Origin: Luteimonas sp. MC1572
GTDB taxonomy: Bacteria > Pseudomonadota > Gammaproteobacteria > Xanthomonadales > Xanthomonadaceae
Direction of reading: 5' to 3'
Assembly: GCF_016615815.1 (NCBI RefSeq)
Contig: NZ_CP067112.1
Location: forward strand, 2,914,001-2,978,000
Length of the DNA stretch: 64,000 nucleotides
Shown: piece by piece, positions 1 to 64,000 of the stretch
How the letters are laid out: every line of letters starts with the position of its first letter
How positions within the stretch are numbered: the stretch's first letter is position 1
Program-made: the position numbers and the translations under genes
The notes under the pieces: generated by a model
What the model was told of the DNA's origin: nothing
Seen by the model: only the letters and a program-made list of their open reading frames with translations
Database searches by the model: none

Positions 1-726
1 GACGATGGCAGCTCCATCGATGTGCTGCGCGTGCGCGACCCGCGCGCGCGGCGCGTGCGCCTGTCGGTCGATGAACGCGGCGCGCGCCTGACGCTGCCGC
101 CGCGCGCCAGCCTGGATGCGGGCGAGCGTTTCCTGCGCGAACACAGCGACTGGCTGCAGGCGCAGCTGCGCGCGCATGCCATCGACCACATCACGCCGCT
201 GCAGCGTGGCGTCACCGACGCGCTGCCGCTGCGGGGCGAACTGCTGCCGCTGCGCTGGGAGCGCGGGCGCTTCGCCTGCGTGGTGCGCGATGCCGACGGC
301 CTGGTGTTCCGCGACACCGCGCGTGGCGGCGGCACCGCGCTGCGCCGCGCACTGCGCGAGTTCTACGAGAGCGAAGCGCGCGCCGACGTCGGCCGCTGGC
401 TGCCCGGCTACCTGCCCGGCCTGCCGCGGGCGCCCGCGCGCATGCGCCTGAAGCCGATGTCCTCGCAGTGGGGTTCGCTGGCGCCGGACGGCACGCTCGC
501 GCTCGACCTGGCGCTGGTGCTCGGCCGGCCGTCGGCGTTCGAATACGTGCTGGTGCACGAGCTCTGCCACCTGCTGCGGCCCGATCATTCGCCGGCGTTC
601 TGGCACGAGGTGGAGGCGCGCTGCCCGGACTGGCGCGCCGAGCGCGACTATTTCCGCAGCGAAGGCCGCCAGCTCAAGGCCGCGCTGCGCGTGCTGCTGT
701 CCGGGGACACCGCTTCCCCGCCTTGA
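1..726 (+). CDS. YgjP-type (DUF45, M48-like) metallopeptidase, 5' end outside window
   Basis: Predicted zinc metallopeptidase of the YgjP/DUF45 family; its physiological substrate is not known. The frame is open to base 1 and the first possible start inside the window is a GTG at 22, so the true start is probably upstream and the N-terminus is missing. The zinc motif HELCH (HExxH type) is encoded at 556-570, and the following HSPAFW segment supplies the third-ligand region usual for this family. The gene converges on the alpha/beta hydrolase gene, with 21 bases between the two stop codons. Confidence 0.85.
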   Translation, partial: DDGSSIDVLRVRDPRARRVRLSVDERGARLTLPPRASLDAGERFLREHSDWLQAQLRAHAIDHITPLQRGVTDALPLRGELLPLRWERGRFACVVRDADGLVFRDTARGGGTALRRALREFYESEARADVGRWLPGYLPGLPRAPARMRLKPMSSQWGSLAPDGTLALDLALVLGRPSAFEYVLVHELCHLLRPDHSPAFWHEVEARCPDWRAERDYFRSEGRQLKAALRVLLSGDTASPP

Positions 727-747
727 CGGGCGCCTGCGGCGCGGCGC

Positions 748-1590
748 TCAGCGGACGAGGAAATCGCCGATCGCGTCGGCAACCGCCTGCGGATCTTCCA
801 TGTGCAGGTGGTGGCTGCCGGCGATGATGGTCATGTCGCCATCGGGCAGGCGCGCGGCGCGAGCGCGGCGCAGCGCATCCGGCAGGTAGACCTGCGCGGG
901 GTCGGCGAACACCACCCGTGTCGGGCAGGTGATGCCGGCCACCAGGTCGTCGACCTGCGCCTCGGTCATGCGCACCATGGTCGGCAGGGTCAGGCGCGGA
1001 TCGCTGCTCCAGCTCCAGCCACCTTCCACCGCCAGCACGCCGCGCTCCACCAGCAGCCGTGCCACCGGTTCTGTCAGCCCGTTGGCCTTCATGCGCGCGC
1101 GCACCGCGATCTCGAGGTCGGGGAACACGCGCAGGCGCTTGCCGGGCAGCGCGCGGGTCGCGGCCACGGCATCGCGCAGCCGCGAGACGGTGTTCTCCGG
1201 CGTTTCCGCCAGCGCGCCCAGCGCCTCGATCGCCACCAGCCGCGTCACCCGCTCGGGGCACGCGGCGGCCACCAGGCTGGCGATGCCGGCGCCCATTGAA
1301 TGGCCGAGCAGCGCGAAGCGCTCCCAGCCGAGCGCGTCGGCGATGTCGAGCACCGAATGCACGGCGCCGGCGAACGAATAGTCGGCGCCCGCGGCGAGGT
1401 GGTCGCTGGCGCCGTGCCCGGGCAGGTCGACCGCGCGCAGGTCGACGCCCGCGAGGTGCGGTGCCAGTGGAATGAAGCTCGCGGCGTTGTCGAGCCAGCC
1501 ATGCAAGGCCAGCACCGGCGTCGCACCCGCCGTTCCGGCGCTCAGGCCGCGCACCTTGCCCAGCGGCACGTCGAGTTCGAAGGCGTCCAT
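748..1590 (-). CDS. alpha/beta hydrolase coupled to hemH
   Basis: Cytoplasmic alpha/beta-fold hydrolase, 280 aa, with no signal peptide. The HGW oxyanion segment is at residues 30-32, the nucleophile elbow GHSMG puts the catalytic serine at residue 98, and a GSHH segment near residue 265 supplies the catalytic histidine. The substrate cannot be told from sequence; the family covers esterases and epoxide or ring-cleavage hydrolases. The ATG at 1590 overlaps the hemH stop in a TGATG arrangement, so it is probably translated by coupling to hemH. A longer frame upstream is a shadow inside hemH. Confidence 0.85.
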   Translation of the reverse strand: MDAFELDVPLGKVRGLSAGTAGATPVLALHGWLDNAASFIPLAPHLAGVDLRAVDLPGHGASDHLAAGADYSFAGAVHSVLDIADALGWERFALLGHSMGAGIASLVAAACPERVTRLVAIEALGALAETPENTVSRLRDAVAATRALPGKRLRVFPDLEIAVRARMKANGLTEPVARLLVERGVLAVEGGWSWSSDPRLTLPTMVRMTEAQVDDLVAGITCPTRVVFADPAQVYLPDALRRARAARLPDGDMTIIAGSHHLHMEDPQAVADAIGDFLVR

Positions 1591-2561
1591 CAGCGCCACG
1601 CCGCAAGTTCGCGCATGGCGATGGCCGCGATCGCGTCGGCGTGCGCCGGCGCGTCGTTGAGGCAGGGGATGTAGGCGAGCGTCTCGCCACCATGTTCGCG
1701 GAACAGTTCCGCGTTCTGGATCGCGATCTCCTCGAGCGTCTCCAGGCAGTCGGCCGAGAAGCCCGGGCAGACCACGTCGACGCGGCGCGTGCCGGCTCCT
1801 GCCAGCGCGCGCAACGTGGCGTCGGTCGCGGGCTTGAGCCAGGCGCCCGCACCGAAGCGCGACTGGAACGCGGTCTGCCATTCGCCGTCCTCGAGTCCAA
1901 GCGCGGCGACGATCGCCTGCGCCCCGGCATGGCACTGGCGCTCGTAGGGATCACCGGCATCCACCAGCCGCTGCGGGATGCCATGGAACGAGAACAGCAG
2001 CAGTTCGCCGCGGCCGTTGGCCTGCCAGTGCGCGCGGATCGACGCGGCCACCGCGTGCACCCAGCCGGGATCCACCGAATACTCGTCGACCACGCGCACC
2101 TGTGCGGCCGGCATCACCCTGCGCACCACGTCGACCACCGACGCGGTGGTGGTGGTGGAGTACTGCGGATACAGCGGCAGCACCACCACCCGCCCGTCGC
2201 GGTCGCGTGCGGCGACGAGTTCTGCTTCCAGCACCGGCGCGCCGTAGCGCATCGCGTGCACCACGCGCACGCCGGGCATGCGCGCCTGCACCGCTTCGGC
2301 CAGCCGGCGCGTGTGCACCGCCAGCGGCGAGCCGCCGTCCATCCACACCTGTTCGTACTTGTGCGCGACCGCCTTCGAGCGCCGCGGCAGCACCGCCAGG
2401 CGCAGGATCGGCTGCCACAGCCAGCGCGGCAGCGCGACCACGCGCGGATCGGACAGGAATTCGGCGAGGTACGTGCGGATGGCCTCGGGCGTCGGCGCCG
2501 CGGGCGTACCGAGGTTGACCAGCAACAGCGTGTCGCCGGGGGCGGGATGGAGTTCGGTCAT
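1590..2561 (-). CDS. hemH: ferrochelatase HemH
   Basis: Ferrochelatase, the last step of protoheme synthesis: insertion of Fe2+ into protoporphyrin IX. The protein is 323 aa, within the family range. The N-terminal LLLVNLGTP signature is at residues 12-20. The SFHGIP motif places the conserved metal-inserting histidine at residue 193, and the C-terminal CPGFSADCLETLEEI block is intact. I chose the ATG at 2561, whose product aligns with the usual N-terminus; the frame continues upstream only as unrelated sequence. The downstream hydrolase overlaps its stop, so the two form a bicistronic unit. Confidence 0.95.
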   Translation of the reverse strand: MTELHPAPGDTLLLVNLGTPAAPTPEAIRTYLAEFLSDPRVVALPRWLWQPILRLAVLPRRSKAVAHKYEQVWMDGGSPLAVHTRRLAEAVQARMPGVRVVHAMRYGAPVLEAELVAARDRDGRVVVLPLYPQYSTTTTASVVDVVRRVMPAAQVRVVDEYSVDPGWVHAVAASIRAHWQANGRGELLLFSFHGIPQRLVDAGDPYERQCHAGAQAIVAALGLEDGEWQTAFQSRFGAGAWLKPATDATLRALAGAGTRRVDVVCPGFSADCLETLEEIAIQNAELFREHGGETLAYIPCLNDAPAHADAIAAIAMRELAAWR

Positions 2562-2748
2562 GGGCGATGGCTTCGCGGGATGCGCGTGGCGTTCGGCAAC
2601 AGGCGCCAGTCTAAGGGTTCGCCGCCTCATCGCCGATTCATCGCGCTGCGCATAGCCTGACGGCCTTCGCGCCGCGGTCGACATCGTGCCCGCTCGACAG
2701 CACGCGCCACCCGCCGCATCCTCGTGCCATCCCTTTCCGGAGTCCGCC

Positions 2749-3654
2749 ATGTCCGCCACGCGTAACCAGCTCCGCATGCCCGCGCTTGCCGCCGCGCTCG
2801 CGCTCGCCCTCGTCGCCGCGCCCGCCGTTGCCGGCCCGGACCAGGATGCGCGCGCGCTGAATGCCGTGCGCGTGCTCACCGACATCCAGCAGATCCCGGA
2901 GTCCGGGATTCCGGACAAGCTGTTCGACGAAGCGCGCGCGATCGTGGTGGTGCCCGACACCATCAAGGCCGGCCTGGTGCTTGGCGGCCGCCGCGGCCGC
3001 GGGCTGATGTCGGTCAAGAATCCCGATGGCACCTGGTCCAACCCGAGCTTCGTGACGCTCACCGGCGGCAGCATCGGCTTCCAGGCGGGCGTGCAGTCGG
3101 CCGACGTGGTGCTGGTGTTCCGCAGCGACCGCGGCCTGGAGTCGATCGTCAACGGCAAGTTCACCCTCGGCGCCGATGCCGCGGTGGCCGCGGGTCCGCT
3201 GGGCCGCAATGCGTCCACCGCCACCGACGGCGAGCTGAAAGCCGAGATCTGGTCGTGGTCGCGCGCGCGCGGCCTGTTCGCCGGCGTGGCGCTCGACGGC
3301 GCGGTGCTGTCGATCGACGACTCCGCCAACGAGTCCGTCTACGGCCGCGACACCACGCCGAGGATGATCTTCGAGGGCCGCGCCAGGGGCCAGCCGTCGG
3401 CCGCGGTGGTGGATTTCCGCGACCGCCTGGAAGAAGCCACCGCGCTGGCGCGCAGCAACCGGGGCACGACCGCAGCCCAAGGCCGCACGGGCTACAGCGC
3501 GCCTGCGGCGCCTGCGACTGCGGTCGTCGACACCCGGCCGATCGCCGCGGGCAGCGCGGCGCCTTCGGCCTTCGAACCGGTCGAGGACAGCCCGGTGTTC
3601 GCCGAGCCGCTGCCTGAATCGCTGCCCGAGCCGCTCCCGGAACCGCGTTGGTAA
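2749..3654 (+). CDS. SYLF-domain lipid-binding protein, exported
   Basis: Protein of 301 aa with a Sec signal peptide (hydrophobic run at residues 12-25, cleavage near VAG). It is followed by a SYLF/Ysc84 domain (about residues 28-230), a family linked to phosphoinositide or lipid binding. Family-like blocks are KLFDEARAIVVVP, GLVLGGRRGRGLMS and the W-S-NPSFVTLTGGSIGFQ segment. The C-terminal 70 residues are Ala/Pro-rich and probably disordered. ATG 2749 was preferred over the GTG at 2686 because it starts exactly at a signal peptide and is preceded by a CCGGAG ribosome-binding-like stretch. It diverges from hemH. Confidence 0.85.
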   Translation: MSATRNQLRMPALAAALALALVAAPAVAGPDQDARALNAVRVLTDIQQIPESGIPDKLFDEARAIVVVPDTIKAGLVLGGRRGRGLMSVKNPDGTWSNPSFVTLTGGSIGFQAGVQSADVVLVFRSDRGLESIVNGKFTLGADAAVAAGPLGRNASTATDGELKAEIWSWSRARGLFAGVALDGAVLSIDDSANESVYGRDTTPRMIFEGRARGQPSAAVVDFRDRLEEATALARSNRGTTAAQGRTGYSAPAAPATAVVDTRPIAAGSAAPSAFEPVEDSPVFAEPLPESLPEPLPEPRW

Positions 3655-3695
3655 TTGCACGCGCGTCCCGCCGGCACGCGCCGCGCGGGGCGTCT

Positions 3696-3704
3696 TGTTA
3701 TCCT
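3696..3704 (+). promoter_or_regulatory. candidate extended -10 promoter of tatABC
   Basis: A TGTTATCCT element (TG dinucleotide one base before a TATCCT hexamer) lies 31 bases before the tatA ATG. It fits an extended -10 promoter of the kind common in this group. No convincing -35 is seen 17 bases upstream. It is the only promoter-like element in the 80-base gap after the SYLF gene. Confidence 0.35.
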
Positions 3705-3734
3705 GAGCACCCGACGGAATCCAGGTAGAGCAGC

Positions 3735-3959
3735 ATGGGCAGTTTCAGCATCTGGCATTGGCTCATCGTGCTGGTGGTCGTGCTGCTGATCTTCGGCACC
3801 AAGCGCCTGCGCGGCGCCGGCCGTGACCTGGGCGAAGCGGTGAAGGGCTTCAAGAAGGGCATGTCCGACGACGACGACAAGCCGGCCGGCCAGCTCGGCG
3901 ACCAGTCGCGCGAAAGCGACAAGGCCTCCGAACACCACGACGACAACGTCAAGCGCTGA
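3735..3959 (+). CDS. tatA: twin-arginine translocase subunit TatA
   Basis: Pore-forming subunit of the twin-arginine translocase, which exports folded proteins across the inner membrane. The 74-aa protein has one N-terminal membrane helix (residues 5-21), the FGTKRLRG hinge, an amphipathic helix ([13 protein letters not shown]), and an acidic, disordered tail rich in Asp and His. It is the first gene of a tatA-tatB-tatC operon, with a 31-base gap to tatB. Confidence 0.95.
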
Positions 3960-3990
3960 GCCTCCGGGCCGGCGCTTCGCGAACGCACGC

Positions 3991-4431
3991 ATGTTCGACC
4001 TCGGCTTTGGCGAGCTGCTGCTGATCGCAGTGGTCGCCCTGGTGGTCCTCGGCCCCGAACGCCTGCCCAAGGCGGCGCGCTTCGCCGGGCTGTGGGTGCG
4101 CCGCGCGCGCGCGCAGTGGTATTCGGTGAAGTCCGAACTCGAGCGCGAACTCGCCGCCGAGGAGCTCAAGCGCAGCATCGACGAGACCCGCGAAGCCGCC
4201 GGCGACCTGCGCGACCGCGTGCGCGCCAGCGGCGACGAGGTGCGGCGCGACTTCGAGCGCATGCGCGGCGAGGTCAGCGACGCGATAGAGCCCTGGGCGC
4301 CAGCCGCATCGCCCGCGCCCGCGCCAGCCGTTGACGCACCGGCGCCCGCCGATGCCGCAGGGGAGCCCGGTGCCACCAGCGACGACGCGCCGTCCGGCCC
4401 GGGAGACACGCATGTCCGCGGAGACCGATAG
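3991..4431 (+). CDS. tatB: twin-arginine translocase subunit TatB
   Basis: Tat subunit that works with TatC as the receptor for twin-arginine signal peptides. The 146-aa protein begins with the TatB-specific FGFGELL start with a membrane-embedded Glu at residue 8, then the helix and the GPERLP hinge at residues 21-26. A long charged amphipathic helix follows (about residues 28-90), then an Ala/Pro-rich tail. The last 20 bases overlap tatC, which indicates coupled translation. Confidence 0.95.
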   Translation: MFDLGFGELLLIAVVALVVLGPERLPKAARFAGLWVRRARAQWYSVKSELERELAAEELKRSIDETREAAGDLRDRVRASGDEVRRDFERMRGEVSDAIEPWAPAASPAPAPAVDAPAPADAAGEPGATSDDAPSGPGDTHVRGDR

Positions 4432-5167
4432 CGGCGAAAGCCAGCTGTTCGACCACCTGCTGGAGCTGCGCGCGCGCATCATCCGCGGGCTGATGGGGCT
4501 GGGCGTGGCGCTGCTGGCCATGCTGCCGTTCGCCAACCGCCTGTACGCGTGGCTGGCGCAGCCGCTGATTGACAAGCTGCCCGAAGGCGCGCACCTGATC
4601 GCGGTCGAAGTCGCTTCGCCGTTCTTCGCGCCGCTCAAGCTCGCGTTCTTCGCGGCCTTGGTGGTGAGCATGCCGTGGCTGCTGTACCAGGCCTGGGCGT
4701 TCGTGGCGCCGGGCCTGTACCGGCGCGAGAAGCGCCTGGCGCTGCCGCTGCTCGCAACGTCGCTGATCCTGTTCTACACAGGCTGCGCGTTCGCGTTCTT
4801 CGTGGTGCTGCCGTCGGTGTTCACCTTCCTCACCGCGGTGACGCCGGAGGGCGTGGCGATGATGACCGACATCAACGCCTACCTGGATTTCGTGCTGGTG
4901 ATCTTCCTGGCGTTCGGCATCAGCTTCGAGCTGCCGGTGGCACTGGTGATCCTGGTGCTGCTGGGCTGGGTGACGCCCGCGCAGCTGCGCGAATCGCGCG
5001 GCTACGCGATCGTCGGCATCTTCGTGCTGGCGGCGGTGATCACCCCTCCGGACGTGATCTCGCAGCTGATGCTGGCGATCCCGATGTGCCTGCTGTACGA
5101 GGCCGGGATCCTGGCGGCGCGTGCGCTGTCGCGGCGCGAGCCCGCGGCGGGCGACGGCGCCGACTGA
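4412..5167 (+). CDS. tatC: Sec-independent translocase TatC
   Basis: Six-helix inner-membrane core of the Tat translocase; it recognises the twin-arginine motif. 251 aa. Conserved features include the N-terminal FDHLLELR motif and the FELPVALV segment carrying the conserved membrane Glu. I chose the ATG at 4412, 20 bases inside tatB, because its product begins just before FDHLLELR; an in-frame ATG at 4331 would add 27 residues not typical of the family. Its stop overlaps the start of the RDD gene (TGATG). Confidence 0.95.
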   Translation: MSAETDSGESQLFDHLLELRARIIRGLMGLGVALLAMLPFANRLYAWLAQPLIDKLPEGAHLIAVEVASPFFAPLKLAFFAALVVSMPWLLYQAWAFVAPGLYRREKRLALPLLATSLILFYTGCAFAFFVVLPSVFTFLTAVTPEGVAMMTDINAYLDFVLVIFLAFGISFELPVALVILVLLGWVTPAQLRESRGYAIVGIFVLAAVITPPDVISQLMLAIPMCLLYEAGILAARALSRREPAAGDGAD

Positions 5168-5856
5168 TGCGACCCGCCGGCTTCTGGCGGCGCGCCGCGG
5201 CGTGGAGCCTGGATGCCGTGCTGGTTGCGCTGCCGGTGGTGGGGTTGGGTTGGACACACCTGCAGCGTTCGGCCGGCGTGCTCGGGGCCGCAGCCCATAC
5301 GCTCTTCGAGGCTTCCGCCGTGCGCATGGCCGACGCACTGCAGACCCTGCAGTCGCCGCTCGCCCTCGCCAATGGCTGGTTGCGCGACCCGGTGTTGCTG
5401 GCAGCGGCGGGCGATGTGCAGTCGGCCATGTCCGCAATGCTGCTGCCGCCGCTGGCGGCGTTCGTGGTCGCGTGGATGGCGTGGTGCGTCGGCTTCGAGC
5501 GCTCGCGCTGGCAGGCGACGCCCGGCAAGCGCGCGCTCGGCCTGCGCGTGGTGGATGCCGCGGGCCAGCCGCCGCGCATCGCGCAGCTGCTCGTGCGTTT
5601 CGTTGCCGGCGGCCTGTCCTGGCTCACGCTCAATGTCGGCCACCTGCTGGCCGCGCTGCCGCCACGCCACGCGGCGCTGCACGACCGCATCAGCGGTACG
5701 CGCGTGTGCCTGGCCGATGACGCGACGGCGCGCATGCCCGGCTGGGCACGCGCATGGCTGTGGTTGCTCGCGGCCGCGACGCTCGCGGCGAACGCCTGGG
5801 TGATGTCCGCGGCCGGCGGCGTGCTGCGGGCCGCGCTGGAACGCGCGCTGGGCTGA
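5167..5856 (+). CDS. RDD-family membrane protein
   Basis: Integral membrane protein of the RDD family, 229 aa, function unknown. The RDD signature is visible as the Arg-rich start followed by SLDAVLVALPVVGLG (helix 1), a WQATPGKRALGLRVVD segment typical of the family, and an LHDRISGTRV segment with the conserved Asp. A last membrane segment lies near residues 195-215. The ATG overlaps the tatC stop, so the gene is translationally attached to the tat operon, though no role in Tat export is established. A small inverted repeat (CTGAG/CTCAG) spans its stop and the stop of the convergent gene. Confidence 0.85.
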   Translation: MRPAGFWRRAAAWSLDAVLVALPVVGLGWTHLQRSAGVLGAAAHTLFEASAVRMADALQTLQSPLALANGWLRDPVLLAAAGDVQSAMSAMLLPPLAAFVVAWMAWCVGFERSRWQATPGKRALGLRVVDAAGQPPRIAQLLVRFVAGGLSWLTLNVGHLLAALPPRHAALHDRISGTRVCLADDATARMPGWARAWLWLLAAATLAANAWVMSAAGGVLRAALERALG

Positions 5857-5864
5857 GCGGCGGC

Positions 5865-6779
5865 TCAGGCCGCGACTTCGTGTCCGTTGCTGCTGTCCGC
5901 GTCGGCCGCGCCGCCGCAGACGTCGCGCCACATGGCGTAGATCACGCCGAACATCACCACGTACACCGCGACCATCGCCGCGAAGTACAGCGGCGCCGCC
6001 AGCACCATGCCCAACGCCGGGTTGATGAACGAGCCCAGCGCCATCAGCAGCGCGACGGCGAGCGCGAGCACGAACACCGCGACCAGTCCGACCACCAGCA
6101 CCGCGACGGTCAGGACCAGCAGCGGCAACAGGTTCTTCAGCGCACCCAGCAGGCCGTCGGCCAGCGACTGGCCCACGCTCGCGCGACCCAGCGCGGCCTG
6201 GCCCAGGGCGAGCGAATACACCCCGTTGAAGAACACGCCGACGATGAACAGCAGCGCGAACAGGGTGCCGGTGCCGCTCGGCAACGCCGGGATCACCGGC
6301 GTCTCGCCGGGCTCCGCCGACTCCAGCGCCTCCATCACCACCGCCATCTCGGCGAAGAAGTCGCCGCCGAACGCCAGCGCGATGGCACCGAACAGCAGCA
6401 GCCCGACCACGATCACCACCAGCAGGACCGCGATCACCCGTCCCGCGCCCTGGCCGGCCTGGAACACCTGGAAGATCGAGGTGGCATGCACCGGCGCGCC
6501 CGACTCGTTGGCGTGCAGCAGGCGCAGGTAGCCGGCGAACAGCGGGCCCATCACCACCAGCGAGTACAGCACCGAGAAACCCAGCAGCGCCATGGTCGCC
6601 TGCGCGCTGACCGCGCCCATGCCGCCCTGCACCACGATCTGCACCAGGGTGGGCACCAGCGCCACCAGCATCAGCAGCGCGGCGCCGCCAAACACGGCCT
6701 TCGGGTTGCCGCCCCCCTGGTTGATCGCCTGTTTCAGCCAGCTGAAACCCGCAACCGGGCCCATCGCGCGCGTGGTCAT
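5865..6779 (-). CDS. BPSS1780-type polytopic membrane protein
   Basis: Multi-pass inner-membrane protein, 304 aa, resembling the BPSS1780/YciC-like group of uncharacterised membrane proteins. It begins with MTTRAMGPVAGFSWLKQA, an amphipathic lead-in seen in that group, followed by about six to seven hydrophobic helices (near residues 28-48, 60-85, 115-140, 175-200, 225-255 and 265-290) and a polar tail. No enzymatic motif is seen. Start ATG at 6779. Convergent with the RDD gene. Confidence 0.75.
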   Translation of the reverse strand: MTTRAMGPVAGFSWLKQAINQGGGNPKAVFGGAALLMLVALVPTLVQIVVQGGMGAVSAQATMALLGFSVLYSLVVMGPLFAGYLRLLHANESGAPVHATSIFQVFQAGQGAGRVIAVLLVVIVVGLLLFGAIALAFGGDFFAEMAVVMEALESAEPGETPVIPALPSGTGTLFALLFIVGVFFNGVYSLALGQAALGRASVGQSLADGLLGALKNLLPLLVLTVAVLVVGLVAVFVLALAVALLMALGSFINPALGMVLAAPLYFAAMVAVYVVMFGVIYAMWRDVCGGAADADSSNGHEVAA

Positions 6780-6846
6780 GCCGTTCCCCGTAATCAAGCG
6801 TGTCCGTGGCGGTCGCCACGCTGGCGACATTCTACTGGACGGCCGC

Positions 6847-7584
6847 CTACCCGACGGCCCCGCCGCGACGCGCGTGGCGCACGAAGCGGCGCAGCACATC
6901 GCGGGCCCGCGGCGCGGCACGCACGGCGTCGCGCACCGCGACCGGATCGTGGCCCTCGCCGGCCAGCGCATCGCGGCGCGCTTCGATGTAGCCGCGCATG
7001 TGGGTGCCGCTGAACTCGGGGTGGAACTGCACGCCCCAGGCGGCATCGCCCCAGCGGAACGCGTGGCAGTCGTCGAGCGCGGACGCAGCCAGCACGGTCG
7101 CGCCTTCCGGCGGCGCCAGCACGCTCTGCAGGTGCGTGGCCTGGGCGCAGATCCGCGGCGGGAGGCCGGCGAACAGCGGGTCGTGGGCAGCATCCGGGTG
7201 CAGGTCGAGCGCGACGGTGCCCATCTCGCGGCCGCGCGGGTTGTCGCCGACCTCGCCGCCCAGCGCATGCGCGAGCAGCTGGTGGCCATAGCAGATGCCG
7301 AACACCGGGGCGCCGTCGCGCGCCGCGTCGCCCAGCCATTCGGCGCTGCGTTCGCTCCAGTCTTCGCGGTGGCTGACCATCGCGCCGGATCCGGTGACCA
7401 GGACCCCGGCATAGCCGCGGTGCGACGGCGGCCTGGCGCCGGCCTGCACGTCGACCACCCTCACCTCGTCGCGTGCGAGGCCGGCCGCGGTGCGGATCCA
7501 GTGCGCGAAACCGCCGTGGCGGCGCATCGACGCGACCGGGCGGCCGGTTTCGAGGACCAGGAAGGGGGCGTGGCGGCGACTCAT
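6847..7584 (-). CDS. class I glutamine amidotransferase-like protein
   Basis: Class I glutamine amidotransferase-fold protein, 245 aa. The nucleophile elbow GICYGHQ holds the catalytic Cys, and QFHPEF supplies the catalytic His and Glu, so the triad is intact. No synthetase domain is attached, so the ammonia acceptor or alternative substrate (for example a gamma-glutamyl compound) is unknown. ATG 7584 is preferred to the in-frame TTG at 7590, which adds two residues. It sits 24 bases downstream of the GspE-like gene on the same strand. Confidence 0.85.
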   Translation of the reverse strand: MSRRHAPFLVLETGRPVASMRRHGGFAHWIRTAAGLARDEVRVVDVQAGARPPSHRGYAGVLVTGSGAMVSHREDWSERSAEWLGDAARDGAPVFGICYGHQLLAHALGGEVGDNPRGREMGTVALDLHPDAAHDPLFAGLPPRICAQATHLQSVLAPPEGATVLAASALDDCHAFRWGDAAWGVQFHPEFSGTHMRGYIEARRDALAGEGHDPVAVRDAVRAAPRARDVLRRFVRHARRGGAVG

Positions 7585-7608
7585 CGGCAATGATCCATGG
7601 ACACGCCG

Positions 7609-9423
<1,815 letters not shown>

Positions 9424-9461
9424 CGCTCCGGCATCCGCATGGGGGCGTGCGGGGGCGCCGC

Positions 9462-9467
9462 TATACT
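9462..9467 (+). promoter_or_regulatory. candidate -10 hexamer of glyQS
   Basis: TATACT, one mismatch from the sigma-70 consensus, lies 43 bases before the glyQ ATG in the gap between glyQ and the divergent GspE-like gene. No clear -35 hexamer is seen at the matching distance. Confidence 0.4.
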
Positions 9468-9510
9468 AGCGCGCCCCGCCACGCGGCCTTTCCACGGGCA
9501 CCGAACGCGC

Positions 9511-10422
9511 ATGACCGCACCGACCTTCCAGCAGCTGATCCAGCGGCTCAACGAATTCTGGGCCGCGCAGGGCTGCGTGCTGATCCAGCCGCTCGACCTG
9601 GAGGTGGGTGCCGGCACCTTCCATCCCGCGACCTTCCTGCGCTCGCTGGGCCCGGAGCCGTGGAACGCCGCCTACGTGCAGCCCTGCCGCCGCCCGACCG
9701 ACGGCCGCTACGGCGAGAACCCCAACCGCCTGCAGCGCTACTACCAGTACCAGGTGGCGATGAAGCCCAGCCCCGACAACATCGTCGAGCTGTACTTCGA
9801 TTCGTTGAAGAGCCTGGGCGTGGATCCGCTGGTGCACGACCTGCGCCTGGTCGAGGACAACTGGGAGTCGCCGACGCTCGGCGCCTGGGGCCTCGGCTGG
9901 GAAGTCTGGCTCAACGGCATGGAAGTCACCCAGTTCACCTGGTTCCAGCAGGCCGGTGGCATGGAGTGCCGTCCGGTGCTCGGCGAGATCACCTACGGCC
10001 TCGAGCGCCTGTGCATGTACCTGCAGAACGTCGACAACGTGTTCGACATCGTGTGGACGCACGGCCCCGACGGCACGCCGGTGACCTACCGCGACGTCTA
10101 CCACCAGAACGAAGTCGAGCAGAGCACCTACAACTTCGAGCACGCCGACGTCGCCGAGCTTTTCCACCGCTTCGACGCCTGCGAGGCCGAGGCGCTGAAG
10201 CTCGTCGCGCTCGACCTGCCGTTGCCGGCCTACGAGCAGGCGATGAAGGCCAGCCACAGCTTCAACATGCTCGACGCGCGCCGCGCGATCAGCGTCACCG
10301 AGCGCCAGCGCTACATCCTGCGCGTGCGCCGGCTGTCGCAGGCGGTGGCCGAGAGCTACCACGCACAGCGCGAGAAGCTCGGCTTCCCGGGCCTCAAGCA
10401 GGCCCCGGCTTCGGCCGCCTGA
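9511..10422 (+). CDS. glyQ: glycyl-tRNA synthetase alpha subunit
   Basis: Catalytic alpha subunit of the tetrameric (alpha2beta2) glycyl-tRNA synthetase; it activates glycine and, with GlyS, charges tRNA-Gly. 303 aa, the normal length. Family blocks are intact, including [12 protein letters not shown] near the N-terminus, [16 protein letters not shown] and [13 protein letters not shown] 9511 gives the standard [10 protein letters not shown] start. glyS follows after a 17-base gap, making a glyQS operon. Confidence 0.97.
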
Positions 10423-10439
10423 CGCACCAAGGCACAGCA

Positions 10440-12626
10440 ATGACCGATACCGCCCCGCTGCTCATCGAACTCGGCACCGACGAACTCCCGGTCGCCGCGC
10501 TGCCCGGCCTGGCCCAGGCGTTCCTCGCCGGCGTGCAGGACGCGCTGGCGCGCCGCGGCATCGCCTTCGCCGCCGACGCGCGACCGCTGTACTCGCCGCG
10601 GCGCATCGCCGCGCTGCTCGACGGCGTGGCCGTGCTGCAGCCGGAGCAGGCCAGCGAGGTGCTGGGGCCGTACGTCAACATCGCGCTCGACGCCGACGGC
10701 CAGCCGACGCGCGCGCTGCAGGGCTTCGCGCAGAAGGCCGGCGTGGACTGGACCGCGCTCGAGCGCACCAGCGACCAGAAGGGCGAGCGGTTCGTGCACC
10801 GTGCGGTCACGCCGGGCGCGGCCACCCGCGACCTGCTGCCCGCGGTGCTCGCCGACGCCATTGCCGCGATGCCGATCCCCAAGCCCATGCGCTGGGGCGC
10901 GCACGGCCACGCCTTCGCGCGTCCCGTGCACTGGCTGGTGGTGCTGCTCGGCGACCAGGTCGTACCTGCCGCGGCCTTCGGCGCCAGCGCCGACCGCATG
11001 AGCCGCGGCCACCGCTTCATGCACGACAAGCCGGTGTGGATCGGCCAGCCCGGCGACTACGTCGACGCCATGCGCGCCGCCAGGGTGCTGGTGGACCCGG
11101 TGGAGCGCCGCGCGCGCATCGTCGCCGAGGTCGAGGCCGCGGCCGCCGCGGCCGGCGGCCGCGCGCGCATCGAGCCGGGCAACCTGGCCGAGGTGGAATG
11201 CCTGGTGGAATGGCCGAAGGCGGTCGCGTGTTCGTTCGACGCCGGCTTCCTGGCAGTGCCGCATGAAGCGCTGATCGCGACCATGGAAGCCAACCAGAAG
11301 TTCTTCCCGGTGCTCGACGCCGACGGCCGCCTCGGCGAACACTTCATCGGCATCGCCAACATCGAATCGAAGGACGAGGCCGAGATCCGCAAGGGCTACG
11401 AGCGCGTGATCCGCCCACGCTTTGCCGACGCGCGCTTCTTCTTCGTCGAAGACATGAAGCAGGGCCTGGCATCGATGAATGCCGGCCTCGCGGGCGTGAC
11501 CTACCAGGCGCGGCTGGGCAGCGTGTCCGACAAGGCCGCGCGCGTGGCGGCGCTGGCGCGCGACATCGCGCGCCCGGTCGGCGTCGATCCGGAGCTGGCG
11601 GCGCGCGCGGCGCTGCTGTCCAAGGCCGACCTGCAGTCGCGCATGGTCAACGAGTTCCCCGAGCTGCAGGGCATCGCCGGTCGCTATTACGCGATGCAGG
11701 ACGCGTCGCTCCAAGACCTCGCGCATGACGACCGCCTCGCGCTGGCCCACGCCATCGACGAGGCCTGGCAGCCGCGCCACGCGGGCGACGCCATCGCGCC
11801 GTCGCCGGCGGGCCGGGTGCTGGCGATCGCCGAGCGCCTCGACACCCTGGCCGGCGGCTTTGCCGCGGGCCAGAAGCCGACCGGCAACAAGGATCCGTTC
11901 GCGCTGCGCCGCGCCGCGCTCGGCCTGGCGCGGACCGTGATCGAAAGCGGTCTGGAGCTCGACCTGCCGGCGCTGGCCGCGATCGCGGCGCGCCACGTGG
12001 TCGCCGGCATCGCCGCGGTCGACGCCGCACAGCTGGCCGCCAGGGCCGACGCGGGCGGCGACGCGGCCAAGGCCGGCAAGCCCGCCGCGCCTCCGCCGGC
12101 GCCGGAAGTGCTGGCCACCGAGCTCTACGACTTCATCCTCGACCGCCTGCGCGGCTACTACACCGACCGCGGCGTGCCGCCGCAGCACTTCGCCGCGGTG
12201 GCCGAACTGCGCCCGGCGTCGCTGCGCGACTTCGACCGCCGCGTCGCCGCCATCGGCACGTTCGCGGCGCTGCCCGAGGCCGAGGCGCTGGCCGCCGCCA
12301 ACAAGCGCATCGGCAACATCCTGAAGAAGGCCGAGGGCACGCGCGCCGACCATGTCGATGTGGCGCTGCTTGCCGAGCCCGCCGAGCGCGCGCTGGCCGA
12401 AGCGGTCACCGCCGCCGAAGCCGATACCGCGCCAGCGCTGGCCAATGGCGACTACGTCACGGCACTGGCGCGCCTGGCGCGCCTGCGCCCGCAGGTGGAT
12501 GCGTTCTTCGACGAGGTGATGGTGAACGTCGACGACACCGCGCTGCGCGACAACCGCCTCGCGCTGCTTGGCCGGCTGTCGGCGCGCCTGGGCGCGGTGG
12601 CGGCGATCGAGCATCTTTCGTCCTGA
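10440..12626 (+). CDS. glyS: glycyl-tRNA synthetase beta subunit
   Basis: Beta subunit of bacterial glycyl-tRNA synthetase, needed for tRNA-Gly recognition and binding. 728 aa, somewhat longer than the usual 690 or so. Part of the extra length is an Ala/Gly/Pro/Lys-rich insertion near residues 525-560 (encoded about 12030-12110) that looks like a flexible linker. The N-terminal LLIELGTDELP and the central TGNKDPFALRRAALG block are typical. The C-terminal anticodon-binding-like region is complete to the stop. Confidence 0.97.
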   Translation: MTDTAPLLIELGTDELPVAALPGLAQAFLAGVQDALARRGIAFAADARPLYSPRRIAALLDGVAVLQPEQASEVLGPYVNIALDADGQPTRALQGFAQKAGVDWTALERTSDQKGERFVHRAVTPGAATRDLLPAVLADAIAAMPIPKPMRWGAHGHAFARPVHWLVVLLGDQVVPAAAFGASADRMSRGHRFMHDKPVWIGQPGDYVDAMRAARVLVDPVERRARIVAEVEAAAAAAGGRARIEPGNLAEVECLVEWPKAVACSFDAGFLAVPHEALIATMEANQKFFPVLDADGRLGEHFIGIANIESKDEAEIRKGYERVIRPRFADARFFFVEDMKQGLASMNAGLAGVTYQARLGSVSDKAARVAALARDIARPVGVDPELAARAALLSKADLQSRMVNEFPELQGIAGRYYAMQDASLQDLAHDDRLALAHAIDEAWQPRHAGDAIAPSPAGRVLAIAERLDTLAGGFAAGQKPTGNKDPFALRRAALGLARTVIESGLELDLPALAAIAARHVVAGIAAVDAAQLAARADAGGDAAKAGKPAAPPPAPEVLATELYDFILDRLRGYYTDRGVPPQHFAAVAELRPASLRDFDRRVAAIGTFAALPEAEALAAANKRIGNILKKAEGTRADHVDVALLAEPAERALAEAVTAAEADTAPALANGDYVTALARLARLRPQVDAFFDEVMVNVDDTALRDNRLALLGRLSARLGAVAAIEHLSS

Positions 12627-12717
12627 TGCAGGCAGCACCGCGGTGCCGCCGGGCACTGCGGTTGCGGCGCCATGCGCCGTTAATCGCGGCTTGACGCCGG
12701 ACCGGTATCCTCGCGCG

Positions 12718-14613
12718 ATGCATCCAGCCTCCCGCGCCGCCATCGCCGTCGTCCTGTTGTCGATCGGCGGCCTTGCACATGCGGTGAAGGTGTCGTCGGT
12801 CGAGATCCGCGGCCTGGATGACGAACTCGAGGACAACGTGCGCACTTCGCTGTCGCTGAGCGGCGCGATCGGCAGCGAGGTCACGCCACGGCGCCTCGGC
12901 TACATGCTGCGCGCCGCCGGCGACGAGGCGCGCGAGGCGCTGGAGCCGTTCGGCTACTACTCGCCGCGGATCGTGGTGGAGCGCGAGCGTGACGGTGCCC
13001 GCCGGGTCGTGCTGGATACCGCCGCCGCGCCCGAAGACGATGCCGAGCGCGCGGCCGCGGTGACGCGCGAGGTGCGCGCCCCGGGCGCGGGCGGCGCCGA
13101 CAGCCGCGGACCGGTCGCGGTGGTGATCACCATCGAGCCCGGCGAACCGGTGCGCGTGCGTCGCGCCGACATCGCCATCCTCGGTGACGGCCACGACGAC
13201 CGGTACCTGGAAGAGGAGATCGACGCCTTCCTGCCGCGCGAAGGCTCGGTCTTCCACCACCCGACCTACGAATCCAGCAAGACGCGCATCAGCCGCCGCC
13301 TCGCCGAGCGCGGCTACTTCGACGCCGATTTCTCCGCGCGCCGGGTGGCGGTGACCCGCGCCGAGCACGCCGCCGACATCGAGCTGGTGTGGACCAGCGG
13401 CGCGCGCTACGACATGGGCGCGACGCGCTTCCTGCAGGAGCCCAAGGCGGTCGTGCGCAACGACCTGCTCGAGCGCCTGGTGTACTGGGACGAGGGCGAC
13501 TATTACCACCAGGGCCGCCTGGACCGGCTGCGCACCTCGCTCGCGCGGCTGGACTATTTCAGCCGCATCGACATCCAGCCGCGCATCGAGGAGGCGGTGG
13601 ACGGCGAGGTGCCGGTGGACGTGACGCTCACGCCCGCCAAGCGCGACGTCTACACCGCCGGCCTGTCGTACGGCACCGACAGCGGGCCGGGCGTGCGCCT
13701 CGGGCTGGAGCGCCGCTACGTCAACGACCGCGGCCACAAGGCGCTGGCGCAGCTCGACTACGCACGCAAGCGCAAGACGCTCACCATGCAGTACCGCATC
13801 CCGGCGTTCCTGTGGCTCGACGGCTGGTACACCGCCAGCCTGCAGGCGGCCGACGAGCAGACCGACTACATCGACACCCGCCGCATCGAATTCGTCGCCA
13901 GCCGCAGCGGCCAGTACAACCGCAACCTCAACCTGGTCGCCTCGATGCACGCGCTGCGCGAGCGCTGGGCCTACCAGTACGAGGACGACAACGACCCCGA
14001 CACGCCGGCGCTGTACCGCTACGCCACCTTCACCTATCCCTCGCTGCGCGCCAGCTACGTGGACCTCGACGACACGCTGTTCCCGCGCAGCGGCTACAGC
14101 GGCCACCTGTTGTTGCGCGGCGGCGCCGAAGGGCTGGGCTCGGAGGCGAGCTTCGCCCAGGTGCATGCCCGCGCGCACTGGTACCTGGGCTTCGGCGAAC
14201 TCGACCGGCTGATCCTGCGCGGCGAATTCGGCCGCACGTCCACCAGCGCGCTGGTCGACATGCCGCCCAGCCTGCGTTTCTACGCCGGCGGCGACAACAG
14301 CATCCGCGGCTACGAATGGCGCGAGGTCGGGCCGCGCGTGGTCGATGCCGATGACGACAGCTTCGCGCTCGGCGCGCGCCACGTGTTCACCGCCAGCGCC
14401 GAGTACGAGCACTACTTCGACGGCAGCTGGGGCGTGGCCGCGTTCGTCGACACCGGCAGCGCCTACGACGGTTCACCCGACATCCGCACCGGCGTCGGCA
14501 TCGGCCTGCGCTGGCGTTCGCCTGTAGGGCCGCTGAGGTTCGACGTCGCGCGCGGCCTGGACGATCCGGACTCGCCGTTCACCCTGCACCTCAACATCGG
14601 CGCCGACCTGTGA
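12718..14613 (+). CDS. tamA: translocation and assembly module outer-membrane protein TamA
   Basis: Omp85-family outer-membrane protein that, with TamB, acts in outer-membrane protein assembly and in lipid transport between the membranes. 631 aa: signal peptide (residues 1-22, ending AHA), POTRA domains (about residues 25-270) and a 16-strand Omp85 barrel (about 290-631) ending in the typical LHLNIGADL strand. The FYAGGDNSIRGYEW segment is the conserved lid-loop motif of Omp85 proteins. Its stop overlaps the tamB start (TGATG). Confidence 0.93.
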   Translation: MHPASRAAIAVVLLSIGGLAHAVKVSSVEIRGLDDELEDNVRTSLSLSGAIGSEVTPRRLGYMLRAAGDEAREALEPFGYYSPRIVVERERDGARRVVLDTAAAPEDDAERAAAVTREVRAPGAGGADSRGPVAVVITIEPGEPVRVRRADIAILGDGHDDRYLEEEIDAFLPREGSVFHHPTYESSKTRISRRLAERGYFDADFSARRVAVTRAEHAADIELVWTSGARYDMGATRFLQEPKAVVRNDLLERLVYWDEGDYYHQGRLDRLRTSLARLDYFSRIDIQPRIEEAVDGEVPVDVTLTPAKRDVYTAGLSYGTDSGPGVRLGLERRYVNDRGHKALAQLDYARKRKTLTMQYRIPAFLWLDGWYTASLQAADEQTDYIDTRRIEFVASRSGQYNRNLNLVASMHALRERWAYQYEDDNDPDTPALYRYATFTYPSLRASYVDLDDTLFPRSGYSGHLLLRGGAEGLGSEASFAQVHARAHWYLGFGELDRLILRGEFGRTSTSALVDMPPSLRFYAGGDNSIRGYEWREVGPRVVDADDDSFALGARHVFTASAEYEHYFDGSWGVAAFVDTGSAYDGSPDIRTGVGIGLRWRSPVGPLRFDVARGLDDPDSPFTLHLNIGADL

Positions 14614-17600
14614 TGGCGCACGCGCAGCAGCCGGGCGAGGACGAGCGCGAGGCGCGCATCGCCGAATTGCGCGCACGCCGCCGCGCGCGGATGCGCCTGC
14701 TGGCGCGGCGCAGCGCGATCGGCACCGCCGCGCTGGTCGCGCTGCTGCTGGTGGCGGGCTACTGGCTGCTGTCCACGCTCGGCGGCCGTGATTTCCTGCT
14801 CGCCCAGGTCGTGGCGCGGCTGCCGGCCGGCACCACGCTCACCTGGCGCGCCGCCGAAGGCCCGGCGTCCGGGCCGCTGACCATGCACGACGTGGTGTTC
14901 GAGCAGCTGGTGTGCCCGGACGTCGACGGCGAGCAGGCGCCCTACGGCAGCTGCGCCACGCCGCGTGCGCTGCGCTTCGCCGCGCGCCGGGTGACCCTGG
15001 ACCCCGACATCCGCCCGCTGCTCGGGCGCCTGCTGCGCCTCGACCGCCTGGAGGTCGAAGACGCGGTGCTCGAGCTGCCGCCCGCCGACGACGAGCCGTT
15101 CTCGCTGCCGCAGTGGCCCGAGGTGCTGCCGCAGGTCAATCCGCCGCTCGGCCTGCAGGCGGACGCGATCGCGGTCGACGGCTTCGGCGTGCTGCGCGGC
15201 GGCGAGCCGCTGATCGACATCGCCTCGCTGCGCGGCGGCATGGATGCACGGCGCGGCACGCTCAAGCTCGTCGACGTGGTGGTGGAGAGCGATCGCGGGC
15301 GCTTCACCGCCGGCGGCGAGTACGCGCCGGGCGACGACTACCGCATGGACCTGACCGCGTCCGCGCTGCTGCCGGCCCCCGTCGGCCGCACCCGGCCGCG
15401 CTTCGGGCTGGTGGCGCGCGGCGACGTGGCGGCGCTCGACATCGCGCTGACCGGCCACGCCCCGGCGCCGCTGCGCGCGCGCCTCACCCTGCGCGGCGCA
15501 GGCGCGCCGCGCTGGACGTTCAGCGCGGCCAGCGAACAACTCGACCTGGCGCTGCTGGCCGGCACCGGCACCCGCGACGCGCCGCTGTCGTTCGACGTGC
15601 GCGCCGACGGCACCGGCGGTGCCGCGACGCTGCAGGGGCAGCTGGCACAGGGCACGCTGCGCGCGGTGCTGCAGCCGTCGCAGCTGCGCCTGGAAGAACA
15701 GGTACTGGCGTTCGAGCCGCTGGTGCTGGACGTGTTCGACGGCCGCGTGACCGTCACCGGACGCGGCGACTTCAAGGATCCGCAGGCGGCGACATTCCGC
15801 TACGCGGTGATCGCCCGCGGGCTGTCGTGGGCGCCGACACCCGAAGACGGCGCCAGCGCCGACCCCGCGGCCACCGTGCGCGGCGATGCCGACTTCGGCA
15901 TCGCCGGGCGCACCGACGCCTGGGCGCTGGTGGGTACGGCGGCACTCGAGCGCGGCACGCAATCCGCGGAACTGGAGCTCAAGGGACGCGGCGACGACGC
16001 CCGCATGCAGCTGCAGACACTGCGCGCGACCATGCCCGGCGGCCGCCTCGACGGCAGCGGCGACCTGACCTGGGCACCGGCGCTGGGCTGGACGCTGGAC
16101 GCCACCCTGGCCGGCTTCGACCCCGGCTACTTCGTGCCGGATTTCGACGGCGCCATCGACGGCCGCATCGCCAGCACCGGCACCACCCGCGACGACGGCG
16201 GCCTGGACATTTCCGTCGATGCCCGTGACCTCGGCGGCCAGCTGCGCGGCCGGCGCCTGGCCGGCAGTGCGCGCTTCGCGATGCAGGGCGCCGCGACCGC
16301 GGCCGATGTCGCGCGCTTTGAAGGCGAGGCCGCGCTGACCGTCGGCGCCAGCCGCATCGACGCCAGCGGCCGCCTCACCGACACCATCACCGTCGATGGC
16401 GCGCTCAGCCCGCTGCGGCTCGACGACCTGCTGCCCGGCGCGTCCGGCCAGCTGCGCGGCACGTTCGCGGTCAGCGGCCCGCGCGCCGCGCCCGACATCC
16501 GCGCCGACCTCACCGGCGAGGGCCTGCGCCATGGCGATTACCGCGCCGACCGCCTGCGCCTGCAGGGCCACCTGCCCTGGCGTGGCCGCGGCGGCGAGCT
16601 CGCCATCGATGCCGGCGGGCTGCAGGCCGGCATCGCCTTCGACACCCTGGCGGTGCGCGCGCGCGGCGCGGTCGAAGACCTCGAGTTCGGCGCCGACGCG
16701 CAGGGCGAGATCGGTCGGCTCGCGCTGGCCGGCAGCGCGCAGCGTGGCGGCAATGGCCTGTGGCGCGGCGCGCTCGCGTCGCTGGATGCCGCGCCGGCGC
16801 GTGGTGCCAGCTGGCGCCTGCAGGCACCGGCCATCTTCGCCCAGCAGGCCGGCAGCCGCTGGACGCTGTCGCGCACCTGCCTGGCGTCCACGGCCGGCGG
16901 CAACCTCTGCGCCAGCGCCGACTGGCCGCGCCAGGGGCTGGCGGTCAGCGGCGAGGGCCTGCCGCTGGCGCTGGCGCTGCCCTATCTGCCGGAGCAGGAC
17001 AACGGCCGCCCCTGGGCGCTGGACGGCAGCATCGACCTCGATGGCCGGCTGCGCCCGGCGGGCCGCGCCTGGCAGGGCCATGTCGACCTCACCTCGGCGA
17101 GTGGCGCGCTGCGCACGCGGCCCGGCGCGCGGCGCAGCGTGCTGTCGTACGAAGGCCTGGCGCTCACGGCGCGATTCGACGCCAACCGCATCGACGCCAC
17201 GCTCGGCAGCGCGTTCAACGGCGACGGCCGGATCGATGCGCGCCTGCGCACCGGCTGGGATGCCTACGCGCCGCTCGACGGCGAGATCGCGCTGGCCACC
17301 AGTGAACTCACCTGGATGGAAGTTTTCTCGCCGGACATCGTCTCGCCCACCGGCAAGCTGGACGCCGACATCCGCCTTGGTGGCACGCGCGCGCAGCCGT
17401 CGCTCGGCGGCCAGGCCGCGCTGAGCGGATTCAACGCCGAGCTGCCGGCGCTCGCCATCGCGATCGTCGACGGCAGCGCGCGCCTGGACGCGCTGCCCGA
17501 CGGCACGGCGCGCATCACCGGCACGCTCGGCACCGGTGGCACGGGGCGCCTGGCGATCGACGGCAGCCTCGGCTGGCAGAGTGCGGACGCGCCGCTGGTG

Positions 17601-18530
17601 CTGCGCGTGCGCGGCAACGACGTGCTGGTCTCCGACACCCGCGACCTGCGCGCCGTGGCCAGCCCCGACATCGAGGTGCGCTATGCCGCGCGCCAGCCGC
17701 TGCGCGTCACCGGCACGGTCGGCGTGCCCAGTGCGCACATGGACCTGGAGCGCCTGAGCGACGGCGCGTCGGTCTCGCCCGACGTGGTCGTCCTCGACCC
17801 GGTGGACCCCGAGAAGGGACCGCCGATGGCGATGGAGCTCGACCTGTCGCTGGTGATGGGCGACGCCGTGACGCTCAACGGCTTCGGCCTGGAAGGCACG
17901 CTGGGTGGGCGCCTGCGCGTGCGCTCGCGCGCCGGCCGCGAGATGACCGGCGACGGCATGCTCGAGGTCGGTGGCCGCTACGAGGCCTACGGCCAGGAGC
18001 TCGACATCACCCGCGGGCGGCTGGAGTGGTCGAACACGCCGGTCGCCGACCCGGTGCTCGACATCCGCGCCGAGCGCCGCGTGGGCGACGTGACGGCGGG
18101 CATCGACGTCGATGGCCGCGCCTCGGCGCCGCGCGCGCGCGTCTGGACCGATCCCGCCAGCGACGAAGCCGAAGCCCTCGCCTACCTGGCGCTCGGCCGT
18201 CCGCTGTCGAGCCTCAGCGGCAGCCAGGCGCGCGACCTCGATGCCGCCTCCGCCGCGCTCAACGCCGGCGGCAGCCTGCTGGCCGGCCAGCTGGGCAAGC
18301 AGATCGGCCTGGACGACGCCGGCGTGATGGAATCGCGCGCGCTGGGCGGCAGCGTGCTCGGCGTGGGCAAGCAGCTGTCGCCGCGGCTGTATGTCGGATT
18401 TGGCGTGTCGCTGCTCGGCACCGGCCAGGTACTGACGCTGAAGTACCTGCTGCGCCGCGGCTTCGACATCGAGATCGAATCGAGCACGCTGGAAAGCCGC
18501 GGCTCGATCAACTACCGCCACGAGCGCTGA
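14613..18530 (+). CDS. tamB: translocation and assembly module inner-membrane protein TamB
   Basis: AsmA-like bridge protein of the TAM complex: one N-terminal membrane anchor (about residues 36-58) followed by a very long periplasmic beta-taco that carries lipid or nascent-protein substrates towards TamA. 1305 aa, in the family range. The C-terminal DUF490/TamB domain is recognisable from about residue 950 onwards (VLDIRAERRVGDVTAGIDVDG and AEALAYLALGRPLS). The preceding GTG at 14610 would add one residue; the overlapping ATG at 14613 is preferred. Confidence 0.93.
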   Translation: MAHAQQPGEDEREARIAELRARRRARMRLLARRSAIGTAALVALLLVAGYWLLSTLGGRDFLLAQVVARLPAGTTLTWRAAEGPASGPLTMHDVVFEQLVCPDVDGEQAPYGSCATPRALRFAARRVTLDPDIRPLLGRLLRLDRLEVEDAVLELPPADDEPFSLPQWPEVLPQVNPPLGLQADAIAVDGFGVLRGGEPLIDIASLRGGMDARRGTLKLVDVVVESDRGRFTAGGEYAPGDDYRMDLTASALLPAPVGRTRPRFGLVARGDVAALDIALTGHAPAPLRARLTLRGAGAPRWTFSAASEQLDLALLAGTGTRDAPLSFDVRADGTGGAATLQGQLAQGTLRAVLQPSQLRLEEQVLAFEPLVLDVFDGRVTVTGRGDFKDPQAATFRYAVIARGLSWAPTPEDGASADPAATVRGDADFGIAGRTDAWALVGTAALERGTQSAELELKGRGDDARMQLQTLRATMPGGRLDGSGDLTWAPALGWTLDATLAGFDPGYFVPDFDGAIDGRIASTGTTRDDGGLDISVDARDLGGQLRGRRLAGSARFAMQGAATAADVARFEGEAALTVGASRIDASGRLTDTITVDGALSPLRLDDLLPGASGQLRGTFAVSGPRAAPDIRADLTGEGLRHGDYRADRLRLQGHLPWRGRGGELAIDAGGLQAGIAFDTLAVRARGAVEDLEFGADAQGEIGRLALAGSAQRGGNGLWRGALASLDAAPARGASWRLQAPAIFAQQAGSRWTLSRTCLASTAGGNLCASADWPRQGLAVSGEGLPLALALPYLPEQDNGRPWALDGSIDLDGRLRPAGRAWQGHVDLTSASGALRTRPGARRSVLSYEGLALTARFDANRIDATLGSAFNGDGRIDARLRTGWDAYAPLDGEIALATSELTWMEVFSPDIVSPTGKLDADIRLGGTRAQPSLGGQAALSGFNAELPALAIAIVDGSARLDALPDGTARITGTLGTGGTGRLAIDGSLGWQSADAPLVLRVRGNDVLVSDTRDLRAVASPDIEVRYAARQPLRVTGTVGVPSAHMDLERLSDGASVSPDVVVLDPVDPEKGPPMAMELDLSLVMGDAVTLNGFGLEGTLGGRLRVRSRAGREMTGDGMLEVGGRYEAYGQELDITRGRLEWSNTPVADPVLDIRAERRVGDVTAGIDVDGRASAPRARVWTDPASDEAEALAYLALGRPLSSLSGSQARDLDAASAALNAGGSLLAGQLGKQIGLDDAGVMESRALGGSVLGVGKQLSPRLYVGFGVSLLGTGQVLTLKYLLRRGFDIEIESSTLESRGSINYRHER

Positions 18531-18563
18531 ATAAGCGCCGCCGCGCGCCGCGAGGCCGCTGCG

Positions 18564-19895
18564 TCAGCGCACCAAAACGCGTGCGCCGCGCAGCTGCGCC
18601 ACGCCGTCGACGACGTCGGTCCACACCACATGCGCCACGCCGTTGGCGACCTGCAGCTGCGGGAAGCCCGTGCCGCGCCCGCGGCCAGCGACCTTCGCCA
18701 CCTGCAGGCGCTGGTATTCGGTGGCGAGATCTGGCGAGCGGCGCGACAGCCACAGCGACTGCCCGTCGCCGTCCTCGCGCAGCCACAGCAGCCAGGCCTG
18801 GTCATCGCCGAGCGCGACATCGACGCGGCCCTGCACCGCTTCGCCGCGGTCGAGGTCCACCGGCGCCGCGAACGTGGTGCCCGCATCATCGCTGTACGCG
18901 GCGCGCACCTGCGCCACGCCGTCAGGCGCGGTGTACCAGGCCACCACCGCCGCATCGCCTTCGGCGGCCACGGACGGGCCGTTGACCGGGCAGGCCGGCA
19001 TGGTCCAGTTGTCGGCATGCACGCGCACGGGCGTCGTCCACGCATCGCCGATCAGGCGCGTGGTCATGATGTCGCGCACTTCGCCGGAGGTGCGGCCGCG
19101 GTACACCAGCAGCGCGCCGCGCCCGGTCACCGCCACCGAGGTCTGGCAGCAATCGCAGACGCTGGCGTCGATCTCCGTGTCCAGCGTGCGACGCAGCGTG
19201 GGGCCATAAACGGCGGCGCGCAGGGTCATCGCACCGCCAGCTTCGGCGCCGTGGGCATGACCGGCGTCGCCACCAGCGGAGGCTTCCGCTGCAGCGGCAT
19301 CGGTCGCGGCCATCGCCGCGCCCGTGTTGCGGCCATCCAGCCAGGCGATGCCGACGCTGTCCTGCGCCTGCGGCCACAGCGACACGAACCCGTGCTCACT
19401 GGCGGTGCCGTCGTCGTGCGGGCTGAACGGCGTGCTCCAGCGCATGCCGCCGTCGCGCGAGTTGCTGAGGGCCACGTCGTAGGCGTGCGGCGCCGCGCCG
19501 TTCTTCTGCAGCCAGTGCGCCCACAGCGTGCCGTCGGCGGTGGCGGTGATGTGCGGCGTGTCGGCCCAGTTCACGACCATGCTCTGGCCGATGGCGATGG
19601 TGACCGGCGCGGTCTGCCAGCGCAGGTCGCCCGGGTGGTAGCTGGAGAACTGCAGGATGTGGCGGCGGCCGGGCTGCGAATTGGTCCACGCCAGCAGCAG
19701 GCGGCCATCGGCCGCGCGCGCGAGGTCCGGCAGCGCCGAGCCGGGCTGCGTCGCCGGCAGCGGCCAGTCCTCGACGACGCGCTCCACGGCGGGATCGACG
19801 CCGGCGGCGGGCGCGGCGGGCGCGGGGGTCTCGGCCCTGTCGCCACATCCGGCGGCAAGGCCCAGCACGGCAAGGGCGAGGATGGCGGTGCGCAT
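18564..19895 (-). CDS. sialidase-fold (BNR) lipoprotein with a CDCC motif
   Basis: Predicted outer-membrane or periplasmic lipoprotein, 443 aa: signal peptide with lipobox LAAGC (acylated Cys at 17), then a beta-propeller-like body of the exo-alpha-sialidase/BNR superfamily. Two Asp-box-like segments are seen (SNSRDGGMRW and YSDDAGTTF). The catalytic Arg/Tyr set of true sialidases cannot be confirmed, so enzymatic activity should not be assumed. A dense cysteine segment (CDCCQT), a later PACPVNGP and an Ala/His-rich insertion (GHAHGAEAGG) suggest metal binding. The gene is convergent with tamB and divergent from the DUF2007 gene. Confidence 0.75.
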   Translation of the reverse strand: MRTAILALAVLGLAAGCGDRAETPAPAAPAAGVDPAVERVVEDWPLPATQPGSALPDLARAADGRLLLAWTNSQPGRRHILQFSSYHPGDLRWQTAPVTIAIGQSMVVNWADTPHITATADGTLWAHWLQKNGAAPHAYDVALSNSRDGGMRWSTPFSPHDDGTASEHGFVSLWPQAQDSVGIAWLDGRNTGAAMAATDAAAAEASAGGDAGHAHGAEAGGAMTLRAAVYGPTLRRTLDTEIDASVCDCCQTSVAVTGRGALLVYRGRTSGEVRDIMTTRLIGDAWTTPVRVHADNWTMPACPVNGPSVAAEGDAAVVAWYTAPDGVAQVRAAYSDDAGTTFAAPVDLDRGEAVQGRVDVALGDDQAWLLWLREDGDGQSLWLSRRSPDLATEYQRLQVAKVAGRGRGTGFPQLQVANGVAHVVWTDVVDGVAQLRGARVLVR

Positions 19896-19921
19896 GGCTG
19901 CAGCGTACCGTGGGCCACGCC

Positions 19922-20329
19922 ATGTTCACCACCGTCGCCAGCTACAGCGATCCGCTCGAGGCGCACCTCGCCTGCGGGCTGCTGCAGGCCGAGGGCCTCG
20001 ACGCACGCCTGGACGACACCGGCACCGCGATCGCCAACTGGGAGTGGCGGCTGGCGATCGGCGGCATGCGCCTGCGGGTGCCCGACGCCCAGGCGATCCA
20101 TGCGCGCCGCGTGCTCGCCGAACTCGATGCCGGCGCATACGCGCTCGACACCGCCGAAGACGATGCCGCCGACGCGGCCGAAGCCGCAGCGGATGACGCG
20201 CGCCTGCTGCCACCCGACCGCGAATCCGTCTCCAGCCGCATCGCCTGGGCGGCGCTGATGCTGCTCGGCCTGCCGCTGCCATGGCGCCGGCGCCGCGGCG
20301 GTTCCGACGAGGTCGTGCGCAAGGCCTGA
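19922..20329 (+). CDS. DUF2007-domain protein
   Basis: Small cytosolic or membrane-anchored protein, 135 aa. Residues 1-65 match the DUF2007 (putative signal-transducing) domain: a YSDPLEAHLACGLLQAEGL helix followed by strands and a RLRVPDAQAIHARRVL helix. An acidic Ala/Asp stretch follows, then a short hydrophobic helix (about 108-122) and an Arg-rich tail, which could be a membrane anchor. ATG 19922 starts directly with the domain; an in-frame GTG at 19910 adds four residues. Confidence 0.75.
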   Translation: MFTTVASYSDPLEAHLACGLLQAEGLDARLDDTGTAIANWEWRLAIGGMRLRVPDAQAIHARRVLAELDAGAYALDTAEDDAADAAEAAADDARLLPPDRESVSSRIAWAALMLLGLPLPWRRRRGGSDEVVRKA

Positions 20330-20425
20330 GCGGCCGGCGCTGTCAACGGGTTACGCGCTTCGGCGACGCGGGGGACAATCACCGGTCCGCGGCGATTTGC
20401 TGCCGCCTGCCTGCAGGACACGACG

Positions 20426-22804
20426 CTGGACATCACGCCCGCGCTCGCGCGCAAGATCGCCGCCACCATCGCCGACGAGATCGGTGCCCGCCCCGCCCAG
20501 GTCGACGCCGCCACCGCGCTGCTCGACGGCGGCGCGACCGTGCCGTTCATCGCGCGCTACCGCAAGGAGGCCACCGAGGGCCTCGACGACACCCAGCTGC
20601 GCGACCTCGAGGTCCGCCTGGCCTACCTGCGCGAGCTCGAGGAGCGGCGCGCGGCGATCCTGGCCAGCATCGACGAGCAGGGCAAGCTGAGCGACGAACT
20701 GCGCGCCGACATCGACGCCGCCGACAGCAAGGCGCGCCTGGAAGACCTGTACCTGCCCTACAAGCCCAAGCGCCGCACCCGTGCGCAGATCGCGCGCGAA
20801 GCCGGGCTGGAGCCGCTGGCCGACGGCCTGCTCGCCGACCCGACGCAGGTGCCGGACGAGTTCGCACTCGGCTTCGTCGATGCCGACAACGGCGTCGCCG
20901 ATGCCAAGGCCGCGCTGGAAGGCGCGCGCGCGATCCTGATCGAGCGCTGGGGCGAGGACGCGGCGCTGATCGGCGAGCTGCGCGAATGGCTGTCCGCGCA
21001 GGGCGTGATCCGGTCGAAGGTGGCCGAGGGCAAGGAAGCCGCCGGCGAGAAGTTCCGCGACTACTTCGACCACGCCGAGCCGCTGGCGAAGATCCCCTCG
21101 CACCGGCTGCTGGCGCTGTTCCGCGGCCGCCGCGAGGAATTCCTGCAGATCGAGCTGGAACCCGGCAGCGATGTCGACGCCGGCAACGCCTACGCCGAGG
21201 GCCGCGTCGCGCTGCGCGCCGGCATCCGCGCGGCGGGCCGTGCCGCCGACGCCTGGCTGCTCAACGCCTGCCGCCTGGCGTGGCGCGCCAAGCTGCAGCT
21301 GCACCTGATGCTCGACCTGTTCGCGCAGGCGCGCGAGAAGGCCGAGGCCGAAGCGATCACGGTGTTCGGCGACAACCTCAAGGACCTGCTGCTGGCGGCG
21401 CCGGCGGGACCCAAGGCGGTGCTCGGCATCGACCCGGGCATCCGCACCGGCTGCAAGATCGCGGTGGTCGACGCCACCGGCAAGCTGGTCGCCACCGACA
21501 CCATCTATCCGCACGAGCCACGCAAGCAGTGGGACCAGTCGGTGCACGTGCTGCGCAAGCTGTGCGCCGAGCATGGCGTGCAGCTGGTCGCGATCGGCAA
21601 CGGCACCGCCTCGCGCGAGACCGACCGGCTCGCCGCCGACGTCATGAAGGCCGCGCCGGAACTGAAGCTGCAGAAGATCGTGGTCAGCGAGGCCGGCGCC
21701 TCGGTGTATTCGGCATCGGAGACCGCGGCCCGTGAGTTCCCCGGCCTGGACGTGTCGATCCGCGGCGCGGTGTCGATCGCGCGGCGGCTGCAGGATCCGC
21801 TCGCCGAACTGGTCAAGATCGAGCCCAAGGCGATCGGCGTCGGCCAGTACCAGCACGACGTCGACCAGTACCGGCTGGCGCGCGCGCTGGATGCGCGCGT
21901 CGAGGACTGCGTCAACGCGGTCGGCGTGCACGTCAACACCGCCTCGGGTGCGCTGCTCGCGCGTGTTGCCGGGCTGTCGACCACGGTGGCCGACAACATC
22001 GTCGCGCACCGCGACGCCAACGGACCGTTCAAGCGCCGCAAGGACCTCTTGAAGGTGCCGCGCTTGGGCGAGAAGACCTTCGAGCAGTGCGCCGGTTTCC
22101 TGCGCATCGCCGACGGCGACGAACCGCTCGATGCCTCCGCCGTGCATCCCGAGGCGTATCCGGTGGTCGAGCGCATGGTGCAGGCCTGTGGCCGCGAGGT
22201 GAAAGCGCTGATCGGCGATGCCGCCTTCGTGCGCACGCTCAAGCCCGCACAGTTCACCGACGCGCGCTTCGGCGAGCCGACCGTGCGCGACATCCTCGGC
22301 GAGCTGGAAAAGCCGGGCCGCGACCCGCGCCCGGAGTTCAAGGCGGCGACCTTCGCCGACGGCGTCGAGGACATCAGGGACCTGCGCGTGGGGATGATCC
22401 TCGAGGGCGTGGTGAGCAACGTCGCCGCGTTCGGTGCCTTCGTCGACATCGGCGTGCACCAGGACGGGCTGGTGCACATCTCCGCGCTGGCGGACCGCTA
22501 CGTGAAGGACCCGCGCGAGGTGGTCAAGGCCGGCGACATCGTGAAAGTGAAGGTGCTGGAGGTCGACGTGGCCCGCAAGCGCATCGCGCTGACGCGGCGG
22601 CTGGATGATGCGCCGGCGCCGCGCGAGGAACGGCAGGACGCGCGCCGCGATGGCGGTGCCCGCGATCCGCGCTCGCGCACGGGTGGTGGCCCGCGCGGCG
22701 CTGGCGGACCCGGGAATGGTCCACGCAGCGGCGCCCCGCGCGCCGACGCCCCGCCAGCGAACAGCGCACTGGCCGACGCCTTCTCCCGCGCGAAGCGCAG
22801 CTGA
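20426..22804 (+). CDS. tex: transcription accessory protein Tex, non-canonical CTG start proposed
   Basis: RNA-binding transcription accessory protein Tex/YhgF. Domains in order: N-terminal helical Tex domain, YqgF-like RNase H fold with [18 protein letters not shown], helix-hairpin-helix pair ([15 protein letters not shown] and [12 protein letters not shown]), C-terminal S1 domain (about residues 655-725) and a Gly/Arg-rich tail. From the DUF2007 stop at 20329 to the internal GTG at 20540 the frame has no ATG, GTG or TTG, yet family sequence ([20 protein letters not shown]) begins well before 20540. I place the start at CTG 20426 because AGGA at 20415-20418 is 7 bases upstream. The GTG at 20540 would cost about 38 conserved residues. 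Confidence 0.88.
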
Positions 22805-22829
22805 GGATTGCGGCCTCCGGCCACGTCGG

Positions 22830-22852
22830 CCCGCCACGCCGGACGTGGCGGG
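22830..22852 (+). terminator. hairpin after tex
   Basis: A perfect 9-bp stem (CCCGCCACG / CGTGGCGGG) with a 5-base loop lies 25 bases after the tex stop. It has no U-tract, so it is at best a weak or factor-dependent terminator or an RNA 3'-end stabiliser. Confidence 0.35.
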
Positions 22853-22934
22853 CGCGACGCGTGCACGCTGCTGGCACGCCATGTTCAGCGCGGCGGAACC
22901 TTCGCCCGGGCGCTGCGTGGGACAATGGCGGGCG

Positions 22935-23117
22935 ATGAAAACGCTCCATCCCGTCCCAGACCGCGACCCGCGCCCGGTGCCGCCCGAGCCGCCGCTCCCC
23001 AGCGACTGCTGCGACAGCGGCTGCGACCCGTGCGTGAATGACAGCTACAGCGAAGAGCTGCAGTTCTACCGCGAGCAGCTCGCACGCTGGCTCGAGCGCC
23101 ACCCCGACGCCGGCTGA
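22935..23117 (+). CDS. oxidoreductase-like (Oxidored-like) small protein
   Basis: A 60-aa protein matching the short Oxidored-like domain: a proline-rich lead-in (PPEPPLPSDCCDSGCDPCV) followed by a helix YSEELQFYREQLARWLERHP. The four clustered Cys (CC-x3-C-x2-C) suggest metal or disulfide chemistry, but no activity is known. ATG 22935 is the start. It follows tex and its hairpin on the same strand. Confidence 0.8.
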   Translation: MKTLHPVPDRDPRPVPPEPPLPSDCCDSGCDPCVNDSYSEELQFYREQLARWLERHPDAG

Positions 23118-23172
23118 CGCCGGCGCATCAGCGCCTGATGGCCCGATGCCGCCACGCGCGGCACGCGCCCGG

Positions 23173-23214
23173 TTGATGCGGGTCAAGGACCCGCCGCAGG
23201 CGCGTATCCATACT
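23173..23214 (+). promoter_or_regulatory. FNR/DNR-type box with class II promoter geometry
   Basis: TTGATGCGGGTCAA at 23173-23186 matches the FNR-family consensus TTGAT-N4-ATCAA with one mismatch (GTCAA right half). A CATACT -10 hexamer lies at 23209-23214. If transcription starts about 7 bases after the hexamer (near 23221), the box is centred at -41.5, the classic class II activator position. The next gene is the outer-membrane barrel at 23283, which suggests induction at low oxygen or with nitrogen oxides. Confidence 0.5.
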
Positions 23215-23282
23215 CCTCCCACGATCCGGGGCAGCCTGTTTCCGCGCTGCCCCGGCACCCGCATGGCCTGGAGGTCGACGAC

Positions 23283-24455
23283 GTGCACGCGATTCAAGGC
23301 CGGCTCGCCCGGCGAACCCCGGCGCGCCACGCCGGACGCACTGCCCTGGCGCTCGCCCTGGCACTCGCCGCGGGCGGCGCGCAGGCCAGCGACGCGTGGC
23401 AAACCAGCGGCGACGTCCGCTTCGGCTACGTCGGCTCCGAAACGCGCGCCCGCAGCGGCGCCACCACCGACGCCGACAGCATCCGCGCCAGGGTGCGCTT
23501 CCGCGTGCGCGGCGACCTCGGCGGCGACTGGCATGCCAGCGGCCGCGTGGCCGCGCGCCTCGACAGCGAACAGGACGACGCGGAATTCTGGGTGCGCACC
23601 TACGCGCCCGGCCCCGCCGGACTCGAGGACGGCCAGGCGACCATCGACGAGGCCTACCTGGAATACCGCCCCGCGGAATCGCCCTGGAGCCTGCGCCTGG
23701 GGCGCTTCCAGGCCGCGTTCGCCATCGACGACATCATGAAGAAGTCGTTGGACCAGAACGACAGCACCAACTTCGACATCACCTGGACCGATGGCGCCTG
23801 GTGGCAGTGGCGGGGCCAGGACTGGACCACGCACGTGATCGCGCGGCACAACGACCGCCGCGGCCCCACCGGCGCGCTGCGCCGCCCGCTGGACTTCGCC
23901 GATGGCGGTTCGCGCGCCGGCCTGTTCGTGGCGGCGGAATCGAAGACGGCCGTCGGCCCCGTGGTGCAGCGCATGGTCACGCTGACCTGGCTGCCGTCCG
24001 CGCTGCGCACCAACGGCCTCGCCGACCCGGCGCTCGAGGACTACCTGGCGGTGACCGCCAAGGCCGCCGCCGAATGGCCGCTGGGCGACGGCGGCACCAG
24101 GTTCCGGCTCGGCGGCGAGATCGGTTGGGCGCCGGACACGCCGCGCCGCGAGGCGGTGAACTCCGGCACCGGCGAAGCCGACGCGCTGTCCTGGCAGGCC
24201 TCCTTCAGCTTCATGGACGTCCTGCCCGACCACGACTTCGGCCTCGTCTACGGGCGCGTGGCCGACGGCTGGCTGCTGTCGAGCGACTTCCGCCCCCACG
24301 ACGAGCTGCTCGAGGCGCGCTGGGTGTGGCAGGCCTCGAAGGCCTGGCAGCTCGACGCGCGCATCCGCCGCCGCGAGGAGATCGACCTGCCCGCCAGCGC
24401 CGCCGGCCCGCGACGGGACGACGACGTGTATCTGCGGGCGACCTGGAAGTTCTGA
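23283..24455 (+). CDS. outer-membrane beta-barrel (porin-like) protein
   Basis: Predicted outer-membrane channel, 390 aa: signal peptide (residues 1-36, ending AQA) followed by alternating beta-strand sequence through to a terminal ATWKF strand ending in Phe, the usual BAM recognition signal. The segment YLEYRPAESPWSLRLGRFQ resembles porin strands, but I cannot assign a family with certainty or a substrate. Start is GTG 23283, with GGAGG at 23270-23274 eight bases upstream; no in-frame ATG is near. The FNR-type promoter upstream points to expression under oxygen limitation. Confidence 0.75.
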   Translation: MHAIQGRLARRTPARHAGRTALALALALAAGGAQASDAWQTSGDVRFGYVGSETRARSGATTDADSIRARVRFRVRGDLGGDWHASGRVAARLDSEQDDAEFWVRTYAPGPAGLEDGQATIDEAYLEYRPAESPWSLRLGRFQAAFAIDDIMKKSLDQNDSTNFDITWTDGAWWQWRGQDWTTHVIARHNDRRGPTGALRRPLDFADGGSRAGLFVAAESKTAVGPVVQRMVTLTWLPSALRTNGLADPALEDYLAVTAKAAAEWPLGDGGTRFRLGGEIGWAPDTPRREAVNSGTGEADALSWQASFSFMDVLPDHDFGLVYGRVADGWLLSSDFRPHDELLEARWVWQASKAWQLDARIRRREEIDLPASAAGPRRDDDVYLRATWKF

Positions 24456-24539
24456 GCGGCGCACACAACCTGCGTCGCGTGGACTGGTCGGCCGGCACCC
24501 GCAGCCGCGGATGCCGGCCGACCCTGGCAATGCGCGGCG

Positions 24540-25025
24540 TTATCCGCCGTTCTGCTGCGTGGTGGTGCGTGAACCCACCTGGATCCGGCGCGGGGTGGTT
24601 TCCGGCCGCTTCGGGATGACGATCTCGAGCACGCCGTGCTCGCCGCTCGCCGAGATGCGGTCCGGATCGGCGCTGTCGGGCAGTGCGAACCGGCGATGGA
24701 AAATGCCGTGGCTGCGCTCGATGCGCGAGAACTGCTCGCCTTCCTCGCGGGTCACGCTGCTGCGCTCGCCCTTCAGGGTGAGCAGCCCCTTGTCCATCTG
24801 GATCTCGATGTCCTTGGGGTCGACGCCGGGGATGTCGGCATAGAGCACGAAGCGGTCGTGTTCTTCCTTGATGTCGACGCGTGGCGCCCACTGGCTGGTG
24901 ACCACCGACGATTCGTCGTTGCCGGTGTCGCCCATCAGGTTGCCGCCGAAGAGGCGGTCGAAGAGCTGGCCCATCGGGTCCTGGGCGCGAGGCCACTGGT
25001 CGCGCTGGCGGCTGATCTGGTTCAT
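24540..25025 (-). CDS. Hsp20/alpha-crystallin small heat-shock protein
   Basis: ATP-independent holdase chaperone of the Hsp20 family, 161 aa. The alpha-crystallin domain spans about residues 48-140 (WAPRVDIKEEHDRFVLYADIP ... DRISASGEHGVLEIVIPK), and the C-terminal tail carries an I-x-V element (RIQVG) for oligomer contacts. ATG 25025 is backed by a strong GGAGGAC ribosome-binding site directly upstream. The frame opens further upstream but without family similarity. A heat-shock-type promoter candidate lies 50-80 bases upstream. Confidence 0.93.
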   Translation of the reverse strand: MNQISRQRDQWPRAQDPMGQLFDRLFGGNLMGDTGNDESSVVTSQWAPRVDIKEEHDRFVLYADIPGVDPKDIEIQMDKGLLTLKGERSSVTREEGEQFSRIERSHGIFHRRFALPDSADPDRISASGEHGVLEIVIPKRPETTPRRIQVGSRTTTQQNGG

Positions 25026-25075
25026 ATGTCCTCCTCCGTTGTTGCAGGGCAGGCGCACCGGCCCACCACTGGCGG

Positions 25076-25103
25076 AGATAGGAACGGCGGAACCGTGATC
25101 AAG
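25076..25103 (-). promoter_or_regulatory. candidate sigma-32-type promoter of hsp20
   Basis: On the minus strand CTTGAT (25103-25098) is followed after 15 bases by CCTATCT (25082-25076). This resembles the heat-shock sigma factor pattern CTTGAA-N13-17-CCCCATNT and lies in the 117-base gap between mnmG and hsp20. Confidence 0.4.
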
Positions 25104-25142
25104 GTGGCGGCGGCCGCATCGCGCGTCCACCGTTGCCTGCCG

Positions 25143-27026
25143 TTAAGCCACGCGCCGGCGACGCTGCAGGTGCACCAGCAACAGCGAGATCGCCGCCGGA
25201 GTCATGCCCGGGATGCGCTGCGCCTGGCCGATGGTGCCAGGCCGCACCTGCTCCAGTTTCTGGCGCAGTTCCGACGACAGGCCGCGGACCACGGCGTAGT
25301 CGAACGCGTGGTCGATCGTGGTGTCCTCGCTGCGCCGCTGGCGCGCGATCTCCTCGCGCTGGCGCTCGAGGTAGCCGGAATACTTGGTCTCGATCTCGAC
25401 CTGCTCGGCCACGGCCGGATCGGCCACTGCCGGTCCGAATGCCGGCACCGTGACCAGTCGCGCGTAGTCGAGCTCGGGCCTGCGCAGCAGGTCGAGCGCG
25501 CTGGATTCGCGGCTCAGTTCGATGCCGAGCGTGGCCACCGCCTCGCGCCCGGTCGCGTTGTTGGGCGACGCGCGCAGCGCGCCCAGGCGCGCGGTCTCGG
25601 CCGCCACCGCATCGCGCTTGCGTGCGAACGCATCCCAGCGCGCGTCGTCGACCAGGCCCAGGTCGCGGCCGATCGCGGTGAGCCGCAGGTCGGCGTTGTC
25701 CTCGCGCAGCTGCAGGCGGTATTCGGCGCGCGAGGTGAACATGCGGTACGGCTCGACCGTGCCGTGGGTGATGAGATCGTCGACCAGGACGCCGATGTAG
25801 GCCTGGTCGCGGCGCGGCGACCAGCCTTCATGGCCCTGCACCAGGCGCGCGGCGTTGGCGCCGGCCAGCAGGCCCTGCGCGGCGGCTTCTTCGTAGCCGG
25901 TGGTGCCGTTGATCTGGCCGGCGAAGAACAGCCCTGCCACGGCCTTGGTTTCCAGCGTGGCCTTGAGCCCGCGCGGATCGAAGAAGTCGTATTCGATCGC
26001 GTAGCCCGGGCGGGTGATGTGCGCGCGCCCGAAGCCCTGCACCGAACGCACCAGCGCAAGCTGCACGTCGAACGGCAGCGAGGTGGAGATGCCGTTGGGG
26101 TAGATCTCGGCGACATCCAGCCCTTCCGGCTCGACGAACACCTGGTGGCTCGCCTTTTCCGCGAAGCGCACCACCTTGTCCTCGATCGACGGGCAGTAGC
26201 GCGGGCCGGTGCCTTCGATCTGTCCCGAGTACAGGGGAGAACGGTGCAGCGCGCCGCGGATGATGTCGTGCGTGCGCTCCGTGGTCTGGGTGATCCAGCA
26301 CGAGACCTGGCGCGGCTGGTCGGCGTGCGTGCCCATGAACGAAAACACCGGGCGCGGGTCGTCGCCGGGCTGCTCCACCATCACCGAGTAGTCGAGGCTG
26401 CGGCCATCGATGCGCGGCGGCGTGCCGGTCTTCAGCCGATCGACCACGAACGGGCCGTCGCGCAGGCGCGCGGCCAGCGTGGTTGCCGGCGGGTCGCCCA
26501 TGCGGCCGGCGGAGTACTGGGTTTCGCCGACATGGATGCGCCCGGCGAGGAAGGTGCCCGCGGTCAGCACCACCGCCGGCGCATCGAAGCGCAGACCGGT
26601 GTTGGTCACCGCGCCGCGCACGCTGCCGGCTTCGATCACCAGGTCATCGACCGCGGCCTGGAACACGGTGAGGTTGGCCTGCGCTTCCACTGCGCGACGG
26701 ATGAAGGCGCGATACAGCGCACGATCCGCCTGGCAACGCGTTGCGCGCACCGCCGGCCCCTTGGATGCGTTGAGCCGGCGCCACTGGATGCCGGCGGCGT
26801 CGGCGGCGCGCGCCATCACGCCGCCGAGCGCGTCGATCTCGCGCACCAGATGGCCCTTGCCGATGCCGCCGATGGCCGGATTGCAGCTCATCGCGCCGAC
26901 CGTCTCGATGTTGTGTGTCAGCAGCAACGTGCGCGCACCGGCGCGCGCGGCGGCCATCGCGGCTTCGGTGCCGGCGTGGCCACCGCCGATGACGATGACG
27001 TCGTAGCGATGGAAGTCGTGATGCAT
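25143..27026 (-). CDS. mnmG: tRNA uridine-5-carboxymethylaminomethyl modification enzyme MnmG
   Basis: FAD-binding subunit of the MnmE-MnmG complex, which makes (c)mnm5U34 in tRNA anticodons. 627 aa, the normal length. The FAD dinucleotide motif GGGHAG is at residues 14-19, followed by [15 protein letters not shown]. The conserved Cys of [13 protein letters not shown] and the C-terminal helical tRNA/MnmE-binding domain (ending [17 protein letters not shown]) are present. ATG at 27026. Transcription runs away from the small-RNA locus on the opposite strand. Confidence 0.96.
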
Positions 27027-27074
27027 GTCGCGATTATCGCGTTAGCTGTTGGCGGAGTGCGCGCGCGCGGAAAG

Positions 27075-27091
27075 TTGGCACGCTACCTGCA
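27075..27091 (+). promoter_or_regulatory. sigma-54 (RpoN) promoter
   Basis: TTGGCACG at 27075-27082 and TGCA at 27088-27091 form the -24/-12 promoter: the invariant GG (27077-27078) and GC (27089-27090) are exactly 10 bases apart. The -24 box is a full TGGCACG match; the -12 box reads CTGCA against TTGCA. No protein gene starts downstream; the structured RNA and terminator do, so the start point is expected near 27101-27103. Confidence 0.7.
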
Positions 27092-27101
27092 TTCTCTTCT
27101 G

Positions 27102-27223
27102 GCGCACCCGGAATGGCCAACGACCCAGGGGGACGGGGCCGGAGATTGGAACAGGGCTGGCCAGGCGCATTCCGGGGGAGCGAAGGGGCCGAACGTCGGG
27201 GGACGTTCGGCCCCGTTTTTTTT
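27102..27223 (+). ncRNA. candidate sigma-54-dependent small RNA
   Basis: About 122 bases from the expected sigma-54 start to a strong terminator, divergent from mnmG. A long-range helix is visible: CCCGGAAT (27107-27114) pairs with ATTCCGGG (27169-27176), extended by GGCCA (27115-27119) with TGGCC (27158-27162) across a one-sided 6-base bulge. The apical 38 bases and the linker to the terminator are G-rich. Six GGA triplets occur in the 122 bases, several of them predicted unpaired, which is reminiscent of CsrA/RsmA-titrating RNAs. A 46-codon frame from ATG 27113 runs through the terminator stem and has no ribosome-binding site, so a peptide is unlikely. Confidence 0.55.
27185..27223 (+). terminator. 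strong Rho-independent terminator
   Basis: A 13-bp perfect stem (GGGGCCGAACGTC at 27185-27197, GACGTTCGGCCCC at 27202-27214), a 4-base loop of G, then G and eight T (27216-27223). The T-run is on the plus strand only, so it ends a rightward transcript, matching the sigma-54 promoter 110 bases upstream. Confidence 0.9.
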
Positions 27224-27243
27224 GGCCGCAGGAACGGGCCGGT

Positions 27244-27433
27244 GGCGCCTTGAAAGGCGCCGACGCCCGGCGGGAGCGGAACAGGGGGGATCCGGGATCC
27301 CCCGCCGGGTGTCGACAATCGTCAGACCCAATTACGTCCTAAAGCGACGCAACCGGTCAGTTGGCCTAGCTTGCGACCACTGCGAGCCCCTTTGCAAGCG
27401 GCAATATGTTTCAAGTTCGCGACACAGGTCGCG
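27244..27433. repeat. hairpin-rich gap between small RNA and lipoprotein gene
   Basis: No gene is seen here. Inverted repeats in order: GGCGCC-TTGAAA-GGCGCC (27244-27261); a compound stem with outer arms 27261-27274 and 27301-27314 enclosing a GGGGGATCC-type palindrome; GCTTGC (from 27368) with GCAAGC (from 27394); and CGCGAC-ACAG-GTCGCG (27418-27433) directly behind the lipoprotein stop, possibly its weak terminator. Bases 27315-27420 are noticeably less GC-rich than the flanks. Confidence 0.45.
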
Positions 27434-28240
27434 TTACGGCGTCTCCGTCAGGACCTCGCGGGTGCTGCGCCGCTCCGTCGCGCTGCGCACTGGCGCCCGG
27501 ACCGCAGGCCGCGACGCGGGGACGGCGGCGCTGCGCTCAACCCTGGCTGGCGACTGCAGGCGCCCGCCCTGGGCCGCCGCAGGCACGGGGCGTTGCTGCC
27601 GTGCCTGCAACGGCGCGGCGCGCTCGACTGGCTGCATGCGCGCGCCCGGCCGCTCCTGTTGCACGACGGGCGTCCGCAGCCTGGCGTCTGGAGCCATCAT
27701 CGACGTGGGTCGCGGATCCCGCTGCAGCGGGCGCTCGCGGGTGCGCGGAGGCGCCCGGTCTGCGGGAGCCGGTGCCCGCAGGCGACCGTCAGATGGCGTG
27801 ATCGTGCGTCCGGGCCGTGATTCCCAGCCGTCGCGGATATGCGGGCGCGCCTGCGACTGGCTCGGCCGCGACGGAATGCCCGTGGACGGCGGATCCGGCC
27901 TGTCCGGACGGCCCTGGTACGGCGGGCGGTATGGCGGGCGATACGGCGGGTAATAGCCGTAACCGGGCCAGCCGTACCATGAGGAACCGCCGTACCACGG
28001 CGAGCCGTAACCACCGTAGTAGCGGCCATAGCCGCCGTAATAGCCGATGCCGACACCGAGCCCGTACGGCGCGCCATACCCGTATCCGCCATAGCCGTCA
28101 TAACCACCACGGCCGTAGCCGCCACCGTGGTAGTAGTCGCCGTAGGCGTCGTATCCGCCACGGCCGCTGTAGCCGTAACCGGTGGCGCAACCGCCCAGCA
28201 CCAGCGCTGCGGCGGCGGCGATAAGGAACTTGCGGATCAT
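27434..28240 (-). CDS. Gly/Tyr-rich lipoprotein
   Basis: Lipoprotein of 268 aa: signal peptide with lipobox LGGC (acylated Cys at residue 18), then about 80 residues dominated by Gly and Tyr in GGY/YGG repeats. Next comes a PPYRPPYRPPY proline-tyrosine run, then a long basic, Arg/Pro/Ala-rich disordered tail. No catalytic domain. Such compositions occur in surface or envelope structural proteins, but no function can be given. Start ATG 28240 has AGGGGAA upstream. Divergent from the threonine-dehydratase-like gene. Confidence 0.7.
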   Translation of the reverse strand: MIRKFLIAAAAALVLGGCATGYGYSGRGGYDAYGDYYHGGGYGRGGYDGYGGYGYGAPYGLGVGIGYYGGYGRYYGGYGSPWYGGSSWYGWPGYGYYPPYRPPYRPPYQGRPDRPDPPSTGIPSRPSQSQARPHIRDGWESRPGRTITPSDGRLRAPAPADRAPPRTRERPLQRDPRPTSMMAPDARLRTPVVQQERPGARMQPVERAAPLQARQQRPVPAAAQGGRLQSPARVERSAAVPASRPAVRAPVRSATERRSTREVLTETP

Positions 28241-28362
28241 GGCGATTCCCCTGGAGGTGTACTGGGCCAGAGTCGGCCCAAGCCCTTGAATTGGCGCTTA
28301 ACCCACCGCCGATTGCAAGAAGCGCGGCTGAACCCCTCAGCCATCTCGGATAATGTGCGGAC

Positions 28363-29319
28363 ATGCCCGACGCCCTGCCCAGCTTCGACGACGTGCTTGC
28401 CGCTGCCGCCCGCATCGCGCCACACGCACTGGTCACGCCGGTGCTCCGGTCGCGCGGCCTGGATGCGTTGGCCGGGTGCACGCTCGCCTTCAAGGGCGAG
28501 CACCTGCAGCGCGCGGGTGCGTTCAAGTTCCGCGGGGCATGCAATGCGGTGTGGGCGCTGCCCGACGCCGTGGCCGCACGCGGCGTGGTGACCCATTCGT
28601 CCGGCAACCATGGCGGTGCGCTGGCCCTGGCCGCGGCGACGCGCGGCATGTCCTGCCACGTGGTGGTCCCGGCGGACGCGGTGCGGGCCAAACTGGCGGC
28701 CATTGCCGCGTACGGTGCGGTACTGCACCGCTGCGCGCCCGGCATCGCCGCCCGTGAGGCGGCCTGCGCGGAGGTCCAGACGGCCAGCGGCGCAACGCTG
28801 GTCCATCCCTATGCCGATCCGCTGGTGATCGCCGGGCAAGGAACGGCAGCACTGGAGCTGCTCGCCGAGGCGGGTGACCTGGATGCCCTGGTGGTGCCGG
28901 TGGGCGGCGGCGGCCTGGCGGCCGGCACGGCGCTCACGCTGGCCGCGCGCGCACCGGGCTGCCGCCTGTTCCTCGCCGAGCCGCGCGGCGCCGCGGACAC
29001 GCAGGCTTCGCTGGCATGTGGCGAACGGGTCACCGACCTGGTGCCCGACACCATCTGCGACGGCCTGCGCGGCACGCTCGGCGCGCCCGGCTTTTCCCTG
29101 CTCCGCGAGCACGGCGCCGAAGTCATCCTAGTCGACGACGCCGACACGGTCGCCGCGATGCGCCTGCTATGGCAGCGGCTGAAACAGGTCGTCGAGCCGT
29201 CGTCGGCGATCGCGCTCGCCGCGGTGCTTGGGCAGCGCGAGCGCTTCGCCGGCCAGCGTGTCGGCGTGGTGCTCTCGGGCGGCAACGTCGATCTCGACGC
29301 ACTGCCGTGGCGCGCATGA
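28363..29319 (+). CDS. PLP-dependent threonine/serine dehydratase-like enzyme
   Basis: Fold-type II PLP enzyme, 318 aa, of the threonine dehydratase/serine racemase group; it probably deaminates L-Thr/L-Ser or a hydroxy-amino acid, or racemises serine. The Schiff-base lysine is Lys55 in the AFKFRGA motif. The phosphate-binding loop GGGGLAAG and the SGGN motif near the C-terminus are intact. There is no ACT regulatory domain, so it is the short, catabolic-type form. The next gene overlaps its stop (ATGA). A GATAAT hexamer at 28349-28354 could be a -10, but no -35 is clear. Confidence 0.85.
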   Translation: MPDALPSFDDVLAAAARIAPHALVTPVLRSRGLDALAGCTLAFKGEHLQRAGAFKFRGACNAVWALPDAVAARGVVTHSSGNHGGALALAAATRGMSCHVVVPADAVRAKLAAIAAYGAVLHRCAPGIAAREAACAEVQTASGATLVHPYADPLVIAGQGTAALELLAEAGDLDALVVPVGGGGLAAGTALTLAARAPGCRLFLAEPRGAADTQASLACGERVTDLVPDTICDGLRGTLGAPGFSLLREHGAEVILVDDADTVAAMRLLWQRLKQVVEPSSAIALAAVLGQRERFAGQRVGVVLSGGNVDLDALPWRA

Positions 29320-29939
29320 GCCGGCGCCGCGCCCAACGCCGCCGGCAACCGCGCCTGCGCAGCTTGCGCTGGCTGCCGCGCCTCGTGCTGCTGTGCCTGC
29401 TGTGGCTGGCGGGGGTGGCCGCGTGGATCGTCTACGTGGGCGGCCGCGACCAGGCCGGGCCGGCCGATGCCATCGTGGTGCTGGGTGCCGCCGCCTACGA
29501 CACGCGGCCGTCGCCGGTGTTCACCGAACGCATCCGCCATGGCATCGCGCTCTACGAACGCGGCTTTGCGCCGACCCTGGTGTTCACCGGCGGCTATGGC
29601 AGCGGCGCGCGTTTCTCCGAATCGCAGGTGGCGCGCACGTATGCGCTGCGCCAGGGCGTTCCGGACGACGCCATCCTGTTCGAAACCCTGTCGCGCACCA
29701 CCTTCCAGAACCTGGCGCAGGCGCGCGACGTGCTGTCCGAAAACGGCCTGCAGCGCGTGATCGTGGTCAGTGATCCGCTGCACATGGCGCGCGCGCTGCG
29801 GCTGTGCCGCCGGCTCGGCATCGACGCGCTCGGCTCGCCCACGCCGAGCAGCCGGTTCCGCAGCTTCCGCACGCAATGGCGGTTCCTCGCGCGCGAGGTG
29901 TACTTCTTCCACCGCGACGTGGTGGTCAGACCCGAGTAG
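29316..29939 (+). CDS. YdcF-like (DUF218) membrane-anchored protein
   Basis: Protein of 207 aa with an Arg-rich N-terminus, one membrane helix (about residues 22-42) and a DUF218/YdcF domain. Typical blocks are ADAIVVLGAA, the LVFTGGYGSGARFSES segment, the SRTTFQNLAQAR segment and VVSDPLHMARAL. Family members are linked to envelope or vancomycin-resistance-type (SanA) functions and bind nucleotide-like ligands, but the reaction is unknown. It is translationally coupled to the dehydratase-like gene by a 4-base overlap. Confidence 0.85.
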   Translation: MSRRRAQRRRQPRLRSLRWLPRLVLLCLLWLAGVAAWIVYVGGRDQAGPADAIVVLGAAAYDTRPSPVFTERIRHGIALYERGFAPTLVFTGGYGSGARFSESQVARTYALRQGVPDDAILFETLSRTTFQNLAQARDVLSENGLQRVIVVSDPLHMARALRLCRRLGIDALGSPTPSSRFRSFRTQWRFLAREVYFFHRDVVVRPE

Positions 29940-29955
29940 CGGCGGGGATGCCCGC

Positions 29956-30645
29956 TCAGGGCGTGGCGGACACCAGGGTCAGGCCTTCGCGCAGCAGCCA
30001 GCGCGTCGCGGCGGCACGGTCGGCCAGCGGCACGTCGACCAGCACGCCCACCAGCCAGCGGAAGGACCGGCAGCGCGCGTCGCGACTGGCGGCATCGCGA
30101 CCCTCCGACATCAGCCCGGCCATGAAGCCGTCATGCAGGAAGGTCGCGCTGACGGCGGCGGACTTCAGCACCTGGCGCGCCTGGACCGGATCGTAAGGCT
30201 GCGGCTGGCCCTGCAGGCCGGCGATTGCGACATCGGTAAAGGCGAGTGCGAAACGCTCGCGGCTGGCGCTGCCGAGGCGGTCGACCGTGCGCTGGAACGC
30301 GGCGACATCGCGTGCCGCATCGGGTTCGAACAGCGCGCACAGCGCCAGCGATTCGTCCGGCAGGCGCGAGCTGGCGTGCACCGCCTGGAACAGCCTGTCG
30401 ATCGTCGCGTCGGGCGCGCGCAGCAGCACGTCATCGCCCATCGCCAGCACCTGGCTGGCATCGATCCGCGACAGGTCGATCCCGTAGCCCTGCGCGCTGG
30501 CGGTGGAGGCGGCGCCAGCCAGCAGCACGGCCATCAAGGCGCCGCCGGCAAAGCGGCGCAGCGCCGGACGCGGTGCGAGGGCGATGGCGTCCGTGGCGAC
30601 GGGCGCGTTGCGGACAGTCATGGCGTGCCGGATGTGGTTGCTCAT
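29956..30645 (-). CDS. exported hypothetical protein
   Basis: Protein of 229 aa that I do not recognise. A hydrophobic segment at about residues 33-50, ending TASAQG, looks like a signal peptide cleaved near residue 51, so the mature protein (about 178 aa) would be periplasmic. The remainder is predicted mostly helical with two or three Cys. The start is uncertain: ATG 30645 (used here) gives a long n-region, while ATG 30621 gives a more usual signal length; neither has a good ribosome-binding site. Confidence 0.6.
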   Translation of the reverse strand: MSNHIRHAMTVRNAPVATDAIALAPRPALRRFAGGALMAVLLAGAASTASAQGYGIDLSRIDASQVLAMGDDVLLRAPDATIDRLFQAVHASSRLPDESLALCALFEPDAARDVAAFQRTVDRLGSASRERFALAFTDVAIAGLQGQPQPYDPVQARQVLKSAAVSATFLHDGFMAGLMSEGRDAASRDARCRSFRWLVGVLVDVPLADRAAATRWLLREGLTLVSATP

Positions 30646-30691
30646 CCGCGGAGTGTAGGCAGCGCCGGTGTGCGTTCGCTGAACCCGCGGC

Positions 30692-31585
30692 TCAGGCGTT
30701 GCGGCGGCGCACCGGGATGCCGCTCGCGGGGAAGCGTGCCACTTCGCCGCCGGCCTCGCGGATCGGCGCGCCGTGCGCGGGCGACCAGGCCATCGCGGTG
30801 ATCGTTTCCCACGTGGCCGGGAGCAGGTTGTCGGCGCCGCGCCAGTCTTCGTAGGCGGCCTGCGCCGCGGCAAAGCGCCCACGCCCGGTGAGCGCGCGCC
30901 GCCTGCCGGCCAGCGCGTTGGTCGCGCCCAGCGCGCGCAGTTCGCGCATGAGTGCCGGCATGTCGCGGTGGCCGTGCACCTCAACCTCGCGGTCGAGCAC
31001 CGGGTCGCGAAAGCCGGCCCGCATCAGCGCATCGCCGAAGCCGGCGATGGGCACGAACGGCGACACGTGCGCCTCGTCGTCGGCCGCCGCGAACGCCGCG
31101 CGCAGCTCGTGCAGGGTGTCGGGGCCGAACGTCGAGCACAGCAGCATGCCGCCCGGGCGCAGCACGCGGCGGAAGCCGGCGAACAGCGCGTCGAGGTCGT
31201 CCACCCACTGCACGCACAGGTTGCTGAAAAGCAGGTCGACGCTGTTGTCGGCCAGCGGCAGCAGGCGCGCATCCGCGCAGACGCGGTCGATGCGCCGCTG
31301 CAGCGGGTTCCAGCCGCGGCGCGGCGCCAGCTGGTGGAGCATCGGCAGCGCCAGGTCGATGGCCAGCACGCGCGCCTTCGGCCAGCGCGCGCGCAGCGCC
31401 AGCGCGGCACTGCCCGGACCGCTGCCGACATCCACCACGGTGTCGGGCACGCGCTCGCCGAGGTATTCCAGCGATTCCATCAGCCGCGCTTCCACGTCGC
31501 GCTGCAGCGCCGCCGCGGCGCCGTAGCCGGCAGCGGCGCGCGAGAAGGCGCGGCGCACCTGGCGGGTGTCGAAGGTGTCGGTCAT
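30692..31585 (-). CDS. bioC: malonyl-ACP O-methyltransferase BioC
   Basis: SAM-dependent methyltransferase that caps malonyl-ACP as its methyl ester to start pimelate synthesis for biotin. 297 aa. The SAM-binding motif I is VVDVGSGPGSAALAL (about residues 49-63). The segment FSNLCVQWVDDL and the RVLRPGGMLLCSTFGPDTLHELR block are BioC signatures. Its ATG overlaps the bioH stop (ATGA), giving a bioH-bioC unit separated from bioB-bioF by about 16 kb. Confidence 0.95.
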   Translation of the reverse strand: MTDTFDTRQVRRAFSRAAAGYGAAAALQRDVEARLMESLEYLGERVPDTVVDVGSGPGSAALALRARWPKARVLAIDLALPMLHQLAPRRGWNPLQRRIDRVCADARLLPLADNSVDLLFSNLCVQWVDDLDALFAGFRRVLRPGGMLLCSTFGPDTLHELRAAFAAADDEAHVSPFVPIAGFGDALMRAGFRDPVLDREVEVHGHRDMPALMRELRALGATNALAGRRRALTGRGRFAAAQAAYEDWRGADNLLPATWETITAMAWSPAHGAPIREAGGEVARFPASGIPVRRRNA

Positions 31586-32382
31586 GGCGATGCGTCTGCG
31601 GCAAGGAAGCCGCTGATCGCGGCCGCGACCTCGTCGGCATGGGTGAGGAACGGCGCGTGGCCGGCGTGTTCGACCTGGACGAACTGCGACGCAGGCGTGC
31701 GCGCCGCCGCGGCGCGCATCGCGCGCGGATCCACCACGCGATCGCGGCGCCCGGCCAGCCACAGGCTGGGCACGCGCAGCGCGGGCAGCAGCGGCCGCTG
31801 GTCGACGCTGCCGAGCAGGTCGAGGCCGTCGGCCAGCGCCGATGCCGGCGGCTCGCCGCGCGCGAAGATCTCGGCGCGCAGGGCGCGAAGCTCGCCCTTC
31901 GGATCGTCGGAACCGAAGGCTTCCAGCGCGATGAAGCGCTCCAGCGTGCCGTGGTAGTCCTCGCGCAGCCCGCGTGCGAAGCCGGCGAAGATCTCCGCCG
32001 ACATGCCGAAGCGGCCGTCGTCGTCGCCCGCGGCCGCCGGGTCGCGCACGAAGCGCGGCGCCGAGCACACCATCGCCAGCGCCGGCACGCGCTCCGGGCG
32101 CGTGGCCGCGGCGTGCAGCGCCACCATCCCGCCCAGCGACCAGCCCAGCCACGGCGCCACAGGCACACGCGCGGCGATCGCGGCGGCGCAGGCTTCCGGC
32201 GCGAGCGGGACATCGCTGTCGCGGCTGCGGCCGTGCCCCGGCAGGTCCACCACATGCAGGGTGAAGCGGTCCTCGAGGCGTGCCACCAGCGGCGCGAACA
32301 CGCCGCCGTGCATCGCCCAGCCGTGCAGCAGCACCAGCGGCGCGCCTTGGCCGCGGACTTCGACGTGCAGGTTCGTGCTCAC
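31582..32382 (-). CDS. bioH: pimeloyl-ACP methyl ester esterase BioH
   Basis: Alpha/beta hydrolase that removes the methyl group from pimeloyl-ACP methyl ester, ending the chain-elongation phase of biotin synthesis. 266 aa. HGWAMHG forms the oxyanion region, GWSLGGM the nucleophile elbow, and VEHAGHAPF holds the catalytic His. The start is the GTG at 32382, giving MSTNLHVEV, because upstream sequence has no family similarity. A BirA-type operator and promoter lie 90-145 bases upstream on the same strand. Confidence 0.93.
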   Translation of the reverse strand: MSTNLHVEVRGQGAPLVLLHGWAMHGGVFAPLVARLEDRFTLHVVDLPGHGRSRDSDVPLAPEACAAAIAARVPVAPWLGWSLGGMVALHAAATRPERVPALAMVCSAPRFVRDPAAAGDDDGRFGMSAEIFAGFARGLREDYHGTLERFIALEAFGSDDPKGELRALRAEIFARGEPPASALADGLDLLGSVDQRPLLPALRVPSLWLAGRRDRVVDPRAMRAAAARTPASQFVQVEHAGHAPFLTHADEVAAAISGFLAADASP

Positions 32383-32472
32383 GCCGCAGTCGGTACCTTG
32401 TGGTGCGGGGCTGGAATGTCCCTGTCGAAGGGCATGGCGGATTTCCGTAGAGAGCGGCGCAGTGAACCGGGA

Positions 32473-32526
32473 AGTCTGGAAACCGGGTCCGACCCTGTCA
32501 ACCAGACGCGGAGCCCGGTGGTTGAC
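32473..32526 (-). promoter_or_regulatory. BirA-type biotin operator and promoter of bioHC
   Basis: Inverted half-sites GTCAACC (32497-32503) and GGTTGAC (32520-32526) are separated by 16 bases, the layout of BirA operators (TTGTNAACC-N14-16-GGTTNACAA). Reading left on the minus strand, TTGACA (32501-32496) is a perfect -35 inside the operator, followed after 17 bases by CAGACT (32478-32473) as -10. The same arrangement, including the shared GGTTTCCAGACT stretch, lies upstream of bioB at 51080-51133. Confidence 0.75.
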
Positions 32527-32565
32527 GGAAGGGGTCCGCGGCCGAGGCTGGCCCCATGGACCGCG

Positions 32566-32611
32566 GCAATCTGGCCCTATGATCGCACCCGCGGCCCTCG
32601 CAATCTGGCCC
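32566..32611 (+). repeat. direct repeats upstream of gabT
   Basis: GCAATCTGGCCC occurs at 32566-32577 and again at 32600-32611, in direct orientation, start to start 34 bases. A third partial copy (CTGGCCCC) is at 32548-32555. They lie immediately before gabT and next to a MocR/GabR-type regulator gene. That family often binds paired direct repeats, so they are candidate operators. Confidence 0.35.
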
Positions 32612-32631
32612 CAAAGCACAGGAGCCCGATC

Positions 32632-33927
32632 GTGACCGACAGTACCCGCCTGCAGCAGCGCCGCATGGCCGCGATTCCCCGCGGCGTGGCGACCGCGATG
32701 ACCAACTTCGCCGAACGCGCAGAGAACGCCGAGCTCTGGGACACCGACGGACAGCGCTTCGTCGATTTCGCCGGCGGCATCGCCGTGCTCAATGTCGGCC
32801 ACCGCCACCCGAAAGTGATGGCGGCGGTGCGTGACCAGCTCGACCGCTACACCCACACCGCGTTCCAGGTGATGGCCTACGAGCCCTACGTGGCACTGGC
32901 CGAACGCCTGAACGCGCTGGCGCCGATTGACGGTCCGGCCAAGACGATCCTGTTCTCGACAGGCGCCGAGGCGGTGGAGAACGCGGTCAAGATCGCCCGT
33001 GCGGCGACCGGCCGCCGTGCGGTGATCGCGTTTTCGGGCGGCTTCCACGGCCGCAGCTTCATGGCGATGGCGATGACCGGCAAGACCGTGCCGTACAAGC
33101 GCGGCTTCGGCCCGTTGCCCGGCGACGTCCACCACCTGCCGTTCCCCGCCGCGCACCGCGGTGGCACGGTGGAAGAGAGCCTTGCGGCGCTGGACAGCCT
33201 GTTCCGCACCGACGTGTCGCCAGAGGACGTGGCGGCGATCGTGATCGAGCCGGTGCAGGGCGAAGGCGGCTTCCTGCCGGCGCCGGCCGGACTGATGCGC
33301 GCGCTGCGAGAGATCGCCGACGCGCATGGCATCGCGCTGGTCGCCGACGAGGTGCAGACCGGCTTCGGTCGCACCGGGCGGATGTTCGGCATCGAACACT
33401 CGGACGTCCGCCCCGACCTGATGGTCGTGGCCAAGTCGCTTGCCGGCGGCTTTCCGCTGTCCGGCGTGATCGGCCGCGCCGCACTGATGGATGCGGCCGA
33501 GCCCGGCGGGCTGGGCGGCACCTATGCCGGCTCGCCGATCGCCTGCGCAGCCGCACTCGCCGTGCTGGACGTGATCGAGGAGGAGGGCCTGCTGGAGCGC
33601 GCGCGCGTGCTCGGCGAGCGCGTGCTCGCGCGCCTGGCGGCATTCGCGCAGCGCGACGACCTGCGCCCGGTCGGCAACGTCCGCGGCCTCGGCTCGATGC
33701 TCGCCTTCGACCTGCTCGCCCGCCGCGGCGACGCCGCGCCGGATCCGGCCGCGACCCGCGCGGTGCTGCAGCGGGCGCATGCGCTGGGCCTGGTGCTGCT
33801 GGGCTGCGGCGGCCAGGGCGAGTCGATCCGCCTGCTGTATCCGCTGACGATTTCCGATGGCGTGTTCGACGAGGGCATGGCGCTGCTGGAACAGGCGCTG
33901 CTGCTGCCGTCGGACGCCGCGGCCTGA
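32632..33927 (+). CDS. gabT: 4-aminobutyrate aminotransferase (GabT-type)
   Basis: Class III PLP aminotransferase, 431 aa, that moves the amino group of 4-aminobutyrate (or a related omega-amino acid) to 2-oxoglutarate, giving succinate semialdehyde. PLP-lysine is Lys268 in VVAKSLAGG. The segments STGAEAVENAVKIARAATG, GGFHGRSFMAMAMTGK and VADEVQTGFGRTG are intact and GabT-like. Start is GTG 32632 with AGGAG at 32620-32624, 7 bases upstream. It is followed by a MocR-like regulator, and the partner dehydrogenase GabD is 10.6 kb further along the same strand. Confidence 0.92.
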   Translation: MTDSTRLQQRRMAAIPRGVATAMTNFAERAENAELWDTDGQRFVDFAGGIAVLNVGHRHPKVMAAVRDQLDRYTHTAFQVMAYEPYVALAERLNALAPIDGPAKTILFSTGAEAVENAVKIARAATGRRAVIAFSGGFHGRSFMAMAMTGKTVPYKRGFGPLPGDVHHLPFPAAHRGGTVEESLAALDSLFRTDVSPEDVAAIVIEPVQGEGGFLPAPAGLMRALREIADAHGIALVADEVQTGFGRTGRMFGIEHSDVRPDLMVVAKSLAGGFPLSGVIGRAALMDAAEPGGLGGTYAGSPIACAAALAVLDVIEEEGLLERARVLGERVLARLAAFAQRDDLRPVGNVRGLGSMLAFDLLARRGDAAPDPAATRAVLQRAHALGLVLLGCGGQGESIRLLYPLTISDGVFDEGMALLEQALLLPSDAAA

Positions 33928-33982
33928 CGCGCGGGCCGGCATCGGTGTCCTGCGGCTACCATTCGGCGGTCCTGCGCATGCG

Positions 33983-35791
33983 ATGCCGCCGATGAAGCCC
34001 GAACCGCGCGCGCTCGACCAGCTCAACCTCGCCCTCGACCCGGCCGCGCCGCTGAGCCTGCAGCACCAGCTCCGGCAGCAGATCGTCGACGCCATGCACC
34101 GCGCCGTGCTGCGGCCCGGGCAGCGCCTGCCGTCGTCACGGCAGCTCGCCGAACGCATCGGCGTGTCGCGCAATACCGTCAGCCTGGCCTATGACGGCTT
34201 GCTGGCCGATGGCTACCTCTCGAGTCGCTCGCGCAGCGGCGTGTACGTGGCCGCGGACGTGGTCGGGGCGCGGATCGGCGCCGGGCGGCGGCGGCGCGAT
34301 CCTGCATCGCCGCTGGCCGCGCGCCTGCCAGCGGAGCCCGAGGACACCGGCTTCCGCTGTCCGCAGCATTGGCACCGCTATCCCTTCTCGTTCATCGACG
34401 GCCGCGTCGACGCCGAACTGACTCCGGCCGCGGAATGGGGCGAAGCCATCCGGCTGGCCGGGTCCCGCCACGAAGTGCAGCAGTGGCACCAGGAAGGCGG
34501 CGACAACGACGACGCCATGCTGGTGGAGGAGATCCGCGGCAAGATCCTGCCGATGCGCGGCATCCAGGCCGGCGCCGACGAAGTTCTCGTAACGCTGTCG
34601 AGCACGCATGCCCTGCAGATCGCGGGGGAACTGCTGGTCAGGCGCGGCACGCCGGTGGTGCTGGAGCGCCCGACCGATCCCGCGTTCGAGCGCCGGCTCC
34701 GCGCGCGCCATGCGGACGTTTCGATGCTCGACCCCGACCCGCTCGCGCCGCTGCCACCGGGTGCGGTGGTGGTGACCAGCCGACGGCACGGCTTCGCCTC
34801 CGGCTCGAACGACCCCGGACGGCTGCTGGCGCGCGTCGCGGCCGCGGACGGGGTATTGATCGAACACGACGTGCCGTCCGGCGTCCAGGACACCGGCCGC
34901 GTCGCTTCCGCGCTGCGCGCCTTCGACCAGGACGGCCGGGTGGTCTACGCCGGCGGGCTGGCGCCGGCGGTGTCGTACGGCGAGCCTCCGGGCATGCTGG
35001 TCGCGCCGGCGGCACTGATTGAGCGCGCGCGCGAGCTGCGCGCCCGGCAGGGCACCATCCCGCCGCGCCTGATGCAGCGCGCCTGGGCGTACTTCATCGG
35101 GCTCGGCCACTATTCGTCAGCACTGGTCCGCGCCGGACGCGTGCTGGCCGAGCGCCGCACGGCGCTGCGCGACGCCCTCAACCACTACCTGCACGAACGG
35201 GTCAGCATCGAGACCGCGCCCGGCGCCAGTGCGTACTGGGTGAGCGTGCCCGTCGGAATGGATGCGCGCGAGCTGGCGCGCCAGGCCGCCGGGATCGGCG
35301 TGCTGGTCGAACCCGGCTGCCACCGCGACGGCCGCGAGGCGCTGTGCATGGGCGTAACCGGCATTTCCGCCGCGCGCATCCGCGAGGGCGTGCGCCACCT
35401 GGCGCGGCTGGTGCGCGGCGATCTGTCGCCGTCGTCGCGCCGGATGGAAGACGAGCCCAGCGCACCCCTGCGCGGCAAGGCGCTGCGCCGTGCGATCGCC
35501 GGCGCTTCGCTGCTTTACAGCACGGTGTATGGCGCGCCCTGCACGCTGGAGATCCACGCCGACGGCGACCTGGCCGGCACCGCGGGCTACGCCGGCGAGG
35601 ACTGCGACCGCGGCCACTGGTGGATCGAAGACGATCGCTGGTACCGGCAGTGGCGGCAATGGGCCTACGGCGAGGCGACCGGTTACTCGGTGGTGGTCGA
35701 CGGCGACCAGGTGCGCTTCTTCGGCGAGGACGGGTTCCTCGCCGATACGGCGGTGCTGACGCGCTGGCCAACCCGGCGCCGCGCGCGCTAG
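33983..35791 (+). CDS. MocR-like regulator lacking the PLP lysine, with C-terminal extension
   Basis: GntR/MocR-family transcription factor, 602 aa: winged-helix DNA-binding domain (about residues 22-92, SSRQLAERIGVSRNTVSLAYDGL) joined to a fold-type I aminotransferase-like domain (about 150-490). At the position where MocR proteins have Y-x-G-T-F-S-K, this one reads YAGGLAP (322-328), so the PLP-binding Lys is replaced by Pro328. The usual EDDY block is EHDV. The enzyme-like half probably cannot form the PLP aldimine. Residues about 505-602 add a domain rich in Trp and Gly (GHWWIEDDRWYRQW) not seen in ordinary MocR proteins. Likely controls gabT. ATG 33983 chosen; ATG 33992 is possible. Confidence 0.82.
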   Translation: MPPMKPEPRALDQLNLALDPAAPLSLQHQLRQQIVDAMHRAVLRPGQRLPSSRQLAERIGVSRNTVSLAYDGLLADGYLSSRSRSGVYVAADVVGARIGAGRRRRDPASPLAARLPAEPEDTGFRCPQHWHRYPFSFIDGRVDAELTPAAEWGEAIRLAGSRHEVQQWHQEGGDNDDAMLVEEIRGKILPMRGIQAGADEVLVTLSSTHALQIAGELLVRRGTPVVLERPTDPAFERRLRARHADVSMLDPDPLAPLPPGAVVVTSRRHGFASGSNDPGRLLARVAAADGVLIEHDVPSGVQDTGRVASALRAFDQDGRVVYAGGLAPAVSYGEPPGMLVAPAALIERARELRARQGTIPPRLMQRAWAYFIGLGHYSSALVRAGRVLAERRTALRDALNHYLHERVSIETAPGASAYWVSVPVGMDARELARQAAGIGVLVEPGCHRDGREALCMGVTGISAARIREGVRHLARLVRGDLSPSSRRMEDEPSAPLRGKALRRAIAGASLLYSTVYGAPCTLEIHADGDLAGTAGYAGEDCDRGHWWIEDDRWYRQWRQWAYGEATGYSVVVDGDQVRFFGEDGFLADTAVLTRWPTRRRAR

Positions 35792-35804
35792 GGCGCCTAC
35801 TGCG

Positions 35805-38312
35805 TCACGGGCACAGGCTGCGGATGCCGTGCGCGGCCAGCGCGGCGTCCATCCACAGATAGGTGTCGTCGTCGGAGAAGTAGTAGTAGGCGCTGCGGTT
35901 GGGCAGGATCAGCACCGTGATGCCGCCATAGCCGGACATCAGCGGAATCCACAGCTCGCCGCTGCAGCCGGCCATCCGGCCGCCCACGTCGTGCGCCCAG
36001 AAGCCGTTGTTGTAGCGATAGCCGGCGAGCGGGGCGAGGCCGCGGTCCGCGGGATCGCGCTGCAGGGCGGCATCGAGCTGGCCCTGGTCAAGGACGGCCT
36101 GCGACTGGCTGCCGCTGGCAAGGAAGTCGGTGATCCGGGCGACGTCGTTGCGCGTCCACATCAGCCCCCAGCCGGTGAAGGGCTGGATCGTCGCGTCGTA
36201 GGTACGTCGGGTGAAATCGGCGGTGCGGCCCACGCCCAGCGGCAGCAGCACGTCACCGAGCACGGTGTCGGCGTAGATGTCGGCGGCCGCGCCCTCCAGC
36301 GCCTTCAGGCGTGCGTTCATCGCGGTACCGAGGATGTAGGTGTCGGAGCTGTGGTAGACCCAGCGGCTCCCCGGCTGCGCCTTTCGGCTGTAGTGGCTGC
36401 AGCTGTAGCCGATCTTGGCCGCATGGGTCTCGGCCAGGAACAGGCCGTTGGTGTGGGTCGCACCCTCGTCGCTCATGTAGCCCGCCAGCGCGTAGTTGCC
36501 GGTGGCCATGTCCAGCGCATTGCCGAAGGTCACGTCGTTCCAGCTGCCGTTCGCGGCGCAGGCCGGGACGTGGCTGCCGATGATCTGGTCGAAGGTGCCC
36601 GGATGGCTGGCCTCCAGGCGCATCATCGCCAGCCCGGCGAACACGCTCTTGGCGGCCGAGTACGACGGCACGACCAGCGACTCGCAGTAGGGATACGCGC
36701 CGCGACGGGTGGTGCATCCGCCGCTGTAGTGGATGCCGTCGATGACGAAGCCCACCAGCGACACGTGCTGCGGATCCTTGCCGTTGGGCGCTGCGAACTT
36801 CGCCGGATCGGTGCCCGGGTAGTCCTGGGCCAGCGCGGACAGGGGCCGGACCGGCATGCGGCCGGCGACGTCGGCCTGGTGATCGGCGACCACGCTGGCC
36901 GCGCCGGCAACCGCCGCCGGCGTGTAGTCGCTGGCCAGCAGTCCCCACATGTCGACCTTGAAATACAGGCAGGTCTCCGAGGCGATCTGGTAGGCCACCT
37001 TCGATACCGCGCCGTCGTCCCGGAACAGGAACGTAAGCACGCCGTTGTGCATGCAGTTGGCGTTCTTCTGCTGCAGCGCGAACGGCAACGCCACGCGGCT
37101 GTAGCCGTTGTCGCCAGCCTCATCCCACACGCGGCCGGGCGACAGCACGTATTCCCAGTGCGGATGGAGGGCGGGCACCGAGTCGCGCCGCACCGGCACG
37201 ATGTGGCTGCCGGTCTGCACCAGCTCGAAATCGAATTCCGGCAGGTGCTTGAGCGGGCTGTCCTGGCTGCCGGTGTAGCGGAAGCTGTCCACGTGCTCGG
37301 TGAAACCGCCGGCGGTGGCCTCGCCCGACAGCGTGAGCCGGCCCGCAAAGGTGTTGCCGGGTGTCGCCGCGCCCGCGGGGAGCGCGTAGTGGGCGTAGTC
37401 GAGCGGCGCGCCGGGCGCGGTGCCGCTCATCAGCGTGGTGAAGCCGAGCTGGCTGCGGGCCACGTTGCCATTGCCGGGCAGCGGATCGAAATCGCCACCG
37501 CCACCCGGTGCCGTGGTGGCGGTGGCGGACAGCGCAATGCCGACCTGCGCGTGGTCGGGATCATTCGAGGCGATCACCAGCGTGCCGGAGAAGCTTCCGG
37601 CGGCAAGCGGTGCGAAGCGCAGCTGGACCTGGCAGCTCGCGCCGGGCGCCAGGGTGCCGCAGTCGTGCGCGGTGATGCTGAAGGGCGCGACGGGCGCGAC
37701 CACCTGCGAAACCACCAGCGCCGCGGTGCCGGCGTTGGCGACCGTCGCCACCACGTTCGCGCTTGCACCGACCGCAACGCTGCCAAACCCCAGGCTCGCC
37801 GGCACCACGATGTCCGGCCCGGTGGGCGCACCAGCGGTTCCGCTGACCACGACCGCGTGCCCGTAGCAGTAGTCGCCGGTAGTGGTGCCGCTGCCGCGCA
37901 GGCGCAGCAGCACCTGCGTGCTGTTGTCGATGCCGGCGGGCGAGGCGCCCGCGGTGTACGGGATGCCGTTGTCCTGGCCGTTGCCAAGCGTCAGCACTGC
38001 GGTCCAGCTGCCGCCACCGTTGGTGGAGACCTCCGCGTGGCAGAACTCGTTGCTCTCCAGCGAGCCGGCCGAGATCGTGAACTCCGCCCGCACCGCGCTG
38101 TATCCCGCGGTGGAGATCGCGCGGGTCGCGCTCGCCGCGCCGCGCAGTCGCAGCGTGCCCTGGTAAGCATCGACGCTGCCGCTGGTGGCCCAGCCGGCGA
38201 TGCCTCCGGCGAAGTCGACGGCGAACACCGTGCTCGCGCGCGCCGTGGCGGACAGCGCCAACCCCAGTGCCAACGACACCACGACCGATCCCGCGAAGAC
38301 AGGCAGCTTCAT
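35805..38312 (-). CDS. secreted SxxK serine hydrolase with N-terminal Ig-like domains
   Basis: Exported 835-aa protein. Signal peptide (residues 1-25, ending ARA), a carbohydrate-binding-like beta domain (about 26-145), a choice-of-anchor-D/ASPM-SPD-2-Hydin Ig-like domain (about 160-260), and a large beta-lactamase-family serine hydrolase region (about 290-835). The SxxK nucleophile is Ser552 with Lys555 in PSYSAAKS; the YHSSD segment matches the Tyr of the YxN motif. Esterase, amidase or peptidase activity is expected, not necessarily beta-lactam hydrolysis. It is a paralogue of the hydrolase at 45979-47766. It is the only minus-strand gene inside the island. Confidence 0.82.
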   Translation of the reverse strand: MKLPVFAGSVVVSLALGLALSATARASTVFAVDFAGGIAGWATSGSVDAYQGTLRLRGAASATRAISTAGYSAVRAEFTISAGSLESNEFCHAEVSTNGGGSWTAVLTLGNGQDNGIPYTAGASPAGIDNSTQVLLRLRGSGTTTGDYCYGHAVVVSGTAGAPTGPDIVVPASLGFGSVAVGASANVVATVANAGTAALVVSQVVAPVAPFSITAHDCGTLAPGASCQVQLRFAPLAAGSFSGTLVIASNDPDHAQVGIALSATATTAPGGGGDFDPLPGNGNVARSQLGFTTLMSGTAPGAPLDYAHYALPAGAATPGNTFAGRLTLSGEATAGGFTEHVDSFRYTGSQDSPLKHLPEFDFELVQTGSHIVPVRRDSVPALHPHWEYVLSPGRVWDEAGDNGYSRVALPFALQQKNANCMHNGVLTFLFRDDGAVSKVAYQIASETCLYFKVDMWGLLASDYTPAAVAGAASVVADHQADVAGRMPVRPLSALAQDYPGTDPAKFAAPNGKDPQHVSLVGFVIDGIHYSGGCTTRRGAYPYCESLVVPSYSAAKSVFAGLAMMRLEASHPGTFDQIIGSHVPACAANGSWNDVTFGNALDMATGNYALAGYMSDEGATHTNGLFLAETHAAKIGYSCSHYSRKAQPGSRWVYHSSDTYILGTAMNARLKALEGAAADIYADTVLGDVLLPLGVGRTADFTRRTYDATIQPFTGWGLMWTRNDVARITDFLASGSQSQAVLDQGQLDAALQRDPADRGLAPLAGYRYNNGFWAHDVGGRMAGCSGELWIPLMSGYGGITVLILPNRSAYYYFSDDDTYLWMDAALAAHGIRSLCP

Positions 38313-38548
38313 GGCGGCGCACCTCTTGGCCTGGACAGGCGACCACCGCACGCTGCCCCATGCATGCCGGTCGGCGATAGCGCCAATCCGGGGGCTTCGA
38401 TGGGGCCAGTGCCCGGCCGTGCGATGTGCCGCGGGGCCAGCCGCGTCACCCGTGTGCTCTGGCACCATCCAGGCCCGCCGACTGGCTCTAATCTGCGCGC
38501 GCCGCTGCCCCTACCGTCGGCCTCGTGCACATCGAACAGGATCACGCC

Positions 38549-39418
38549 TTGGCCAACAGCGACACAATTCCCGGCTTCGGGATCGCCGGGCTGCAGCTCG
38601 ACCTGGCGCCGGGCGACAACCTCGAGCGGATCGCGACCGAGGTGGCCCAGGTGGCCAGGCGCTTCCCATGGGTGCGGATGGTGCTGCTGGGCGAGCTGTG
38701 CGGCTTCGGCGCCAACACCGGCCACGCGCAGTGCCTGCCGGGCGACGCCGAGCAGTTCCTGCGCAATGTCGCGCGCGACAGCGGGCTGTGGCTGGTGCCC
38801 GGCTCGCTGTACGAGCGCGACGGCGACGCGGTCTACAACACCACGCCGGTGATCGATCCGTCCGGCAAGGTCGTGGCGCGCTATCGCAAGATGTTCCCGT
38901 TCGCACCGTACGAGCGCGGCGTCGCGCCCGGCAACGAATTCGTGGTGTTCGACGTGCCCGGTGCAGGCCGCTTCGGACTGTCGATCTGTTACGACATGTG
39001 GTTCCCGGAAACCACGCGCTCGCTGGTGAGCCTGGGTGCCGAGGTGATCCTGCATCCCACCCTGACCAACACCATCGACCGCGAGACCGAACTCGCGATC
39101 GCCCGCGCGGGCGCGGCCACCAACCAGTGCTACTTCGTCGACATCAACGTCGCCGGCACGCTCGGCGTCGGACGCTCCATCGTCTGCGGACCCGGCGGCG
39201 AGGTGATCCACCAGGCCGGCAGCGGGCGCGAGGTGATCGCGTTCGAGGTCGATTTCGCCCACGTGCGCCGCTGCCGCGAGCGCGGCTGGCAGGGCCTCGG
39301 GCAACCACTCAAGAGTTTCCGGGACAGCACCGTGGTGTTTCCCGCCTACGACGCCGCGCCGGCGCCTTCGCCCGCGTTCGATGCGCTCGGGGCGCTGCGG
39401 CTGCCCGGAACCGAATGA
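38549..39418 (+). CDS. nitrilase-superfamily amidohydrolase
   Basis: Carbon-nitrogen hydrolase, 289 aa, with the complete Glu-Lys-Cys triad: Glu49 (LLGELCGF), Lys114 (RYRKMFPF) and Cys147 (SICYDMWFPE). An amidase acting on an aliphatic amide or omega-amide is more likely than a true nitrilase; the substrate is unknown. The TTG at 38549 is chosen because AGGA (38538-38541) lies 7 bases upstream; a GTG at 38525 would add eight residues but has no ribosome-binding site. Cytoplasmic, no signal peptide. It precedes the TonB receptor and probably processes what is imported. Confidence 0.85.
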   Translation: MANSDTIPGFGIAGLQLDLAPGDNLERIATEVAQVARRFPWVRMVLLGELCGFGANTGHAQCLPGDAEQFLRNVARDSGLWLVPGSLYERDGDAVYNTTPVIDPSGKVVARYRKMFPFAPYERGVAPGNEFVVFDVPGAGRFGLSICYDMWFPETTRSLVSLGAEVILHPTLTNTIDRETELAIARAGAATNQCYFVDINVAGTLGVGRSIVCGPGGEVIHQAGSGREVIAFEVDFAHVRRCRERGWQGLGQPLKSFRDSTVVFPAYDAAPAPSPAFDALGALRLPGTE

Positions 39419-39470
39419 ATCCGCGACACATCCGCACTGTTTCGAGTTGTTGCCTGGGGAGGCCGAAAAG

Positions 39471-41876
<2,406 letters not shown>

Positions 41877-41877
41877 G

Positions 41878-43284
41878 ATGGGGGAGCGCAGACCGGTGGA
41901 CACGATGGGCGGCGCCGCGGACGCGGCGCTGCGACGCATCGATGCCCACCATCGCGCGGGGGAGGCCGGAGCATGCATCGCGGCAATGCATGTACTGGCG
42001 ACCGAGGCCGGCGGACAGGTGGACCTGCTGCAGGAGCTCGGCCTGCGCTACACGCTGCTCGGCCTGTTCCACGACGCCGAGCGCTGCTACGCGCGAGCGC
42101 TCGCGCTGCGTCCGGGCGATCCGTCGAGCCTGTACAACCACGCCACGACACTCATCGCGCTGGGGCGGCTGGATGAGGCGGAAGCCGCGCTGGACCGCGT
42201 GATCGCGCTGGCGCCCGGCGACGGTGACGCCTGGTACAACCGCTCGACGCTGCGCCGGCAGACGCCGGCGCGCAACCACGTGGCGGAGCTGGAAGCGCGG
42301 CTCGCGCAGCTGGCCGACGCCGATCCCGCCGTCGTGCCGCTGTGCCACGCGATCGCCAAGGAACGCGAGGACCTGGGCGAACACGCCGCCGCATTCGCGG
42401 CGCTGAAGCGCGGCGCCGACGCACGCCGGCGGCGGCTGCAGTACCGGGTCGAGGACGACCTCGACACCATGCGGCTGATCGCCGACACCTTCGATGCCGG
42501 CTTCTTCGCACGCCAGCACGCCGGGCACGACGACGCCAGGCCGCTGTTCGTGGTCGGCCTGCCGCGCAGCGGGACCACGCTGGTCGATCGCACCCTCGGC
42601 TCGCACGGCGCGGTGACCAGCCGCGGCGAAAGCGCCGACCTCGCGCAGGCCGTGGTGCGCATGGCGGGGCCCGCCAGCGGCAAGGCGGAACTGGTGCGGC
42701 GCACGGCCGGGATGGACTTCGCCGCCCTGGGGCGCGCGTACTGCGGCACGCTGCCGGCCGGCGACCACGCGCGCGTGATCGACAAGACACCGGGCAACGT
42801 CCTGTATCTCGGTCTCATCGCCGCGGCGCTGCCGCAGGCGCGCATCGTGCACTTGCGCCGCAATCCGATGGACGCCTGCTACGCGATGTACAAGACGCTG
42901 TTCCGCATGGCCTATCCGTTCTCCTACGACCTCGACGATCTTGGCCGCTACTGGCTCGGCCATGACGCGCTGATGGCGCACTGGCGGCGCGTGCTTCCCA
43001 CCGAACGCTTCATGGAAGTGGATTACGAGGACCTGGTGGCCGACCACGACGCAGTGAGCCGCCGCCTGGTCGCCCACGCCGGCCTTGACTGGGACCCGGC
43101 CTGCCTCGCCTTCGAGCGCAATCCGCAGCCCACGCTGACCGCCAGCGCGGCGCAGGTGCGACAGCCGGTGTACCGCACGTCGGTGGGCCTGTGGCGCAAC
43201 CACGAGCGCGGACTCGCGCCGCTGCGGCGGCGCTTCGAAGCGGCCGGCGTGGCGATCGACGGCCACAGGGTTTCCTCCGCATGA
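41878..43284 (+). CDS. TPR-containing sulfotransferase family protein
   Basis: Protein of 468 aa: N-terminal tetratricopeptide repeats (about residues 25-130) and a sulfotransferase domain (about 215-460). The PAPS 5'-phosphosulfate loop is GLPRSGTTL at residues 227-235, and the 3'-phosphate segment appears as RIVHLRRNPMDACYAMYK. The acceptor is unknown; it may sulfate a protein or small molecule, or the domain may serve another role. It starts 2 bases after the receptor stop and overlaps the MFS gene (ATGA), so it belongs to the receptor operon. Confidence 0.85.
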   Translation: MGERRPVDTMGGAADAALRRIDAHHRAGEAGACIAAMHVLATEAGGQVDLLQELGLRYTLLGLFHDAERCYARALALRPGDPSSLYNHATTLIALGRLDEAEAALDRVIALAPGDGDAWYNRSTLRRQTPARNHVAELEARLAQLADADPAVVPLCHAIAKEREDLGEHAAAFAALKRGADARRRRLQYRVEDDLDTMRLIADTFDAGFFARQHAGHDDARPLFVVGLPRSGTTLVDRTLGSHGAVTSRGESADLAQAVVRMAGPASGKAELVRRTAGMDFAALGRAYCGTLPAGDHARVIDKTPGNVLYLGLIAAALPQARIVHLRRNPMDACYAMYKTLFRMAYPFSYDLDDLGRYWLGHDALMAHWRRVLPTERFMEVDYEDLVADHDAVSRRLVAHAGLDWDPACLAFERNPQPTLTASAAQVRQPVYRTSVGLWRNHERGLAPLRRRFEAAGVAIDGHRVSSA

Positions 43285-44495
43285 CCGCCATCGCCAACGC
43301 ACCCGCCATCGACGCCGCCGCGGTGCAGACCCCGGTCGCGCAAGCCCCGGACCGGCTGTGGCTGTACGCGCTGCTGGCACTGGTGGCCACCGCCGGCTTC
43401 TTCTACGTCAACATCATGTCGGCGATCGTCGACGGCCTGATCACCGGTCTCGACTTCACGAACGCGCAGGCCGGCACCGTCGCCGCCGCCAACATCTACG
43501 GCGCCAGTGTCGGCAGCTTCATCGCGGTGCTGCTGGTGCGGCGCGTTCGCTGGCGGCCGACGCTGTTCGCTCTGTTGTCGCTGTTGCTGCTGCTCGACCT
43601 CGGCTCTCTTGCGATCCACACCGCCGGCCCGCTCACCGCGATGCGCGCGCTGCACGGACTGGTCGGCGGCATGGCGGTCGGCGTGGTCTATTCGGTCATG
43701 GCCAGGACGCAGTCCCCGGACCGCGCCTTCGGCATGCTGCTGCTGGTCCAGTTCGGCCTCGGCGGGCTGGGGGTGATGTTCCTGCCGACGCTGGTGCCGG
43801 AGTTCGGCGCGCGGATCCTGTTCCTGTCGCTGGCAGCGCTCACCGCCTGCGCGCTGGTCGCGATCTTCGCCATACCGCACCTCGCCGACTCGCGTCCGGC
43901 CGCCGAGGGCGCCCTCGCGCAACGGCTGTCGACGACCGCGCGCACCACGGCCGTGCTGGCACTGCTGGCGCTGCTCCTGTTCCAGGCCGGCAACATGGCG
44001 CTGTCGGCGTTCATCATCCGCCTCGGCGAACACTACGAACTCGGCCGCGGCTTCATCGGCCAGGCGCTGGGCTGGGCGACCTGGGTCGGTGCCGCCGGCG
44101 CCGGGCTGGTGATCTTCATGGGCACCCGCTTCGGCCGCATGCGCCCGATGCTGGTGGCGATGCTGCTCACACTGGCCGGCACCGCCGGATTTTTCTGGAG
44201 CGGCAGCCAGCCGGTGTACTTCATCGCCAACGTCGGCACCGCGGTCACCTGGTCGTTCGTGGTGCCGTACCTGTTCGGCATGCTGGCACGGCTGGACCTG
44301 TCCGGCCGGCTCGCGACGCTGGGTGGCTTCATGTCCAAGCTCGGCCTCGCGTCCGGTCCGATGGCGGCCGGCCTGCTGCTGCACGACGACGACTTCCCCC
44401 TGCTGATCGCGGCGGCGATCGCGGCGCTGGCGCTGTCCGGCGTGGCGATGCTGGCCGCCGCGCGGCGCATCGATTTACTGGAACCACGCACATGA
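43281..44495 (+). CDS. MFS permease
   Basis: Major facilitator superfamily transporter, 404 aa, about 12 membrane helices beginning at residue 33. The helix 2-3 loop RRVRWRPTL matches the MFS A-motif region. It lies between the sulfotransferase and gabD with ATGA overlaps at both ends, so it is likely the inner-membrane importer for the compound brought in by the TonB receptor. Export cannot be ruled out. Confidence 0.85.
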   Translation: MTAIANAPAIDAAAVQTPVAQAPDRLWLYALLALVATAGFFYVNIMSAIVDGLITGLDFTNAQAGTVAAANIYGASVGSFIAVLLVRRVRWRPTLFALLSLLLLLDLGSLAIHTAGPLTAMRALHGLVGGMAVGVVYSVMARTQSPDRAFGMLLLVQFGLGGLGVMFLPTLVPEFGARILFLSLAALTACALVAIFAIPHLADSRPAAEGALAQRLSTTARTTAVLALLALLLFQAGNMALSAFIIRLGEHYELGRGFIGQALGWATWVGAAGAGLVIFMGTRFGRMRPMLVAMLLTLAGTAGFFWSGSQPVYFIANVGTAVTWSFVVPYLFGMLARLDLSGRLATLGGFMSKLGLASGPMAAGLLLHDDDFPLLIAAAIAALALSGVAMLAAARRIDLLEPRT

Positions 44496-45979
44496 GCAAC
44501 ACCACCAACGCCGCGGGATCCGCGCTGGCGCTGTCCGATCCCGACCTGCTGCGCATGCGCGGCCTGGTCGGAGGTGAATGGCGCGATGCCGACGGCGGCG
44601 GCACCTGCGACGTCACCAACCCCGCGACGGGCGCGCTGCTCGGCACGGTGCCCGACATGGGCGCCGGCGAGACCGGCCGCGCCATCGAGGCCGCGCACGC
44701 CGCCTTCCCCGCGTGGTCGCGCAGCACCGCGAAGGCGCGCGCCGACGTGCTCAAGCGCATGCACCGGCTGATGCTCGAGCACCAGGATGATCTGGCGCGG
44801 CTGATGACCGCGGAACAGGGCAAGCCGCTGGCCGAATCGAAGGGTGAGATCGCCTACTCCGCGGGCTACCTGGAGTGGTTCGCCGAGGAAGCCCGGCGCA
44901 TGTACGGCGACACCATCCCCGGCCACGCCGCGGACAAACGCATCATGACCCTGCGCCAGCCCGTCGGCGTGGTCGCCGCGATCACGCCCTGGAACTTCCC
45001 CTCGGCGATGCTCGGTCGCAAGATCGCTCCGGCGCTGGCCGCCGGCTGCACCGTGGTCTGCAAGCCGGCGACGCAGACCCCGTACTCGGCGCTGGCGCTC
45101 GGCTTGCTGGCCGAGCGCGCCGGCCTGCCGCCGGGCGTGCTGAACATCGTCACCGGCCGCGACGCATCCGCGATCGGCGGCGAGATGACCGGCAACGCCA
45201 AGGTACGCAAGCTCAGCTTCACCGGCTCCACCGGCGTCGGCAAGAAGCTGATGGCGCAGTGTGCCGAAAGCATGAAGCGCATCTCGATGGAACTCGGCGG
45301 CAACGCGCCCTTCATCGTGTTCGAGGACGCCGACCTCGACGCAGCGGTTGATGGCGCGATGGCCAGCAAGTTCCGCAACACCGGACAGACCTGCGTCTGC
45401 GCCAACCGCCTGTTCGTGCATGACGCGGTGTACGACGCGTTCGCGGAAAAGCTGGGCGCTGCGATCGCGAAGCTGCGTGTCGGCGACGGCCTGGCCGGCG
45501 CCACTGACCAGGGCCCGCTGATCGACGCCAGGGCGCTGGAGAAGGTGGAAGAACACGTGGCCGACGCGCAGGCCAAGGGCGCGCGCGTGGCCATCGGCGG
45601 CAAGCGCCACGCGCTGGGTGGCACCTTCTACGAGCCCACGCTGCTGCTCGACGCCAACTCCGACATGCTGCTCGCCCGCGAAGAGACCTTCGGCCCCGTG
45701 GCGCCGCTGTTCCGCTTCTCGAGCGAAGCGCAGGTGCTGGCGCTGGCCAACGACACCGAAGTCGGCCTGGCCGGCTACTTTTACACCCGCGACCTGGCCC
45801 GCGCCTTCCGCGTGGCCGAGGCGCTGGAATGCGGCATCGTCGGCGTCAACACCGGCCTGGTCTCGACCGAGGTCGCGCCGTTCGGCGGGGTGAAGGAATC
45901 CGGCGTGGGCCGCGAGGGCTCCAAGTACGGCCTCGCCGATTACACCGAGCTCAAGTACGTGTGCATCGGCGGGATCTGA
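44492..45979 (+). CDS. gabD: NAD(P)-dependent succinate-semialdehyde dehydrogenase
   Basis: Aldehyde dehydrogenase, 495 aa, closest by sequence pattern to GabD, oxidising succinate semialdehyde (or a related omega-semialdehyde) to succinate. Catalytic Cys301 is in GQTCVCANR, the general base Glu267 in MELGGNAPF, and the cofactor segment is ITPWNFPSAM with CKPATQTP. The C-terminal FGGVKESGVGREGSKYG is typical of GabD. It completes the route from GabT; the two genes are separated by the regulator, receptor and transporter genes. Overlaps the MFS gene and the second serine hydrolase. Confidence 0.92.
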   Translation: MSNTTNAAGSALALSDPDLLRMRGLVGGEWRDADGGGTCDVTNPATGALLGTVPDMGAGETGRAIEAAHAAFPAWSRSTAKARADVLKRMHRLMLEHQDDLARLMTAEQGKPLAESKGEIAYSAGYLEWFAEEARRMYGDTIPGHAADKRIMTLRQPVGVVAAITPWNFPSAMLGRKIAPALAAGCTVVCKPATQTPYSALALGLLAERAGLPPGVLNIVTGRDASAIGGEMTGNAKVRKLSFTGSTGVGKKLMAQCAESMKRISMELGGNAPFIVFEDADLDAAVDGAMASKFRNTGQTCVCANRLFVHDAVYDAFAEKLGAAIAKLRVGDGLAGATDQGPLIDARALEKVEEHVADAQAKGARVAIGGKRHALGGTFYEPTLLLDANSDMLLAREETFGPVAPLFRFSSEAQVLALANDTEVGLAGYFYTRDLARAFRVAEALECGIVGVNTGLVSTEVAPFGGVKESGVGREGSKYGLADYTELKYVCIGGI

Positions 45980-47766
45980 TGGCGATGCGGCACGCGCTCG
46001 CCGGTGCGTTTGCCGGGTTGGCGCTGCTAGTCGCCACAACGGGCACGGCCGTCGCCGCAGGCGCCGACCGCGATGCCGGCGCGCGCACGCTGCTGGACAG
46101 CGACACGCTGCTGACGGGCGCGTACCGCCGCAGCGTCGACCTGTCCGCCTACGCGCCGCCCGCCGACGCACTGCCGCCGACGCATCGCTTCGAAGGCCGC
46201 CTGCGCCTCTCCGGGCAGCCGGCCACGCGCACGCTCCTGGCGCTCGATGATTTCCTTGGCGCGGGCGGCGCGGCGGCGGGGCGCACGCTGCCGCAGGATC
46301 TCGATATCGCCTTCGTGCAGGAAGGGGCCGTGCTGCTTCCGGCACGACGCGGCCCGATCGCCAGCAGCCATCCGTGGTGGGAGTTCGTGCTGGAGGCCGG
46401 GCGCGCCTGGGACGAACCGGGCGATGACGGTTGGACGCGCGCCGCGATCCCGTTCGCGCTGGTGCAGCGCAACGCCAACTGCACCCACAACGGCGTGCTG
46501 ATGCTGCTGTTCAAGGACGGCGGCGCGGTATCGCGCGCGGCGATGCAGGTCAGCAGCGAAACCTGCCATTACCTGCAGCTGGACATGTGGGGGCTGCTGG
46601 ACGCGACCTACGTGCCCGAAACGGTGCCGGGGCGCGCCGAGCTGGTCGCCGCGCATGTCGTCGAAGCGGCCACCCGCATGCCGGTACGACCTATGTCCGC
46701 GCTGGCTACGGACCATCCGGGAATCGACCCCACGCGGTTCGCCATCGGCGCAACGCGCGGGCGCACGGTGCATGGCGTCGTCGTCGGCGGCACGCACTAC
46801 CGCTCGGGCTGCAACACCCGCCACGGCACGTATCCGTACTGCGACGCGATGGCCATCCCGTCCTATTCGGTCGCGAAGTCGGCGGTGGCCGGCATCGCGC
46901 TGATGCGCATGGAGCGGCTGCATCCGGGCGTCGCCGATCTGCCGGTGCGCGACGTCGCGCGCGCCAGTGGCTGCAGGGCGGAGAAATGGGAGGGCGTGCG
47001 CTTCCACCACCTGCTGGACATGGCCACCGGGCAGTACGACGCGCCCGCGTACATGGCCGACGAGGACGACGCGAAGGTGCGCGGCTTCTTCGCGCCCGAC
47101 ACCCACGCGCAGCGCCTGGCCTTCGCCTGCGATGCGTACCCGCGCCGCGCCGCGCCCGGCGCGCGCTGGGTCTACCACACCTCGGACACCTACCTGCTCG
47201 GCACCGTGCTGCAGGATGCGCTGCGCCGCTGGCCGGGCCGCGCTGGCGACGACCTTTTCGACGACGTGCTCTGGGCCGACGTGTTCGCCCCGCTGGCGCT
47301 GAGCCCGACCGCGCGCGCCACGCGCCGCAGCTACGACGACGCGCGCCAGCCGTTGTCCGGTTTCGGCCTGACCCTGCTGTCCGACGACATCGCCAAGCTG
47401 GCGCGCTTCCTGGGCGAGGGGCGGGGCCGCATCGACGGCCACCAGCTGCTGGATCCGGTGATGTTCGAAGCCGCGATGCAGCGCGATCCCGGACGGCGCG
47501 GGCTGCAGGTCGCGACGCTCGAGCGCTACCGCTACCAGCACGGTTTCTGGGCGCGCAACCTGCAGGCCGAGCTCGGCTGCGCGCAGCCCGCGTGGGTGCC
47601 CTTCATGTCCGGCTTCGGCGGCATCAGCGTGGCGATGTTCGCCAACGGGGTGGCCTGGTACAACGTGGCCGACGACGGCCTGCTGGCCTCGATCGACTTC
47701 GCGGCACCGGCGGTGGAAGCCGCGAAGCTGGGGCCGATCTGCAGCGACGCCGCGCCGGCAGGATAG
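45979..47766 (+). CDS. secreted SxxK serine hydrolase (paralogue)
   Basis: Exported 595-aa serine hydrolase: signal peptide (residues 1-29), then a domain that parallels residues about 290-835 of the hydrolase at 35805-38312. Shared signatures are QRNANCTHNGVL, PSYSVAKS (nucleophile Ser297, Lys300), LDMATGQYDAP and YHTSDTYLLG (Tyr399). It lacks the paralogue's Ig-like N-terminal domains. The ATG overlaps the gabD stop (TGATG), tying this extracytoplasmic hydrolase to the GABA-degradation genes. A second ATG at 45985 is possible. Confidence 0.85.
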   Translation: MAMRHALAGAFAGLALLVATTGTAVAAGADRDAGARTLLDSDTLLTGAYRRSVDLSAYAPPADALPPTHRFEGRLRLSGQPATRTLLALDDFLGAGGAAAGRTLPQDLDIAFVQEGAVLLPARRGPIASSHPWWEFVLEAGRAWDEPGDDGWTRAAIPFALVQRNANCTHNGVLMLLFKDGGAVSRAAMQVSSETCHYLQLDMWGLLDATYVPETVPGRAELVAAHVVEAATRMPVRPMSALATDHPGIDPTRFAIGATRGRTVHGVVVGGTHYRSGCNTRHGTYPYCDAMAIPSYSVAKSAVAGIALMRMERLHPGVADLPVRDVARASGCRAEKWEGVRFHHLLDMATGQYDAPAYMADEDDAKVRGFFAPDTHAQRLAFACDAYPRRAAPGARWVYHTSDTYLLGTVLQDALRRWPGRAGDDLFDDVLWADVFAPLALSPTARATRRSYDDARQPLSGFGLTLLSDDIAKLARFLGEGRGRIDGHQLLDPVMFEAAMQRDPGRRGLQVATLERYRYQHGFWARNLQAELGCAQPAWVPFMSGFGGISVAMFANGVAWYNVADDGLLASIDFAAPAVEAAKLGPICSDAAPAG

Positions 47767-47772
47767 CCGCGC

Positions 47773-48777
47773 TCAGGCGCCCCGATCGGTGCGCAGCACG
47801 CGCGTCGCGCGGTCGCTACCGGCAGCCGGGCGCGCCACCACCCAGGCGAACGCGATGATGCCCAGCACCACCAGCGCCGCGCCGGCCAGCGCCATGCCCT
47901 GGGGCCGGTCCTCGCCAAGCAGCAGCACGCCAAGCAGCATCGCGAACACGACCTCCGACGCCTGCATCGCCTCAACCGCGCCCAGCGCCAACGGCTGCCG
48001 CCGCACCATGCCGGTGGCCTGGAAGAACAGCACCATCGCGATCACGCCGGCGAACAGCGCCACCGCGGCGCACAGCCAGATCTGCGACGCGGTGGGCGGG
48101 CCCTGCGTGGTCCAGGCATGGATCGCGAGCAGGATCCACAGCGGCTGGCTGGCCAGCGTCATGCCGAACACGCGTTGCGCGGCGTTGAGCGCCTCGCCGG
48201 TGTCCTCCAGGTGCAGCAGGAGCATGCGGTTGCCGAGCGGGAAGGAAAACGCGGCGACCAGCAGGCAGGCCAGTGCGATCCACCCGGCGGCATCGAGTGC
48301 ACCGCTGGCATGGCCGAACTGCATCAGCAGCACGCCGGCGAAGATCACGGCCGCGACTGCAAGGCCGGCGCGCGGGATCCGGCGCCGCTCATCGCGGTAG
48401 AGCAGCGGCGCGCACAGCATCCCGGCGATCACGGTGAACTGGAAGGTCCCGGCCACCAGCCACGACGGCCCGCTTGCCGCGGCGTAGCTGAGGGTGCAGT
48501 AGAACAGCCCGAAGCCGAGCACCGAGCAGCGCAGCCAGGGCCAGGGATGCGCCGCGATCGCGCGCAACACCGGCCGCACCCCGCCCTGGAACGGCATCAG
48601 CGGCAACATCAGCGGAAGGGTGATCAGGTAGCGCAGCGCCGCGATCCAGGTCCAGTGCGTGGCCTGGTCTGCGGCGGCGCGGTTGAGCACATAGGTGAGT
48701 GTGAAGAACAGCGAGGCGCCGAGGGCGATGCCGACGGCGGCCAGCGCGCGGCCGGGAGCGGGCGCATCGGCGGACAC
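47773..48777 (-). CDS. DMT-superfamily (EamA/EmrE-like) transporter
   Basis: Inner-membrane protein of 334 aa with about ten hydrophobic helices in two repeats, of the drug/metabolite transporter superfamily (multidrug-resistance efflux transporter type). Start is GTG 48777, only 5 bases after the bioF stop on the same strand, so it is probably the third gene of a bioB-bioF transcript. Its substrate is unknown; a biotin-related role is suggested only by position. It converges with the second serine hydrolase (6-base gap). Confidence 0.82.
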   Translation of the reverse strand: MSADAPAPGRALAAVGIALGASLFFTLTYVLNRAAADQATHWTWIAALRYLITLPLMLPLMPFQGGVRPVLRAIAAHPWPWLRCSVLGFGLFYCTLSYAAASGPSWLVAGTFQFTVIAGMLCAPLLYRDERRRIPRAGLAVAAVIFAGVLLMQFGHASGALDAAGWIALACLLVAAFSFPLGNRMLLLHLEDTGEALNAAQRVFGMTLASQPLWILLAIHAWTTQGPPTASQIWLCAAVALFAGVIAMVLFFQATGMVRRQPLALGAVEAMQASEVVFAMLLGVLLLGEDRPQGMALAGAALVVLGIIAFAWVVARPAAGSDRATRVLRTDRGA

Positions 48778-48782
48778 TGCGC

Positions 48783-49982
48783 TCAGCCCAGGTGCAGCGC
48801 GTCGACGCGGTCACGCGCGCGCGCCAGCGCCTCGACCAGTGCATCCACCTGCTCGTCGCCGTGGACCGCGCTCAGCGTGACCCGCAGCCGCGCGCGGCCT
48901 TCGGGCACCGTCGGCGGGCGGATCGCGGCCACCCAGAAGCCGTCGCCCTCGAGGTGTGAGGCCATGTCCAGCGCGCGCGCGTTGCCGCCGCACAGCACCG
49001 GCTGGATCGGGGTGTCGGACGGCAGCAGCTGCAGGCCCACGCGGCGGGCTCCGTCGCGGAAGCGCTGCACGTGCGCGACGAGCTTGTCGCGACGCCAGTG
49101 TTCGCGGCGCGCCAGCTTGACCGCGGCCAGCGACGCCGCGGCCTGCGCCGGCGGGAGCGCGGTGGTGTACAGGTACGGGCGTGCGGTGCCGGCGAGGTGT
49201 TCGATCAGGTCGGTATCACCGGCGACCACGGCACCGTAGCCGCCGAGCGCCTTGCCGAGCGTGGCCAGCTGCAGCGGCACTTCCTCGACGCCGAGCTTGG
49301 CCTCGGCGACGCTGCCGCGGCCGCCCGGGCCGAGCACGCCGACGCCATGCGCATCGTCGACGTACAGCAGCGCCGACTGCATGCGCGCGGCCAGCGCGAG
49401 CTGGCGCAGCGGCGCGACATCGCCGTCCATGCTGAAGACGCCGTCGGTGGCGAGCATCGCCGCTCCGGTCGGCACGGTCTTCAGCTGGCGCAGCGCGCCT
49501 TCGGCGTCGGCGTGCGGGTAGCGGCGCAGGCGGCAGCCGGCCAGGCGCGAGGCATCGATCAGGCTGGCGTGGTTGAGGCGGTCCTGCACGCAGGCGTCGT
49601 CATCGCCGAGCAGCGCCTGCTGCACGGCGAGGTTGGCGAGATAGCCGCTGCCGAACAGCAGCGCGCGCGGCGTGCCGAGCCAGTCGGCGACCTCGCGCTC
49701 GAGCGCTTCGTGGGCCACGTGGTGGCCGCAGACCAGGTGCGAGGCGACGCCACCGGCGCCGTCGCGTGAAGCGGCATTCTGCAGCGCATCCACCACCTGG
49801 AACTGCTGCGCCAGGCCCAGGTAATCGTTGCCGCAGAAGTTCTGCAGCCAGCGGCCGTCGACCTCCAGCCGCACGCCGTCGCGGCGGCCGACCACGCGCC
49901 GGCGGCGCACCAGGTCGTCCGCGAGTGCGCTCGAGCGCGCCGACTGCACGCGCCGGCGCAGGTCGGGGCGCTGCTCAGCCAA
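48783..49982 (-). CDS. bioF: 8-amino-7-oxononanoate synthase BioF
   Basis: PLP-dependent enzyme that joins pimeloyl-ACP and L-alanine to make 8-amino-7-oxononanoate, the first ring-building step of biotin synthesis. 399 aa. [27 protein letters not shown] and the PLP-lysine segment LGKALGGYG are intact. The start is a TTG at 49982 because GGAGG lies 7 bases upstream and the product begins like other BioF proteins; it overlaps the bioB 3' end by 8 bases. Confidence 0.94.
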
Positions 49983-51042
49983 CGGCCTGCCTCCGCGGCT
50001 GGCAGGCGACGATGTCGGCGTGCACGGTGCCGCCGTGGTCGTGGTCGGGGGCATCCACGGCGACCGCCATCGCGCGCAGGCCGAGGCGCGCGAACAGCGC
50101 CTCGTCGTGCGCGGTATCGGGGTTGCCGGTGGTCAGCAGCTTGTCGCCGTGGAAGATCGAATTGGCACCGGCGGCGAAGCACAGCGCCTGCAGCTCGTCG
50201 CTCATCTGCTCGCGGCCGGCGGACAGCCGCACCATCGACTTCGGCATCAGGATGCGCGCCGCGGCGATCGTGCGCACGAACTCGAACGGATCGAGCTCGG
50301 TGGTGCCGTGCAGCGGCGTGCCTTCCACCTGCACCAGGCGGTTGATCGGCACCGAATCCGGGTGCGCCGGCATCGTCGCCAGCGTCTGCAGCAGGCCGGC
50401 GCGCTGGCGGCGCGACTCGCCCATGCCGACAATTCCGCCGCAGCAGGTCTTCAGCCCGGCATCGCGCACGTGCCCAAGCGTGTCGAAGCGGTCCTGCAGC
50501 TCACGGGTGTGGATGATGTTGCCGTAGTGCTCGGGGTCGGTATCGATGTTGTGGTTGTAGTAGTCCAACCCGGCCATCTTCAGTGCCTGCGCCTGCGTGC
50601 CGGTGAGCATGCCCAGCGTGGCGCAGGTCTCGAGGCCGAGCGCCTTCACGCCGGCGATCATCTCGGCGACCTTGGGGATGTCGCGGTCCTTGGGCGAGCG
50701 CCAGGCGGCGCCCATGCAGAAGCGCGAGGCACCCGCCGCCTTTGCCTGGCGCGCCTTCTCGAGCACGTCACCCGTGGCCATCAGCTTCTGCGCGTCGACG
50801 CCGGTGTCATAGCGCTGTGCCTGCGGGCAGTAGGCGCAGTCCTCGGGGCAGCCGCCGGTCTTCACCGACAGCAGGGTGCTCACCTGGACCTCGGCGGGAT
50901 CGAAATGCAGCCGATGCACGCTGGACGCGCGGTGCAGCAGCTCGGTGAACGGCAGGTCCAGCAGGGCCTCGACCTCGCTCCGCGACCAGTCGTGGCGCGG
51001 AATGGCGGCGTCGCTGGCGCGGAAGTCGCTGACGTCGGGCAT
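49975..51042 (-). CDS. bioB: biotin synthase BioB
   Basis: Radical-SAM enzyme that inserts sulfur into dethiobiotin, the last step of biotin synthesis. 355 aa. The radical-SAM cluster motif CPEDCAYC is intact, and the later conserved Cys (TCATLGMLT and [11 protein letters not shown]) and the RLSAGRE segment with the cluster-ligand Arg are present. ATG 51042 has AGGAC upstream. It is the first gene after the BirA-type operator at 51080-51133. bioA and bioD are not in the window. Confidence 0.96.
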
Positions 51043-51079
51043 GGCGGAGTCCTGAGGGCGCACGTATTGCGGACCCGGC

Positions 51080-51133
51080 AGTCTGGAAACCATGCCTGCG
51101 CCTGTCAACCGCAGCCGGGCCCGCGCGGTTGAC
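51080..51133 (-). promoter_or_regulatory. BirA-type biotin operator and promoter of bioB-bioF
   Basis: Half-sites GTCAACC (51104-51110) and GGTTGAC (51127-51133), 16 bases apart, match the BirA operator layout. On the minus strand TTGACA (51108-51103) is followed after 17 bases by CAGACT (51085-51080); start expected near 51073, about 30 bases before bioB. Sequence and spacing are nearly the same as in the bioHC promoter. The operator overlaps the 5' codons of comF if comF starts at 51092. Confidence 0.8.
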
Positions 51134-51820
51134 GGCTGGCTCGCGTGCATGGGCCGCAGCCTGTGGGCGCCGCGCTGCCTGGTCTGCGGAGAGCTGGCCG
51201 CCGGCCGGCGCGACCTGTGCCTGCCCTGCGCCGCGGCGCTGCCATGGAACCGCCTGGCCTGCCCGCGCTGCGCGGCGCCGGGCGCGGGGGCCCTGCCCTG
51301 CGCGACCTGCATCCGCCAGCCGCCGCCGCTCGATGCCGCGCACGCCGCGTTCGTCTACGCCTTCCCGCTGGACCGGCTGCTGCCGCGCTTCAAGTTCCAC
51401 CGCGACCTGGCCGCCGGCCGCCTGCTGTCGGCGGCGATGGCCAGCGCGTTCGCGTCGCTGCCGCGGCCCGACGCGCTGCTGCCGATCCCGCTGCACCGCG
51501 CCCGCCTGCGCGAACGCGGCTACGACCAGGCGCTGGAGCTCGCGCGGCCGCTGGCGCGCGCCCTGTCGCTGCCGCTGTGCGACGGCCTGCTGCTGCGTGC
51601 GCGCGCCACCACGCCGCAGTCGCGCCTGCATGCCGATGACCGCCGGCGCAACCTGCGCGGCGCGTTCGCGACCCACCATGCCCCGGCCTGCGTGCCGCGG
51701 CACGTGGCCCTGGTCGATGACGTCATGACCACCGGCGCCACCCTGCATGCCGCCGCAACGGCGCTGCGGCGCGCCGGGGTGGCGCGGGTCGACGCATGGG
51801 TGGCGGCGCGGGTGCCCTAG
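51092..51820 (+). CDS. comF: ComF-family phosphoribosyltransferase-like protein
   Basis: Protein of 242 aa: N-terminal zinc-ribbon-like Cys pairs (CLVC...CLPC, CPRC...CATC, about residues 30-75) and a C-terminal phosphoribosyltransferase-like domain ending with the PRPP loop [14 protein letters not shown]. The family is needed for DNA uptake in competent bacteria and may serve DNA repair. The start is ambiguous: ATG 51092 places the bioB BirA operator within codons 5-14, while ATG 51149 lies just after it and still keeps the zinc motif. The stop shares a CTAG with the convergent MFS gene. Confidence 0.87.
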
Positions 51821-53502
51821 GCCGAGCGGTTCGGATCGATCAGGGGTTCGCTGAGCGTCGACGACCCGGCAACCGCGACCGTGTGCAGCGCGGAGGTCTG
51901 GCGTTCGATCATCCGCCGGACGCGGGGCGCACCGGGCCCCTGGTGCAGGGCACGCAGGTGCTCGGGAATGGTCGCATCGTCGTGGGTCAGGCGGTTGTTG
52001 TGGCGGATGTACTCCAGCCAGGTCGACGTCTCGTAGCGCTCGATCCAGACCTGCGGATCGGCGAGGTCGCGCAGCACCCGCCAGTTGCGCGCGCCGTCGC
52101 GGCGGCGGATGCGTCGCCGCTCCGCCATCGCGCCGAGGAACTCCAGCACGTCCTCTTCGCGGATCACGTACTCGATGGTGATCACCACCGGCCCCGTGCG
52201 CGGCTGCACCGGCACCGCGGTGGCGGGTTCCTGCCAGCGCCGCAGCGGATCGAGGTTGAGTTCCGTGAGTTTCGCCAGTGGCAGCCAGCGGCCCAGCACC
52301 GCGCAGGCGATCATCACCGCGGCCGCCGCCAGCAGCGCCGTGCGCACGTCATCGTGCTCGGCGATGAAGCCCCACAGCCAGCTGCCGAGCGCCATGCCGC
52401 CGAACGCCGCCATCTGGTACAGCGACAGCGCGCGTGCCACGACCCAGCGCGGCGTGGACAGCTGCACCGTGACGTTGAAGGTCGACAGCACCAGCACCCA
52501 CGCGGCGCCGCCGAGCAGCAGCGCCGCCATCGTCAGCGGCAGCCGGGTGCTCAGCGCGGCGCCGGCCGCGGCGACCGCGAAGGCGACGCAGCCGTAGCGG
52601 ACCAGTCCCTCCGTGGACAGCAGCCGCCGCAGGTGCGCGCTGCCCATCGCACCGGCGACCGCGCCGACGCCGAAGGCACCGAGCAGCAGGCCATAGGTCA
52701 GCGGACCGCCCGCGATCAGGTCCCTGGCCACCAGCGGCATGAGCGCCATGATCGCGCTCGCGCCGACGCCGAACACGGCGCTGCGGACCAGGATGGTGCG
52801 GATGGCGGGTGACATCAGGACATAGCGGATGCCCGCGGAGATCGCGACGCCCAGGGTTTCCCGCGGCAGCGCCCGTGGCTCCGACGGCGGCCGCCAGCGC
52901 GCCAGCACCACGATCAGGGCGATGTAGCTGACGGCATTCACCGCGAATGCCGCCGCGGCACCGGCCGCGGCGACGATCGCGCCGCCGAGCGCCGGCCCGA
53001 CGCTGCGCGCGATGTTGAAGCCCATGCTGTTGATGGCCACCGCGCCGGGCAGTTCCGCGCGCGGCACCATGTCGCCCACCGACGCCTGCCAGGCCGGGGC
53101 ATTGAATGCAGCCCCGCAGCCGATGAGGAATGTGAACAGCAGCAGCAGCCACGGAGTGATCAGTCCCGACCAGGTGCACACGGCCAGCGCCACCGACACG
53201 AGCAGCATGAACAGCTGGGCGCCCAGCATCATCCTGCGGCGGTCGAAACTGTCCGCCATCGCGCCGGCCACCAGCGAGAACAGCATCACCGGCAGCGCGA
53301 TGGACGCCTGCACCAGCGCGACCATGTCGGCCGACTGCGCGATCGAGATCATCAGCCACGACGCGCCGACCGACTGGATCATGCCGCCGAAGTTGGAGGA
53401 CGCACTCGCGAACCAGACCTTGCGGAAGATCGGATAGCGCATGGCCGACAGCGCCGACGGGCGCTGCTCTGGAGCTGGCGGAGTCGGGGGAATCTGCGCC
53501 AT
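51817..53502 (-). CDS. MFS exporter with C-terminal ABM-like domain (EntS-type)
   Basis: Protein of 561 aa: an MFS_3/EntS-type transporter (about residues 20-420, 12 helices, with the DSFDRRRMMLGAQ loop motif) fused to a soluble C-terminal domain (about 425-530, VVITIEYVIREEDVLEFLGAM) that resembles an antibiotic-biosynthesis-monooxygenase-like ferredoxin fold. The fused form is common in this family and is generally annotated as an exporter; the substrate is unknown. It reads towards comF and follows ubiA on the minus strand. Confidence 0.85.
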   Translation of the reverse strand: MAQIPPTPPAPEQRPSALSAMRYPIFRKVWFASASSNFGGMIQSVGASWLMISIAQSADMVALVQASIALPVMLFSLVAGAMADSFDRRRMMLGAQLFMLLVSVALAVCTWSGLITPWLLLLFTFLIGCGAAFNAPAWQASVGDMVPRAELPGAVAINSMGFNIARSVGPALGGAIVAAAGAAAAFAVNAVSYIALIVVLARWRPPSEPRALPRETLGVAISAGIRYVLMSPAIRTILVRSAVFGVGASAIMALMPLVARDLIAGGPLTYGLLLGAFGVGAVAGAMGSAHLRRLLSTEGLVRYGCVAFAVAAAGAALSTRLPLTMAALLLGGAAWVLVLSTFNVTVQLSTPRWVVARALSLYQMAAFGGMALGSWLWGFIAEHDDVRTALLAAAAVMIACAVLGRWLPLAKLTELNLDPLRRWQEPATAVPVQPRTGPVVITIEYVIREEDVLEFLGAMAERRRIRRRDGARNWRVLRDLADPQVWIERYETSTWLEYIRHNNRLTHDDATIPEHLRALHQGPGAPRVRRMIERQTSALHTVAVAGSSTLSEPLIDPNRSA

Positions 53503-53517
53503 CAGGGAACTGGCCGC

Positions 53518-54429
53518 TCAGCCCGCGCCGCGCATCGCCAGGTCCACCGCGATGCCGGCGAATACCGCCATCCCCACCCAGTGGTTGTGCAGGAAGGCGC
53601 GGAAGCAAAGGTCGCGCTGGCGATGGCGGGCGATCCAGAACTCGTACGCCACCAGCAGCACGCCGACGCCCAGGCCCGCCCAATAGAAGTTGCCCAGGCC
53701 GGCCTGCCGCCCGACCAGGGCCAGCGCCGAGAACGCCAGCGCGTACAGCACGCCCTGCGCCACCAGGTCGAGTTCGCCGAACAGGATCGCGGTCGACTTC
53801 GAGCCCACCTTGATGTCGTCGTCGCGGTCGACCATCGCGTACCAGGTGTCGTACGCGGTGGACCAGAAGATGTTGGCGACGTACAGCACCCAGGCCACCG
53901 CCGGCACTTCGCCCTGCACCGCGGCGAACGCCATCGGGATGCCCCAGCCGAAGGCCATGCCCAGGTACACCTGCGGCAGGTGGGTGTGGCGCTTGAGATA
54001 CGGATAGGTGGCGGCGAGGAACAACCCGACCCCGCTGAGCAGGATGGTCAGGCGGTTCATCGTCAGCACCAGCGCGAACGCGATGAGCATCAGCACCACG
54101 AACAGCGCCAGGGCTTCGCGCCCCGACACCGCGCCCGTCGCCAGCGGCCGCTCGCGGGTGCGCTCGACATGCGGGTCCAGCCAGCGGTCGGCGTAGTCGT
54201 TGACCACGCAGCCGGCCGCGCGCGTCAGCCACACGCCGGCGCTGAACACGAACAGGGTCCACAGCGGCGGCACGCCTTCGGCGGCGATCCACAGCGCCCA
54301 CCAGGTCGGCCACAGCAGCAGCAGCCAGCCGATCGGCCGGTCGGCGCGCATCAGGCGCCAGTACAGACCCAGGCGCGCGCGCCAGTCCGGCGTGGTGGCG
54401 GGTGGCGACTCGAAACGTTCGTAGGACAT
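53518..54429 (-). CDS. ubiA: 4-hydroxybenzoate octaprenyltransferase UbiA
   Basis: Membrane prenyltransferase that adds the polyprenyl tail to 4-hydroxybenzoate in ubiquinone synthesis. 303 aa, about nine helices. Both Asp-rich motifs are intact: NDYADRWLD (first) and [12 protein letters not shown] (second). [16 protein letters not shown] near the N-terminus is typical. ATG 54429 (MSYERF) is preferred over ATG 54438, which adds three residues; neither has a strong ribosome-binding site. ubiC is not adjacent. Confidence 0.94.
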
Positions 54430-54542
54430 GGCGAGCATGGTACCGCCGGGCTGCTGCAGCCACCGCGCAGGCGTCGGCAACAGCGCATCCCGCGGCGCGG
54501 CGCTCGCTTCATCCGGCGGGATAGTGGAAAATGCCGCCCTGC

Positions 54543-54619
54543 GCGCCTGTAGCTCAGCCGGATAGAGTAGTGGCTTCCGAAGCCATTGGTCGGGGGTTCG
54601 AATCCCTCCAGGCGCACCA
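54543..54619 (+). tRNA. tRNA-Arg (anticodon CCG)
   Basis: 77 bases with a complete cloverleaf: acceptor GCGCCTG paired with CAGGCGC, D-arm AGCTCAGCCGGATAGAG, anticodon stem GTGGC/GCCAT around the loop TTCCGAA (anticodon CCG, reading CGG), T-arm GGGGGTTCGAATCCCTC, discriminator A and encoded CCA at 54617-54619. Immediately downstream is a tandem ATCGCACCG pair and then a gene remnant. Confidence 0.97.
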
Positions 54620-54639
54620 ATCGCACCGATCGCACCGAC

Positions 54640-54939
54640 TGGCGGCCCTCGCGTCGCCGTCGATCGTCTGTCCGGCGACAGCGTGCCGATCTCGGAGATC
54701 CGCTTCGCCAGGTCGGTCCGGTACCCGTTCCAGTCGCGGTGCGCGGCTACGCCACCCTGAGCAACGCCGGAGCGCAGACCAACCAACTGGGCATCACGGT
54801 GCACGTGGATGCCGCGCTCAAGCGCGGTGCAAGCCGCGAGGAGATCGCGGAGGCGCTGGCCGTGGCGGTCGCATTGAACGCCGGGGCCGCGCTGGTGTAC
54901 TCGGCGCGCGTCATGGACGCCGTCGACGCACACGGCTGA
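54640..54939 (+). pseudogene. rearranged carboxymuconolactone decarboxylase (AhpD-like) remnant
   Basis: The plus-strand frame ending at 54939 reads [17 protein letters not shown] then [18 protein letters not shown] and a normal CMD-family C-terminus. The block that should stand between them, which holds the redox CxxC, is missing. The family's N-terminal part ([17 protein letters not shown] then TLSPD) is also here but on the opposite strand, encoded right to left at about 54735-54670. So the gene carries an internal deletion and a short inversion of about 70 bp. No functional product is expected. It begins 20-50 bases after the tRNA-Arg. Confidence 0.75.
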
Positions 54940-54982
54940 GGCGGTCCGCGCGCCGGGCATGGCCGGCGCGCGGGGACGCGCG

Positions 54983-56518
54983 TCAGAAGCGGTACTGCGC
55001 CCACATGCCGTAGTACTGGCCGCTTTCGCCGCCCGCGGCCTCGAGCGCACGCCCGGCCTCGATGTGCGACAGGAACACGTTGAGGTTGAGGTTGCGGTTG
55101 ACCTGCCAGTTGGCCTGCGCCTCGTAGCTGGTCGCCACATGGCGGTCACGGGTGGGCACCGCGGCCAGCGGCCGGCCGGTGCCGCCGTAGTAGATGTCGT
55201 CGTTGGTGTTCTCGCGCCACATCGCGTTGAAGCCGAGGCTTGCGCGCACGCGGTCCGTGAACGCCCAGGTCACGGTGGGATGCACGTTGACCAGGTTCAT
55301 GAACACGAACAGGCCGGCATCGGTATGCAGCGCGGTGCGCGGGAACGGCGCCTCGAAGGTGCCGAGGTCGCCCTGGCCGCGGTCGTCGTCGCCGCTGAAG
55401 GCGTTGACGCGCACGCCCAGGCGCGGCGCGAAGCGCGCATCGGTGAAGGTGTAGCCGCCGTTGGAGATGAAGCCCCAGGCGCGGATGTCCTCGCCGGCGA
55501 AGCTGCCGGCCTGCAGCACGCCTTCGACGTCGTAGTCCCAGCGGCCGGGGCGTCCGAAGGCGCGCACGCCGACGCTGTGGCGGCGCTGCGGGCCCACCAA
55601 GCCGCCCGGGAACGCGACCCGTTCGTGGCCGACGTTGTACCAGTAGGCGTCCACGCCGCTGCCCTTGCCGGTCGGGTGGCTGAAGTACACGCCGCTGAAG
55701 CTGCGGCCGTTGTCCGGGCCGTTGTCGAAGCTGCCGCGCGCGATCGCCACCGGGCGGGTCGCGAACACGTCGAGCTTGTTGCCCGCCTTGGTGGCCAGCA
55801 TCACGCGCAGGCCGTCATAGGTGTAGCGCAGCGCGGTGCCGTCGCGGGTGCCGACCATGATCCCGTTGCCGAGCGGCATCTGGAAGCGGCCCGGGCGGAA
55901 GGTGATGCGGTGGCCGTCGCCGATGCCGAAGCTGGCATCGACGAACGCCTGCTGGATGTCGAGGCCGTCGAAGTTGTTCGGCGTCGGGAACTCGGCGTCG
56001 TGCTCCCAGCTCTCGCCGAGCTCGAGGAACGCGCGGAAGTCCGGCCCCAGGTGCAGGTCGCCGTAGATGCGCGTGCGGCGCTGGTGCGAGTCGTTCTTGT
56101 CGTTGGGCGCGATGCCGTTGGTGACGTGCTCCCAGTACTGCCCGTAGTAGCGGAACTCGCCGCCAATGGTGAGGAACTTCTGCGGGTCGCGATCGCTGAC
56201 CGGGATGTACGACAGCTTTTCCCAGGCGGCGCCGGTGCGCTTGGCCGGGTCGGCCAGGAACGCGTAGTTGTTGGCCCAGGGGATCATGTGCACGTTGGGT
56301 GCGCGGAACGGCGGAGCGGGTGCGGCCGGCGCCGGGGGCGGCGGCTCGGGCGCCACGGCCTGCGCTTCGACCTGGTCGGCTTCGACCGGCGCATCCGCGA
56401 CCGGTTCGGAGGCGATCACCGGCGCGGCGAACAGCGCCAGCAGCAGTGCTGCGGCGAGCGGATGGCGGGCGGCACGCGTCCGTGCGTGGAAGTGCTTCGT
56501 TTGCGGATCACTGGACAT
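54983..56518 (-). CDS. alginate-export-family outer-membrane channel
   Basis: Outer-membrane beta-barrel of the alginate_exp (AlgE-like) family, 511 aa: signal peptide (about residues 1-37, ending VIAS), a Pro/Ala-rich linker, then an 18-strand-type barrel ending in WAQYRF. In catabolic clusters such channels let aromatic or aliphatic substrates through the outer membrane, so export of alginate is not implied. It is the last gene of the meta-cleavage operon, 122 bases after the aldolase gene; that gap holds no gene and no clear terminator. ATG 56518 has GAGGGG upstream. Confidence 0.85.
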
Positions 56519-56640
56519 GGCGAACCCCTCGGGCCCCTGGCAGGGGTCCGTTGTTGTGGTGGGTGGAAGGGCGCACCGCGCGTGGGGGAGGCGGCGTTCG
56601 GGTGGAGCCGGGTGGTCGGTTTGCGGCGGGCCCGTGTCGG

Positions 56641-57720
56641 TCAGGCCTCCGCGGGCGCGGCGTCGCGTGCGCGCACCAGGTCGAGCGCCACGTCGACGAT
56701 CATGTCTTCCTGGCCACCGACCATGCGCCGCTTGCCCAGCTCGACCAGGATGTTGAAGGCGTCCAGGCCGTAGCGCGCGGCGGCGGTTTCGGCATGGCGC
56801 AGGAAGCTCGAGTACACGCCGGCGTAGCCGAGCGCGAGGGTCTCGCGGTCCACGCGCACCGGACGCTCCTGCAGCGGGCGCACTATGTCCTCGGCGGCAT
56901 CGATCAGCGCGCGCACGTCGCAGCCGTGGTCCAGGCCGAGGCGATCCGCCGCGGCGATGAACACCTCCAGCGGCGCATTGCCGGCGCCGGCGCCCATGCC
57001 GGTGAGGCTGGCGTCGACCCGGTCGCAGCCATGCTCCAGCGCGACCAGCGAGTTGGCCACGCCCAGCGACAGGTTGTGGTGCGCGTGCATGCCGGTCTGG
57101 GTGGCCGGATCGAGCACGTCCTTGAACGCCTTGAAGCGGTCGGCGATGTCGTACATGTTCATCGCGCCGCCGGAATCGACCACGTACACGCACTGCGCGC
57201 CGTACGACTCCATCAACTTCGCCTGCGCGGCCAGCGCCGCCGGCGCCGACATGTGGCTCATCATCAGGAAGCCGACGGTGTCCATGCCCAGCTTGCGCGC
57301 GTGCTCGATGTGCTGGCGCGAGACATCGGCCTCGGTGCAGTGGGTGGCCACGCGCACCACGCTGGCGCCGGCGCCATGCGCGGCCTCGAGGTCGTGCACG
57401 GTGCCGATGCCGGGCAGCAGCAGGGTGGCGATGCGCGCGCGCTTGACCACCGATGCCGCGCGTTCGATCCAGGCGAGGTCGGTGTGCGCGCCGAAGCCGT
57501 AGTTGAAGCTGGAGCCGCGCAGGCCGTCGCCGTGCGCCACCTCGATGCTGTCGACGCCGGCGCCGTCCAGCGCGCGTGCGATGCGCTCGACGTCATCCAG
57601 GCTGTACTGGTGGCGGATGGCATGCATGCCGTCACGCAGGGTGACGTCGGAGACATGGATGGCGCGGGCGGCATCGAACGGCCGCGGCGTGATGCCGGTG
57701 GCGGCGGTCTGGTCGCTCAT
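56641..57720 (-). CDS. mhpE: 4-hydroxy-2-oxovalerate aldolase
   Basis: Class II (divalent-metal) aldolase splitting 4-hydroxy-2-oxovalerate into pyruvate and acetaldehyde, the last carbon-carbon cleavage of meta pathways. 359 aa. [15 protein letters not shown] near the N-terminus supplies the metal-ligand Asp and the catalytic His; the [14 protein letters not shown] segment supplies the metal-ligand His pair. It forms a channelling complex with the acetaldehyde dehydrogenase encoded directly upstream, whose stop overlaps its ATG (ATGA). Confidence 0.95.
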
Positions 57721-58679
57721 GCGGGTTCTCCTTCCACGACGCGTGCGGCCGCGGCGATGCGCTCGGCCGTGGCCAGCGCGGCGCTGGTCATGATGTCGAG
57801 GTTGCCGGCGTAGCTCGGCAGGTAGTGGCCGGCGCCCTCGACCTCGAGGAACACCGAGACCTTGAGCCGCGGCGCGATGTCGGCCGTGGCGTCTTCTTCC
57901 GGCATGCGGCCGTCCAAGGCGTCGAACTGCACCTCCTGCTTGAGGCGGTAGCCGGGCACGTAGCGCTGCACTTCGGCGGCCATCGACGCCACCGATGCCG
58001 CGATCGCGGCGCGGTCGGCGTCGCCTGCGACCAGGCAGTAGACGGTGTCGCGCATGATCAGCGGCGGCTCGGCCGGATTGAGCACGATGATCGCCTTGCC
58101 GCGCGCCGCACCGCCCACTTCGACGATCGCGCGCGAGGTGGTCTCGGTGAACTCGTCGATGTTGGCGCGCGTGCCGGGCCCGGCCGAGCGGCTGGAGATC
58201 GAGGCGACGATCTCGGCGTAGGCCACCGGCGCCACGCGCGCCACCGCATGCACCATCGGGATGGTCGCCTGGCCGCCGCAGGTGACCATGTTGAGGTTCG
58301 GTGCATCGAGGTGCTGGTCGAGGTTGACCGGCGGCACCACGAACGGGCCGATCGCCGCCGGCGTCAGGTCGATCACGCGCACCCCGTGCGGGCGCAGCAG
58401 CGCGTCATGGCGCGCATGCGCGCCGGCGCTGGTGGCGTCGAACACGAAGCGGATGTCGGCGAAGCGCGGATGCGCCAGCAGGCCGTCGATGCCGTCGGCC
58501 ACCACGTCCACGCCCATGCCCGCGGCGCGCTTGAGGCCGTCCGACGCCGGGTCGATGCCGACCATCACGCCCATGCGCAGGTGCCGTGCGTTGCGCAGGA
58601 TCTTGACCATCAGGTCGGTGCCGATGTTGCCCGAGCCGATGATTGCGACCGCGGCGCGGTCGTCGTGGATGTCGCCCAT
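57717..58679 (-). CDS. mhpF: acetaldehyde dehydrogenase (acylating)
   Basis: Converts the acetaldehyde channelled from the aldolase into acetyl-CoA with CoA and NAD+. 320 aa. The NAD-binding motif is [13 protein letters not shown] (about residues 12-24). The catalytic Cys is in [12 protein letters not shown]. It lies between the hydratase and aldolase genes, the standard hydratase/dehydrogenase/aldolase set of meta-cleavage operons, with a 10-base gap to the hydratase gene. Confidence 0.95.
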
Positions 58680-58689
58680 TTCGGAATCC

Positions 58690-59481
58690 TCAGGAAAAAA
58701 TTGCGCGCACCGGCGCGAAGCCGTCGATGTGCGCGGTCAGCGTGTCGCCTGGCTGCACGGCCACCATCGGCCCGAGCGCGCCGGTGAGCACCACGTCGCC
58801 GGCGCGCAGCGGCGTGCCGGTGCGCACCAGGGTGTCGGCCAGCCAACGGGCGGCGTTGAGCGGGTTGCCCAGGCAGGCCGCGCCGACGCCTTCCGACACG
58901 ACATCGGCGCCGCGCCGCATGCGCATCGCCGCGCCGGCGAGATCCAGCTTGCGCAGCGGCACCGGCTGGGTGCCGAGCACGAACAGGCCGGACGAAGCGT
59001 TGTCGGCCACGGTGTCTTCGAAACGGATGTCCCAGCCGGCGATGCGGCTGGCCACCACCTCGATCGCCGCCAGCGCGTAGCCGGTGGCGCCGATGATGTC
59101 GGCCACGGTGTGGCGCTCGTGCACCAGGTCGCGCTCAAGCACCAGCGCGATCTCGGCCTCGGCCTTCGGCTGCAGCAGCGTGGCGGTGTCGATCGCTTCG
59201 CCGTCCACCACCGCCATGTCGTCGAGCAGGGTGCCGAAGTCGGGGCGGTCGACGCCGAGCTGGCGCTGCACCGCCGGCGAGGTCAGGCCGATCTTGCGAC
59301 CAACCACGCGCCGGCCGGCCGCCAGCTGGCGCGCGATGTTGACCTGCTGCACGGCGTAGGCGCCGGCAGCGACCGCCGCCGCGTCGCCTTCGAACTGGTC
59401 GCGCACCGGCGCGCACGGCGTGCGTGCCTGCTGCGCCTGCCAGAGGCGGTCGGCAATCGCCTGGACGCGGGCGTCGCTCAT
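58690..59481 (-). CDS. mhpD: 2-oxopent-4-enoate hydratase
   Basis: Adds water to 2-hydroxypenta-2,4-dienoate (or a 5-substituted homologue) to give 4-hydroxy-2-oxovalerate. 263 aa, fumarylacetoacetase-like fold. Family blocks are [19 protein letters not shown], the metal-ligand region [15 protein letters not shown] and [19 protein letters not shown] 59481 overlaps the preceding hydrolase stop (ATGA); longer upstream sequence in the frame belongs to the hydrolase gene. Confidence 0.94.
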
Positions 59482-60347
59482 CCTTCGACGCGCCCGGTCT
59501 TGAAGAAGTTGGTGGCCAGCGTGTTGAACTCGTCGATGGCTTCGTACTGCGGCCAGTGCGCGGCGTCGCCCCGCATCATGTACAGCGTGCTGCCCGGCAC
59601 CCGTGCCTGCGCGGCCTCGACCGACGGCGTGTCGTGGATCGGATTGTCGCGGGTCCACAGGAACAGCGTGCCCTCGGGCAGCTTGTCCAGCGGGATCAGG
59701 TAGTCGTCGTGGTTCTCGATGATGCGGTTGAGCAGCGGCAGCACCTTGCGGCTCTCGGGCCGCAGGTAGATGCCCAGGCGCAGGTCGACCAGCTCGGCGT
59801 CCACGAGGTGCCGGTTGTTCTCGTGCATCAGCCAGTGCATGCGCGCCTGCACCGACTCGTAGCTCGGCGTGTTGTCGATGTTGCGCTTGTTGAGGCCGAT
59901 GAAGGTCGCCAGGTCCTGGCGGCCCTTGTCGGTGACGATCGGAATGCCGCCGGCGGTGTTGAGCATCAGCCGGCCGACGCGCTCGGGGTGGTTCGCGGCG
60001 AAGTGCCCGGACACCCAGCCGCCCAGCGATTCGCCGGACAGGTGCGCCTTGTCGATGCCCATCGCATCCATCAGCTCGCCGAGCTGCTCGGCCAGCATCA
60101 TCGGCGTGTACTCGCGCTCGGGCTTGCTCGAGAGGCCGTGGCCGACGTAGTCGAAGGCGACCACGTGGAAGTCCTTCGACAGCGGCACGATGTTCTTGGC
60201 GTAGGCCTCCAGATGGCCGTTCAGGCCGTGCTGGAAGATGATCGTGTCGCCGTTGCCCTTGCCGGCTTCGGCGACGCGGATGGTGCCGAAGTTCTTCGTG
60301 GTGACGTAGCGGATTTCAGTACCGAGCAGATCGAGCCAGAGACTCAT
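59478..60347 (-). CDS. meta-cleavage-product hydrolase (alpha/beta hydrolase)
   Basis: Alpha/beta hydrolase expected to split the C-C bond of the ring-fission product, giving 2-hydroxypenta-2,4-dienoate and an acid. 289 aa. HGLNGH forms the oxyanion region, GESLGG the nucleophile elbow (Ser in place of the usual GNSMGG setting), and [10 protein letters not shown] holds the catalytic His. In a cmt-type pathway it would correspond to CmtE, releasing isobutyrate. ATG 60347 has GGAG 7 bases upstream; an in-frame TTG at 60359 is rejected. Confidence 0.88.
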
Positions 60348-60428
60348 GGGGTTCTCCAATGGGGAATGACGGGCAGGCGCCGCCCGCCCGCGCGGAAGCG
60401 CAGGGGCATGGCGTTGCGGGAACGGGTG

Positions 60429-60445
60429 GGCGCCGTGCCGGCGCC
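60429..60445 (-). terminator. hairpin between TetR and hydrolase genes
   Basis: A perfect GGCGCCG/CGGCGCC stem with a 3-base loop starts 6 bases after the TetR stop. There is no U-tract; it may be an attenuator or mRNA-processing element that lowers read-through into the hydrolase gene. Confidence 0.3.
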
Positions 60446-60450
60446 GCGGC

Positions 60451-61122
60451 TCAGGCCGGGATGGCGGTCTTGCCGAGCTGTGCTTCGATCAGGCCGCGGG
60501 CGAGCTTCGCCCAGGCGCTGGTCGAATAGCGGGAGTACTGCGGCTCGTTGCGCATCAAGCGCCGGATCACGATGCCGCGGTAGATGTTCTGGGTGAGGTA
60601 GAGGACGGTCCGCGCGGTGTCCTCGGGCAGACCCGATTCGCACAGCACCCGGAACCATTCGCCCTCGATCGGCAGGCGGAACCTGCGCGAGATCAGCTGC
60701 ACCTGCTTGCGCAGCTCCGGCTCGTGGTCGCCGAGCCCCATCATGGTGATCGAGATGGCGAAGTTCGCGCCGAAGTAGAACTTCTCCGAGTCCTTGATCA
60801 GCGCCGCGAACACGTCGCTGCCCGGCTTGACCGAGGCGATCAACCGCGTGCTGGTGGCATGCGACTCTTCGTACGCGCGTCGCACCGCCGCGATCACCAG
60901 GCTCTGCTTGGTCGGGAAGTGATGGGTCTGCGCGCCTTTCGAGACCTGGGCCGCGGTCGCGACCTCGTTGACCCGGAAGCCGGCATAGCCCTTGGTGGTC
61001 AGCTCGCTCACCGCCGCCGCCAGAATGCGGTTTCGGGTTTCCTCGCGCCGTTCCGCCTGCGTCCTGCGCGGCGGCGCCTTGATCCTGGGCTTGGCGCCAT
61101 CCGGCACCGTTGTCTTGGGCAT
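60451..61122 (-). CDS. TetR-family regulator inside the meta-cleavage operon
   Basis: TetR-type repressor, 223 aa: N-terminal helix-turn-helix (about residues 20-65, RILAAAVSELTTKGYAGFRVNEVATAAQVSKGAQTHHF pattern in shortened form) and a helical ligand-binding domain. It lies between the class II aldolase-like gene and the hydrolase gene on the same strand, which suggests it controls this operon, as CymR does for p-cymene/p-cumate genes. Upstream at 61138-61151 is a short palindrome (CACG-N6-CGTG) that could be an operator. ATG 61122 chosen; an upstream extension to 61161 adds 13 residues of atypical sequence. Confidence 0.87.
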   Translation of the reverse strand: MPKTTVPDGAKPRIKAPPRRTQAERREETRNRILAAAVSELTTKGYAGFRVNEVATAAQVSKGAQTHHFPTKQSLVIAAVRRAYEESHATSTRLIASVKPGSDVFAALIKDSEKFYFGANFAISITMMGLGDHEPELRKQVQLISRRFRLPIEGEWFRVLCESGLPEDTARTVLYLTQNIYRGIVIRRLMRNEPQYSRYSTSAWAKLARGLIEAQLGKTAIPA

Positions 61123-61236
61123 TGCGTCCTGCCTGCACACGAAAGAGCGTGATCGCCGCAACCGTACCGCGCGCCGGGTCGCGGCGGCAATGACGGGGCG
61201 ACGCGGAGCGCGCGGCGTTCGCGGCCCGGGCCTGGC

Positions 61237-61968
61237 TCACGCCGTGCCCCAGGCCGGCGCCGGAAACTGCGCCTCGGCCTCGATGGCCTCCGGATCGGAG
61301 CCGCACATATGGTCCCAGAGCCGCTCGAACACGCGGCCCGAGCTGACCTGGCGCAGGCCGATCTCGTCGCGCGTGAGCCGGCAGGCGTCGACCTCGGCGC
61401 TGGCGCCGATCGCGCGCACGTCGTGCTCGATGCGCGCCGCGTCCTCCAGGCACCAGGCAAAGCCGGCGGCCATTTCGATGCTGCCGCCCACGGTGACCGC
61501 GCCGTTGGCGCGCATCACCAGCGCCGGCGCGTCGCCGAGGTGCGCGACCAGTTCCGCCGCCAGGCCGTCGTCACGCAGCAGGCGCGGGTCCTGCCAGAAG
61601 CGGCAGGCGGCGTTGAAGGCGCCAACGCCGTGGCGCGGCGAGGGCACGATGCCCAGCGTCGACAGCGCGACCAGCTTCGGCGGCATGACCCGGCACACGC
61701 CGCCGACGTCGGGGCGCTGGCGGTAGACCTGCTGGTGGATGCGCACCTCGCCGAGTACGCCGTCCGGAAGCGGCTGCGCGACATGCACCACGGTGCCGGC
61801 CTCGCCGACCGCGATGCGGCCCATCGGCCGCGGCGCGCAGACCAGGAAATGTTCGTCGTCGATGCGCGCGCTGCAGTGGCCCCAGGCCTGGACCAGGCCA
61901 TGGCGCGACAGCGCGCGGGCGGCGACGCGGACGCGGCGCTCCAGCGCCGGCGACGGGACCGGCGTCAT
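61237..61968 (-). CDS. class II aldolase/adducin-family protein lacking the usual metal ligands (CmtD-like candidate)
   Basis: Protein of 243 aa with the class II aldolase/adducin fold pattern (SARI...EVRIH-Q-VY-QRPDVGGV). The three zinc His of the fuculose-phosphate aldolase group are replaced: the HxH pair by Cys92/Val94 (GVCRVMPP) and the third by Asn155 (MRANG). The catalytic-acid position Glu74 is kept. In carboxylated-aromatic pathways this family includes decarboxylases of the ring-cleavage product (CmtD of p-cumate degradation), which fits its place between dioxygenase and hydrolase functions. The role is inferred from context. ATG 61968 overlaps the ferredoxin stop. Confidence 0.78.
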   Translation of the reverse strand: MTPVPSPALERRVRVAARALSRHGLVQAWGHCSARIDDEHFLVCAPRPMGRIAVGEAGTVVHVAQPLPDGVLGEVRIHQQVYRQRPDVGGVCRVMPPKLVALSTLGIVPSPRHGVGAFNAACRFWQDPRLLRDDGLAAELVAHLGDAPALVMRANGAVTVGGSIEMAAGFAWCLEDAARIEHDVRAIGASAEVDACRLTRDEIGLRQVSSGRVFERLWDHMCGSDPEAIEAEAQFPAPAWGTA

Positions 61969-62342
61969 GCCGCGTGCGCCTTCGGACAGCCGCCGCCAGC
62001 GGCGGAGATCGCCGCGGCGTCGCCGGCATCGACCAGCACGCGGCCGTTCTCGATGCGCACCGGCCAGGTGCGCAGCGCCGTTTCGCACGGCATCGCGCAG
62101 GCTTCGCCGGTGCGCACGTCGAAGCGGCCGAAGTGCCAGCTGCACTCGACCTGGTGGCCTTCGAGCATGCCGTCCTCCGACAGCGAGGCCTCGCCGTGCG
62201 AACAGATGTCGTCGGTCACGTAGTAGGTGCCGTCGACGTTGTACACGGCCACGGCGTGGCCATCGGGGAGTTCGGCGCGGCGGATGCCACCGGCCTCGAC
62301 CTCGGCCATGGCGCACAGGTCGACAAGCGAGCTGACTGTCAT
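61965..62342 (-). CDS. Rieske-type ferredoxin of an aromatic-ring dioxygenase
   Basis: Rieske [2Fe-2S] ferredoxin, 125 aa, that passes electrons from a reductase to the terminal ring-hydroxylating oxygenase. Cluster ligands are Cys47/His49 (CSHG) and Cys67/His70 (CSWH). The start VSSLVDLCAMAEVEAGG and the GRFDVRTG segment match BphF/NdoA-type ferredoxins. The oxygenase subunits and reductase are not in the window and should lie beyond the right edge. ATG 62342; 10 bases separate it from the dehydrogenase stop. Confidence 0.93.
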   Translation of the reverse strand: MTVSSLVDLCAMAEVEAGGIRRAELPDGHAVAVYNVDGTYYVTDDICSHGEASLSEDGMLEGHQVECSWHFGRFDVRTGEACAMPCETALRTWPVRIENGRVLVDAGDAAAISAAGGGCPKAHAA

Positions 62343-62352
62343 CGTGGTGTCC

Positions 62353-63129
62353 TCACAGCATCGTGCTGCCGCCGTTGACGCTGATCACCTGGCCGGTGAC
62401 GAACGCCGATTCCGGCAGGGCGAGATGGGCGACCATGGATGCGACCTCGTCGATCGCGCCGGCACGGCCGACCGGGATGGGGTCGATGAAGCGCTGCGCC
62501 TTGGCCGGGTCGGCGTCGATGAAGCGCTGCAGCGCCGCGGTGTGGATGGTGCTCGGCGCCACCGTGTTGACGGTGATGCCGCTGCGCGCGAACTCGCGCG
62601 CGAGCCCGGTGGTCAGGCCGTGCATGCCGCCCTTGGCGGCGTTGTAGCCGGCGTGGTCGAGCAGGCCGTTGCGCACCGAGTCGGCGCCGATGTTGATGAT
62701 CCGGCCCCAGCCCGCCGCGATCATGTCCGGCAGGAACGCACGGCAGCACCACAGCGTGGTCCACAGGTTGCGGTCGATGGTGGCCTTGAGCGTTTCCGGG
62801 GTGTGCTCCAGGAACGGCAGGATCACGCCGCCACCGGCGTTGTTGACGAGGATGCCGATGCTGCCGCCGAGCTCGCGGCGCGCGGCCTCGTGCAGCGCGA
62901 CGGCCTCCGCCTCGAACGACAGGTCGCCACCGCGGCTCGACACGCGCGCGCCCGGATAGTCGGCGCGCAGCGCATCCGCTGCCGTGGCGGCGGCGGCGGC
63001 GTCGAGATCGGTGACCATCACCGCCGCGCCCTCGCGCAGCAGCCGCGATGCGATCGCCAGGCCGATGCCGTGCGCGGCGCCGGTGACCACCGCGGCATGG
63101 CCGTGCAGGCCGCCGTGCGGGGGCGCCAT
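62353..63129 (-). CDS. short-chain dehydrogenase, probable cis-dihydrodiol dehydrogenase
   Basis: SDR of 258 aa. Cofactor motif TGAAHGIG at residues 16-23 with Asp41 after strand 2, indicating NAD preference; NNAG at 96-99; Tyr162 and Lys166 in YNAAK. The usual catalytic Ser position (149) is Ala, with a Ser two residues on (INIGADS). Next to a ferredoxin and an extradiol dioxygenase it is the expected dihydrodiol dehydrogenase (CmtB-like role). ATG 63129 is chosen; the frame extends to 63243 with alternative starts that match no family sequence. Confidence 0.87.
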   Translation of the reverse strand: MAPPHGGLHGHAAVVTGAAHGIGLAIASRLLREGAAVMVTDLDAAAAATAADALRADYPGARVSSRGGDLSFEAEAVALHEAARRELGGSIGILVNNAGGGVILPFLEHTPETLKATIDRNLWTTLWCCRAFLPDMIAAGWGRIINIGADSVRNGLLDHAGYNAAKGGMHGLTTGLAREFARSGITVNTVAPSTIHTAALQRFIDADPAKAQRFIDPIPVGRAGAIDEVASMVAHLALPESAFVTGQVISVNGGSTML

Positions 63130-63134
63130 CGCGC

Positions 63135-64000
63135 TCAAACAGCCACTCCTGCAGCGCTCCGCGGCGCGGGCTCTTCCGCGTTGCACAGCGCACCCTCGAG
63201 CGGGCCGCTGCGGCCGAACAGCGGATCCGGCACCGCGCCCCACGTATCCAGCGATTCGGGCACCGGCTCCAGCCAGCGCGGCTGGCGCGCGTCGTCCTCG
63301 GGGAACTCCTCCATGCCGAAGCTGTATTCGACCGTCATGCCGTCCGGATCGAGGAAGTAGAAGAACACGCTGTTCGACGGCGGATGGCGGCCCGGGCCGT
63401 ACACCACCTTGATGTCGTTCTTCTTGATGCGGTACAGCGCACGACCGATGTCGTCGATGTCGGTGACCATGAAGTTGACGTGGTGGAAGTTGCTGCCCGC
63501 CGCCGGCCCGACCGCGAACGTGTGGTGGAACGGGTTCGGATGGCAGCGCAGGAAGGCGATGCGGTCCTCGATGTGGTCCGACACGCGAAAGCCGAAGTCG
63601 CGCACCAGCGCATCGAGGCTCGACGGGAAATCCGCGCTGCCGATGACCACGTGGCCGATGCGCGCGATGTCGGCCTGGGTAGGCACGAACGGCCTGGCCA
63701 GCTGGCGCGCGCCGGCGAACAGCTCGATCAGCAGCCCGCTGTGGCGTTCGCGCACGCGGAAGCCGTCCTGCTGGCGGAGCTGCGCGCTTTCGGCATCGGT
63801 GATGCGCTCCGGCGCCATGCCCAATGCGGCGAAGTGCGCGAACGCGGCCTCGACGTCGTGGCCGGACTCGAGTTCGAACGCCACGCGCTTCAGGCCGCGT
63901 GCCGGCGACTGGTACAGCACGATGTTGTGGTGGTCGCGGCTGCAGCGCAGGAACGCCACGCCGCCGGCTTCCTCGACCAGGTCGAGGCCGACGATGTCGC
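63135..64000 (-). CDS. type I extradiol ring-cleavage dioxygenase (VOC family), 5' end outside window
   Basis: Extradiol dioxygenase of the vicinal-oxygen-chelate superfamily, cutting a catechol-type ring next to the hydroxyls. 288 codons lie in the window; the frame is open through base 64000, so the N-terminus is missing (the GTG at 63959 is internal: family-like sequence GLDLVEEAGG precedes it). Iron ligands appear as His in RIGHVVIG, His in NFHHVNFMV and Glu in MTVEYSFGMEEF; His of PNPFHHTF is a likely active-site residue. In a cmt-type pathway this would be the 2,3-dihydroxy-p-cumate dioxygenase (CmtC). Confidence 0.9.
   Translation of the reverse strand, partial: DIVGLDLVEEAGGVAFLRCSRDHHNIVLYQSPARGLKRVAFELESGHDVEAAFAHFAALGMAPERITDAESAQLRQQDGFRVRERHSGLLIELFAGARQLARPFVPTQADIARIGHVVIGSADFPSSLDALVRDFGFRVSDHIEDRIAFLRCHPNPFHHTFAVGPAAGSNFHHVNFMVTDIDDIGRALYRIKKNDIKVVYGPGRHPPSNSVFFYFLDPDGMTVEYSFGMEEFPEDDARQPRWLEPVPESLDTWGAVPDPLFGRSGPLEGALCNAEEPAPRSAAGVAV

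Follow-up and report, generated by a model that had tools for sequence, protein, structure and literature searches.

Sigma-54-type promoters of the small RNA asX1 and a convergent hairpin as its candidate loop–loop partner

Main

The RNA at positions 27102–27223 (+) of the window, by which we mean the whole 64,000-nt stretch of DNA analysed here, is by covariance-model comparison a member of the catalogued asX1 family (RF02235), and we see roughly an even chance that it is a sigma-54-controlled small RNA (sRNA) acting as one half of a loop–loop RNA pair. Comparison of relatives carries the family membership, the conservation of the promoter, the covarying structures, the strand of the partner and the complementarity of the loops. 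The pair itself is a hypothesis to which these comparisons lend good support. As asX1 is already catalogued, what is new beyond its Rfam entry is the evidence for sigma-54 control across the family and outside it, a convergent partner hairpin with a complementary loop, and the occurrence of asX1-like RNAs outside the family.

The window corresponds to positions 2914001–2978000 of the single contig of a 3.02-Mb genome. The divergent neighbour of asX1 is mnmG (25143–27026, −; Pfam GIDA, 556 bits), and a putative lipoprotein gene (27434–28240, −), recognized from its reading frame and, by inspection, a lipobox, runs convergent with it; this frame is rich in Gly, Tyr and Pro, and no Pfam family matched it. 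Among the matches listed from a pattern scan that returned at least 119 stretches, the mnmG regions closest to that of the window were those of Luteimonas terricola (86.8% nucleotide identity) and L. padinae (86.4%), over ~2.25 kb, which makes the organism probably a Luteimonas; the 80 listed comprise 70 from this order and 10 unrelated ones, which we took to be chance matches.

Identity and structure of asX1

The Rfam model aligns to 27105–27220 over its full length (model positions 1–115 of 115) with 75.2 bits against a gathering score of 70, so that the window RNA agrees with asX1 throughout the model, in sequence as well as in structure. A preliminary description, made from the letters of the window, had not recognized the RNA as one of a described family, which it is. 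What that description observed is confirmed. The stable RNA of about 120 nt that it proposed folds far better than expected by chance: positions 27102–27225 give −69.1 kcal/mol compared with −50.5 kcal/mol (s.d. 3.4) for shuffled sequences (z = −5.5), and none of 200 shuffles matches this value. The RNA start, 27102, is placed by its spacing from the promoter described below. The long internal helix is present, pairing 27102–27115 with 27168–27181, slightly displaced from the 27107–27119 and 27158–27176 first given. The terminator (27185–27223, +) is as described, with 27185–27197 pairing with 27202–27214 (13 bp at 100%) around a GGGG loop (27198–27201), followed by T8 (27216–27223).

Searching 299 genomes of the order with RF02235 gave matches in 75 at E ≤ 0.001, 68 of them over the cut-off, and all 75 fall in the window's family, of which 79 genomes were examined. 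At 74 of the 75 loci mnmG is present, the exception being L023 (genome G282), in which asX1 and its partner lie ~5.6 kb from mnmG. At another locus (L022, genome G225) asX1 is inverted in place, with mnmG downstream in the same direction. Four family genomes have no Rfam asX1 match. In three of them (G245, G280 and G091) a diverged asX1-like RNA lies next to mnmG and retains both the promoter and the core; in the fourth (G247) no asX1 was found on checking, although the partner is kept.

In a sequence-only alignment of asX1 (71 distinct rows), 96.5% of cells are paired and both sides have changed in 21 of 29 pairs, giving a covariation score of 0.445 compared with 0.194 for shuffles and at most 0.098 for slid controls. 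Both stems covary, which supplies the paired changes that the preliminary description proposed to look for among relatives. Mechanical reading frames do run across the RNA in the open-reading-frame list of the window; the covarying stems favour an RNA gene despite them. Among unpaired positions, conservation is greatest in two loops carried on covarying stems, the apical one around GGAACAGGGG and the GGGG loop of the terminator; the terminator-loop columns GGGGGA are kept in 70 of 75 rows. At seven loci of one genus (L060, L063 and L065–L069), the terminator loop is larger and still contains a G-run.

A literature search, whose coverage did not extend to Schmidtke 2012, the paper cited for asX1, encountered no asX1 regulator or target. 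In the available excerpts of two papers, expression of asX1 is detected in X. campestris pv. raphani and the RNA is present in cellular RNA of Xylella fastidiosa, and the same excerpts make no mention of sigma-54, a target or a partner of asX1 (PMC12189769, PMC4652430).

The preliminary description had further suggested, from six GGA triplets, that the RNA titrates RsmA. The Csr/Rsm-titrating RNAs include RsmY/Z and CsrB/C. RsmU is another (PMC7694677), and asX1 resembles such RNAs in being of similar length and in containing several GGA. The six triplets exist, and a csrA homologue was found in all 16 genomes looked at, but the count is not remarkable, because shuffled versions of the RNA average 5.3 (dinucleotide) or 3.7 (mononucleotide), and 13% of the mononucleotide shuffles contain at least six; over the 75 RNAs, the mean of 3.85 GGA stands against ~3.0 in shuffles. 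Unlike the titrating RNAs, asX1 exposes few GGA (a mean of 0.95 fully unpaired per RNA, n = 75) and has little A-N-GGA, which occurs in 14 of the 75 RNAs and nowhere in the window RNA. Moreover, the apical GGA is missing in 12 of 75, where the loop reads UGAACAGGGG (11 RNAs) or GAUACAGGGG (L073). Apart from a slight surplus of GGA, nothing supports titration of RsmA/CsrA by asX1, and we hold it to be very improbable.

Promoter and candidate activators

An exact −24/−12 site, TTGGCACGCTACCTGC, lies at 27075–27090 (+), as first reported, and nowhere else in the 64 kb is TTGGCACG-N4-CTGC matched exactly. Looser matches to this pattern amount to background, because 12 with up to two mismatches are observed in the window against 15.1 expected. 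In all 75 relatives exactly one TGGCA-N7-TGC falls within the 35 nt before the model start, 26–29 nt ahead of it, while most upstream and spacer positions around it vary. Because the RNA model used to collect the loci does not cover the promoter, the conservation of this site is independent evidence. Among 30 distant or diverged hits, made up of 27 loci from outside the family and the three diverged family loci, TGG[CT]A-N7-TGC stands 24–28 nt upstream in 27; two of the remaining three (L351 and L357) keep GG-N10-GC, and the third (L359) has a site further upstream. The retained promoter and the covarying stems bear out the earlier proposal of an RpoN-dependent regulatory RNA, and on these comparative grounds sigma-54 control of asX1 is strongly supported.

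The genome that contains the window encodes RpoN (Sigma54_DBD) and four full-length sigma-54 activators: a PilR-like protein, named by inspection; NtrC, over the NCBIfam cut-off; a protein that lacks a receiver domain; and another response regulator. Across the five asX1-bearing genomes compared by tblastn (G000, G054, G116, G233 and G278), orthologues in every genome were seen for the PilR-like protein and NtrC alone, so the activator would be one of these two if a single one serves all. From this we infer PilR or NtrC as the candidate activator of asX1; a link to nitrogen or carbon status, raised in the preliminary description, is only indirect. No conserved activator site was recognized in the aligned 260 bp upstream, for which half of the rows were inspected. 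The genomes without an Rfam asX1 match, G247 included, also hold rpoN, PilR and NtrC. Co-loss of rpoN with asX1 was considered and rejected, since rpoN is present in 16 of 16 genomes, among them all four family genomes lacking an Rfam asX1 match.

A CRP/Clp-like palindrome, TG[TC]GA-N6-TCACA, was seen upstream of the sigma-54 promoter at 7 of the 75 loci (L002–L005, L007, L008 and L015), 68 nt before the asX1 model start, and CRP-type control may have been added in the clade that carries it.

Qrr, CrcZ and NrsZ are sRNAs that depend on sigma-54. GlmY is a further example (PMC3162934). Like asX1, these four lie behind a −24/−12 promoter; asX1 differs from them in having no Rfam match to such families at gathering score and in its proposed action through a convergent neighbouring RNA. 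A study of Xylella predicted 44 sigma-54 sites, upstream of annotated genes, and neither gidA nor small RNA occurs in the available part of its text (PMC3224663).

A convergent hairpin as proposed partner

A second conserved hairpin, absent from the preliminary description, lies ~30 bp past the asX1 terminator at 27256–27325 (−). We detected it through a second copy of the letters GAACAGGGG, which recurs past the terminator at 73 of 75 loci, inside a long covarying stem; the two misses are the rearranged locus L022, the partner of which is at L295, and L037, at a contig edge. The hairpin matched no Rfam family at gathering score: its best match, truncated and on the minus strand, is a 5′ UTR thermometer with 22.1 bits against 125 (E = 0.00016). 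R1, a covariance model of the partner that we built in this analysis and whose E-values are rough, matches the window hairpin with 77.4 bits.

In alignment A3, which holds 61 distinct rows of 78 for the partner, 96.1% of cells are paired and both sides have changed in 11 of 18 pairs (covariation score 0.373, compared with 0.250 for shuffles and at most 0.132 for slid controls). A motif pattern was used to gather the partner loci, so the invariance of the loop in A3 is partly due to selection. Its strand can be read from the balance of GU and AC oppositions: taken as a minus-strand RNA, the partner shows GU:AC counts of 156:12 in A3 and, reversed, 85:46, and the longer alignment A2 (69 of 77 rows) gives 171:20 against 101:75. 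As a control, the known strand of asX1 has 144:27 and the opposite reading 26:77. This bias indicates that the partner is most likely a minus-strand RNA, read leftwards and convergent with asX1. A plus-strand reading of the hairpin is disfavoured by the same counts.

Alignments show further conserved blocks at 27326–27405 (−), on the way from the partner hairpin to the stop of the lipoprotein frame; CGTC..GACG, GGTCA and TAGCTTGCG..GCAAGC are among them, and they may continue the partner RNA or form its promoter region. In the window the partner would sit in the 3′ region of the lipoprotein gene. In a genome of another family (G055), a Tyr/Gly-rich lipoprotein-like frame is likewise convergent with asX1. 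In another (G080, also outside the family), the partner is followed by another sigma-54 site and its 61-aa frame and then by a minus-strand pepN-like frame, and no lipoprotein is found beyond the partner among the listed frames of at least 130 aa. The partner is thus not bound to the lipoprotein in every genome, and it may be transcribed independently. A second sigma-54 site ~220–260 nt beyond the partner hairpin was also seen at three loci of other families (L361, 3021–3255; L362; and L364), where the small frame that follows is 61–66 aa long and shares an HDLxIEhGRLE-like stretch.

Relatives outside the family

Both RNAs reach beyond the family, to different extents. R1 matches 166 of the 299 genomes, comprising all 79 of the family and 87 of the 220 others of the order. 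R2, a covariance model of asX1 that we also built here and whose E-values are likewise rough, matches 80 of 299, of which 76 are in the family and 4 in other families, so that outside the family the genome-scale search finds the partner in 87 genomes against 4 for asX1. In one of those four (G080), the R1 and R2 matches are adjacent and convergent.

A test of distant loci drew on the 87 out-of-family genomes with a partner match and used 40 loci, 38 from the listed partner matches and two from asX1-model matches (locus L358 was not used). Searching these loci only, R2 matches 27 of the 40 at a rough E ≤ 0.01, and some of the remaining loci show a similar RNA by eye. asX1-like RNAs are not confined to the family that holds all the Rfam matches.

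Complementary apical loops

The apical loop of asX1, GGAACAGGG in the window (27148–27156, +), is complementary to a segment of the partner loop, CCCUGUUCC (27278–27286, −). Across loci, CCCUGUUCC or CCCCUGUUCC stands opposite GGAACAGGG or GGAACAGGGG when both are read as RNA. We noticed this complementarity after searching for the letters of the asX1 loop, and had not predicted it. At all 73 loci the longest perfect complement is at least 9 nt (10 nt in 53, 9 in 19 and 11 in one). Both loops are nearly invariant, with a single register shift: at L073 the asX1 loop is changed and a 9-nt complement is kept in the shifted register. For 26 of the 73 pairs, accessibility-corrected pairing energies range from −8.3 to −15.2 kcal/mol, and in 24 the best site contains ACAGGG. 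Shuffled partners pair as well in only 3 of 780 trials on these 26 pairs, compared with 99 of 780 for shuffled asX1, the latter control being a weak test because a G-rich RNA meets a C-run.

That ease of chance matching between G- and C-rich loops leaves room for a different reading, in which the second hairpin is a structured 3′ end of the neighbouring transcript or a DNA site and the loop match is due to chance or common origin. Part of the motif (GGA/UCC) also forms the apical helix of the partner itself, so its conservation need not mean pairing. Set against this are the positions of the complementary letters, in the apical loops of two hairpins that both covary, and the 9–11-nt run at 73 of 73 loci, one of them with its register shifted. 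Such an explanation by 3′ structure seems to us possible, though on the unlikely side.

Among the 30 distant or diverged hits, the longest complement is 6–11 nt, mostly 6–7, and in 28 of them it lies in the CAGGG loop. The loop core kept by the distant relatives is ACAGGGG or CAGGGG. The promoter and the loop core thus persist at a distance, and the 10-nt match does not. This loss would suit a sigma-54-driven trans-acting sRNA that pairs with mRNAs elsewhere, for which likeness to the neighbouring loop is secondary, as would the genome that keeps the partner with no detected asX1 (G247) and the conservation of the apical and GGGG terminator loops on covarying stems, which is what is expected of seed regions. 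However, such a role would not by itself account for a loop core complementary to the neighbour in every one of the 73 family loci, nor for a complement lying in the same loop in nearly all distant hits, and a search of three genomes with GGAACAGGGG as a target code returned no other conserved target: of 24 sites, those beyond asX1 and its partner appear chance-like by inspection. We consider action on distant mRNAs unlikely, if by no means negligible. Outside an asX1 locus, one minus-strand site (L288, G225:C13:625903-625912) belongs to a predicted hairpin whose loop region contains GGGAACAGGGGCC and which is possibly a further RNA.

The exposed and conserved G-runs of asX1 also bring to mind sX13 (RF02232), another widespread sRNA of the same bacteria with exposed loop runs, which uses C-rich loops and 4G motifs to repress mRNAs (PMC3771888). 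By mimicking G-rich mRNA sites, asX1 could act as a decoy of such C-rich-loop sRNAs. The sX13 loops, which are C-rich whereas those of asX1 are G-rich, resemble the C-run loop of the partner, and sX13, which forms a separate family from asX1, is present in 75 of 79 family genomes, a sample different from that of the asX1 count. Yet accessible pairing between asX1 and sX13 was not above shuffles in the window's genome or in 17 others: in the former, the pairing is equalled by 37 of 100 shuffles of sX13 and by 77 of 100 shuffles of asX1, and in the latter by 4–21 of 40 shuffles of sX13. A decoy role is, in our judgement, improbable. The sX13 model has two matches in G225 (on C14 and C15) and two, side by side, in G237:C2:887772-888135.

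Discussion

In the mechanism that we favour, sigma-54 RNA polymerase would transcribe asX1, which would make the RNA dependent on an AAA+ enhancer-binding activator; PilR or NtrC is the simplest candidate. The exposed apical loop of asX1 would then form a kissing helix with the apical loop, rich in C, of the partner, which would either belong to the lipoprotein transcript, in its 3′ region, or be an independent small RNA. Once the activator fires, asX1 would occupy the partner loop and thereby alter how stable or active the partner is. The pairing in cells, its effect and the identity of the activator are the steps that we infer.

Taken further, the comparisons suggest a conserved two-RNA module of asX1 and an undescribed structured RNA, arranged tail to tail beside mnmG, joined by a kissing loop and present in several families of the order, in which the partner may be a regulator with a C-rich loop that active PilR or NtrC would silence through asX1. 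We offer this fuller picture tentatively, with its chances somewhat below even.

A −24/−12 promoter in every family relative examined points to a class of regulator for asX1, and the partner hairpin is the first concrete candidate for its target. If the pair is real, it would be a case in which neighbouring convergent RNAs are conserved for contact between their loops and not for overlap, unlike classical antisense pairs.
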